Below, piece after piece: positions 1 through 64,000 of a DNA stretch of 64,000 nt. How positions within the stretch are numbered: the stretch's first letter is position 1; every line of letters begins with the position of its first letter. The notes beneath the pieces were generated by a model. The model ran no database searches. It worked only from the letters and a program-made list of their open reading frames with translations, and was not told where the DNA came from. The stretch spans positions 53,698,317 to 53,762,316 of the forward strand of contig NC_035441.2 of NCBI RefSeq assembly GCF_002127325.2. The letters are read 5' to 3'. Origin of the DNA: Helianthus annuus (taxonomy: Eukaryota; Streptophyta; Magnoliopsida; Asterales; Asteraceae). The position numbers were made by a program, and so were the translations under genes.

Positions 1-473
1 CCAAAACACTGGGGATAGGATCCTGCCGGCTGAAAGTGTGAGTCTGATGCCTGAGTCATTGCTGTCGATCCGAGGTGCAATCCTCTTGATTCTCCCATAA
101 TTTGCACGTCTGGAATTCCTGATGGCTGAGAAGTAATCATTGGAGTATCAAAGCTCAAGGATTTGGGCATCAGTGGGGAATGATCCTCTGCCGTTTTCTT
201 TTGTCTTTTGAGATCTCCAATTTCCCTGAGGATCCTTTCATTAGTTTCATCCTGCCGCTGCATACGATCCTTCATCTGCAAAATCAAAGTAAATACATCA
301 CTAGTACTGGGAATATAAGAATTCATAGCAGAAGAAGATGGAGGTTTAGAGTTAGTGGGAGTTGGTCTCTTCTCAGCATTCTTCTGGGATCCTGCCGGTG
401 GAGGAGGCAGAGTGTTCTGAGACGAGGTGACTGCAGACATCGCCGTGGACATGTTTTTCAATGATGAAGCCAT
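1..473 (-). CDS. Gag N-terminus of a minus-strand Ty3/gypsy element (partial)
   Basis: Reading leftward from an ATG at 473 the frame stays open for 157 codons and runs off the window edge. The product starts MASSLKNMSTAMSA, has a Pro/Ser-rich stretch at about residues 22-48 and a charged, probably coiled-coil stretch at about 62-95 (MKDRMQRQDETNERILRE). This is typical of the leading part of plant Ty3 Gag polyproteins; the capsid fold itself would lie outside the window. The ATG is 57 bp downstream of a primer-binding site that abuts an LTR end, which fixes the gene as gag. Three GGATCCTGCCGG-like words inside the coding region match the GGATCC-rich composition of the neighbouring LTR. The clade is uncertain; a Tat/Ogre-like lineage is my guess. 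No break is visible in the part present. Confidence 0.7.
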   Translation of the reverse strand, partial: MASSLKNMSTAMSAVTSSQNTLPPPPAGSQKNAEKRPTPTNSKPPSSSAMNSYIPSTSDVFTLILQMKDRMQRQDETNERILREIGDLKRQKKTAEDHSPLMPKSLSFDTPMITSQPSGIPDVQIMGESRGLHLGSTAMTQASDSHFQPAGSYPQCF

Positions 474-529
474 GTAATTCTTCGAAATGATTTTGAACAA
501 AAGGTTTTCTTATGAATGAAGCACCAATT

Positions 530-547
530 GCCCCACGGTGGGCGCCA
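530..547 (-). other. Primer-binding site of the outer Ty3 element
   Basis: On the minus strand the sequence TGGCGCCCACCGTGGGGC lies three bases inside the LTR end (CCAAAACA). TGGCGCC is the usual start of the tRNA-complementary primer site in many plant Ty3 elements. It orients the element leftward and marks 551 as the inner LTR edge. Confidence 0.75.
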
Positions 548-550
548 AAC

Positions 551-1501
551 TGTTTTGGTCAAAAATCACACAAGGATAATGTAACCAAACTTTATGTAAA
601 CGGGGTATGATGCTTGGTTAATTATAAAAGTAAAGGATCACTTTTATGAGAAATATGCAAAGACACAATGATTTATACGAGGAAAAAGCCCTTGATCAAT
701 GTATGATCTCCGGCATAAAAAACCTCGGGTGATGGCAACTACCGATCACCAACTTCAATATAAGAAAAATATAGTTACAACTTCGGATGATAATGAGCTG
801 AGTACAAGGATCACTATAGTTTCGAGTGTCTAAGCGTGTGGGAATTGTGTTGTGTGTCGTCGTGTGTTCTTCCAAATGAGGAAGAGTGGTATTTATACAA
901 GTGTAGGTGACCTATTTTAGGTAAAAAGACTAATAATCAGCTCATTACCCCTTTAGAAATAAAAGACAATCTAGCCTAAATTGCCGCCCATAAATCAAGC
1001 TAAGTTTCCATATCCTTTGCAACGTCTATCTTCGATTAAGCTCATGCTATAATTGTGAAGACGCGTCCCTTGATTATGATGCTAAGAGCGTATCCTGCTA
1101 GATGTTCCTGCAAAATAACATTGTTTTAAACGAAGGTAACTGTTAGCATGAGGATCCTTTGATGGTCCATGATCCTGATCCTGAAGTCCTGCTGAGGATC
1201 ACTGTCTGCCAAAGAAACAAGGATCACTGGTTAGGATCACGTATAAGGATCTCGTATAATAAAAATCCAGCCCTAACAATACTGCATCAGGATGTTACCA
1301 ATATCCTGATCTGGTATCCTGGTCATAATCAGCAATAATAAATTCGGGATAGAATCCCAGGATATGGGTTCAGAAAACCACCCATAACCGCAAACTAGCA
1401 CCGTGGGAAGGCCCCAATTTAATAGAAGCAGAAGCAGGAAAGGGGGCATATCGCTTGTTAACCATGGATGGTGATCTCCTACCAAGAGCTTGGAATGTTG
1501 T
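551..1501 (-). mobile_element. Outer Ty3 element 5' LTR, downstream part (split by insertion)
   Basis: The LTR ends in CA on the minus strand at 551, next to the primer site. It contains a TATA box (890-897) with about 340 bp of R/U5 toward the primer site and a U3 rich in GGATC words (about 1150-1350). At 1501 it is cut by the gag-only element, whose 5-bp target duplication GTTGT covers 1497-1501. U3 should therefore resume at 10457. The outer LTR boundary could not be fixed because the partner LTR is outside the window. Confidence 0.7.
890..897 (-). promoter_or_regulatory. TATA box of the outer LTR
   Basis: The minus strand reads TTGTATAAATACC, a good plant TATA box. Its distance from the primer site is what is expected for an LTR promoter. 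Confidence 0.5.
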
Positions 1502-2034
1502 TGTAACAATCCGCACGTTCGTGCGTTATTACTACTCGTTATACTCGTTACGCCTAGCACCAGAGATTCGGATCATAATGGAGCTATATCGCATACATCG
1601 CTACTTCGAAGTATTTTCGTATAATACGCATACTTTATCGCTATAACACATCACATCGCACATACTAACACTCACGATGACATTGAGTGAGGACCTATTC
1701 TACCCTACTCGATAGCCGTGATGTGTCGCAACGCAACGCATATTCAAAACGCGTAACTCGATTATAGCAACACAGACTTTGAAATGTGGATATTATACGA
1801 CCCTATGTGACTAATTATAATAAATATATGAATGTGTGTATGAAAATGTGTGACCAAACCTTCGCGACGCTCAACGAACAAAACGAAACATCAAAACGCA
1901 ACTCACTGGAGACCACCGATCGAACTACCATTCGATGGAATGGTCATCCGATCGAGTGACCAACCGATTGGATGGCCAACCGATCGGATTTCCATCCGAT
2001 CCATTGCACTCCAACACCTTCTCTCCTCTTCACC

Positions 2035-2075
2035 TATAAATAGCCCTTGTCACATCACTGTTCAAGTGATGTGAC
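2035..2075 (+). promoter_or_regulatory. LTR TATA box followed by an 11-bp stem hairpin
   Basis: TATAAATA (2035-2042) is followed by GTCACATCACT (2049-2059), a 5-nt loop, and the exact complement AGTGATGTGAC (2065-2075). The hairpin lies close to the expected transcription start, so it may form the very 5' end of the retroelement RNA or overlap the cap region. The same arrangement is intact in the other LTR. Confidence 0.6.
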
Positions 2076-2654
2076 AGCTCACACTCGACCAGCACGCTTT
2101 TGGGCTATTTTCTCTCGATTTCTCGCGATTTTTGTAAGTTTCTACCTCAAATCTTGTACTTCTATGACCTACACGCACTCCTTCATCTTTTCCAACAACA
2201 AATCTCACCTTTTCACCGTAAAATCCTCTGATTTGGGGCGTTCTAAGGTAATGTAATCATGGAGTTCTTAGGAACAATGAAGCGAGACCTCATCTCACCA
2301 AGAACAGTTCAGATCTAATGGATTCCATGGTGTGTAAACACCAATCGCACCTAGATCTAAGCCAAATCTAAGTATTTCAAGTTTCTCTCAAGCTTTCTTA
2401 ACTTTTTACTCAAAACCGATAGAATCGGAGCTCGTTCAGACCTTCTACTCATTCTATAGTGAAGTGTCGGATTGAGAACTCATGACCGGTTAACGGTTGA
2501 ACACGAACAACCGTCAAGGACAGTTAACTGATCGAACGGGGTGATTCCCATCCGATCTGATGACTTGGCCTTGGTGGAGTTCCATTGTTTAATACGTTGT
2601 CACACCATCTCGATCAAACTGCAAACTTTCAAAAGTAATCAAGTTCAAGACGAT

Positions 2655-3125
2655 CAGATTCGTTAGGACGGATTGCCGTCCGATCAAATAGCCATCCGAT
2701 CGAACTGCTATCCGATTGGATTGCACTTGGTTCCGCACTTAAACTTTTTCTTCAAACTGGCAAGGCTCTAAACGTCGAACGGATTACCGTCTGATCGGAT
2801 TGCCATCCGATCGAACGACCATCCGATCAGCTGACATTTGGAACTTCGACACTTAAACATTTTCATAACTTTCAAAGAACATCAGTTTCTAACGGATTAC
2901 TATCCGATCGAGTGACAGTCCTGTTGTGAAGTTGTTCTCACTAAGTGTCCTACCAATCGGATCGCTATCCGATCGGACGACCGTTCGATCGATCGACCTG
3001 AAGGGTAGAGATACTTCTCTATTTTCAAAATGCTTCAACAAAAACTTCAAAGCCATCATACACAGACACATCCATCCCAAACGAATGTCAATCCAATCGA
3101 ATGGCCATCCGATCGGATTACCATT
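2655..3125 (+). repeat. Cluster of CGATCGGAT-type palindromic words in the LTR
   Basis: Words of the form ATCCGATCGGAT, CATCCGATCG and related variants recur at irregular 20-70 bp spacing here and at about 1915-2000. Each contains the self-complementary core CGATCG. The 3' LTR keeps most of them. They could be binding sites for a dimeric protein, or a decayed minisatellite. Confidence 0.6.
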
Positions 3126-3915
3126 CGACACTTGGTTCACCCGCCACCGTTTAACGCACTGTTCATCGCTTACGCTATCAATCTGTAATCAGGCTAATCT
3201 CAGACGCGCTCCCTTCAATCCAACCAAGTTGTGTTCACTCGCTGAACCCCGACTGTGAGTATACTCGAACCCTTTTTATCGCATTTTTTGGTGTAACATA
3301 GGTTCCTATCAAATCGAACTTATCAAAACGAATTATACAATTAAATTGTTTATCACTTGCGAATAACTGTTATGCATATTTACACGTGATGCTAGTTACA
3401 TATGTGTTAGGACTTATACTCGCGAGGTCCCGCCTTAACTAGTATAGTACTATAGTACCCGACGGGGTCTAGTTAGGATGAATAGCAGTCGCAATCGCAG
3501 CTCGAGTGACTTAGCTGGTAGTATCTGTCTTATATGTAAATATGTTGAGGTATCTCGTTTATGTATTTGGTAATTCGCATCACTTTTTATCTATTTCTCG
3601 CTACTATCAAAACTTGTATACGCGCCAATACTTTTGTATTGACGTTGTTTTAACGTATGTTGCAGGTTTAGTCGCAGTCTACATCAAATCAAGCTAGGAA
3701 GTCTAGAAACTCACTTAAAGTCTAGGTTGTCGGATTTGTATTGTTCGAGAGGTCAAGAAATCTGTGATAACTTACGTGATTGTACTGTTTGTTAGTATGG
3801 GATAACAAATGTAATAAATATTGTCGCTTTATAGTTGTTATGGATTCTCTTGCACAATCTGATTTCCCTAGTGTCGCGCCCCGATGATTCCGCCATCGGT
3901 TGGGGTCTGACAGAT

Positions 3916-3928
3916 TGGTATCAGATCC
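3916..3928 (+). other. Primer-binding site, initiator tRNA-Met type
   Basis: TGGTATCAGATCC begins three bases after the 5' LTR. It matches the usual TGGTATCAGAGCC site except for one base (T for G). Confidence 0.85.
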
Positions 3929-5120
3929 ATGACTATAGGGAATTAGGAAAGACACGACCTAGTCCGTGTTTGTTGTCTTAGAAACGACCTAGTCTATAGT
4001 CTAAGTACCAACAAGCCGACTCGTACGAACCCAGTAGGATTTGTACGGGCCTACTTGATACTCTCGTTCGAATCCGTTAAAACTACAACTTCGCGTGAAC
4101 ACCGCATACTACAACTTCACACGAAGAGCCTTTCCTAAGGATGGAATGTTACCTAGCCTTTCCTAAGGCCAACATAATACACACGTTTTCGAAAATACTC
4201 GCATAACACAACCGAGTAGTCCAGTCGAGATCAGGCGTGAAAACCAAGAACTCTCGATAAGATCGCTCACTCAGCGCATTTTTCTAGCACGAGAACTTTT
4301 CGTCGAGCTAGGAGTGACATCTATAACTCAACAAAAGTCTCCATTTCAAACCCTAGTGGAACTCCCGAATTTATTCAAAGAGCACAACCACAGCTAGGAG
4401 CGAAGTTATTAAGTCAGGAGTGAAACCAGTATCTTAATAGACCGTTCCACTCTCTATAAAATGGTTTTCAAAAGCTCTCACCAAGGACTCGACCATAACG
4501 ATGACTCGAGCCACGCGATGACTAGGAAGACGAATGCCATGAACTGCATCCCAGTGGAAGCATAGTCTTCTAGGGCAACGCGCGTGCACGAACTTGTTGG
4601 GTATAGTTGGGTTACCTTGGGTAGCCAATGCCTAAACACCCGAGGCACTCTATCTATCTTTCTAGCATACGAATCGCCGATTTTACGCTTTATGGAACTT
4701 ATTTACGCTTATGTGTTTACAATTTAAAACTTTACGCATTATTAATTTCCCGATTTATCGATTTTCGCTCCTTGCTTTATAAACGCACGACTCGCACAGC
4801 CATCGCCATTTAAAACGAAAACCGAATGTTTGCAACAAAACTAATGTCTAATTTCTCGCCCTCGCTTTCTCCCTTCAACGCGTCCTCTCGCATTCTGCAC
4901 TAACATGTGTGTGTGTATAAGTATAAGCTACAACTATATGTATATATATATATATACAAACAACTCAATTGTGTGAGAACTTAGGAATCTCATGGCTCCT
5001 CTGTGACTCCTCTGTGAAATCCATTATATTACTCGCAACAAGTTTTGATCGCACTCAATCGCATCGCAAAACTCAGAAATCATTATGATCGAATCTCACT
5101 CCTAATCTCACTCTGTCTAG

Positions 5121-6197
5121 ATGTCTTCCAACGACTCTACCGCGAGACAAACAGCTAGGAGAAGAGCCAAACGAAGCGCCGAGAAGAGGATTGCCTCGCT
5201 TGTGGCCAAGGAAGTAGCCAAGGTCATTCCTCAAATTGTTGCTCAAGTGCACTCTCTCAGAAACTCTCGAACCTTGGAAGACTCTAAGACGGAAGCGCCG
5301 CAATCTGCTTTCCACTACAAACACTTCAAAGCCTATGGCCCGATAGAGTTCAGGGTGATGGAGCTGGTTCGATTCTATCGAAGTTACCCTTCGTCAGAGT
5401 GGGTGCCCGATAGTTTCCGTACTACTTGCGCAACCGGAGTATTTCAGTCGCGAGCACTCGACCGGTGGACAGCCGAACGTAACAAACGTGGGATCTCTGC
5501 AGCTTATGCTCTCTCTTGGGATGAGCTGAAGGAGCTCATGAAAAAAGAGTACTGCCCTCCCCACGAAGTCCAAAAACTAGAAGACGAATTTTGGGAAATC
5601 AAGCAAGTCGAAGGTGACAATACTGGCTACACCGCAAGGTTCAAACATCTTAGCATAATCTGCCAAAGTCAAGTCAGCACTTCAGAAAAAGCCATCATGA
5701 AGTACATTCGCGGCTTGCCTGAATGTGTGGGCGATTTTGTCGAAGCTGCAAGACCTGCTACCATCGAAGAGACCTACCACTTGGCCGCCAAAATCAATGA
5801 CAAACGAGTCTTGGACGGATTCTTCTCCAAGAATCATGTCAAACAGGCCCATCAAGCAATCGTCATCAATTCTTCTGACGATTCTTCAGACGATTCTGCC
5901 GACAATTCTGCAAGTGAGTCCTCATACGAATCCTCCGATGACAACACACCATTTTAGGAAGTCCAGCTCAGCCGCAAACGAAAGACCATGAGTCCAGACT
6001 CTTCAACAACTGAACTGTCGCAACCAGAACCTCTCCAAGCAGTTCCGGTTCACTCAAAGCGCGCCTACCACGGAGCTCAACCCCTGTGTCTCACGTGTAC
6101 GTATCATCACCCGCCAGAAGCTAACTTTCACTATTGCGCAAATAGCGACTACTATGGTCATCTTACCCAACACTGCTGCACGGGGCCGCAGACTTGA
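5121..6197 (+). pseudogene. Gag of the gag-only element, one in-frame amber stop
   Basis: One reading frame runs from the ATG at 5121 to a TGA at 6197, broken only by a TAG at 5955-5957 (358 sense codons plus two stops). Residues 1-45 are basic (ARRRAKRSAEKR). Residues about 75-235 form the retrotransposon Gag core, with the landmarks WTAERN, LKELMKKEYCP, EFWEIKQVEGDNTGYTARF and YIRGLPE. A Ser/Asp-rich acidic tail precedes the TAG. Past it, in the same frame, lies a degenerate zinc knuckle: in C-x2-S-x4-H-x4-C (near 6140-6175) the second Cys has become Ser. With the stop respected, the 278-aa product would lose the knuckle. Gag packages the RNA into virus-like particles. No pol follows. Confidence 0.85.
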
Positions 6198-6540
6198 AAA
6201 TTTTCAGCAACAATCGCAGAAGTCCTCTACAGCAACATCAATTATGCTCCTAATGTTGTTGTAATGATACAATTTTCGCTGTTAATTCCTTTTATGTGTT
6301 GAACTTGTTCTATTTCTCGACGCAACATGGACTCTATTTTATCTTTCATTCTCCCGCACTCGCGCACGGGCTATATACTAGCACTATATACTATATAATG
6401 TGTTTTACCCCTACTATGCGTTCTTGAAACGAGTTGTGATAAACGTGCAAGGGACAACTTAATCACGGGTGCACACGGGATTACTGTGATCAGTGCACGG
6501 AGATCGTAATGAGTTTCAATGATGCCATAACGTTAAAAGC

Positions 6541-6598
6541 ATGGTTAAGCGTGGTGGATACGCCGCTGGTACTTCCTATATATAAGCGTCTTGACCAT
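6541..6598 (+). repeat. Structured repeat, copy 1
   Basis: A 35-nt core (6552-6586) runs from TGGTGGATACGCC to TATATATAAG. Its left arm ATGGTTAAGCG pairs with the right arm CGTCTTGACCAT, using one G-T pair and one bulged base. Inside the core, GGA/TCC and TAC/GTA can pair around the loop GCCGCTG. Confidence 0.75.
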
Positions 6599-6638
6599 GT
6601 CGACACAGTGTGACACCTATTCATGGGGTAGAGACATG

Positions 6639-6694
6639 TGGTTGAAGCATGGTGGATACGCCGTTGGTACTTCCTATATATAAGTGCTTCGCCA
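6639..6694 (+). repeat. Structured repeat, copy 2
   Basis: The core at 6650-6684 differs from copy 1 by one base (GCCGTTG in the loop). Left arm TGGTTGAAGCA pairs with right arm TGCTTCGCCA: six contiguous pairs GAAGCA/TGCTTC, then a bulge, then TGGT/GCCA. The arm sequence differs from copy 1 but pairing is kept. Confidence 0.75.
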
Positions 6695-7051
6695 TGCCAA
6701 CCAATGTCTTGTGAAGAAAGTGCCATACAAGTTGAATGTTATTAGACCAAGTATACTATTAAATCTATTTTCGACACACTAAACTACATCGCAAGGTGTA
6801 ACAACCTCAATCACAACTCAAAGCGTGTCATCACTAGACTTTTCGTAAGTCAAACGCGCTCGCAATCGCATTGACGTTGGAATCTATCTCGAAATCTCAA
6901 TTGCTTATCGTGTGTATCGCTCTATCGCTTTGTGTATTGCTCTATCGCTCATCGTGTATCGCTTAACATTTATCGTTATCGCTTACCGTTATCTATGTTA
7001 TCTGTGTTATGTGAGCATAGATGACCTCGCCTCATGAGACGAAACTGATTG

Positions 7052-7106
7052 GGTTAAAACATGGTGGATACGCCGCTGGTACTTCCTATATATAAGTGTT
7101 TTAGCC
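7052..7106 (+). repeat. Structured repeat, copy 3
   Basis: The core at 7062-7096 is identical to copy 1. Left arm GGTTAAAACA pairs with right arm TGTTTTAGCC in ten contiguous pairs including one G-T. Downstream ACTTTCGTGGAAAA is shared with copy 4, so a wider unit of about 150 bp is repeated. Confidence 0.8.
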
Positions 7107-7501
7107 ATATCAGCAGACTTTCGTGGAAAAAGGGCATGTGGGGCTTAATGTCAGTTAAAAATTTGTGGTGTTGTTGAATCTAATCAAATCGCATGTTCCC
7201 ATCGCTTGCAACGCATCGATCGTCGCCCATCGCTCAACGGTTGTCGCTATTGCTCGTCGCTTATCGTTTATCGCCGTCGTCTTCGCTTACTATGTTTATG
7301 TTTGTGTTGCGCTATCAATTATCGTGTACTGCTTATCGCACTCGCTCGTATCGCTAAACTGAGTTCGTAAACGACTTCATCGCTCAGTTTGCTCAATCTC
7401 TCTTTTGCACTTGGTCCAACCATCTTTCGCTTGGACCAAGGGAATCGAAATCTAACAGTACTATGTCGACACACATGACATTGCCTCACGAGACGGAAGC
7501 C

Positions 7502-7564
7502 ATATGGCTAAAATATGGTGGATACGCCGCTAGTACTTCCTAGATATAAGTGTTATAGCAATAT
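7502..7564 (+). repeat. Structured repeat, copy 4
   Basis: The core at 7516-7550 has two substitutions (CTAGTAC and TAGATATAAG). Arms ATATGGCTAAAATA and TGTTATAGCAATAT still pair at 12 of 14 positions counting one G-T. It is the most diverged copy. Confidence 0.7.
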
Positions 7565-8112
7565 TGTTGAACTTTCGTGGAAAAGTGAGATGCGGGGCCG
7601 ACTTTAAATTTAAAATTTTGATATTATTAAGACCTTTGCGTAAACAAAGCTTTTACTTACAAAACTTTTTCTAGAATTTAATCAATACCTTTGTACAAAA
7701 TGAGATTTTCCTGTGACGTTGGTGTGGCAATCGACTCAAGTTAATGCCGCATGATGAGAAAATTTCGTAAAACGAGTTTTAATCACCCTAAAATCTTTTA
7801 TTAACCTAACCAAAACTCTTCTCATGGCGCTGGTGTGAACATCGATACAGTTTAACGCCGCACCGTGGAAAGGTTTTCATAACCAAGTGTTCTCCAACCT
7901 TTCAAATTAATCAACTTAGCAAGAATACAAAACACTTTTGGATCGCCTTTCGGGTGTTGCCATCTTTTGCTTATGAATCGTCTTTCTCGCCGCCATCGCC
8001 CAGACTTCGCAACGCTCTCTCTCTCGTCAATCTTCAACCGATCTCCCACTCATCTTGACGCTTTTATCACTACTCCCACTCGCAACAATCCTCGCGACCC
8101 TTCTTGTGGATT

Positions 8113-8147
8113 AATTTCGGGACGAAATTTCCTAAAGTAGGGGAGAC
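8113..8147 (+). other. Palindrome and polypurine tract before the 3' LTR
   Basis: AATTTCGGGACGAAATTT (8113-8130), an inverted repeat around GGA, is followed by the purine-rich AAAGTAGGGGAGAC ending at the LTR. The polypurine tract primes plus-strand DNA synthesis. The same palindrome precedes the tract of the second Ty3 element at 39250. Confidence 0.75.
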
Positions 8148-10451
8148 TGTAACAACCCGCACGTTCGTGCGTTGTTACTACTCATTATACTCGTTACGCC
8201 TAGCACCAGAGATTCAGATCATAATGGAGCTATATCGCATACATCGCTACTTCGCAGTATTTTCGCATATTACGCATACTTTATCGCTATAACACATCAC
8301 ATCGCACATACTAACACTCATGATGATGTTGAGTGAGGACCTATTCTACCATCCTTGATAGCCGTGATGTGTCGCAACGCATATTTGAAACGCGCAGCTC
8401 GATTATCGCAACACAGACTTTGAAATGTGGATATTATACGACCCAATGTGACTAATTATAATAAATATATGAATGTGTGTATGAAAATGTGTGACCAAAC
8501 CATCGCAATGCTCAACGAACAAAACGAAACATCAAAACGCAACTCGTTGGAGACCACCGATCGAATGACCATTCGATCAAATGGTCATCCGATCGGATGA
8601 CCATCTGATCGTGTGACCAACCGATCGGATGGCCAACCGATCGGATTGCCATCCGATCCATTGCACTCCAACACCTTCTCTCCTCTTCACCTATAAATAG
8701 CCCTTGTCACATCACTGTTCAAGTGATGTGACAGCTCTCACTCGACCAGCACGCTTTGGGGCTATTTTCTCTCGATTTCTCGCGATTCTTGTATGTTTCT
8801 ACCTCAAATCTTGTACTTCTATGACCTACACGCACTCCTTCATCTTTTCCAACAACAAATCTCACCTATTCACCGTAAAATCCTCTGATTTAGGGCGTTC
8901 TAAGGTGATGTCATCATGGAGTTCTTAGGAACAATGAAGCGTGACCTCATGTCACCAAGAACAGTTCAGATCTAATGGATTCCATGGTGTGTAAACACCA
9001 ATCGCACCTAGATCTAAGCCGAATCTAAGTATTTCAAGTTTCTCTCAAGCTTTCTTAACTTTTTACTCAAAACCGATAGAATCAGAGCTCGTTCAGACCT
9101 TCTACTCATTCTATAGTGAAGTGTCGGATTGAGAACTGATGACCGGTTAATGGGTTGAACACGAACAACCGTCAAGGACAGTTAACTGATCGAACGGGGT
9201 GATTCCCATCCGATCTGATGACTTAGCCTTGGTGGAGTTCCATTGTTTTATCCAATTGGATTGCACTTGGTTCCGCACTTAAACTTTTTCTTCAAACTTG
9301 CAAGGCTCTGAACGTCGAACGGATTGTCGTCCGATCGGATTGCCATCTGATCGAACGACCATCCGATCAGCTGACATTTGGAACTCCGACACTTAAACAT
9401 TTTCATAACTTTCAAAGAACATCAGTTTCTAACGGATTGCTATCCGATCGAATGACAGTCCTGTTGTGAAGTTGTTCTCACTAAGTGTCCTACCAATCGG
9501 ATCGTTATCGATCGAACGGCCGTTCGATCGATCGACTTGAAGGGTATAGATACTTCTCTATTTTCAAAATGCTTCAACGAAAACTTCAAAGCCATCATAC
9601 ACAAACACATCCATCCCAAACGAATGTCAATCCAATCGAATGGCCATCCGATCGGATTACCATTCAACACTTGGTTCACCCGCCACCATTTAACACACTG
9701 TTCATCGCTTACGCTATCAATCTGTAATCAGGCTAATCTCAGACGTGCTCCCTTCAATCCAACCAAGTTGTGTTCACTCGCTGAACCCCGACTGTGAGTA
9801 TACTCGAACCCTTTTTATCGCATTTTTGGGTGTAACATATGTTCCTATCAAATCGAACTTATCAAAACGAATTATACAATTAAATTGTTTATCACTTGCG
9901 AATAACTGTTATGCACATTTACACGTGATGCTAGTTACATATGTGTTAGGACTTATACTCGCGAGGTCCCGCCTTAACTAGTATAGTACTATAGTACCCG
10001 ACGGGGTCTAGTTAGGATGAATAGCAGTCGCAATCGCAGCTCGAGTGACTTAGTTGGTAGTATCTGTCTTATATGCAAATATGTTGAGGTATCTCGTTTA
10101 TGTATTTGGTAATTCGTATCACTTTTAATCTATTGCTCGCTACTATCAAAACTTGTATACCCGCCAATACTTTTGTATTGACGTTGTTTTAACGTATGTT
10201 GCAGGTTTAGTCGCAGTCTACATCAAATCAAGCTAGGAAGTCTAGAAACTCACTTAAAATCTAGGTAGTCGGATTTGTATTGTTCGAAAGGACAAGAAAT
10301 CTGTGATAACTTACGTGATTGTATTGTTTGTAAGTATGGGATAACAAATGTAATAAATATTGTCGCTTTATAGTTGTTATGGATTCTCTTGAGCAATTTG
10401 ATTCGCCTAGTGTCGTGCTCCGATGATTCCGCCATTGGTTGGGGTGTGACA
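8148..10451 (+). repeat. 3' LTR of the gag-only element
   Basis: It is 2,304 bp with the same termini as the 5' LTR. TATA box at 8692-8699 and the 11-bp stem hairpin at 8706-8732 are preserved. It lacks about 117 bp present in the 5' LTR, so at least one LTR changed after insertion. Confidence 0.92.
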
Positions 10452-10456
10452 GTTGT

Positions 10457-11660
10457 TCATCTCAAGAAGTACTTCATGTAAGAAGGATCGGGGATCCTCG
10501 GTGATTCCAATATTCTGATTTAGGATCTAGGATCCTCAAAGGATATATGATCCTTCCTTCGGTAACATCTTACTTTCATTTTCATTCATTTTATACTTAT
10601 TACTCATCACAAGGCAAAGATGTTAAACATTTAACATCCATTTTCATAAAGTTTTAGCTTTTGCAGAGTTTTTATCATTTTACAGAAGATCAAAGTGGTT
10701 GGCCAACTCTCCAAAGTTTTTGGGTTTATCCCCAATTTTTGGGCTTGTTCCAAGCTAAGGTATTTTATACCTTCTAAGGTTTAAAGGTTTTCACCTTTCA
10801 CACGAATTGGATTTTGACACCCCGCTAGTAGTGCACGTTATCCAAGTATGGTTCGAGGCAATGGGACCAGTACACGCTTAGAAGCTGACAATTTCATTGT
10901 TGTCAGCCATATGTAGGATCTCAAGTATAATGGTAGACGTACCATACATCCGTTATCCTAAGGTTTCTAACGTTTTCACGTTAGCTATGGTTTTGGCATT
11001 TTCATGTCACTTACGTTGGGAAAGACGCCAGTTTGGGCCAGACCCCAGCATACACCCGTTTATTTGGGCTTGTCCCCCGTTATTTGGGCTTGTCCCTAGT
11101 TTGTTTGGGATTGTCCCCAGTTATTATGGGTTTATCCCCAGATTGTTTGGCTTAATCCCAAGTTTATTTTTCTTACAGGATCTTGGAGCTTTAAAGGTTT
11201 GAAAGTTTTGACAATATGGATCCTAGATCCTTAAAACTTTAACTAATTTTCACAGTCTGTATTTTCAGTAATAACTTATAAGGATATAGAATCCTAACTT
11301 GGATTCTCTGGTATGTTTTATCCTTAACCTTGTCTATGTTGCAAGTTACTTTTTATCCTTTCCAGTAAGGATCTATGATCCATATTCATTGAAACAATTA
11401 AAGTTTTCTATTTAACTTAGCATTATTAAATTTTTAACAACTTATGACTCCGCAAATTATTAATGATGATATATATATATATATTTGAATATGGAAATGC
11501 AGGCATAACAATAAAAGAAACTTTAAGGATAAAAATACAACCAACATACCCAAAAGTTTAATATTGTTTAAACCCATTCATTATATACCAAAATCATCCG
11601 GCCTGGATTTCACCAGCAAAACTGTGGACTATCCACCCAGGCCGGATAGGGCTATCTGAC
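10457..11660 (-). mobile_element. Probable continuation of the outer Ty3 LTR U3
   Basis: Directly after the second GTTGT the sequence again has many GGATCC/AGGATC words (10480-10560, 11180-11380), as in 1150-1350, which fits resumption of the interrupted U3. It ends somewhere before about 11660, where an inverted repeat CCGGCCTGG/CCAGGCCGG lies (near 11600 and 11640). No coding sequence is recognisable. The right boundary is a guess. Confidence 0.4.
11060..11162 (+). repeat. 20-21 bp minisatellite, five units
   Basis: Five consecutive units of the type TTATTTGGGCTTGTCCCCAG run head to tail with increasing divergence, and related pieces lie at 10726-10750. As codons they would give a repeated FGLVPSL-like peptide, but no gene context supports translation. 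Confidence 0.7.
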
Positions 11661-11737
11661 AGTTAAAATGTTTATGCAGAAATTAAAGTGTAGGAAATTA
11701 AAATGACAGGATAACAAAGGATTCATCTCCCAAACAG

Positions 11738-12005
11738 AGGGGCTGTTTGGCAACAACTGAATGGTCAAATGCTGAATCAGTAAGAGGTCTGAACCATTAA
11801 GTGCTAAACCAGTAAGAGGTCTGAACCATTAAGAGCCAGTATAATGCTTAACCGTTCAGAGACAAATGTCTGACCAATTCAGATTAGAGGTCTTAACCAT
11901 TCAGATTCAGTATAGTGCTTAACCATTAAGAGACAAATGTCTGAACCATTCAAAAACAAACAGTCCGAAACCATTAAGTGCTAAAATAGTAAGATGTCTG
12001 AATAT
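11738..12005 (+). repeat. MITE-like repeat with GTCTGAACCATTAAG subrepeats
   Basis: It begins GGGGCTGTTTGGCAAC. A weak inverted counterpart, AACAAACAGTCC, lies near 11960. In between, GTCTGAACCATTAAG-like words recur six or more times. No target duplication was found, so the class (hAT or Harbinger MITE) is open. It ends about 260 bp before the AIP2 start codon and so lies in its promoter. Confidence 0.5.
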
Positions 12006-12268
12006 TAAAAGTCCTGTTAATAATAAGTAAATAAAAAGCCGCAAATTAAAGTAGTTGGGTCGCGTAAATCTGTATTTGATATTCACAAACATCCTAACTT
12101 GTTGTAGTTGAATATCCGGTTTCCCCCTGTCCAAGACACCACCTTTAAAACACCCTCCCAAAAAATCACACCCCAATTTACACATTCACAATTATTATAA
12201 TTTTAACAATCAAACCCACATTAGGGTTCATCATCTTCTTCAAATTCACCCAAATTCAATCACAAAAA

Positions 12269-15200
12269 ATGGACATAAACCATGAGAACGAGTTGATGCA
12301 GAAATTGCAAGATTTACAAAAGCAGCTAGGGAAGAAACAAATGTTTGAAGAAGCTGTTTCTTCAATCAGATCTTTACTTCATCAGTTTTACCTTTCGGGT
12401 TCTCCTTCGCTTCGTAAATTGGTAATTTTATCGTTCTTTGTTTCTGTTTGGGATCGGTATTTGTGAGGTTTTTTCTGTGATTGTAATGAGATTGGGTGAA
12501 TTTTGGTTTATGCTGCGTTGAAGTGATTATTAGGGTTTTGTGTTTGTAAGTGTAATAATTTAATTGTAATGTAATAGGTGTTTGAATTCACCTGTTTTTT
12601 TTTTTTTTTTCATTTTATATGTAGTTATGATGATTAAGTTACCCTAGGTTAAAGTAATTGGGATTTTGAGCATGATCTTTGGATTTAAGTAAAAATAATT
12701 GATATTTTCCGGTATGAGTTGCAGATGATAGGATTTTGGATTAGTTTCATGCTTAATTGATACAGAAACCATGGTTGTAAAGACCGCTAGGCTAGGCGCT
12801 AGTCGAGCGGTGGTTTATTTGGAATTTTATATGTAAATATTCAATTTTATATTTATGATTATATACAAAATTTTATATATAATTTTTTTCAAACCTATTA
12901 ATCGGATTGGATTAATGAGTATAAGTTTTCAGTACTTTAAAGATTTTGATGGACTTTTTACCCATTTTTTACTGATTTTGACAGATTACTGGTTTTTGGT
13001 CCAGTCGGTGAACTACGGAGTATCGATTAGTCGCTGATTGATTGGTGATTAATACAACACTGACAGAAACAGATCTGATCATTTAGAGTTTAGTGTTAAG
13101 TTAGAACAATTCCGATCATATTCAAACACTGTAATTAGCAATAATAGTATAATAAAAAAATCCACCTTTTATCTGTTTTGTAGTTTGCTGTTGATTACAA
13201 TCTGTCAATTGAGGTTCCACTCTTATTTTTAAGTGTCTTTACTTGTTGCATAGCTTTTGGTGAATGCTACTTATTAAACGAGTTATAAATTTCGCAGTTT
13301 TTCACTGTGATATCTCGTGTTGCAACCGTATTAAAGACGAGATACACATCACCGGGATTCTGGAACGCTGGACTAGGGCTCTTTCTTGAGGCTGAACAAT
13401 TGGTGTCTGAGTCTTCAGAAAAGCAACACTTACAAACTTGCATTGCTAGAGCCCGAGAGCAGTTGAATGAAGTGGATAATCAACCTGATGAATCTGCACA
13501 AAACACGAGAAATCAAGGTCTATACTTTATATTCTCATGAAGTTATATGTATATGAAATTTGATTTGAATAGGGGGTGCCAAAATATGCATATAGCGTAA
13601 CGGGTCAAGATGTGTAATTTTTGTTGCGGGTCAAAATGAGCCCGGTCAGGTTATTCCGACGTGCAAACACTTGCTTTTTATAATTGGCAAATTGGAAAAT
13701 AATAATCTCATCTTTCTGGAATTCTGAAAGGAATTGGCTGATAATAATCTCAAGTCAGTTATTAGCCAATAATAATCTGACCTCGTCCAATTTTTTTGTA
13801 AAATAGACCACCGTTAAAATAAGCTTAATGGAGTTAAGTTTTTTTCCGAATTACAAACCGATGTTTTAGGGCTTTTGATCAGAACGAGGATACGAGTCGA
13901 TTGTTGTAAAACTTACCTCGAAATTGTGTTCGAAATGGCTTGAATTTTGTTAATTGGAAGTTAAACACCCGAATTGAAGCCCCGTTTTCGTGGGTTGGGG
14001 GCAGTATTTTGAGGTAAGTTTTACATCAATCGACTCGTATCCTCGTTCTGATCAAAAGCCCTAAAACATCGGTTTGTAATTCGGAAAAAAACTTAACTCC
14101 GTTAAGCTATTTTAGCGGCAGACTATTTTACAAAAAAATTGGACAAGGTCGGATTATTATTGGCTAATAACTGACTTGGGATTATTATCGGCCAATTTCA
14201 GAAAGATGGGATTATTATTTTCCAATTTGCCTTTATAATTTTATCGTGTTTAATATGATTGCAAAAGTTCTTTTAGTAAAAAATGAGTAAATTACACGGA
14301 TGGTCCCTGTGGTTTACCAAACTTTTGGATCTGGTCCCTAGCTTTCCAAAAGTACACAGATGGTCCCTATGGTTTGCACTTTGTAACGCATTTAGTCCCC
14401 AGCTTTTTCCAAAAGTACATGGATGGACCCAGTGGTAAACCACAAGGACCATCCATGTACTTTACTCTTAAAAGCTAGGGGACTACATGCGTTACAAAGT
14501 GCAAACCACAGGGACCATCCGTGTACTTTTAAAAAGCTAGGGACCAAATCCAAAATTTTGGTAAACGACAGGGACCATCCGTGTACTTTACTCTTAAAAA
14601 AACATGTAATTTGGTTTAAGAGGTTATATGTATCTGAATGCATTTTGGATGAATTTCAACCTGTTTGACTTTTTCAGATCTATTAGCTTAACACCTTTGA
14701 CCTGTTTGAACACATAACCCAAAATTGGAGAGATTGTTTTTCGGATGCTGAAGGCGTTACGCTCACATCTTTAAGAATGCTGTCAATAATTATTGCAGGA
14801 TACCTGTTTGAAGGGCATCTTACGGTGGACCAAGAGCCTCCACCGCCTCAATGGCTGGTCCAGTCAAATCTTATGACAAGCATTGCGGCTTCCATGTCTC
14901 AAGCGGAAACATCAGACGGGTCTAACGGTTTACCACAAGAGCTGATGGATAGAATTCAGGAGCTTATGCCTAACATAACAGACGAATCCAACAATCTACC
15001 ACAGGAGATGATAGACAGACTTATGGCAATGGTATTTCACTCGTAATACACATCTTTTTTTTTTTTTGTGAAGTCAAAAACTTTTAATGTTGGCTTTTTT
15101 TTAAAAGTGCATTTAGGGGTGCTAAACAAGTCGTGTTCGCGGGTTCAACCGGACCCGAACACGACCCGAACCCGAAAAACATGTCACACATATGAACCCG

Positions 15201-16156
15201 ACCCCGACCCAAAGGTTGACCCGAATACAACCCGTTCAACCCGAATTTTTTTTTCCTGCAAATTAATATATTAAAATTAAAATTTACTACAAAAAACACA
15301 AATGTATACAACACGATTACATTAAATTATAAAATATATGTCGATTTCTCTTTTTAAGTTATAATAATGGCATAAAATACACACCCAATTTAATTTATGA
15401 CATAAAATATATTGTATAAAAATATAAAATTAGAGAATTGAGTTAAACAGGTCAACCCGACCCATTTAACTAAAAGGGTTCGCGGGTTCAACCTGAAACT
15501 GACCCGAACCCGTTTAGACTAAACCTAAACCCGTGAATTTCGTGATAGGTTTGTGTCGTGTCAGAAATTCACACCCCTAATGATATGTTTATATGCAGTT
15601 CCCAGAGGGGGATTCAGCCCCGAGAGCACCACCAGCAAGTAAAGAAGTGGTTGCAAAGCTTCCGGTAATCACTGTTACAACGGAGATATTGGCTAAGATG
15701 GGAGCAGATGCCGAATGTGCCATTTGTAAGGATAATTTGGTGGTTGGCGACAGTATGCAAGAGATGCCATGCAAGCATACGTTTCATCCGCCTTGCCTTA
15801 AGCCATGGCTGGTAATTACTTCGTTATCCCCCACCAATCTGTTGGACCCATTTTAGATATTCTTTTTTGGGCTTGTTTGATGACCCGTTTAAGATAAAAT
15901 ACCCGACCTTGCTACCATACTCGCATGTCACTTGATTTATGGGTGGTTCTTAATATGCCGTTTGATTGAACTCGAGTTGTGAGATTTACGTCTTTTTTTA
16001 TTGCAGGACGAGCACAATTCTTGCCCGATTTGTCGGCATGAATTGCGAACGGACGATCATGAATATGAAAGCAGGAAGGAGCGGGAGAAGGAGGCCGAGG
16101 AAGAACGGAAAGGAGCTGCGAATGCGGTCCGTGGAGGTGAATATATGTATGTATAG
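12269..16156 (+). CDS. AIP2: E3 ubiquitin-protein ligase AIP2-like (RING-H2), 322 aa, 5 exons
   Basis: Exons: 12269-12421, 13298-13517, 14799-15031, 15599-15811, 16007-16156 (969 nt with stop). All introns are GT-AG and phases fit. The N-terminal half carries the AIP2-family landmarks LQDLQKQLGKK, RVATVLKTRYTSPGFWNAGL and GYLFEGHLTVD. The RING-H2 ligands are C242, C245, C260, H262, H265, C268, C279 and C282. A charged helix (about residues 290-312) and the C-terminal GGEYMYV follow. In Arabidopsis, AIP2 ubiquitinates the seed factor ABI3 and dampens abscisic acid signalling; the same role here is inferred from similarity. Length is close to the Arabidopsis protein (310 aa). The ATG is the first in a leader that lacks an obvious TATA box. 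Introns 1-3 carry hAT-like and MULE-type insertions. Confidence 0.93.
12770..13062 (+). mobile_element. hAT MITE in AIP2 intron 1
   Basis: The perfect 8-bp target duplication ACAGAAAC flanks it (12762-12769, 13063-13070). Imperfect terminal repeats are CATGGTTGTAAAG and CAGTGTTGTATTAATC. It has no coding capacity. A relative lies at 22485-22833. Confidence 0.8.
13686..14231 (+). mobile_element. Foldback MULE-type MITE in AIP2 intron 2
   Basis: The perfect 9-bp target duplication TTTATAATT flanks it (13677-13685, 14232-14240), the size made by Mutator-type transposases. Arms starting GGCAAATTGGAAAATAATAA are inverted over more than 200 bp each, leaving a short unpaired centre, so the 546-bp element would form a long hairpin in the pre-mRNA. 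No coding capacity. Confidence 0.88.
14285..14593 (+). mobile_element. MULE-type MITE, GTCCCTGTGGTTT family, AIP2 intron 2
   Basis: The ends are GAGTAAATTACACGG and its complement with TTTACTC. Internal arms carry GGTCCCTGTGGTTTACC in both directions. Flanks GTAAAAAAT and TTAAAAAAA match at 7 of 9 positions, a decayed 9-bp target duplication. Same terminal style as 19931, 25642, 47497, 52481, 55549 and 56660. Confidence 0.75.
15114..15579 (+). mobile_element. hAT-like MITE in AIP2 intron 3
   Basis: It runs from TAGGGGTG to CACCCCTA, with inverted arms of CGGGTTCAACC and ACCCGAACCCG words. No 8-bp target duplication is visible, so the class rests on the ends alone. The centre is AT-rich. Confidence 0.55.
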
Positions 16157-16368
16157 GCTATTAAAAGGAACCTGTATTTGTGATTTTTTTTGTATGACAT
16201 TGTGTTACCTTTTGCACTTAAAAAGTTGAGTATAATATATTTGATCCCACATACGTTCTAATAAAATGTTTGGATGATGGTAAGTTCTGAAATGTTAATC
16301 AATTGGGGGGGGGGGGGGGGGTAGAAGGAACTTGTGACATGTTGCAATGCCTGTTTTATCCGGGTTTG

Positions 16369-16867
16369 TAGGGTGTTTATCGGTTTGGTGGTTCAGTAAG
16401 TGAACCGAATTCAAAGTTTTGGTTTCTTTGATTGTGTAGTGAGCTGTACAAATAGGGGAATTCATAGCCTGATACTTGTAATTTGGGTTTCTCGGCTTAT
16501 AACCAAATTGGGTTTTCCAGAACCGAAAACCCTTTTTTTGAACGGCAAATTTAGATCACTGACGGACCGGTGGAGTATCATCGTACCACCAGCGGAGCCA
16601 CCCAATCATATCCAACCGAAAACCCTTTACCTAACTCAGTTTCGGTTTAATGCCGAACAGAAAACCGGATGTGTAGTTTTGAATGGTTTTGTTTTGACCT
16701 TCAAAAAGACTTATTTTTGCTATTCAAAAAGGGGTAGCGGCGCAACTTGTTGCCCGTTTACCAACTATATCAATGTAAATTCAGGCTCTGGTAGTTGGGA
16801 TCTAAAAAAACTGAGGAAGACTCTAAATAAATTGGTTATTTTATCGACAAAAAAATTGAACACCCTA
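16369..16867 (+). mobile_element. hAT MITE downstream of AIP2
   Basis: The ends are TAGGGTGTT and AACACCCTA. Flanking octamers CGGGTTTG and CGAGTTTT match at 6 of 8, a decayed hAT target duplication. GGTTT/AACCG words recur in inverted orientation. An open frame across it (16400-16891) resembles no protein I know. Confidence 0.6.
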
Positions 16868-17150
16868 CGAGTTTTTAACAGAGTCGTGTGACCAAATTAA
16901 GAAAACTACAATGATGAGTGATCCGATCCATCTTAAGAAAACCAAAAACTACATGCCTCTTCCCTCCCCTTGAAAACCAAACTTCTAGTTTTTTTCATGC
17001 TTCTCAAAAACATTTTCAAGTAATCACCTAATTCAACATTTTAACGTCCATTCTAGCAATGAGATTGCATGGATCACAAGATTACACAATAGCTTAGGAT
17101 AGTTTTAAGCTAGAACTAATACGATTGCATGGATCACAAGATTACACAAT

Positions 17151-17880
17151 AAGAGGTTGGATCTTGTACAAGACAAAAATTTCATACGAAGTGTACGTAA
17201 GAATTAAAGAAGGATAAGTGTCATTGGCTTGAAGGGTAATCTAGTCCCTTCTCACTTAAACAACCCCCTGATTTCAAATGGCTATAACTTTTTCATACGT
17301 TAATTTAAAAAAAAAAATTGGAGCGTTTCATTCGCTTTAATTCGAGTTGCCTATTACTATAGTTTTCTTAAAAAAGTTTTGCATGATTTTGAATATCCAT
17401 TAGTTCATTACATGATTACGTGATTTTAAATACCCAACACATGACTACATGATTTTGAATACTCATTAGCTGATTACACATTCATTATAAATGCATTAGG
17501 TGATTACACATTCAGTATGATTTGTTATAACTAATATTATTACAATTATGCTTATAACGTAATCACTCAGTGTGGTTTCACATAAAATATACTATGATGA
17601 AATCACGTAATCACGAAATAGGTATTCAAAATCACGTAGTCACGTAATAAATACATAGTCAACCATTGTTACGTGATTACGTAATCATTTACTGCAGTTT
17701 CACATACTATAATGAAATCACGTAATGGGTATTCGAAACCACGTAGTCATGTGCTAGGTATTCAAACTCATGTTAATTTTTAAGAAAACTATAACAATAG
17801 ATTGCTCGAATTAAAAAGAATTAAATACTCGTTAATACGGTATAATTTTTTTTAAATATTAACGTAAATTAATCATATAA
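17151..17880 (+). mobile_element. Foldback repeat rich in ACGTGATTACG words, copy 1
   Basis: A left arm with ATGGCTATAACTTTTTCATACG and TTCGAGTTGCCTATTACTAT is mirrored by the right arm (AACAATAGATTGCTCGAATT, AATACGGTATAA). The centre has many ACGTGATTACG and TAATCACGTAA words. The right end seems truncated compared with copy 2 (57478-58790). No target duplication was found and I do not recognise the class. Confidence 0.55.
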
Positions 17881-18519
17881 TACTATTATTCTGCAAGACA
17901 CTTTATGATACATGGGAATTTAGGAAAAAAGCCCATCCTATAAAGCAAAAGCCAACCTAATAAATATCTACCATAATAACAAAAATTAATCATATAATAT
18001 TGTTCTGCAACACACTTTATGATACCATAACTCTCATTTATTATATTTAGTGATAAAAAAATCAACCAAGTTTGAATTCTAATCCCATCCACAAAACTGT
18101 AAAATAATCCCTTATCTATTTCCAATTTTCCAGATCCAAAATCATCTTTCATTTTCATCTCTCTACTTTAGCAACAAACCCACGAGGGTTTCTTCAATCT
18201 TTGATCTACAAACATCTTCTTCTAGGATAATCATTGATTCGATCGCTTCAAAACCCTTAATCTTTTTCACCCGCCCAGACCCCACACATCTTGATCCAAT
18301 CATTCGACTCACCCAGACCAATAAAGTTCAGTTTTTTCGTGTTCTTGATCGACTTTGTTGCTGCAGTTTTGTGGGTTTTGTTGGGGAATCTGTTGTGGGT
18401 TCTAAGGCTGTGAGATCCACGAGTTGAGGGGGGATCTTGTTGGTGTATGATCTTGTAAACATTGATCTTTGTGGGGTTTGGTTAGTTGCACATAAGGTGT
18501 TTGATGTATTGCCGCAGTG

Positions 18520-27075
<8,556 letters not shown>

Positions 27076-27486
27076 CTTTCTTAACGGGTTAGTCAAGGCG
27101 TTGTTGGTAAGTAAATTGACTATGTTACCCCTGGGCACGAGTTGGTTAGTAAATTTTGTTGGGTTGGAATGTTTGGAGACGCTATGGTCATGTGACAATA
27201 TTATTACGTGCTTAAAACGACTATTAAGCAGCTAACAACCGAATAACGATTCGCTAGCTTAATCCATGTTTGACTTGTAAAGATAACTATTGTACAAGAC
27301 CAGAGTTTGAATTGTATTTTTTTTTGTAATATGTACTTGTTTAAAGAAGGTGAATGTGCAATGTCTTTGTTTCATTCTTCTACCAAAATATTTGTGCAGA
27401 AAAGGCCAAAAACAAAAGTCAAAGTCAAAGTCAAGAAGGATAAAAAAAAAGTTAAAATCAAAAACCAACTTGTCCAAATAAACCTT

Positions 27487-28259
27487 GGGCAAAAAGCATA
27501 ATAAAACCAATTGCTTTGTTATTTATCTCATAAAAGTCCCTTAACAAACTTTTTACACATAACAAATTAACATATTTTCAATTTTGCCTCACAAAAGTCG
27601 CTCAACAACTCTTTGAACATTAAACTTCTTTCACATGTTAAATTTGAATAAAATTATGACAAACTTTTTTTAAAACAACTTGTTACATGAAGTTATGTTT
27701 CAACATAAGATATTTTGGAAATTCATAGGTCATTGCTACGGAACCAAAAACGATTAGAACTCAAAATTCAACAAAAAAACGATTAAACCCATACCAAACA
27801 AAACGAGTTCAGTTTATATGTAGTCTGATATACCGAATAACCAAGGTAAACCATACTTTAATCTCAGTCAAAAAAACGCAATAATATGAATTTGCTGTAT
27901 TTGGTTGAAACCGAAAACCAAGCCGAATTCGAACGCGATTTGTGATTTAGTTTTGGAATACTTAAATTTCGTATGGTTTGGTTTGATTTTTGGTTCAACT
28001 AAAAAAAATCAAACCAGATAAATTGAACCAAATAATTGAATAAACCGAAAAGAACCGATGAACACCTCTAACGGTTTCAAGTTTTTAGTTTCTTTTTGTT
28101 CAAATTTAACATGTGAAGGGACTTTAATGTTCAAAAAATTGTTAAGGGACTTTTGTAATACAAAATAGAAAGTATACTGGTTTTTTATGTGTAAAAAATT
28201 GTTAAGGGACTTTTATGAGATAATTAAGAAAGTATGTTTGTTTTTTACGATATTTGCTC
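27487..28259 (+). mobile_element. Foldback MULE-type element just downstream of MPK16
   Basis: Ends GGGCAAAAAGCATAAT and, inverted, GAGCAAATATCGTAAA lead into arms with ATCTCATAAAAGTCCCTTAA. Flanks ATAAACCTT and ATAAACCAA match at 7 of 9. The centre (about 27730-28075) holds a second repeat of AACCGAAAA/GGTTTGGTTT words, probably a nested MITE. Confidence 0.65.
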
Positions 28260-29151
28260 ATAAACCAAATAAGAACTTACAATTTCAATTAAATTTATTG
28301 AGAAAAATATGTGGTGATCGTGCATAACTTGAAACATTTAGAGCCCAACAGCCCTTTAGTGATCCTACCCCCATAATCTACCGATAGCTTCTGCTATGAG
28401 TGAGTGATATTTAACTTATTACAACAGACAAAAATATGCGAGAGGTAATGGACATAGAGCAATTAAGTTCGATGCATGGCCTGGTCATGGCGTTGATCGT
28501 CTAGGGCCTACCGATAGCTTCTGCTATGAGTGCGATTTTACTGGATATTAGGGATGGGCATTTGGTACTGCAATGAGCCATTTGCAGTACCCATTTTATT
28601 TTTTTGCATGTTTTAGGATCAATACTTTCGATTCGGTATGATAGTTTGGGTTGATTTACCAAACAATATTATCCTATATACTAAAAACCAAAGTAGATGG
28701 TGAATCCACCTCCTGAATTTGGTTCTTCCTTTGGTCCTTACGGGTTTGTTTGCGTTTCATGTAGATCCTTCAAGTTTGGTGGTTTTGGCATGTATGTTCT
28801 CTCCGCAAAGCGGCGGTCCCAATCTTTTTTGGTTTTGTCAATTTTGGTCCTTCCGTATGTTTTCACACCTTTGTTGGGTTTGTTACACGTGTTTGATGAG
28901 GTGTTCATAGTTTTAAACATTAGCCCAACAAACCATTGCCGGATGAATATCGGTTGATCCTCACGTTGAGTTGTGAATTGATCATGTCGAGTTGTGAATC
29001 TATCGTCTCAAGTGTAGGTTCACAGACGGAATCAACAAATAGCCAACCTTAACTATCGATGTCATGAAATGGCGATGCATGAAGTGTCGGAAATGGAAAC
29101 AATAAAAAACTTCACTTAAACTATATTAAGAAACTAGGTTCTTCAACGACG
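28260..29151 (+). other. Intergenic stretch with a duplicated 25-nt hairpin word
   Basis: No gene is recognisable. CTACCGATAGCTTCTGCTAT plus GAGTG occurs at 28378-28402 and 28508-28532; within it ATAGC and GCTAT can pair around TTCT. Open frames at 28697-28957 are short and resemble nothing I know. Confidence 0.45.
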
Positions 29152-30878
29152 TTATGAGGCTAGAGGGTATGGTAATCCATAACACTTACGAACTTGACAA
29201 CGACAATGTGAACGCTTTAAATGACGCTCTGCTATTATTATATCAAGTGCTTCATGAGAAACAGAGCCATGTAATAGCTTCAACATTGGTAGGTTGTGTT
29301 ATGCATTAGAACAGTTCTACTTTTTTCGAAGCTATCTTTAACAATTGTATATTGCGAGTTCACTACTTCATCAATGTGACGAACAATCTTATCTAAGGTA
29401 CAATTTGCTGAATTCAAGAATTTTTTTAGCTTGGCATGTTGGCTTTCAGCTCTGTTAGTTGTCTGATTTCCGAAATGTAAGCATTCGTTAGTCCATACAG
29501 ACACAAACATTTCTTTATACTTGTTTAACCAAGTACTATTCAAGTAATCCAAAACATCTGCAAAGATAATAATGATGATAATGATGGTAACAATAATACT
29601 AACAGAATTATAGTAATAATACATACCTTGATGATGGATTAACATTGACTGAAGTTGCTTGTAATTTTGGAGGAATGATGTCCACATTTGAGATTCAACA
29701 AGTGCATTCCACATTATATTGAAGATTTTCCAATCATGATCCGTGGTGAAAAATGATTTGCAGTTTCTAAATATACTTTGAGAAACGTGCCACCTACAAA
29801 GTAATCGGGTAGCATTCGGAAAAACTTTCTCGCATGCATTCATCAGAGCTAACTCCCTGTCCGTAACTATAACACGTGGTTGTTGCATGCTCCTCTCATC
29901 TAGAGTTGATTTTAAACAGTTTAATGCCCAAAGATATTTCTCCTCTATTTCTTTACGCATAACTGCAAAAGCTATGGAGATTGTCTTGTTGGTAGAAGTT
30001 ACACCAACAATTTCAAGAAAAGGCAATTTATACTTGTTCGTATTGTATGTGACATCCATAAGCAACACATGTGGAAAATCAAGGAAGTACTTGTATGAGA
30101 TTTTAGGAACAAAGAATAAGTCTTCCAACATGTTTGAAACTCTATTGGTAGAAATTTCAAAAGTATACCCTTTATCATTTAAACGAGACATTAGCACCTC
30201 CATCAAAGATTTCCCTTTATGATCCGTTGCTCGAATTTTATCACGTGCGTTATATATGTTTTTAATTGTAGAGACATTATTTTCATCACGCTCCTTCATA
30301 ACACCTAAAATATCTTTTGGGAACACACCCTTCCCCGTCAACTCTGCCACCAATTGGTGTTCATTAGGTGTCAATCGTTTGAGGATTGGGTGTCCCTCCA
30401 TATATTCTCCGGGTGGATGATTATGCTCACCAGGTTTTACTTTTAACGTCCAAGAACCATTCTTTTTTGAAAATTTCCCTACCATTTCAAACGGGCAATT
30501 TATCTTTCTAGTGCCGGTCTCTCTACTTGAATCTTTATCTGATTTATACACACCACCACGATCACACATAAGTACAACTTTAGACACGTAGCCATTTTTA
30601 GCTTTCGATCTTTTAGTCACAATAGCGTAACCAAGACTACGTCCGGTGTTTCTAACCCATTCCATCAACTCTTCACGAGACTTGAACACCTAAAAGTGAA
30701 CTAATATTAGTTACAAAATATTAGGTGAACAAGCTTGAGTACTTACAAAATATATATTATCCAAACAAACTCATTTAAACTAAAACAAGACCCTTAACCT
30801 AGCTAGATTATATAACTAAGTTGAAACTTGAAACATGTGAATTAAAAACTATACCTGATCTGTTGAAAATCCAGACAT
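29152..30878 (-). pseudogene. FAR1-type MULE transposase, frameshifted
   Basis: The minus-strand model: exon 1 30855-30878 (tentative, MSGFSTDQ), exon 2 29627-30689, exon 3 from 29557 to about 29152; introns are GT-AG and phases fit. Domains in order: FAR1 DNA-binding zinc region (CPFEMVG...GEHNHP, about residues 70-105), then the MULE transposase core with acidic residues in LLMDVTYNT, VIVTDRELAL and TNRAESQHAK, and a CRWHVSQ motif. Near 29285 the frame hits a TGA; a one-base shift recovers the expected HGSVSHEALD and a SWIM-like CRCQVRKCYGLP stretch ending at a TAA (29152-29154). So the gene is broken close to its 3' end. MULE transposases cut and insert Mutator-type DNA; domesticated relatives (FRS) are transcription factors. 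No terminal repeats were found nearby. Confidence 0.78.
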
Positions 30879-31145
30879 CTCTTTAACTGTTAATAATTTG
30901 AGGCACCAATAACAAAGGAGATGACTACCTCCTGAATATGTATTTTGAATGACCTGTTGTTAAAAAAAATAAAGAAAACAGGTGCAAATCATGTCCTAAT
31001 CAAAAACAATAACCTTGGGTTATGTTCAGTTGGTTCTTTTATGAACAGATGACTTTTAAACATGGCTGATAAAAATTAAAACTCTAAATTTTCCAAATCA
31101 AATGATGTAACGGTTTGCATATTGGTTAGCAAGCAACTATGATGA

Positions 31146-31589
31146 CAACACAGGAGTGTTGAACTTTGGCGAACCCGTGTACGGATCACAACAAATTTGG
31201 TGAATAAAATATTCGGAATACCAAACGGGGGTATAAAGATTGTAGAAAAAATAAGAGCAAGGGATAGCAATCCAGTTGTAAAAGAATGGAGGGACCAGTT
31301 TAATGATTATACTAAAGTGTCGCCACTTGGGCTGAAGGACATGATGGTTTCAGACACTTCAAGTGACCGGGTGTTTGAATTGAACTGGTTGGTGTTGTAT
31401 AATACTATGCTTGGGGAGATAAGCGCATGCAACACAGTTAATCAACGATTCTAGGGATGCGTAGACCGAAATGTTAAAATATCGAGCTTTGATTGGAGCA
31501 GCTACATAATAACCTGTTTAGAACGCACGGCGAATGCATGGAACCGGAAGAGGAATGACCCTTTTAGAGGCCCGATCGTGTTACTAGCG
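31146..31589 (+). pseudogene. MULE-associated (Ulp1-type element) protein, 5' exon with one stop
   Basis: The frame is open from 31146, contains IFGIPNGGIKIV, FELNWLVLYNTMLGE and TANAWNRKRNDPFRGPIVLL, and has one in-frame TAG at 31452-31454 followed by in-frame GCVDRNVKISSFDW. These blocks resemble the DUF1985-like leading domain of Ulp1-carrying (KAONASHI-type) plant MULE proteins. It ends at a GTATGT donor at 31590. The matching acceptor is at 41585, so the 9.6-kb chromovirus lies in its intron. The true start codon is not clear. Confidence 0.6.
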
Positions 31590-31742
31590 GTATGTGACTC
31601 AACTCTATTGTTCATCATATGAGACTGAAACACTACATGCATAAAACACCACAACACTTTATATAACAACAGAAAATTGGTTACATCAGCTACATTGCAT
31701 ACAAAACCATTAAAGTCTTTTAAAACACTATTTCACTATGTT

Positions 31743-34587
31743 TGTGACAACCCTCAAACTTGCATGTAACCGTATAGTTTATTAATGATAATAAAAGTAC
31801 TTGATGACTGTGCTGAATCATTTAACTGCTCTTCGATTACTGTGTTATAGCTACATGTGCGTGTTAGCGTACTGGTAATATACAGAAAAGTTACTAAATG
31901 GCCCGGTATATTTTCCTATGTGTTAGGAATTAATTTCGTTACAAAAATATAGGTATAAGACGCCTTACGGAACAATTAAACAAATTAACGAAACAGTATC
32001 CGACTGAACAACCAGACATTACCCGGGACACCAAAATTTCGTCAGAAACATTATTTTATTATTCTTAAATAATCATGGTCACAAAAATCCCCACACATTA
32101 TAGAAACATGACATACACCCACTATTCTAGAAAATACCCATAACCTCCTAATTATTTACCTATTAGTTACCAAAATTTTACAATTCCCCCCCCCCCAACC
32201 GAATTTTCAGCCAAATCATTACCATATATTTTGTTGAGATTTTATTCCTTGTAATCTTCATTTGATTGGACCACCTTATTTGCTACACTTACCAAGATAT
32301 TACAATGATGACTAGTAGGATGGGCTAGAGATTTATTCCATCATTGCATCTTCACCAACTAGTTCACCCCACCATTTTTCTCACTCCTCTCCCTCTCATT
32401 TTCAGCTGCCCACATCTGAGTTCATCACCATCACTTCAACCTCCACTCCTTTGATCCATCTTTAAGTCTAAAACAAGTGTTAGAAAGAAGCCTTGTGGAG
32501 TTTGGAGCATTAGAGCCTTGAAGAAGCATCACCACTTGCATTCTCACACCTCTTTCACCATCATTTCTTGTTCACAAGTTCATCCCTAGCCCTTGTGCTA
32601 GTAGTAAGTCTTCGATCTAGCTCATGAATCATTTCTACGTTGATTGTTCGAAACATTGTTGTTTGAAGCTTAAAAATAAGAACACAAAGAGAAAGTGAAC
32701 AAGGAACCTAAACACAAACTTATATAATGATAAAATCTGGTTGGATTATGTTGGTATAAGTATGCATGTTGTTTGATCACTGATTTCTCAATAAACCCGT
32801 TGTTAGAACAATCGTTGATGCGTTTTTAGTAACTTTTACGTTGCAAACAGCAAGCTGAGTTGTATTTCCAGCCAACTTCAACAGGCTGTAACTGGACCGT
32901 TTTAAATCGAAAAACTGATTTTCTGAAGCCTAAAATGTGTATTTTGGAATAACTAAACAAATGGCACTGGAATCATAATTTTTCGAGACCGTTTACTATT
33001 TTTAAGGGACTGTTTTTTGGACAGCAGCTCAAGCTGCATTTTTACTGCAGAAAAAGTGTGTCATTTTTGGAGTCATAACTTGAGACCTGAGTAGAATCAA
33101 CTCATGGAATTTTTACAGGGGATGGTCACCGTTGTCAAAATGATCCTCCAACTGGAAATTCGTCAATCGGACTTACGATTAATTTTTAGTGAAGTATTCC
33201 GTAAACTGCAATCAGAAAGTAACAAATCTGATTGCAGTCGGGAAAATAATTTTCTATAAAATATAGGTAACGAGCTGAACTCTGAAATTTTTACATAATA
33301 AATTTTGGAACATAAAGAACCTTCTGTAAAAATTTGAGAATTTTTGGAAAAGGTTAACTATTTTATTAAAATGCTCGAAAACAGTCCAGTTTTGATTAAT
33401 AAAGCTGAAACGACATAAGTAGTGATTTGCGTGTCTAAATGTTGAGTAGGTTATCCGAGAATGATACAACATGTTATATGTCAATAAAAGTGTTATGTGC
33501 AATGTTGTATGTTTGTCTATGAGTGGGGAATAGATGGGAAACTTATATGGGCATGAACCGTTAAAGTTATGCATGTTATGTGATAGATACGTGTAGGGAC
33601 TTTGTGTTCTATTTGAAATCACTAATAAACTAAGTGATAATCATACTAGGGCGTGATTGACCGACCTTGACTATTAGCTATATTTGAGAATCAAACCGAG
33701 CAACCAAGGTGAGTTCACACTCTTTCCAAGGCATGGGATTCCCGGTGGGTTGGGAATGGGATTGAATGGCTACTCGAACTATCATTACTATTAAACTACT
33801 TACTACTGTCCTCGGATTGAAGGGCACGTACGTAAAGCCTACGTACACGACCATAAGACCATCAACTCTATCAATTTAAGTCCCTCATTTATCGACTTAA
33901 TCGCCGAGGCCTACGGCGAGCGGGTCATTAGTTAATAGCGCTATTAGGTTTAACAAACCTCACACCGTGCCAGTCGGACGGGCGTGTACTAATGGACTAT
34001 GGGCAAAGGGTCAATGCTGATAGACATTGACTTAGGGCACCTCTTACATTTTCGTAGCAGTCGATACGCGTGGTCTAGTAACACATGGGAAGCCCCCACC
34101 AATCTTCGCAAACATGTCAGAAAGACCGCGATCCGAATTTATACGATACATGATTTACAAAACGAACGAATGATTTACGAAACGAATGCTATAACTAAAC
34201 AACCAGTTGTGAATTCACTCAACTTTGTTGTTGACTCGTTGTTACATGCCTTACAGGTCGCTAGATGCTTGGAGCTTGCACGAGGAAGGAGTCGTTGTGG
34301 TGTACGGACTGTTACGTTCCATGCTTAATATTTAAATCCTTATGAACTTATTAAACTTGCATTTTTGAACTTTAACTTATAAACTATGGACTTATGTTTT
34401 GGACTTTACGTTTACGCTTCCGCTGTTTAAATTAAAAACTTGGTTAACTAGCTTTTAGTCACCAATCGTATTGTGGTTGGCTTTATTTACTTAAATACGT
34501 TGTTCAGTATGATTGGTGGCTCGATCCTGGTCACGTCACGCCTCCAAGCGGTGGTACTCCGCATGGTGGAATTTTGGGGGTGTGACA
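31743..34587 (+). repeat. 5' LTR of the chromovirus
   Basis: It is 2,845 bp. Positions about 32073-32871 have no counterpart in the 3' LTR. The rest is nearly identical by eye. No clear TATA box could be singled out. Confidence 0.9.
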
Positions 34588-34590
34588 GAT

Positions 34591-34603
34591 TGGTATCAGA
34601 GCC
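34591..34603 (+). other. Primer-binding site, tRNA-Met type
   Basis: TGGTATCAGAGCC, the standard initiator-tRNA complement, lies three bases after the LTR. Confidence 0.9.
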
Positions 34604-34890
34604 ATTGGTTATAGTGAACTTGGTTTTAAAAAGGGGAAAAGCTTTTTGATAAAACCAGACTATAACCTATACAATGCTCAACGATCCACAACGATGCTTC
34701 GCTCCACGTGCAAGACTCGACACCATAGGTGGTATGATTTATGTTATACTGTCGGTTAGATAGTTTACACTGTGCATTAGTTAACATGATAACTGTTGTT
34801 TGAACCTTGTGTGCCTACTCTCTACTGTCGTCCCACACTTACGCACATTTACGACACTTTTGTCATTCACGTTGCTTCGTGGTGAAGATC

Positions 34891-35019
34891 ATGAACGGAC
34901 GCGGAGGACGTATCAACCTAACTCAAGCCCAGTTGACGGCTCTGAGCAATGAACGAGTTGTTGAGGCACTCGCAGCTGTCCCGGCAGGAGGTATAACCTG
35001 CCATATCAACCCATATTAG
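34891..35019 (+). pseudogene. Chromovirus gag remnant
   Basis: The start MNGRGGRINLTQAQLTAL and NERVVEALAA match the N-termini of this type of Gag. After about 30 codons the similarity ends and a stop occurs at 35017-35019. The next 800 bp (35020-35810) show no capsid or zinc-knuckle motif, so gag has been largely lost or scrambled. Confidence 0.6.
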
Positions 35020-35807
35020 GACGATTAGATCCTACCTTCGCGAACATAATCTTGTGCTTAAGCTTGTCCTTTATCTTAGTGCCACAGGACAACATGCCCA
35101 ACCTCCCGTTCCTTCGATCCGCAACCGATATAACAAAACGCTAACAACCACACCATGATTTCTACCGATCACAAGATTACCCCCCCCTCATTACCTTGTT
35201 GGGTAGCTAATTGATATCTTATTTTGATCTACACCCTCGTATACCCAACTTAGCAAGCGGATGCCTCCTAATGATGGGATAGTCTTCGGGACATTCGAGG
35301 ACGGCGATACGGATTACTCAACCTACATACGGACACGACGAACTACACATTTACCTCACCCCTTTTCCCCCTTACACTACAAGAGTCGCACTTTGATCCT
35401 ACGATGGTTTATCGTACTTATGTGAAATCTTTTCGCTAGCCTTTGTACCGACCTATGCTTAATGCAATGCCTAATTTCTACTATTGACTTACACAGAACC
35501 ATCATTCCTTTACCACAGTGAGCTAGACACTAATGCGAACTCACTCTAGATTAGAAGGTTTGGAAGGCTCGAATTTCTATCATTGGTGATCACTTATTGA
35601 AACCTTGAGCGTGATGATGTGATTATACTCTCTCGAATGCGTTTTCGCGTCCTTTCTTTGGAACCTCACGATTACACAAACCTATTTTTAAATTCATTCA
35701 CACGACCTAAGGAAACTCCTACGAACTTGATTGCTTACCGACTTGATAAATCGGAAACTCATCTAAGTTCGTGGATCTAGGTGAATTATTCCTCCTTCGC
35801 ATGTGGG

Positions 35808-36272
35808 TGATGCAAGGAACGATCCCAACGTAGTGACGGGTAAGTTTCTTCTGGAGGATTCCTTTGTTACTGTTTTATTTGATTCGGGTGCCGATACTAG
35901 TTAGTCAGATGCTTAAGCGTACCCCAACACTTTTGAACACCAAACACACAGTAGAACTAGCAAATGGTAAGAGTCTTGAAACCACACATAATTAAAGGTT
36001 GTAACCTCGTCTTAGTTGGTCAGACTTTCTCTATCGATCGTATTCCCATCACACTTGGTAGTTTCGACGTCGTAATCGGGATGGACTGGCTATCTCATCA
36101 TCAAGCGGAGATTATTTGCAAGGAGAAAATCGTCCGCATTCCTCGTTCTGGTAAAGAACCTCTCATAATTCATGGCGACAAGAGTGGTGCTGTTGTGAGC
36201 ATCATCTCTTTCCTTAAGGCCCCAGAAGTGTTTACGAAAGGGCCACACTGCTATCCTAGCCCTCGTTTTTGA
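35808..36272 (+). pseudogene. Chromovirus aspartic protease region, broken
   Basis: The segment DARNDPNVVTGKFLLED leads to the active-site LFDSGAD at about 35876-35896, then a TAG at 35901-35903 and a frame change. From 35964 the frame is open again with RIPITLGSFDVVIGMDWL and CKEKIVRIP, the usual protease to reverse-transcriptase linker. A stop at 36270-36272 ends it. Confidence 0.75.
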
Positions 36273-36312
36273 TACATCCTCGGAAGAAAAGAAGACAGAA
36301 GGCATTTCTATT

Positions 36313-37221
36313 GTGCGCGACTTTCCCAAGGTATTTCCTGAGGAATTACCTGGTCTTCCGCCTCAGCGCCAAGTCGAGTTTCAAATCGAGCTAGCTTCTG
36401 GAGCAGCACCAATAGCTCGTGCACCTTATCGACTTGCTCCATTAGAACTTGAAGAACTATCCACGCAACTACAAGAACTCTTGGAAGAGGGTTTCATACG
36501 TCCTAACTCTTCGCCATGGGGAGCTCTAGTGTTATTCGTGAAGAAGAAGGACGGTACCTTCAGGATGTGTATTGACTACCGCGAACTCAACAAGGTGACC
36601 GTGAAGAATCGTTATCCTCTCCCACGCATTGATGACTTGTTTGACCAGTTGCAAGGGTCGAGTTATTACTCTAAGATTGATTTGAGATCGGGCTACCATC
36701 AGCTGAGAGTCCGAGAGGAGGACGTCTCCAAAACAGCATTCAGAACTCGCTACGGCCATTACGAGTTTCTGGTTATGCCTTTCGGGTTAACGAATGCACC
36801 TGCGGTCTTCATGGATCTCATGAACCGAGTGTGCAAACCTTACCTGGATAAGTTCGTTATTGTTTTCATTGACGATATCCTAATCTATTCTAAGAGTCAG
36901 GAGGAACACGAGCAACATCTGAGGCTTATTCTAGAACTTCTTCGAAAAGAGCAGTGGTATGCCAAGTTTTTGAAATGTGACTTCTGGCTTCGCGAAGTCC
37001 AATTTCTAGGCCATGTGGTAAACAAGGATGGGATTCATGTTGATCCATCCAAGGTTGACTCGATCAAGAACTGGCCTGCACCCCGTACACCAACCGAAAT
37101 CCGCCAATTCTTGGGTTTGGTAGGATACTACAGAAGATTCATCAAAGATTTCTCCAAGATTGCGCAACCTCTCACTTCACTGACTCAGAAGGGTGTCACC
37201 TACCGTTGGGGTGATGCATAG
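36313..37221 (+). pseudogene. Chromovirus reverse transcriptase
   Basis: An intact 302-codon stretch starts at [15 protein letters not shown] and contains all main polymerase blocks: [44 protein letters not shown], the catalytic FIDDILIYS and FLGHVV. It stops at TAG (37219-37221) where a glutamine codon would be expected. RNase H continues in the same frame. The enzyme copies element RNA into DNA. Confidence 0.88.
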
Positions 37222-37689
37222 GAGTCCGCATTCCAGCACTTGAAGTATAGACTTTGTAGCGCACCTATCCTCTCATTGCCTGAAGGCACAGATGATTTTG
37301 TGGTTTATTGCGACGCTTCCATCCAAGGACTGGGTTGTGTGTTGATGCAACGTGACAAGGTCATTGCCTACGCATCGCGCCAACTTAAAGTTCACGAAAG
37401 AAACTACACTACGCACGACCTGGAATTGGGAGCAGTTGTTTTTGCGCTTAAGATATGGAGACATTACCTGTACGGTACCAAGTGCACCATTTACACTGAT
37501 CACAGGAGTCTCGAGCATATCTTCAAGCAAAAGGAATTGAACATGCGTCAACGCCGATGGATCGAACTCTTGAACGATTATGAATGCGCTATCACGTACC
37601 ATCCGGGCAAAGCCAATGTTGTGGCCGATGCTCTCAGCCGAAAGGATACTATACCTAGTACGTGCATTACAGCTTACCATCCAATCTAA
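37222..37689 (+). pseudogene. Chromovirus RNase H
   Basis: In frame with the reverse transcriptase, past its TAG. Landmarks: [17 protein letters not shown] (first catalytic Asp), [36 protein letters not shown] and ADALSRK. The frame shifts after about 37657, just beyond the domain, and ends at a chance stop. Confidence 0.85.
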
Positions 37690-38116
37690 CCTTCCCGCTC
37701 AGATTCGCGATGCTCAGGTTGAAGCATTGAAAGGAAAAAACATCAGGGCTGAGTCCCTACGAGGATCGAGGCAACGGCTAGAACAAAAAGAAAACGACGC
37801 CTACTATGTTAACGGACGCATCTGGGTTCCACTGTACAGAGACCTACGCGAGCTTGTGATGGATGAAGCACATAAGTCTCGTTATTCAGTACATCCTGGT
37901 TTGGATAAGATGTACCACGACCTAAAGACTACATACTGGTGGCCTGGTATGAAAGCCAGCATAGCCACCTACGTCGGTAAATGCTTGACTTGTGCTAGGG
38001 TCAAGGTCGAATATCAGAAACCATCAGGCCCACTTCAACAACCAGAGATACCTAAATGGAAATGGGAGCAAATTTCCATGGATTTCGTTACTGGCCTGAT
38101 CTCAAAGCGGAAATGA
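37658..38116 (+). pseudogene. Chromovirus integrase N-terminal (zinc-binding) part
   Basis: It is in the next frame relative to RNase H ([16 protein letters not shown] onward). The His/Cys zinc site is visible in HKSRYSVHPGLDKMYHDLK followed by CLTCARVK. WWPGMK and WEQISMDFVTGL lead toward the core. A second frameshift near 38110 separates it from the catalytic core. Confidence 0.85.
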
Positions 38117-39224
38117 TACCATTTGGGTGATCGTGGATCGACTGACCAAGTCTGCACATTTTCTACCTATCAAGGAAACGGATAAGTTTTCTACTCTAGC
38201 AGACATCTACCTAAAAGAAGTGGTATCAAGGCACGGAGTGCCAACCTCCATCATTTCTGATCGTGACGCTCGTTTTACCTCTGAACTATGGCAAGCTATG
38301 CATAAGTCTTTTGGCTCACGTTTAGATATGAGCACCGCTTATCATCCACAGACGGATGGGCAATCTGAACGCACCATCCAAACCCTCGAAGACATGCTTA
38401 GGGCACGCGTAATCGACTTCGGCAATGGCTGGGAAAAGCATCTCCCGTTAGTGGAGTTTTCGTATAACAACAGCTACCACACCAGCATCCAGGCCGCTCC
38501 GTTTGAGGCATTATACGGACGTAAATGCCGATCACCCCTCTGTTGGGCAGAAGTTGGTCACAGTCAAATCACTGGCCCAGAACTTGTAGTAGATACAACA
38601 GAAAAGATTGCTCAAGTACGACAGCGAATGGCGGCAGCTCGTGACCGTCAGAAAAGCTATGCCGATAAGCGAAGAAAACCACTCGAGTTCCAGGTTGGGG
38701 ATCGAGTGCTACTCAAAGTCTCACCTTGGAAAGGTGTAGTTCGTTTTGGCAAACGAGGAAAACTCAATCCGCGTTACGTCGGACCATTCGAGATCATTGA
38801 GAAAATTGGCAAAGTCGCTTACAGACTGAACCTACCGGAAGAACTCAGTGGAGTTCACAACGTATTCCATGTGTCGAATCTGAAGAAGTGTCTGTCAGAT
38901 GAGACCCTCATAGTTCCTCTCAAAGAGCTCACAATCGACGACAAGCTGCGATTCATCGAGGAACCAGTAGAGATTACGGATCAAGACGTTAAGATTCTCA
39001 AGCACACCAGAATACCTCTCGTCCGAGTTCGTTGGAATTCCCGTCGTGGCCCAGAGTATACCTGGGAACGAGAAGACCAAATGAAACTCAAGTATCCCCA
39101 GTTGTTTAAGAAAAGAGTAACCACTACTGAGACTGAAGCTACTACAGAATTTCGGGACGAAATTCCAAATCAACGGGGGGATAATGTGACACCCCATGAA
39201 AAACCAGTAAACAACGCAACTTAA
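38110..39224 (+). pseudogene. Chromovirus integrase core and chromodomain-like tail
   Basis: In a third frame from about 38110: [16 protein letters not shown] (first Asp), [14 protein letters not shown] (second Asp) and [16 protein letters not shown] (Glu) give the D,D,E triad. [19 protein letters not shown] and [10 protein letters not shown] follow, then the tail [19 protein letters not shown], the region that in chromoviruses guides insertion to chromatin. The frame stays open to 39224 and runs through a first copy of the pre-polypurine palindrome. Confidence 0.88.
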
Positions 39225-39285
39225 CTAGCTTCCTCAGTAATCACGTGCTAAATTTCGGGACGAAATTTTCTTAACAGGGGGAGAA
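39147..39285 (+). other. Duplicated palindrome and polypurine-tract module
   Basis: The palindrome AATTTCGGGACGAAATT occurs at 39148-39164 and again at 39251-39267. Each is followed by a purine-rich run (ACGGGGGGATAA and ACAGGGGGAGAA) and then TGTGACA. Only the second is next to the true LTR. Confidence 0.7.
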
Positions 39286-41345
39286 TGTGACAACCCTCAA
39301 ACTTGCATGTAACCGTACAGTTTATTAATGATAATAAAAGTACTTGATGACTGTGTTGAATCATTTAACTGCTATTTGATTACTGTGTTATAGTTACATG
39401 TGCGTGTTAGCATACTGGTAATATACAGAAAAGTTACTAAATGGCCCGGTATATTTTCCTATGTGTTAGGAATTAATTTCGTTACAAAAATATAGGTATA
39501 AGACGCCTTACGGAACAATTAAACAAATTAACGAAACAGTATCCGACTGAACAACCAGACATTACCCGGGACACCAAACATTATTTTATTATTCTTAAAT
39601 AATCATGGACACCAAACTTCAACAGGCTGTAACTGGACCGTTTTAAATCGAAAAACTGATTTTCTGAAGCCTAAAATGTGTATTTTGGAAGAACTAAACA
39701 AATGGCACTGGAATCGTAATTTTTCGAGACCGTTTACTATTTTTAAGGGACTGTTTTTTGGACAGCAGCTCAAGCTGCATTTTTACTGCAGAAAAAGTGT
39801 GTCATTTTCGGAGTCATAACTTGAGACCTGAGTAGAATCAACTCATGGAATTTTTACAGGGGATGGTCACCGTTGTCAAAATGATCCTCCAACTGGAAAT
39901 TCGTCAATCGGACTTACGATTAATTTTTAGTGAATTATTCCGTAAACTGCAATCAGAAAGTAACAAATCTGATTGCAGTCGGGAAAATAATTTTCTATAA
40001 AATATAGGTAACGAGCTGAACTCTGAAATTTTTACATAATAAATTTTGGAACATAAAGAACCTTCTGTAAAAATTTGAGAATTTTTGGAAAAGGTTAACT
40101 ATTTTATTAAAATGCTAAAAAACAGTCCAGTTTTGATTAATAAAGCTGAAACGACATAAGTAGTGATTTGCGTGTCTAAATGTCGAGTAGGTTATCCGAG
40201 AATGATACAACATGTTATATGTCAATAAAAGTGTTATGTGCAATGTTGTATGTTTGTCTATGAGTGGGGAATAGATGGGAAACTTATATGGGCATGAACC
40301 GTTAAAGTGATGCATGTTATGTGATAGATACGTGTAGGGACTTTGTGTTCTATTTGAAATCACTAATAAACTAAGTGATAATCATACTAGGGCGTGATTG
40401 ACCGACCTTGACTATTAGCTATATTTGAGAATCAAACCGAGCAACCAAGGTGAGTTCACACTCTTTCCAAGGCATGGGATTCCCGATGGGTTGGGAATGG
40501 GATTGAATGGCTACTCGAACTATCATTACTATTAAACTACTTACTACTGTCCTCGGATTGAAGGGCACGTACGTAAAGCCTACGTACACGACCATAAGAC
40601 CATCAACTCTATCAATTTAAGTCCCTCATTTATCGACTTAATCGCCGAGGCCTACGGCGAGCGGGTCATTAGTTAATAGCGCTATTAGGTTTAACAAACC
40701 TCACACCGTGCCAGTCGGACGGGCGTGTACTAATGGACTATGGGCAAAGGGTCAATGCTGATAGACATTGACTTAGGGCACCTCTTACATTTTCGTAGCA
40801 GTCGATACGCGTGGTCTAGTAACATATGGGAAGCCCCCACCAATCTTCGCAAACATGTCAGAAAGACCGCGATCCGAATTTATACGATACATGATTTACA
40901 AAACGAACGAATGATTTACGAAACGAATGCTATAACTAAACAACCAGCTGTAAATTCACTCAAATTTGTTGTTGACTCGTTGTTACATGCCTTACAGGTC
41001 GCTAGATGCTTGGAGCTTGCACGAGGAAGGAGTCGTTGTGGTGTACGGACTGTTACGTTCTGTGCTTAATATTTAAATCATTATGAACTTATTAAACTTG
41101 AATTTTTGAACTTTAACTTATAAACTATGGACTTATGTTTTGGACTTTACGTTTACGCTTCCGCTGTTTAAATTAAAAACTTGGTTAACTAGCTTTTAGT
41201 CACCAATCGTATTGTGGTTGGCTTTATTTACTTAAATACGTTGTTCAGTATGATTGGTTGTTCAGTATGATTGGTGGCTCGATCCTGGTCACGTCACGCC
41301 TCCAAGCGGTGGTACTCCGCATGGTGGAATTTTGGGGGTGTGACA
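39286..41345 (+). repeat. 3' LTR of the chromovirus
   Basis: It is 2,060 bp, lacking about 790 bp present in the 5' LTR, and has an extra tandem copy of TTGTTCAGTATGATTGG (about 41241-41274). Confidence 0.9.
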
Positions 41346-41585
41346 ATGTTACTATGTAAAACACTACAGTCACATGTAATAGATTACAAACAAGTCTGTT
41401 TGGAACAATACATTTGATATACTGTATGTAAAAGCATATAAAACACTACAATCACTTATAAAACACTACATTTACAAATAGTTCACTATGTAAAACACTA
41501 CAGTCACTTGTATAACACTACAATCAGCATGCATAACCCTTTACATGGCTACATAATTCTAAAAATTGAATGCTTATATGTGCAG
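41346..41585 (+). other. Intron remainder of the Ulp1-type MULE gene
   Basis: It continues the intron begun at 31590. AAAACACTACA words recur about seven times. It ends TATATGTGCAG at the acceptor. Confidence 0.5.
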
Positions 41586-42143
41586 GATGCATACGCGTAC
41601 GACCGTATGGATGTTTTGAAGTGTGATAAGAAAGGATCAAAACCGATTGAGTTGATAAATAACGCGATGCTCGACGAACTGCTCGGAAAGCTTGACGACA
41701 TACTTTGGGCAGACCACCTAAAGCATAACACCCCAATGATACCTAAAATTCATGTAGATGAAGATAAGCCAAGGAGTGAAAAGGTTAAGAAGATACCTGA
41801 AGACAAAAAATCATCATCCACCAATGCTAAAAAAGTTGAAACGGCAGCTGAAAAATGTGCGGAAGACAATGTGGACGGGGGAAACGAAGACTACGAACCG
41901 TACGATGAAGGGGACGACGACCACCTGGGAATATTCAAACATTGCAAAGATTATCTGTTGTCGAAGAAAAGTACACAAGAGTTGCGGTCTGTAGTTGGGG
42001 CAGACGACGAGTTTCGGGTCCCAATGGTAAGGTGCGTTTACGACTGCCTAATCAGCCGTCGATTGATACTGGACAACATGGTCCCTGAAAGCGCACAACA
42101 CATCAAAGTTATGAACCAACATATTAATAAGAGACTCGGCTGA
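41586..42143 (+). pseudogene. MULE-associated (Ulp1-type element) protein, 3' exon
   Basis: From the acceptor at 41585 the frame reads DAYAYDRMDVLKCDKKGSKP and stays open to a TGA at 42143. A Lys/Glu-rich acidic linker (about codons 55-115) and a C-terminal block FRVPMVRCVYDCLISRR follow. It joins in phase with the exon ending at 31589. The Ulp1 peptidase that usually follows such proteins is absent. The last 96 bp overlap the end of the minus-strand transposase, tail to tail. Confidence 0.6.
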
Positions 42144-44608
42144 CCTTGTTATCTCCCGTACAACACCATTAACTTGCTGGTACCGATCATCACTTTCATT
42201 AATCCCTAATATCTCCCCAGGAGCACTATTAGGAACAACTTCCCCGGTCCAACGTCGCATTATATACCTTTCAGGGAACTGCCTGATATCAAGAAACAGT
42301 AAAACGCAAAAAATGTGCGCGCACAAAAGCCAAAACTGTTCATACCTATTGCATGAACAACTCATGGTCATATCTAGCTGCCGCATCATAACCTAATACA
42401 TAAAAAAAATGAGAACAAAAATATATACTCAATTAAAACTATAAGATAGAACACCATGTACAAGAAAAATTATAAACAAACAATTGTTAAATTCTCTGGT
42501 TACCTGAAAAAAAGTAGCACACGTTTGAGAAAAGTCCTTCACAGAGAAGTTCACAAAATTATCCTCTCTTTCATCCCATTTTCCAATACCACACTTGTGA
42601 ATGGCTGTCTGAATTTCAAGTTGCGCATCGAAGAAAATTGTTTGTGTGTATATGTTTGCCGCCTGTTGTTCTAAGACAAACTCTTTTGCAAATATTTCGG
42701 GGTTCGTGTGCCTAGTATCATGATCATTCTTCCTGTGCTCGTGTCTTTGGGCTTCGATTGCAGAGTCAAAATGCCCCAAGAATTCAACAAGCGTACAGTT
42801 CGGGTTGCAAAACTGCCCAAAGAAATGGTTCTCACTTTCCGAACGTGATGAAGTACGCATCAGCCCAGACATGTGTTCATCACGATAGTACGCAGGGATC
42901 CATGTATCCCTAATATGATAAATTGAATGTAACCATTCATGATTCACCAAATCAAAATCAGCTAATATAACACCCCATTCGGTTTCAAACTGTTCGGGTA
43001 GTAATGCATCAGTCCAAACAATACCACACAACCTCTTCTTAAAATCAGTGCTATTGCATAGGTTGGCTCCAACCTAAACAACGAGTCAACATTAAAAAAG
43101 TTAAATATACAATATACATGATAAGGGTACCTACATGATAAAACATTATATAAAAGTAAAACAGCATCGATAAACAAAAAACGACATATTCAGATATAAA
43201 AAACTACAAAAAACCAACAAAAGAATTCCATTAAAACAATAAACGTCGTAAACAATAATTTTGGTATTTAATAAACCTTAGTAATAAGTTTGTCCATTAT
43301 ATGCCACATGCAAAGCCTGTGCCTAATTTCAGGCCAAGTATCTTGAATAGCTTTCCTCATCGCTGGGTCTTGATCAGTTACAATCACAGGTGGTTCGCGC
43401 CCAAATGCCTGCCGAAATGCGTTAAGCAACCAGCTATATGTTTCGGCAGTTTCATTACCTATTATAGCAGCACCCAAGGTAACATTACGATAGTGATTGT
43501 CAACGCTGGTAAAAGGTACGCACATCATATTGTACCTACAAAAAAAATGGTGTGATAACTGATTTGATATTGTAAAATCCATACAAGTGTAAAATATAAA
43601 ACAACCTACATTATTTAAATAACAAATTGAAATTAAAACACTATAAGTATGATATAAACTTAACGAGTCTATTCATTCATATCACACTACACGATAAACA
43701 TTATCATGGTGATAAAAAACTATGGTATAGATCTATTATGGATGTAATGAATCTAAAAATAAAGGTAGGATACGAACTTGTTACGACGATAAGTAGCATC
43801 GAAGGACACAACATCCCCAAACATATGAAAATTTCTCTTTGTATCTCCATTGGCCCAGAACAACGCCCGTAAAACGCCATCGTCAGTTGTTAGGTATTCC
43901 ATAGAGAAATTGGGTATACATTCTTTCTTCCTTCTTAGGCGTTTAATAACCATGTCAGCATCGTACTAAGCTATATACCTATTTAAGTCTCTCTTGAAGT
44001 TTTTGAAGTCAACTTTCGTGGCACCTACCTTGTTAAACCCTCCATAAAGAGTCCTCATAATGTTAAACGCTCTAACTGGACCAACGTTTATGGCACTCAA
44101 AGCATTTACGGCTTCTTCCTGTACGTAATTGATTCCTCTGTTTTCAGGAAGCAGGTACCTGTCATCTTCAGCAACAAATGAGTGATTATGCGACTCCTCG
44201 AAGTAATAAACCTCGTAAAGATTATCCGGGGTTAACTTAACCAGAATGCACGCTTCACATCCGGTCTTATAGAAGGAACCCTACGAGTAATCTTAGACTT
44301 CGAGTTATCATTAGAACTACCGGCTTCCTGAGTCGAGTCAATCGCCTTAAAGGGTTTAGTACCCTCTTTTGAGCATAGGAACCATTTATTATGTATGACA
44401 CCCTTTCGAGACTCGTATTGAGTACCCTTCCTAGCTGTGAAACCTCCCGCCTTAGCATATCTTTGGTAAAAAAGAAAGGCATTTTCGAGCAAATCAAACG
44501 TCATATACATCTGAGGTTTAATCGAATCGTCGACATCTGGTATAAATGTCCTCCTTCAAGAATTTGGGGAAACTTGAACATCACCAACGGGCTGGTATGT
44601 AGGAATAT
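42048..44608 (-). pseudogene. FAR1/FRS5-like MULE transposase, several disabling changes
   Basis: Minus-strand exons: 43778-44608, 43277-43535, 42504-43073, 42048-42392, with GT-AG introns in phase. Order: FAR1 DNA-binding domain (FYQRYAKAGGFTARKGTQ, KWFLCSKEG, SHNHSF), MULE transposase core with FGDVVSFDATYRR, VIVTDQDPAMRKAI, LCMWHIMDKL and RSESENHFFGQF (D,D,E), then SWIM zinc finger CSCNRYEQFWLLCAHIF and RRWTGEVVPNSAPG. Disabling changes: TGA at 44556-44558, a one-base frameshift near 44260, TAG at 43966-43968. Otherwise the catalytic part is open to its stop. A first exon probably lies near 45275-45310. It converges on the plus-strand Ulp1-type gene, an arrangement that suggests both belong to one MULE. 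Confidence 0.82.
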
Positions 44609-45330
44609 CTACAACAAAAAATTGACACATCAGTCGTTTATAAAACAGTGATAACAACATGTTTCTGAATTTGATAAAACACTATATGAAGATATAACAC
44701 TATCTGTTTACTGTAAAGACACTATACAGTTTAATTAACAATAATTTGTTGATTTAAAACACTTAATAATCATAAAACACTATAAAACATAAAATTAAGA
44801 TGTTTGCACATAATATAACACTATTGATGGGGGATAAAACACTATGAAAAGAAAAACATGTCTGTACATAATATAACACTATTGATTGTGGATAAAACAC
44901 TATACATCTAAATATAAAAAAAAACTCTGTTAATGACAAAACACTACAAAAACTTACCCTAACACAATTCAATGTATAAAACACTATGAACGGAAATTAA
45001 GATGTGTGAACAGAATATAACACTATTGATCATGCATATGACACTATACATCTAAAAATAAAAAAATAAAAAAACACTGATCATGATAAAACACTAAAAC
45101 AACAACTTACCCTAAACAACTTAATCTATAAAACACTACATACACACCAAATCAAAGCATACTAATAACCTGTAACACGGCATACTAAAGAAAAACACGT
45201 CGAACATATAACACTACTTATCGCAACATGATAACTCTAAACAGATTAAATTAATATGATACACATATACCTGCATCGCCGGAAGCCACTGAAATTGATA
45301 TAAAACACCAGAATCGAAGAAGGGCGCAGA
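44609..45330 (-). repeat. AAAACACTA-rich array upstream of the MULE transposase
   Basis: About 18 copies of AAAACACTA, ATAACACTAT or close variants are spread over 0.7 kb. The same word recurs in the intron pieces 31620-31740 and 41346-41540 of the convergent gene, and near 43630-43690. It contains the probable first intron and promoter of the minus-strand transposase. Confidence 0.65.
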
Positions 45331-45906
45331 AGGTAAACAACTGTATTGTCTCTGGCAATTTCATAAGACTTCATGTATTTATAATTGATAAAGAATGATG
45401 CGTACATGAAAATCTTATTGGATCATGCAAAAAAATACAAAATTCGAATCAATCCTTAATAAATCTCATCGCCAGTTTTTTTTGCAGTTATCTTGGAAAT
45501 CAATTAAGTGATAAGAATGGAAAATTACTAATACACTCTTTTGAATTAATTAAGATCAAGGACACTTGTCATTCCCAAATTATTTCTCACAGTTCTCACA
45601 AAAGTTGAACTTTGTAAAGAATCCTCTACGTATATCATATAATGATTTGTAATAATACTTATAACTATATACTACGTTAAAAACAAGACACACTTACTCG
45701 ATTTTTTATTGTATTTTTGTTATTGTTATTAGTTGCTCTCTCTACCCTTTGATTTTTTAACCACCTTACATTATCACATCTTTAAACCTCTTATACTAAC
45801 TTATTAACTCATTTATATTAACTTTCTTTCAATAATTTGCATTTGTTAACATGAAAAAAAATTGAATTCGCAGTTGTGTTTAGTATAGGTTTTGATGACA
45901 ACATAA
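45331..45906 (+). other. Possible MULE end and AT-rich spacer
   Basis: GACACTTGTCATTCCCAAAT, CTCACAGTTCTCAC and CTTTGTAAAGAATCC (about 45548-45632) resemble in order and style the right arm of the foldback element at 24852-25461. This could be the right terminus of the MULE that carries the two convergent genes. No gene is seen. Confidence 0.35.
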
Positions 45907-46270
45907 GGGTGTTAAGAGTGGTTAAACACTTGAGAGTGACAAACTAAAAAATCAACCAATCAGAGTGCGCCACGTCAATCAGTGAAAAGTGTTTAAACTT
46001 TGGTGAAAAGTGTTGGCAATAGTTTAGACATTTGTTGAAGTGTTAAACTTTTTAAATAAAAAAAGGAAAAATGTGTGATTGGTTGAGATGACATGGACCC
46101 CACCACACACCCCCTCTCTCTCCCCTTCCCTCCCTTCGCCGAATCGGTTATGCTTCACCGATTGTGACCCCATTTCGTCAAAATACTCATGCGGCAAAGG
46201 GCTTGGCATTGGTTGCCGTGGGTTTACCGATCGGTGCCGAATGGGTTTGCCGCCCCCACTCCGGACACCC
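45907..46270 (+). mobile_element. PIF/Harbinger MITE
   Basis: Ends GGGTGTTAAGAGTGG and, inverted, GGGTGTCCGGAGTGG with TAA on both sides (45904-45906, 46271-46273), the 3-bp target site of this superfamily. It has no coding capacity. Confidence 0.78.
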
Positions 46271-46273
46271 TAA

Positions 46274-47496
46274 TAGTATTAATAATAGTGTTTATTTTTC
46301 CAAGTGAAGGTATTGTGCAAATACATTGACGAATCACACTGATTTCGACTCAACAACACTGACATGAGTATCAGTACTATCCGAATTGGTATTCAATTTA
46401 TGCTTATAGATCAATGTAAAACATGTGTCGATATTCTTTTGGACATATTACTACTTAGTTTTTTTGGGTTTCCTATAATGAGTGTTGGTACCATAAGGAA
46501 CTGCAACGATACCAATCGAATTCCTGCTAATCTCATATGCGGTGCAAGCAATCCACTAATTACTATATATACCAATTTCATGTTATGACAAGTGATGTAC
46601 CATGCTTCAAGCGCATGGTACAAGTCTTAAATGCTTATCTAATCTTTTTCTTCCCGTTTTCAGTATTTATTTTATAGCTTTGCAATGGAACTATAACCAA
46701 GATGATTATTTGGTAGAGTAGTGTTGCGCACCATTGGGCCTTCCACTTCCCCACCTAGGTCATAGATTCGACTCTCCTTCAACCCCCTTCTTTCTTTTTG
46801 GTTTTTTCCACTGCTATTTTTTCCTGATTGTTTTTTCTTGACACCTAATAGATTTGTTTTGCGCCTTGGTCTATTTATCCATCTAAGGTTTTTTATTTAA
46901 AAAATGGTTTGATATTAAGAGGAAGCGAGGGTGTCGTTTAGGTTTTTTAAAGGTCAGTTCACCTCCAATGCTGAGTGGCCTTAAATGACCACACGTTCGT
47001 AGCAACACACAGTTGCATAATTTATTTATTTATTTATTTAGTTACTACTAAAACACAATTCCATGAATAGTAACTCAACGAATTTGATTTTTTTTAATAA
47101 TTTCTAACTTTGCAACAAAGGTTGTGAGTTAATTCTTTTTTAATTATTTATTTTTTACATATTTGTATATCCCAAGATTATGGTTTTTTTTTGTTATTGT
47201 TTAAATCCCAAGATTACTTGACAAAAGGAGTAAGTTTAGGGCAAATTGTCACTGACCTTCCTTTTGGTGCATTAGCACTCTCTTGACCTTTCAAAGTGGA
47301 GTAAAGAGTTCGAGTTTTACCTAGAGTAAAAATGTTCTGGGTTAAGCTAGGGTTTTACCACAGTGGGCTTTCGGACAATGGGTTTTCTTTGTATTGGTGA
47401 CGGGTTGGGTCACCAGCGCCGTCTACATTTACGAGCGTCGATGACCTTTTACCATAGAGTTTATCTGGGTGATGGGCTTTGTTGATCGTTAAAAAA
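46274..47496 (+). other. Intergenic stretch with a possible SINE head
   Basis: No gene is visible. TGGTAGAGTAGTG (about 46711) and AGATTCGACTCTC (about 46764) are spaced like the A and B boxes of a tRNA-derived SINE and are followed by a T-rich tail. This is weak evidence. Confidence 0.3.
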
Positions 47497-48016
47497 GAGT
47501 AAAGTGCAATTTGTGTCCCTAAGATATGGTGTCAAGATCAGCTTGCGTCCATATTTTTAAGAAATATGAAAACTTGAGTCCTCGTGGTTTGGTGTTCGCC
47601 ACATTGTGAGTCCCTCAAGACAACTATCATTAGTATATTCCATTACGTGTCTAACATAATATACTATATTGGGGGCAAAACCGTCTTTTCACTATTAAAT
47701 AAACCCTAACCCTAGATTTAATCCCATTTTTTTTTTCAAAAATTAACACCCCGCATCCACATCCTTTCCCCCAACTACTACCATCTCCTCCGACCTTCGA
47801 TCTTCCCATCGATGATTGTTGGGGTTGACAGAAGGACTTAAATCATAGCGAGTTTCATATTAGTAATTTCATAAATTTATAACAATCAAACTAATTGAGA
47901 TTTAACAGAAGAACTCAAATCGTAGCGAGTTTCATAGAGCAAGGACTGAACAAGTAAAATTTTCACTTTAGGACGCGAGTTGACACCGAACCTTGGACGC
48001 AAATTGCAATTTACTC
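47497..48016 (+). mobile_element. MULE-type MITE, GTCCCT family
   Basis: Ends GAGTAAAGTGCAATTTG and CAAATTGCAATTTACTC. No target duplication is evident; the right flank was replaced by the adjoining PIF element. Confidence 0.6.
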
Positions 48017-48019
48017 TAA

Positions 48020-49926
48020 GACCATGTGTAGTGGTAGTGGGTTATAATGCCCCCACCATGGGGCATTATCCGACACGTGACGTCCTAGTCAGCGAAGGGG
48101 CATTATAGCAAAAGTGGCGTAGTGGGGCATTATGCCAATAACCCCCATTCAATCATTTCACAATCATTTCACAATTATTTATTTTAATTTAAAACCTAAA
48201 AAACTTCATTAAATTATAAAAAAAATTACATTACTTGAAATAAAAATTAAAAAAAAAAACTGAAAAAAAAAACAGAAAATAAAAAAAACAGAAAATAAAA
48301 AAAAACAGAAAAAAAAAACCGAAAAAATTAAAATAAAGTTAAAAAAAATAACATGATCTAGAGTCCATATTTTCCTCTAATTTTTTGGCGACGCATTTGC
48401 GCAAGGATCAACGCATCGCCTTGTAGGTGGTCGATAGGTTTGGACAAAAACTCAATGTCCTTTTCCATTTGCCTCGCCTCTTGCATCTCGTTAAATTTTT
48501 TGGTTTCCGCTACTCGTTCCTTCATAATCTCATAACGTTGGTGGCCGAGGTCGCGAATGTCTTGGAGACGACGGTTCATCTCCTCGAAATCTTCCTTTAA
48601 CTCGAGATCGGAAGACGACTCGACCGTTTTTTTCCCGGTTCCCTTTCTTCTACCGGTGGGTCGGACCAACTCTTCTTGAATTCCCTCGTCAACGTCCACC
48701 GCCTCATTTAAATCAACATTGCGGGCATCCGATGTCGGAGTTGACGGGTCAACGGAGGATGATGTTTTTGACCTTTTAGCCCGACGTCTACTACTAGACG
48801 TCATTGGATTAACTACCGCCCACTTTGGCCTTTTTCCTAGTAGCTCCCAACACTTATAGTACGTGAAAGGGCATTTTGTCCTCTCGAACTCCTCCAAAGT
48901 CTTCGTTAAAATCCCGACGTCACCTTCACCGCTCGGGCGATTATCGTAGTTTCGTTGGAAGACTTATTGGAACGCATGACACTTGTTGTTGATGTCGGTC
49001 CATTTGTTAGAAATGGAATATTGGTCCCGATGTTCGCCTTGACCCCACGTGGTAAAAAAGAGTGCACGAACCCTATCCCCCAAAACCGGGCCCGTTTGAA
49101 AGTTTGCTACAAATTAAAAAAAATAATAAGTTGTATGTTAAAAAATATAGTAACAAAATAACTAAAATAATATATATATAAAATGGTTACCGGTATCTTC
49201 GTCCTCCGAAATGTCGAGCCACGCCCGAGTCAACGTGAATTCCTCTTGCTTCGTCCATTTAATAATATTTTTTGTACGCCGTGGTGCGTCTTTTTCCTTC
49301 TTCTTATGCGACCTTTTGCCGCATTTCGATGTTTCTTGCACCGGTTCGGGTTGCGTCTCCGACACGACTTCGACATCGGGTACGGATTCGGGTTGTGACG
49401 GTTGAGACCCGCCGACTTGACAATAGCCGAAAGTGGGAGGAACAAACTGAGTGGCGCCACTCAAGTAAGCCGCGTACGTTAAAAAGCTCGGGTCCATGTC
49501 TTGAAGGTTATACGGGGTTTGCGGTTGGGTTGTGTTCGGGTTCGTGGGTCTTGCGGGGACACCAAAAGGGGGGTGGTATGGATGCATGATTGTATAAAAA
49601 ATAGGAGGAAGTGGGTTTTTTTTTTATAAAAATTAGAAGAAAGTGGGAGAGAAAGTAGGAGAGAAAGTGGGTTTTTTATAAAAAAAGATGGGAATGTGGG
49701 GTAATATATTTATAGTGGGTAATATTTTAAATTAAAAAAAAAATTAAATAATATGACCGTTGTCAACGGTCAAAAAGTGGGCCCCCTCTCATTTTAAGCT
49801 TTTTAATTAAAACGCCGAACCAATTTTTTTCGAAAATAACGCCATATAACGCCGGGTGTAGTGGCTTATAGGGTAGGGCGTTTTATTTGAAAAATTTTTA
49901 AAAAACACACACCACTACGCGTGGTC
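48020..49926 (-). mobile_element. PIF/Harbinger element carrying only ORF1
   Basis: Ends GACCATGTGTAGTGG and, inverted, GACCACGCGTAGTGG lie between TAA repeats (48017-48019, 49927-49929). The interior has the DNA-binding ORF1 on the minus strand but no DDE transposase. It is 1,907 bp. It ends 158 bp before the CYP57 start codon, so CYP57 promoter DNA is partly element-derived. Confidence 0.82.
48358..49587 (-). pseudogene. PIF/Harbinger ORF1 (Myb/SANT, NAM-like), one stop
   Basis: Two exons, 49191-49587 and 48358-49106, joined in phase 1. The first exon gives a Pro/Gln-rich N-terminus and the start of a Myb/SANT trihelix (WTKQEEFTLTRAWLDISED). The second completes it (WTDINNKCHAFQ) but with a TAA at 48964-48966 inside the domain. 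The remainder (EEFERTKCPFTYYKCWELLG, a basic RRRAKRSK stretch, and a C-terminal coiled coil ERVAETKKFNEMQEARQ) is the NAM-like tail of these proteins. ORF1 normally helps its transposase bind the element ends. The stop makes this copy non-functional unless read through. Confidence 0.75.
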
Positions 49927-50084
49927 TAATAAACTCAATCCAACAGGGTCAACTGGTCAAGTACCGCTCTTCCGATCCATTAACAGGGCAGGGGTTTTCT
50001 CGAACAGACATTTTCACAAACACCTGGAGTGCAACCTAAAAACCTCAACAATCATCGTCTTCATCGCATCAATTCGCAGATTCA

Positions 50085-53000
50085 ATGTCGTCAATCTACG
50101 TATCGGAGCCTCCCACAAAGGGCAAGGTTATCCTGCACACGAATTACGGGCCGCTTGACATCGAGTTATGGCCAAAAGAGGCGCCCAAAGCCGTCAGAAA
50201 CTTCGTTCAGTTGTGCGTTGATGGGTACTATGATGGCACTATTTTTCATCGGATTATTAAGTCGTTCATGGTTCAAGGTGGTGATCCTACCGGTACTGGC
50301 ACAGGTGAGTTCAAATTTCTGCTTTCATTAGATGTTTCTAGAAGCGTATATCAGATGTGTATTGTCTTTACTGTTTATGATAGATTTTAGTAGTGACATC
50401 ACATCCTGCAGCTGCACTTGATTGTTTGATATTGCTGCAACTGTGTTATGAAACTGAATAGCAGTCAAAAGGTTCTGAACTATGCAGTGTGGCTGCTTGG
50501 CTCAAGGGATAGAATTACATGTTGAATTGTTGCGCTGGTGTAGTCATCCGCCCTCTTGGGCTAGCCGATTATTAGAGAAGAATAGGGGAAGGGTCCGGGC
50601 GACCCTACCCCTAGTTGCGGAGAATTCCGTTTAGCAAGTTTTAAACCCTAATAATAGGAAAACCCTAGTTGCCCGCCCCCATGGACGTAGGTAGGTTGCA
50701 CACCACGTAAAATTTCCCGTGTTCGTTTACTGTTTTTCTAGTTTGTTTGTTTGTTCATGTGTGTGCTCGGTTTGATTTATCTTAGCTTTGTCGTGATGTC
50801 ATGGCTTGTCCTGCTTCATTAAGTTACTTTCTAGGTGGTTCTTGACCATAGTTGTTAATAGCGAATAGCGACGGGGGATCTATATGCTACATAGCGAATA
50901 GCAACATAAAGCGACCGCTATTTTATAAATAGAGATACACTAGAAAAAGAATTTTGAAAATTTATATATGTATATTGTATCAAAATACCCTGGTATATAT
51001 GCTATTTTACATGTATATTTAACAAAAACCTATAAATCCAGCTATTTTATAGCTATATCTAGTTGCTATTTACATCAAAAAATGTTAACCGTTTCTATTT
51101 ACGCTATTGGTCGCTATAACCCAAATAGCGACACTTCGTTGATTCGCTACATAGCGCGCTATAGCGATCGCTATAGCCGCTATTGACAACTATGTTCTTG
51201 ACCCGTTTTATGTCCTCATTTGTTTCGTTCCGTTCTACTACTAGTATGTACTTTATGCTATTTATAAGAAAAGGGGTTTGTTGGGGGGGGGGGTCTCATC
51301 GGGAGCAGCCTCTCTATCTTGTGGGTTAGGGGTAGAGTTTGTGCTTGTCTCACCCTCCTCAGGCACTATCTTACGGGTGGGACATTACTGGTATTTTTGT
51401 TTGATCTCTGAAGAAGAATACTGTTTTGCTATGCACATTCCTTTTATTAGTGGCAATTGTGAGTTGTGACTGCAGTGTGTAATTATTGATATGTGGAAGA
51501 CAATAGGTATCTGTTCACATTAGTGGGTATTTTGATGAATAAAGAAATGCTTTCTCAAATAATAAGAACTTCTTTCCATTGTGAAAAGGAAAATTGAGTA
51601 GTGAACAATTTCTATATGCACACAGTACAAGTAATTATTAGTATTACATGTTTGATGTTTCTTGGAAAAATGAATTACTATTGGCCACAAAAGATCTGAA
51701 TTGTGTACCAAAGTAAAAGTCATGACAAGGGGTTGACATCAAAAGTTGAGTCATATTATGTTTTGTTTAAGATACTGTTATGGACTGAAACCATTGCAAG
51801 GTATGGGACTTGTCCCACATCGGTTGTATGGGCAACCAATGCGGAGTTTATATACCAAATGGGCTCTCTCACCCACCAAACTAGTCTTTTGGGTTGAGTT
51901 CTCCTGTTTGGTATGTAACAGATACCGTGATGACATATTATGTTTTGTTTAGAAAATGGTATTTTGTTCATTTTGATCAATGATAGCGCAGTGAGATTTT
52001 CTTGCATTCTGAATTTATGATAAAGTGATACCCATGTTGCAAGGGGTTGTGTTGCTTCTAATTTCTCATTTTTCAAACAAATACCGTTTCTGAATTCTCA
52101 GGTGGTGAAAGTATATATGGCGGGACATTCGCTGACGAGTTCCATACCCGTCTACGATTCAATCACAGGGGATTAGTCGCATGTGCAAATTCCAACGCAC
52201 CAAACACAAACGGAAGTCAATTCTTTATGACCCTCGATCGTTGTGATTGGCTCGACAGAAAGCATACCATATTTGGCAAGGTAACTAACTACCGCTTTAC
52301 TGATGCATAATCACTTTGCCCGTCTGTCTTTTTAAATATTGATAAATCTTATATGCTCTATAGGTCACCGGAGACTCATTATATAACCTGTTAAATATGG
52401 GTGATATTGAAACTGATAAAGATGACCGTCCCGTTGATTCTCCTCCAAAAATCCTTTCTATCGAGGTATAATTATTATTTGAGTAAAATGTCATTTCCGT
52501 CCCGAGGTTTGGCCACTTTTACGACTTTCGTCCAAAAGTTTGTTTTTTCGCATCTGGATCCAAAAGGTTTGAAATCTTGCCATTTTCATCCGGCTCATTA
52601 ACTCCATCCATTTTTCTCCGTTAGGTCAGGGGTATTTTCATCTTTTTACCTACTTGTTTTTTGTTTAGTAAGGGTATTTTGAATACTTGTACATTATGCT
52701 AAATGCTTGTACATACAGTGAAAAAGACCGAATTGCCCTTTAAGTTAACAAAAAATCCGGAAATACCCCTGACTTAACGGAGAAAATGGATGGAGTTAAC
52801 GAGCTGGATGAAAATGGCAAGATTTCAAACCTTTCGTAACCAGATGCGGAAAAACAAACTTTTGGACGAAACTGGACAAACCTTAGGGACGAAAATGGCA
52901 TTTTACTCTTATTATATAAGGTTTGTTTTGTTGGAAGTTAAAATCATTAACCGTTTCTTAACTTCAGATGTTGTGGAACCCATTTGACGATGTTTTTCCA

Positions 53001-56000
53001 AGAGCAGCACCTGCTAAATCTTTACCATCATCTACAATGGAAACCGACAACAAAGATACAAAAAAGAAGGCTACAAAGTAACGACTCTTATCCTGCCTTT
53101 CGAGTGGTTCAAACTTTTTAAATTCGATACGGCTGTTGTTACGTCTAAAGTTGCTTAATTCGGTATTTTTTGTTTAATATTTGTAGAAAGTTGAATTTGT
53201 TGTCGTTTGGAGAAGAAGCAGAAGAAGAGGAGAAAGAACTGGCAGCGGTGAATATCAAGATAAAAAGTAGCCATGATGTATTGAATGATCCTCGTCTTTT
53301 GAAAGAAGAAAATGCAAGAGATAATTCAGTAAGTATAAGTACATTTTTAATTGTTAATGACTTAATGCATATTTGTGGGTCCGTTACTGTGCGAATAGGC
53401 TAGATAGAGTGTGTGTTGTATATATATATAGGTTAGATAGTGTATAACACATGAGTGTTGTGTTTGTAATGTGATGTACAACGTATGAGTCATGCGTGTT
53501 TTAGTGTCAACGCATGTGTTGTGCGTTGTTGCTCCCAACGCATGAGTCATACCCTATATAAGTGTTGACAAGATAAGTTTTAGAAATTATGGAGATTGAA
53601 AACACTTGTTCTCTCCCTGGACTTAAACGATGTAAACTCTTTCGGTATGAATAAACTATGATGACTGAATGTTATGCCAAAATTTCTACCGAATTCGTTT
53701 ATTATACTAAAACTTCTGGCTTGAACGTATCTATACACTAATCGTTAGGTTATACGATCCATTTCACGTATTTTCAGTAAGTACATTTTTAAGGTTGATA
53801 TTAATTAGTTACATTTGGTAGTTTATGGTTAAAGCTTGAAAGACGAGACCGAGTGTTCATTAATATGAGTTTTGCGGGTGCAGAATCCAGAAGAAGATAA
53901 AGCAAGAAGAGATTTACAAATGAGCGTTAGAGAAGCTTTAAGCTCTAAGAAGGAAGATCAACCAAAGGAAATAGATGCTGACTCAGCAGACGAAAACGAT
54001 GATGACGAGGCAAGCTTTGATGTACGCATGCGTCAACAGATACTTAAAAAGAAAATGGAGCTTGGGGACATGCCAACTAAGAAAAAAGAGCACAAAGGTA
54101 ATTTAAACCCATTCAACCCACAAGTAAACTCATTTTTACTAAGCAATGGTTAATGAGGTATGCAATTTTTTTAGGGTTGCAGTGTTCATGAAACATCCTC
54201 GACTATGAATACATGTTTGAGGTTTTATAAAAAATTGTAATGTAATACGGTTTAAAGCTTGTTGTCTGTCACTAGAGGTGCAAACAGGCTGCTCGACCAG
54301 GCTTGTTGGTAGTTTCTCGAGCTCGTTTATTATCTATTAGTTAATATATTAGATAAAAATAATATAAATAATAGATTGTTTAGGCTCGCGAGCTCTGAAG
54401 GTGAAGCTCGGGCTCGGGCTTGCTTACTACACAAGCTTACTTTTGGGTTCGGGCTCGGCTCGTTTACACTAAGGGTAAATGTTATTAAATATTAATAGAA
54501 ACTAATATTACACTAAGGCTCGACAAGCCTGCTAAGCTTCACATGCCAGGCTCGATAAATAAATGAGCTTTATTTTAGGCTTAGGCTTGGCTCGGCTCGT
54601 TTCAAGCTTTTTCTCGGCTCGTTCGCACCCCTAGTTATCACTGCATAACTTTATTACTCTGGCATGCCCATATATCATGCCATAATGTTCTTTTTACACT
54701 AAATCTTAAAAACTGAAATATTAATAGATGCATCATTTTATGTTTGTTTGATCTTTTGTAAACAATATTATGATGTTATCCCTTTTGGTTTCTGGTTTTT
54801 ATATTTAATCTCTATGTTACATTTTCAGAGAGTTCAAAGCCTAGGAGCCGTGAAAAGTCTCCACCAAGGTATTAATTAACTTAACCCAATGCATTAACGG
54901 ACTCAATGTTCTATGAACTTCAAAGTAATGTTACCGATTTCTACTCATTTGCTTGAGTGAGTTGATTTGGGCTGTTTTTTTTTTTTTTTATTATTATTAT
55001 AAAAGGGTCAGATAAAGGAATGAAAGTAGCTAAAAAGGGAATGGGTCAAACATTTTGAAAGTTTCCGTATTATGTTTTTAACGTATACAACCTTCTAAAT
55101 CGTTTTATTCAAAGATTTTAGAACTGATGCATTGATTTTTTTGGTGGATCAACCTAACCTAACCTAACCTAACCTAACCCAATCCAATCTATTTCGACCT
55201 GAATTCATTTTGACCCGCTACCCAAACCGCGATCTTGCCCTTTGTGCGTGTGGATATTATATGTTTATATGCATTCTCTAATCTTACGGTGTTCTGCTTC
55301 TTTTTGTTTTTTTCCTATTAAAAGATCAAGAGCCGAAAGCCCTGATGATGGGCCCAAAGTGAATAAGTTGTCCATAAAGAAAAAAGGAATTGGATCCGAA
55401 GTGAGAGCCGAACGTATGGCCAATGCTGATGCAGACTTGCAGCTTTTGAATCCACATGAAAGAGAAAGACAACTAATGAAGCAGAAGAAACGCAGACGTC
55501 AAGGACATGAAGAAGATGTACGTCATGGCAATACCCCTTTATTATTTAGACTAAAGTACACAGGCTGTGGTTTACTAAAATTTTGGATTTGGTCCCTAGC
55601 TTTCTAAAAGTACACGGATGGTCCGTGTGGTTTGCACTTTATAACACATTATTCCCCAGCCAACAAATCTAAAGGTTTCAACAGGTCCAAGTTAAGGACC
55701 AAATGCGTTACAAAGTGCAAACCACAGGGACCATCCATGTACTTTTGGAAAAAAAGTTGGGGACTAAATGCGTTACAAAGTGCAAACCACATGAATCATT
55801 CTTGTATTTTTGAAAAGCTAGGGACCAAATCCAAAATTTTGGTAAACTACAGGGATCATCCGTGTTACTTCTTTACTCTATTATTTAATATACATGATTA
55901 TATAATTTATAATTTTTCAACATTCAAGATGTTATTTTGGTGATAATGTACATGTAAAGCACTATTTTGATTGATTTGTGCTTATGATGATAGATGCTAG

Positions 56001-56359
56001 CCAAACTAGAAAAGATCAAAAACTTGTTTACTCGACCTTCATCGGCTAATGATGACTCCGAGGGTAAAAATGAAGATGACTCGGAGGACTGGACTAAAAG
56101 CAAGCTGAAGTTTGCACCTGATAAGGTAATTTTTCATCCATACAATCTTCTCTAGAGGCGGCAAAACGGGCTAGCAAATTATTTAATTAAATTTTTATTT
56201 TTTTTAAATCGTGTGCAGGATAACATGTCACGTAGGAATGATCCAAATGACTATGTGGTGGTTGACCCTCTTTTGGAGAAAGGAAAAGAAAAATTCAACA
56301 AGATGCAAGCAAAGCTAAAGAAAAGAGAACGGGAATGGGCCGGCAAATCTCTTACATGA
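50085..56359 (+). CDS. CYP57: Peptidyl-prolyl isomerase CYP57 (CWC27-type cyclophilin), 490 aa, 10 exons
   Basis: Exons: 50085-50304, 52102-52280, 52364-52465, 52968-53077, 53187-53328, 53884-54097, 54829-54868, 55325-55517, 55994-56125, 56219-56359 (1,473 nt). All are GT-AG and phases fit. Residues 1-170 are a cyclophilin domain with catalytic and proline-pocket residues R56, F61, Q64, Q113, F115, W123 and H128 ([33 protein letters not shown]). The rest is low-complexity: [29 protein letters not shown], acidic runs, [11 protein letters not shown], then [14 protein letters not shown] and a [11 protein letters not shown] end. Arabidopsis CYP57 and human CWC27 are nuclear, spliceosome-associated cyclophilins; the role is inferred from similarity. 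Arabidopsis CYP57 is about 504 residues. Introns 1, 3, 6 and 8 carry MITEs. Confidence 0.94.
50847..51194 (+). mobile_element. hAT MITE in CYP57 intron 1
   Basis: Perfect 8-bp target duplication TTCTTGAC (50839-50846, 51195-51202). Terminal repeats CATAGTTGTTAATAGCG and its inverted CGCTATTGACAACTATG. GCGAATAGCG and TAGCGATCGCTA words fill both arms. Confidence 0.87.
51270..51400 (+). mobile_element. RTE LINE 3' tail remnant in CYP57 intron 1
   Basis: GGGAGCAGCCTCTCTATCTT and GGGTCTCATC resemble, in the opposite orientation, the 3' region of the RTE LINE at 59383-60335 (GAGGCTGCTTCCAGTGAGAC). No coding part remains. Confidence 0.5.
52481..52908 (+). mobile_element. MULE-type MITE in CYP57 intron 3
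   Basis: Ends GAGTAAAATGTCATTT and AAATGGCATTTTACTC (inverted, minor mismatches). Flanks TTATTATTT and TTATTATAT match at 8 of 9. It begins only 15 bp after the exon 3 donor. Confidence 0.75.
54273..54633 (+). mobile_element. hAT-like MITE in CYP57 intron 6
   Basis: Ends TAGAGGTGCAAACAGGC and, inverted, TAGGGGTGCGAACGAGC. GCTCGGCTCG words recur. Flanks match at only 5 of 8, so the target duplication is uncertain. Confidence 0.6.
55151..55175 (+). repeat. (AACCT)5 microsatellite in CYP57 intron 7
   Basis: Five exact tandem AACCT units followed by AACCC. Confidence 0.9.
55549..55878 (+). mobile_element. MULE-type MITE, GTCCCTGTGGTTT family, CYP57 intron 8
   Basis: Perfect 9-bp target duplication TATTATTTA (55540-55548, 55879-55887). 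Ends GACTAAAGTACACAGG and CTTCTTTACTC. Internal arms (GGTCCCTAGCTTT and complement) match the element at 14285. It lies 31 bp after the exon 8 donor. Confidence 0.85.
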
Positions 56360-56457
56360 TCACATCTTATTTTCGACCCATGTCCGGACGGTTCAAATGG
56401 CCCACAGTTGTGTCGAGTCATGGGCGGCCCGTTAAAACGTCTTGTAATTGCTAACGT

Positions 56458-56640
56458 CTAATGTATTTTCTTACACGTTGATACATAAGCCTTTTCTTTA
56501 AGAGATGTCCCGTTTTAGGCTTTGGAGTGGATTGATAATTTTTTTTTACCAATGTCACTCGTGGAAAATGTTTGTTAAATCAGTATTACTAGAATCTCGA
56601 GTACATAAGTAACACATAAAAACGAGCATAGCGCTATGCA
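56458..56640 (+). repeat. CYP57 3' flank, first copy of a duplicated segment
   Basis: AATGTATTTTCTTA, GTTTGTTAAATCAGTAT and ACATAAAAACGAGC occur here and again, in the same order, at 57036-57120 and 58796-58812, the second copy being split by insertions. Confidence 0.6.
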
Positions 56641-56659
56641 ATACATAACATATAATGTA

Positions 56660-57035
56660 GAGTTAAATGCTATTTTAGTCCCTGTGGTTTGGGCCATTTT
56701 GCAATTTTAGTCCAAAGGTTTTATTTTTAACCTGTGGGTCCAAAAAGGTTTCACAGTTGTCATTTTAGTCCACTGGGTTAACTTCATCCGTTTTTTCTGT
56801 TAACGAGAATGCCAATTCGGTCATTTTTTATGGCTGAATTGCCCTTTTAGTTAACAGAATTACATACAAAATGACCAAATTGGCCTTCTCGTTAACAGAA
56901 AAAATGGATGAAGGTAACCCAGTGGACTAAAATGGCAACTGTGAAACCTTTTTGGACCCACATGTTAAAAATGAAACCTTTGGATTAAACTGGCAAAATG
57001 ACCCAAACCACAGGGACTAAAATGACATTTAACTC
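56660..57035 (+). mobile_element. MULE-type MITE, GTCCCTGTGGTTT family, downstream of CYP57
   Basis: Perfect 9-bp target duplication TATAATGTA (56651-56659, 57036-57044). Ends GAGTTAAATGCTATTT and, right, AAATGACATTTAACTC. Confidence 0.87.
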
Positions 57036-57120
57036 TATAATGTATTTTCTTAGAGGTTCATACGTAGACTTTTCTTCAAACATTTGTTAAATCAGTATCA
57101 CTTGAATTTCAAATACATAA

Positions 57121-57474
57121 GACCATGACCATGTGTAGTGTGACGTTTTCTGTCATGTGACAGTCTAGTCAGTAAGGGCCATTATTGGGCGTTTTTCTAA
57201 AATGGGTGTAGCAGGGATGTGGGCATTATGTTAAATAGGTGTGTAAATAATTAAATAACAAAACTAACCAAAAAAAGGGGATTGACCAAGAAAAAGAGGG
57301 ATGCATGTGATTGGCCAACAATTTGCCATTTTAGCGTGATTCAAAACACGCTGGGGAGGTTTTTTTGCGAAATCACGCTCAATCACGCCCGGGGGGGAGC
57401 TTTTTTTTGGTGTGTGTGGAGGTTTTTTTTTTTTTTTTTTTTTTTTGAAAAATTCACGCCCACTATGGACGGTC
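57121..57474 (+). mobile_element. PIF/Harbinger MITE
   Basis: TAA flanks both ends (57118-57120, 57475-57477). Ends GACCATGACCATGTG and, inverted, GACCGTCCATAGTGGG resemble the larger element at 48020-49926, which may be its source family. It holds a T run at about 57423-57446. Confidence 0.7.
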
Positions 57475-57477
57475 TAA

Positions 57478-58790
57478 ATAGATGTTGGATCATGTACATG
57501 ACAAAAATTCATATGAATATGAAGTGTACGTGACTAGGAGATGAGGACAAGTGACTTTGGCTTAAAGGGTAATTTAGTCATTTCTTACTTGAAACAACTT
57601 CCCCCATCGATTTTCAAACGGCTATAATTTTTTCATACGTTAATATTTTTTTTTTAAATTATACCGTATTAACAAGCATTTCAGTCTCCTTAATTCGAGT
57701 AGCATATTGTTGTAGTTTGCTTAAAAAAATTTATAGGATTTTGAAAACTCATTAGTCTATTACGTAAATTTCTTAATTTTGAATACCCAGCACATGACTA
57801 CGTGATTTTGAATATCCATTACGTGATTACATATTCAACATAAACCATTACGTGATTACACATTCAATATGATTTGTTATAACTAATGTTGTTACAATTA
57901 TGCTTATTACGTGATTACAGATTCAATAATAAGAACTTGATTGTTTATGTTTTTTTTTAACGGCCAACATAATCAATCCAGAGCACTCTCGGGACACCCA
58001 CTGGACCAAACGGAGTACTCCGAGAGTAACCCGAGTCCACCACCAATTCCGGGGAAAACCCGGTGTTATGCTTTATTACGTGATTAAAACTCTAATATAC
58101 GGTGTTATGTGGTTATTATAGGTTGATTTGGCTATGTATATAATTTATCCTTAATACGTTATTAGACCTGAAATATTAGGTATTCCATATGAAATATTAT
58201 GTATTACATGTTTTTGTTTTTACGTAATTACTCAGTGTAGTTTCACATAAAATACTATAATGAAATCATGTAATCACGAAATGTGTATGCAAAATCACAT
58301 AGTCACGTAATAATACATAGTCAACTATTATTACGTAATCACATAGTAGGGTTTCACATAAAATACTATAATGAAATCACGTAACGGGTATTCATAATCA
58401 TGTTTTCAAAATCACATAATCACGTAGTCCTATGTTATGTATTCAAAATCACGTAATCACGTAATGGATATTCAAAATCCTGTATTTTTTTTTAAGAAAA
58501 CTATAACAATAGGTTGCTCGAATTAAAGAAAATGAAATACTCGTTAATACGGTATATTTTTTTAAATATTAAAGGCTGAAAAAGTTATTGTCGTTTAAAA
58601 ATCAAGGGAAACTAGTTAAATGGAAAAAGACTAACTTACCCTTTCTCTATTGTAATTTCAATTTTTTGAAACTGGAATTCATATCATTCTCACACGCTTA
58701 TCTAGTATATAGATCTTTCAATTTGATGGTTGTCATTGTCGCGTAGACTTCGTACAAGGATACCGTCTTGTATGGTATCTGGACTCTACA
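57478..58790 (+). mobile_element. Foldback repeat rich in ACGTGATTACG words, copy 2
   Basis: Left start GTTGGATCATGTACATGAC and right end (inverted) GTCCAGATACCATACAAGAC begin arms that share AACGGCTATAATTTTTTCAT and TTCGAGTAGCATATTGTTGT with copy 1. The centre has alternating ACGTGATTACG and AATCACGTAAT words. A poly-T-headed insert of about 120 bp (57951-58072, minus-strand SINE-like tail) lies inside. Class unknown. Confidence 0.6.
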
Positions 58791-59382
58791 TAAATAAAAC
58801 ATAAAAACGAGCCTGCTATGTAATCATTGGCGAAGCTTGGAGGGTCGATTTTTCCCAATTCCGAGAGAAAGACGAAAACGTATATACCTAAAAATTTCTA
58901 TATAAAAGTAGTGTTCATAACACTACATGCATAAAAAAAGTTAACTATTATCATATGATATCGGTGATTTTTTTATTTAAAAACATAAAACACGGTTTGT
59001 AGGTATTAAATGTGGCTCCCATCCGGATAATGGAATACATTGCTGGATAACGTACCAAGTCGTTCACTTTCACACCTCTCACTTTTTCTATCAATCCAAA
59101 TATGATTAATCCTAAGTAATGATTGTAAGTGAGTCCCACTTATTTTTCAATTATATATGTTAAATAAAATAATAATATAATTAATGAAAAAGATGTCGAC
59201 AAAGTTGCATCATCTATCATGTTTTATCATTCTATTAAATTGGTAACATAACTTTTGATAGTCAATCTAGTTTGAATTAAAAACTAAATAAAAGTTTTAT
59301 ATAAACTCATTAAAAAAAGCTAAATCTTTCTCAAAATGTAAACAACATAACCATACCCAGTATAATCCCACATATAGCGAAA
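58791..59382 (+). other. AT-rich intergenic stretch
   Basis: I see no gene, transposon end or structured repeat here beyond the AACGAGC word shared with 56620. Confidence 0.4.
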
Positions 59383-59617
59383 CTATTGATAGGGTCTGGG
59401 GAGGGTAGGATATAGGCACGCCTTCCCTCTATCCCAGAGGATAGAGAGGCTGCTTCCAGTGAGACACCCGGCTCCAAAAACCATAACCAAGACATAAGCT
59501 TTTAAAAAAACATATATAAGCACGCCACTACTACAAAAGATAGAAATAAAAAAAATAACAAAACGGATAAATAAGTTAGTGCTTGTTAGTAAAACTACGA
59601 CACCGAGAACAGGTGAA

Positions 59618-59657
<40 letters not shown>

Positions 59658-60335
59658 ACCTCATAGAAACTGAAAATATAAACCCATAAGATAGGAACCT
59701 AAGCAAAAAAACCATGCCAAACTCCTAAAAATCTTTAACCTTAATCCTACGTCTCCACGAAGATCTGTCCTCGACCATGTCCTCAAAAAGGTGCAAATCT
59801 AGCAAATCTTGTCTAATCCGCTCATCCCACGTCATTTTCGGTCTGCCTCTACTCTTCATTCCATCTACCGCGAGTGTTTCAACTATTCTAACCAGGTCTG
59901 TCGTCTGCCTCCTCCTGACATGCCCAAACCATCTCAGTCTCCCCTCCCTTATCTTGTCTGAAATACTAGCAACTCCTAATCTTTCTCTAAAAACCTCATT
60001 TCTTATCTTGTCCAACCTAGTGTGCCCACACATCCATCTTAGCATCCTCATCTCTGCTACCTCTAGCTTTCGAGCATGAATTTTCTTGATGGCCCAACAA
60101 TCTGTTCCGTATAACATAGAGGGTCTAATTGCAACCCTATAAAATTTCCCTTCTAATTTAACAGGGAACCTCTTGTCGCACAACACCCCTGTGGCTGCTC
60201 TCCACCTACACCATCCAGCCTGGATACGGTGAGCTACGTCATTGTCTATCTCTCCATTGCTCTGAACAAACGATCCTTGATACTTGAACTTAGTTGCCTA
60301 TGGAACCACCTGGCCCTCAATGGTGATCTGGGTAT
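59383..60335 (-). mobile_element. RTE-type LINE, 3' end (minus strand)
   Basis: The C-terminal part of the reverse-transcriptase polyprotein (59725-60332) is followed by a 3' region with GAGGCTGCTTCC and GGATAGAGG words typical of plant RTE tails, and an (AT)17 run at 59621-59654. It is 5'-truncated at about 60335, where an L1-type fragment of opposite orientation begins. Confidence 0.75.
59725..60332 (-). pseudogene. RTE LINE polyprotein C-terminus
   Basis: Minus-strand reading ITIEGQVVP, an in-frame TAG at 60298-60300, then ATKFKYQGSFVQSNGEID, HRIQAGWCRWRAATGVLCDK, AIRPSMLYGTDCWAIKK, AEMRMLRWMCGHTRLDKI and RLRWFGHVRRRQ to a stop at 59725. These are the conserved blocks after the palm domain of plant RTE reverse transcriptases. 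Endonuclease and catalytic palm are missing. Confidence 0.8.
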
Positions 60336-60548
60336 GTGTTCTCAGTCAATGATATCCTGAGCATCCACAAACACGAAGCAGGTTCGGACCGTAAGAAAAA
60401 GATTTTAAATGTCATTATGTTAGTTGCGTATTGGTACTTATGGACGGCGAGAAACAAACTTATTTTTGAAGAGGTTCCAGTGAGTGTGGAGAAGATTCTT
60501 GGAGATGTTAACTCCTTAAGTTATTTATGGATTAGACATTGGTGTTAG
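60336..60548 (+). pseudogene. L1-type LINE polyprotein C-terminal fragment
   Basis: The 70-codon open frame includes KKKILNVIMLVAYWYLWTARN, KLIFEEVPVSVEKILGDVN and LSYLWIRH, a pattern common after the zinc-binding domain at the end of plant L1 reverse transcriptases. The LINE 3' region probably continues to about 60640. All upstream domains are missing. Confidence 0.65.
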
Positions 60549-60643
60549 TATAAACCGGAGAAAATGGATGTTGTTTGATGTTTGATTTGTTATTTTGCCC
60601 ATTCCTAGCACCTTGCTAGGGGTGTGTTTAATGAAAGTGCCGT

Positions 60644-60920
60644 AAATGAGTTGAGTCAAATATAATATGTTCTTATGCTTATTGCTGTGTACATTTTCAG
60701 TTGGTTTACGTTTTGACGTAATTTTTTTTTTCTTTCGGAAATGAGTCGGGTCAAATATAATACGTTTTCATGCTTATTTTTATGTATGTTTTCAATTGGT
60801 CTACGTTTTGACGTAAGCTTTGTGCGGAAAAGACTCGGATCAAAGATAATACGTTTTCATTTGACAGTATAAATTCGCGTTACTTTACGTTTCGACACCG
60901 CCGCAACACGCCGTACCATT
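60644..60920 (+). repeat. About 92-bp tandem repeat, three decaying copies
   Basis: Copies start near 60644, 60738 and 60828. Each has TCAAATATAATACGTTTTCA and GTTTACGTTTTGACGTAA-like words. Confidence 0.6.
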
Positions 60921-61299
60921 TTATAACTTCATAACACAATATTTTCTTATGTGCTTATTTTTATGCATGTGTTGGTATAAATTCAAGTTGGTTTACGTTT
61001 AGACGCAAATTTTCATTAAAGCTATATTTAAGATAACGTTTACGTTTCCATTTACAAGTAATTTAAAATCAGCCCGTACCAGTGTCGAATTTAAATTTAT
61101 TTTTATGGTTTTCGGTGGATGTAAAACATGTATAGATATTCTTTTGACCATATTTCTTTCGGTTTCTATACTTAACTAAAATAGATACCTAAAGCCCGCA
61201 ACATAGCGCGAGTAATCTTACTAGTTATATACATTTCTAAAAAGAAACCTGTATATATCGGGAGAGGGGATTAACGCATATATACAAGTTCTTTTGTAG

Positions 61300-62830
61300 A
61301 AAACTAGAGTTATCCGCCACCCGCGTTGCGGGGCGCTAAACCGAAAATTTCTTAGTTTAATAATATGTACGTATTTGTTTCGGTTAGTTATACATGCTAC
61401 TTATAACACGATATAAAAAAAGATGCATCGAGTTAACTAAGTAAAGAAAAACACTATCATAGTTGATAAAAAAATAACTAAAACGATGGCAAGCGTGTAA
61501 TTTAGAGTTGGGAGCAAAACAATAATTTGTCAGGACCAATTAGCGAGTGCTAGGCAGCTGTTTGTCACGAATAAAAACTAAACTGTTTGTCACGAATAAA
61601 AACTAAACTGAGTCAACCAAGTAAAATATAACACTACCATAGTTTTGCCCAAAAAAACAATGGCAAGATTGCAATTTTTAGATGGGGTAAAATCGTAATT
61701 TTAAACTGGAGGTAAAATAATATTTTTAACTGAGGGCAAAACCATTTTTTTTATTTTGAATTAGGGCAAAATCGTAATATTTAGCTGGGGGCAAAAGAAA
61801 AATTTTATTTTGAACTGGGGGCGAAATTGTAATTTTAAACTGGGAACCAAATTGTAATTTGGCAATACTGTAGCTGGGGGCAAAAATATAGTTTTTTTTT
61901 AATCAGAGGAAAATCGTATTTTTTAACTGAGGGCAAAATCGTAAATTTAAGCTGGGGGCAAAACATAAAAGGAAATTTCGAACGGGAGGCAAGATCGTAA
62001 TTTTAAACAGAGGATACAATCGTAATTTGACAGGGGTTACAAATAACTATATTATGCAAAAAAAAGGTTGGCCGCCACTTTTGGCCAACCAAATGGATGA
62101 CCTATTCCCGCCGGCCTTTTGGTTTTGTATGTATGGAAACTAGCTGATGCTTCGCCCGCGTTGCGGGGCGATAGGCCGAATATTTCTCAACTAATTAAAA
62201 AACACTACTATAGCTTTGCTAAAAAACCTAAACGATGGCATAATCATAATTTTGAGCTCGGGCCAAGACTGTAATTTGTCAGGATTTATGAGCGAGTGTT
62301 AAGCAGCAAATTGACACGAAAGAAAAATTAAATCGAGTCAACCAATTAAAACAAACACTTCAATAGTTTTGCTAAAAAACTAAAATGATGGCAATAATGT
62401 AATTTTGAACTGAGGGAAAAAATTGTAATTTTTGACTGGGGTAAAATCATAATTTGCCAAAAGATAAAGCGATGACAATACTGTAACTTTGAACAATAGG
62501 CAAAATCGTAATTTTAAACAGGGGTAAATTCGTAATTTTTAACTGGGGTAAAATTGTAACATACCCGGGCCAATGTGGGAGTGCCATGCAGCAGCCTGGC
62601 ACCATTCCCCCACACACCTTTTAAAGAAACAAAAACGATGGCACTGTAATTTTTAACTAAAGGCAAAATTGTAATTTTTGGATGGGGTAAAATCATAATT
62701 TACCAAAAATAAAGCGATGGCAATACTGTAATTTTTAACCAGGGACAAAACCGTAACTTTAAACATAGGGCAAACTCATAAATTTAAACTGGGGGTAAAA
62801 TCGTAATATACCCGAACCAATAAGAAAGTG
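61300..62830 (+). repeat. GGGGCAAAATCGTAATTTT repeat field
   Basis: About twenty imperfect units of GGGGGCAAAATCGTAATTTT lie over 1.3 kb (mainly 61680-62030 and 62400-62830). Two copies of CCCGCGTTGCGGGGCG (about 61319 and 62156) head similar blocks, so the field is probably a duplicated repeat of about 0.85 kb. No gene is visible. Confidence 0.6.
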
Positions 62831-62964
62831 CCAAGTAAATATACAATCAAAAAAACAGAAAAAAAAAAGATGGCCACCGCCTTTTTCCTCCACTTGTTGT
62901 AAACAACTATTCCCTATCTTGGTTTTGTTGTTATAGAGAATGTGGGAAGCCATGAGGAGACATT

Positions 62965-63672
62965 ATAACCTTATTAAAAAGCAACTAATTTATGCATATC
63001 ATAGTTGTACAATTGGCTTTGGGAGATTTTCAAAAAAAATTTGAAATTTTCCTTTTCACCCCTAAAGTTTTAATCTTTGATAATTTACGTTTAAAGTTTT
63101 AATCTTTGTTTCATTTTTAACCTTAAAGTTTTAATCTTTGACAAATTAAGTTTGTAGTTTTAATCGTTGTAAATTTAACCCCTTTGATTAATTATAACCT
63201 TATAATCTTTGTAAATTTAACCTTTGATTAATTTGATTTTTCACTTCTAATTCAAAAGTTTTCATCTTATACAATTTAACCCCTTTAATTAATTTGATTT
63301 TTCACTTCTAATTCAAAAATAACCTTATTAAAAAGCAACTAATTTATGCATATCATAGTTGTACAATTGGCTTTGGGAGATTTTCAAAAAAAAATTGAAA
63401 TTTTCCTTTTCACCCCTAAAGTTTTAATCTTTGATAATTTACGTTTAAAGTTTTAATCTTTGTTTCATTTTTAACCTTAAAGTTTTAATCTTTGACAAAT
63501 TAAGTTTATAGTTTTAATCTTTGTAAATTTAACCCCTTTGATTAATTATAACCTTATAATCTTTGTAAATTTAACCTTTGATTAATTTGATTTTTCACTT
63601 CTAATTCAAAAGTTTTCATCTTATACAATTTAACCCCTTTAATTAATTTGATTTTTCACTTCTAATTCAAAA
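62965..63672 (+). repeat. 354-bp tandem duplication
   Basis: ATAACCTTATTAAAAAGCAA starts at 62965 and again at 63319, and the two units match nearly base for base by eye. Each unit contains several AAAGTTTTAATCTTTG words. A degraded third start is near 63750. Confidence 0.85.
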
Positions 63673-64000
63673 GTTTCCATCTTTTGCGATTTAACCACTT
63701 TGATTTTTTTACTTATGTGTTGTAATCTTGGATTTGAGAGTTTTTCAAAGAAAAAATGGTTATGCATATGGTTGTTGTAACATTGGCTTTGAGGGTTTTT
63801 TAAAAAAAAAATGTTTTTTTTTTTTACTTTTCACTCAAATTTATTTCATAAATTACCTTTAACGCAAAACTATTTGTTTTTTACTTTTAACATAAAACTT
63901 TTTATTTTTTGCAATCTATCCTCACAACTTTTTTTACTTTCAACTTTGGTCCTTTATAATTTTCATTTTCCGCATTTTTTTGTTTTATGCTTCGTTCTAA
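63673..64000 (+). other. AT-rich end of window
   Basis: Poly-A/T-rich sequence with a decayed relative of the 354-bp unit. No gene seen. Confidence 0.4.

Follow-up and report, generated by a model that had tools for sequence, protein, structure and literature searches.

A predicted RNA rod with a near-invariant apex in gag-only, pol-encoding and apparently non-coding LTR retrotransposons of sunflower

A gag-only element and its four cores

The window, a 64-kb stretch of Helianthus annuus DNA, harbors a gag-only Ty3-type element that self-alignment places at 1502-10451 (Table 1), with 5-bp direct repeats GTTGT read from the sequence at 1497-1501 and 10452-10456. Like TR-GAG elements it has two LTRs, a primer binding site (PBS) and a single gag ORF, and nine query proteins gave no pol match. 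The named homologues of this gag are Helianthus proteins, with two exceptions from short contigs filed under bacteria, and exact searches found no relative of it in viral contigs. The two exceptions, P0009 and P0045, are on contigs filed as Salmonella enterica and Pectobacterium brasiliense, and plant DNA in bacterial assemblies is probably the source of these sunflower-type gags. Four tracts of the LTRs (1916-2001, 2668-3128, 8541-8661 and 9319-9666) consist of CCGATCGGATNGCCAT-like repeats that form inverted repeats. Rfam miRNA matches with low E in these LTR tracts lie far below the gathering score and look spurious.

Table 1. Features of the gag-only element in the 64-kb window
Feature	Position	Strand	Basis
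5' LTR of the gag-only Ty3-type element	1502..3912	+	self-alignment and edges
TATA-like CTATAAATAG, inside 5' LTR	from 2034	+	
PBS, TGGTATCAGATCC	3916..3928	+	read from sequence
gag ORF, 278 aa, PF03732 (Retrotrans_gag)	5121..5957	+	domain match, homologues
Copy 1: core 6552-6586 and inner arms, one bulge	6541..6598	+	
Copy 2: rod, core 6650-6684 as apex	6609..6727	+	limits mapped
Copy 3: rod, core 7062-7096 as apex	7020..7138	+	limits mapped
Copy 4: rod, core 7516-7550 as apex, two core changes	7474..7592	+	limits mapped
Polypurine tract (PPT) AAAGTAGGGGAGAC, adjoins 3' LTR	8134..8147	+	by reading
3' LTR	8148..10451	+	self-alignment and edges

A preliminary description of this DNA reported four 35-nt cores that differ at no more than three positions in total and are each flanked by arms that pair. 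Both observations hold: the cores carry 0, 1, 0 and 2 mismatches, against a chance expectation of 0.00 in 64 kb, and the arms form 16, 18 and 15 inner pairs in copies 2-4 and pair with one bulged base in copy 1, of which a near-identical relative (L012-4916) has 15 inner pairs. In copies 2-4 the arms described earlier make up just the upper end of a rod whose two sides each extend ~40 nt beyond the core. The weakest case is copy 4, its stem being absent when it is folded alone (z -0.72) and formed in a longer stretch, and a different fold is predicted for copy 1 within a long stretch. The outer 5' arm of copy 3 contains, at 7026-7045, CTCGCCTCATGAGACGAAAC, which by eye recalls hammerhead core letters; Rfam finds no hammerhead there. 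A reading frame, ATG-GTG-GAT-ACG-CCG-CTG-GTA-CTT-CCT-ATA-TAT-AAG (MVDTPLVLPIYK), crosses most cores, lying at 6551-6586 in the window, and copy 1 has GTG for the ATG.

Covariation in the rod and constancy of its apex

We examined 100 copies, four from the window and 96 from elsewhere, which comprise 80 distinct 77-nt rows; one contig supplied 74 of the 96 from its first ~14 Mb. Almost every copy was located by means of an exact 21-mer, which leads to an underestimate of variation within the 21-mer and leaves the other 14 core positions unaffected. In the examined copies the core is predicted to be the apex of a long imperfect hairpin, a rod of ~120 nt. The inner stem, 17 bp directly flanking the core, is 88.4% paired in a gap-free alignment of 55 distinct rows (A2), compared with 76.4% for shuffled partners and at most 47.4% for slid partners, and 15 of its 17 pairs show changes on both sides. 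Its covariation score of 0.446 was reached in none of 500 shuffles (0.229 +/- 0.011), and slid partners gave at most 0.159. The preliminary description had read the co-varying arms as a mark of selection on a paired RNA and had proposed a covariation test; the comparison with shuffled partners bears that reading out, as does a tree-aware null in the form of a self-written, R-scape-like simulation (300 simulations, 80 rows). The summed covariation of 408 exceeds every simulation (-1 +/- 33, maximum 114), and the paired fraction of 0.880 lies above the simulated 0.688 +/- 0.050 (maximum 0.836). Tree-aware significance of individual pairs is limited to one to four: 1 of all 2,701 pairs and, in a two-set test, 4 of 22 (80 rows), each of them part of the structure.

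The outer stem was scored in 27 LTR-type rows (A3) and 22 internal-type rows (A4), picked by eye from the 100 copies in a selection that excluded near-identical copies, those of the copy-1 type and others. The LTR-type outer stem has 18 pairs and a covariation of 0.309 versus 0.207 when shuffled, and the internal-type outer stem has 13 pairs and 0.326 versus 0.246 (0/500 shuffles for each). Further pair types in the 27 LTR-type copies did not go beyond shuffles (91/500). One-set tests on A2, A3 and A4 gave 2, 1 and 1 significant pairs, all within the structure. In a comparison of 23 representatives of 78 copies (506 swaps), cognate flanks formed 15.6 inner and 21.9 outer bp and exchanged flanks 4.8 and 12.2 bp; the rod was not the best fold in two of the 23 (L052+998 and L052+1219). 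These folds and the covariation describe an extended stem-loop with internal loops, of the kind found in constitutive transport elements (CTE) and RTE.

G-U pairs outnumber A-C mismatches by 91 to 23 in 935 cells that are not independent of one another, an asymmetry that selection on double-stranded DNA would not favor and that makes the sense RNA the likely selected form. The alignments support selection for pairing in the RNA. Pairing was also followed into a new subfamily, using the 324 copies that have a pyrimidine at inner pair 4. In 20 stretches, pair 4 is formed in 9 of 22 copies (8 C-G, 1 U-G) and not in the other 13. The nine belong to one new family of arm sequences, a grouping made after inspection; 12 of the 13 look like isolated point changes in the arms of other families, and the remaining one, L078-650, resembles the new family. 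A further locus, L052 (G000:C1:12690150-12691550), holds five copies within 1.4 kb whose arms differ and whose core is the same, a natural series for probing.

The favored fold of the apex pairs GGUG with CGCC around a GAUA loop. The smaller hairpin proposed earlier inside the core, GGA/UCC plus UAC/GUA, did not stand: its model stem has an energy of -10.5 kcal/mol compared with -14.0 and -15.5 kcal/mol for the GGUG/CGCC folds, and it is thus 3.5-5 kcal/mol worse. The only common change in the 35-nt apex is G56A, found in 16 of 100 copies, which turns U22-G56 into a U-A pair, and at U25-G32 two single changes, to C-G and to U-A, preserve pairing. The compensated double change G24A+C33T occurs in 2 copies, against 380 with C33T alone and 20,569 exact ones, and this rarity means that covariation support is absent for that apex pair. 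The apex seems to be held by its sequence and not by pairing alone. Between families the arms differ strongly and the apex is the same: L013 and L021 have one and the same core, with Gags of ~31% identity, and Gags of the window type and the L013/L028 type share 28-33% identity over longer alignments and up to 42% over short ones.

Carriers, abundance and searches

In 16 of 20 10-kb loci the motif is accompanied by paired LTRs or by a frame for gag or pol that belongs to the same element (L009, L014, L016 and L020 have no clear one), with gag and pol detected by the nine query proteins. The window, L012 and L021 have the motif after gag and before the 3' LTR. In six further loci (L010, L018, L019, L022, L023 and L026) a single rod lies between LTRs that are 99.4-99.9% identical, with neither gag nor pol detectable by those queries, and in the first three of these the 3' LTR starts 622-633 nt downstream of the core. 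In L013, L017 and L024 the motif is inside the LTR, 602-1,642 nt downstream of a TATA-like site, and the core is 624-652 nt before the LTR end. The spacing is similar in the two groups, to the 3' LTR start in one and to the LTR end in the other. In L011 and L028, where gag is followed by frames for protease, RT and RNase H, the motif lies ~1.18 kb upstream of gag, as in L013, and in L025 and L027 it lies downstream of integrase frames. The spacing suggests that these pol-encoding copies carry the motif in the LTR. Tandem repeats of ~105 bp occur in the internal region of LTR-type elements (L013:4953-5760, L017:4579-5615 and L024:5003-5735).

The motif is thus common to pol-encoding Ty3, gag-only and apparently non-coding LTR retrotransposons of sunflower. 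The preliminary description correctly placed the array between gag and the 3' LTR of a gag-only element, but in tying the motif to a helper-dependent element of that kind it was too narrow, since pol-encoding and apparently non-coding families share the core and some carry it inside the LTR. Among 12 elements, 10 have TGGTATCAGA(G/T)CC behind the left LTR, and the core is on the strand of the PBS in all 10 in which a PBS was seen. Judging by its placement, the motif is likely to be transcribed yet untranslated.

When up to three mismatches are allowed, the 21-nt heart of the core has 35,993 matches in the 3.01-Gb sunflower genome, 17,960 of them forward and 18,033 in reverse, compared with 4 (2 + 2) for the reversed pattern under the same conditions, and the core 24-mer has 20,569 exact copies there, its reversed control 0. 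A covariance model (R1) run on the window and 23 of 88 loci (267 kb) recovered 43 known copies and one weak extra at 19.7 bits, an indication that there are no half-decayed copies within those 267 kb. Pieces of the core are absent from IMG/VR viral contigs and prokaryote genomes in exact searches. The motif matches no Rfam family, whether over the array in a search of window positions 1400-10500 (E up to 5), in eight 10-kb loci (gathering threshold) or in six further loci (E up to 1), and we found no published description of it. A text search of 5.39 million papers did not find the letters of the core, and among the matches listed for plant packaging and dimerization, export elements, sunflower hairpins, LTR-element RNA motifs, hypervariable 3' UTRs and pararetrovirus leaders none describes it.

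Candidate functions and known systems

Sequence by itself does not separate the roles raised in the preliminary description, namely packaging, dimerization, nuclear export and processing. We tentatively favor the possibility that the rod is a CTE/RTE-like cis element whose apex is read by a host factor for nuclear export. The sense RNA of the element would fold into the ~120-nt rod with its near-invariant 35-nt apex; to this apex, as in a retroviral CTE, an RNA-binding or export factor of the host would bind and take the genomic RNA to the cytoplasm. The rod presumably forms in vivo. That the apex would be read by a host factor and not by the Gag of the element itself is suggested by an apex that stays the same across Gags of ~30% identity: a signal for an element's own Gag should drift together with that Gag, and one for a host factor could stay as it is. 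The rod persists in elements with no detectable gag or pol and is therefore probably cis-acting. Depending on the family the motif lies downstream of gag or in the LTR, as a position-tolerant RNA signal would. By analogy, the step served may be nuclear export: given likely 5' and 3' untranslated positions and several copies, CTE/RTE-like export fits best and packaging next. A point against export is that plants are not known to have a clear NXF1 orthologue, so that the receptor would differ.

Packaging or dimerization, in which Gag would bind the rod, or apices would kiss through the palindrome UAUAUAUA, and the RNAs would enter helper particles, is possible but on balance rather unlikely. A family without detectable coding parts keeps the rod, other families have it in a part of the LTR that is likely 5' leader, and a shared helper Gag would likewise force one signal on many families. 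Against packaging are an apex that is unchanged while Gags fall to ~30% identity, the five copies within 1.4 kb in L052, and the position near the 3' LTR in internal families; and although UAUAUAUA, as read from the core, is self-complementary, it is changed in 7 of 100 copies (columns 47, 49, 51 and 54). It is improbable that the rod is instead an element for RNA stability, 3'-end formation or translation that acts through a host factor as an exonuclease block, a nuclear-decay block or a ribosome shunt. A structured, likely untranslated and position-tolerant motif with a nearly invariant apex would suit such a role, but Rfam gives no match, 3' positions are a misfit for a shunt, and the U-rich triple-helix loop that defines an ENE was not seen by eye.

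A new self-cleaving ribozyme, as in retrozymes, could account for a near-invariant core that covarying stems enclose, for its repetition within elements and for its place in the LTRs of some families. We consider it very unlikely, since a cut upstream of the 3' LTR, between it and gag, would sever the genomic RNA in elements that have amplified recently; neither a ribozyme nor any other Rfam family matches. A likeness of GCCGCUGGU to twister-sister found no support in the consulted part of PMC11620745 and none in Rfam. Still less can be said for a DNA-level element, either a TATA-box promoter or a cruciform. By eye, CCTATATATAAG in the core resembles a plant TATA box, but a separate TATAAATA-type site, away from the core, is present in both LTRs of 10 of 12 elements (in L021 only the right part has it, and L023 has none of that form), and these sites, together with the G-U asymmetry that points to RNA, speak against a promoter, as does a core that keeps to one strand with respect to the PBS wherever a PBS was seen (10 of 10 elements). 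The faintest prospect is a short conserved ORF, the core reading as that frame from the ATG at its edge: the changes G32A, C36T, G38A, T47A and G56A are synonymous, but T25C, T49C, T49G, T51C and A54G, which make up half of the ten kinds of core change, are nonsynonymous, 4 of 55 distinct copies have G or T in place of the A of the ATG, the flanks are unconserved and most third positions are invariant.

Returning to nuclear export, the rod joins LTR, PBS and PPT as a feature shared by pol-encoding, gag-only and apparently non-coding families. With somewhat greater reserve, we suggest that it could be a host-read 'export pass' kept with almost no change of sequence by rival families, gag-only and non-coding parasites included, and the first cis element for genomic-RNA export in a plant LTR retrotransposon. 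If so, 36,000 copies would compete for one host factor. A 2025 survey of 130 plant genomes reported 16 structured-RNA candidates and describes covariation as generally modest (PMC12218528). With its clear covariation, its near-fixed apex and copies numbering in the tens of thousands, the ~120-nt rod offers a bait with which a host factor can be tested for.

Sunflower TR-GAG elements are described as having two LTRs and one gag ORF, like the window element (PMC9784723, PMC11728184). The word 'hairpin' is absent from the main texts of both papers, 'stem-loop' from that of PMC11728184 and 'secondary structure' from that of PMC9784723. Retrozymes, the hammerhead LTR elements, are non-autonomous elements of plants that also contain a structured RNA motif (PMC4918200). 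Unlike them, the sunflower carriers have LTRs of >2 kb and pol-encoding members, and no Rfam hammerhead was found in the window at 1400-10500, in the eight 10-kb loci or in the six further loci.

The CTE of MPMV/SRV lies near the 3' LTR, a position that the internal sunflower families match. The conserved sites of the MPMV CTE sit in two internal loops, whereas the sunflower rod has a conserved apex, a plant host, several copies and, in other families, a place in the LTR. Like the rod, the MPMV/SRV CTE is a long stem-loop; it measures 150-175 nt, has two internal loops and recruits a host export receptor (PMC7551171). In mouse retrotransposons, the IAP RTE and the musD MTE are described as cis RNA structures for nuclear export through host factors; the MTE differs in having a pseudoknot and a kissing loop (PMC12786077).

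CaMV differs from the sunflower rod in having one viral leader structure with viral adaptors. To our knowledge, the CaMV leader and the rod have no common core. The structured 5' leader of CaMV, with TREX, is described as a plant retroelement RNA structure that is used in export (PMC12786077).
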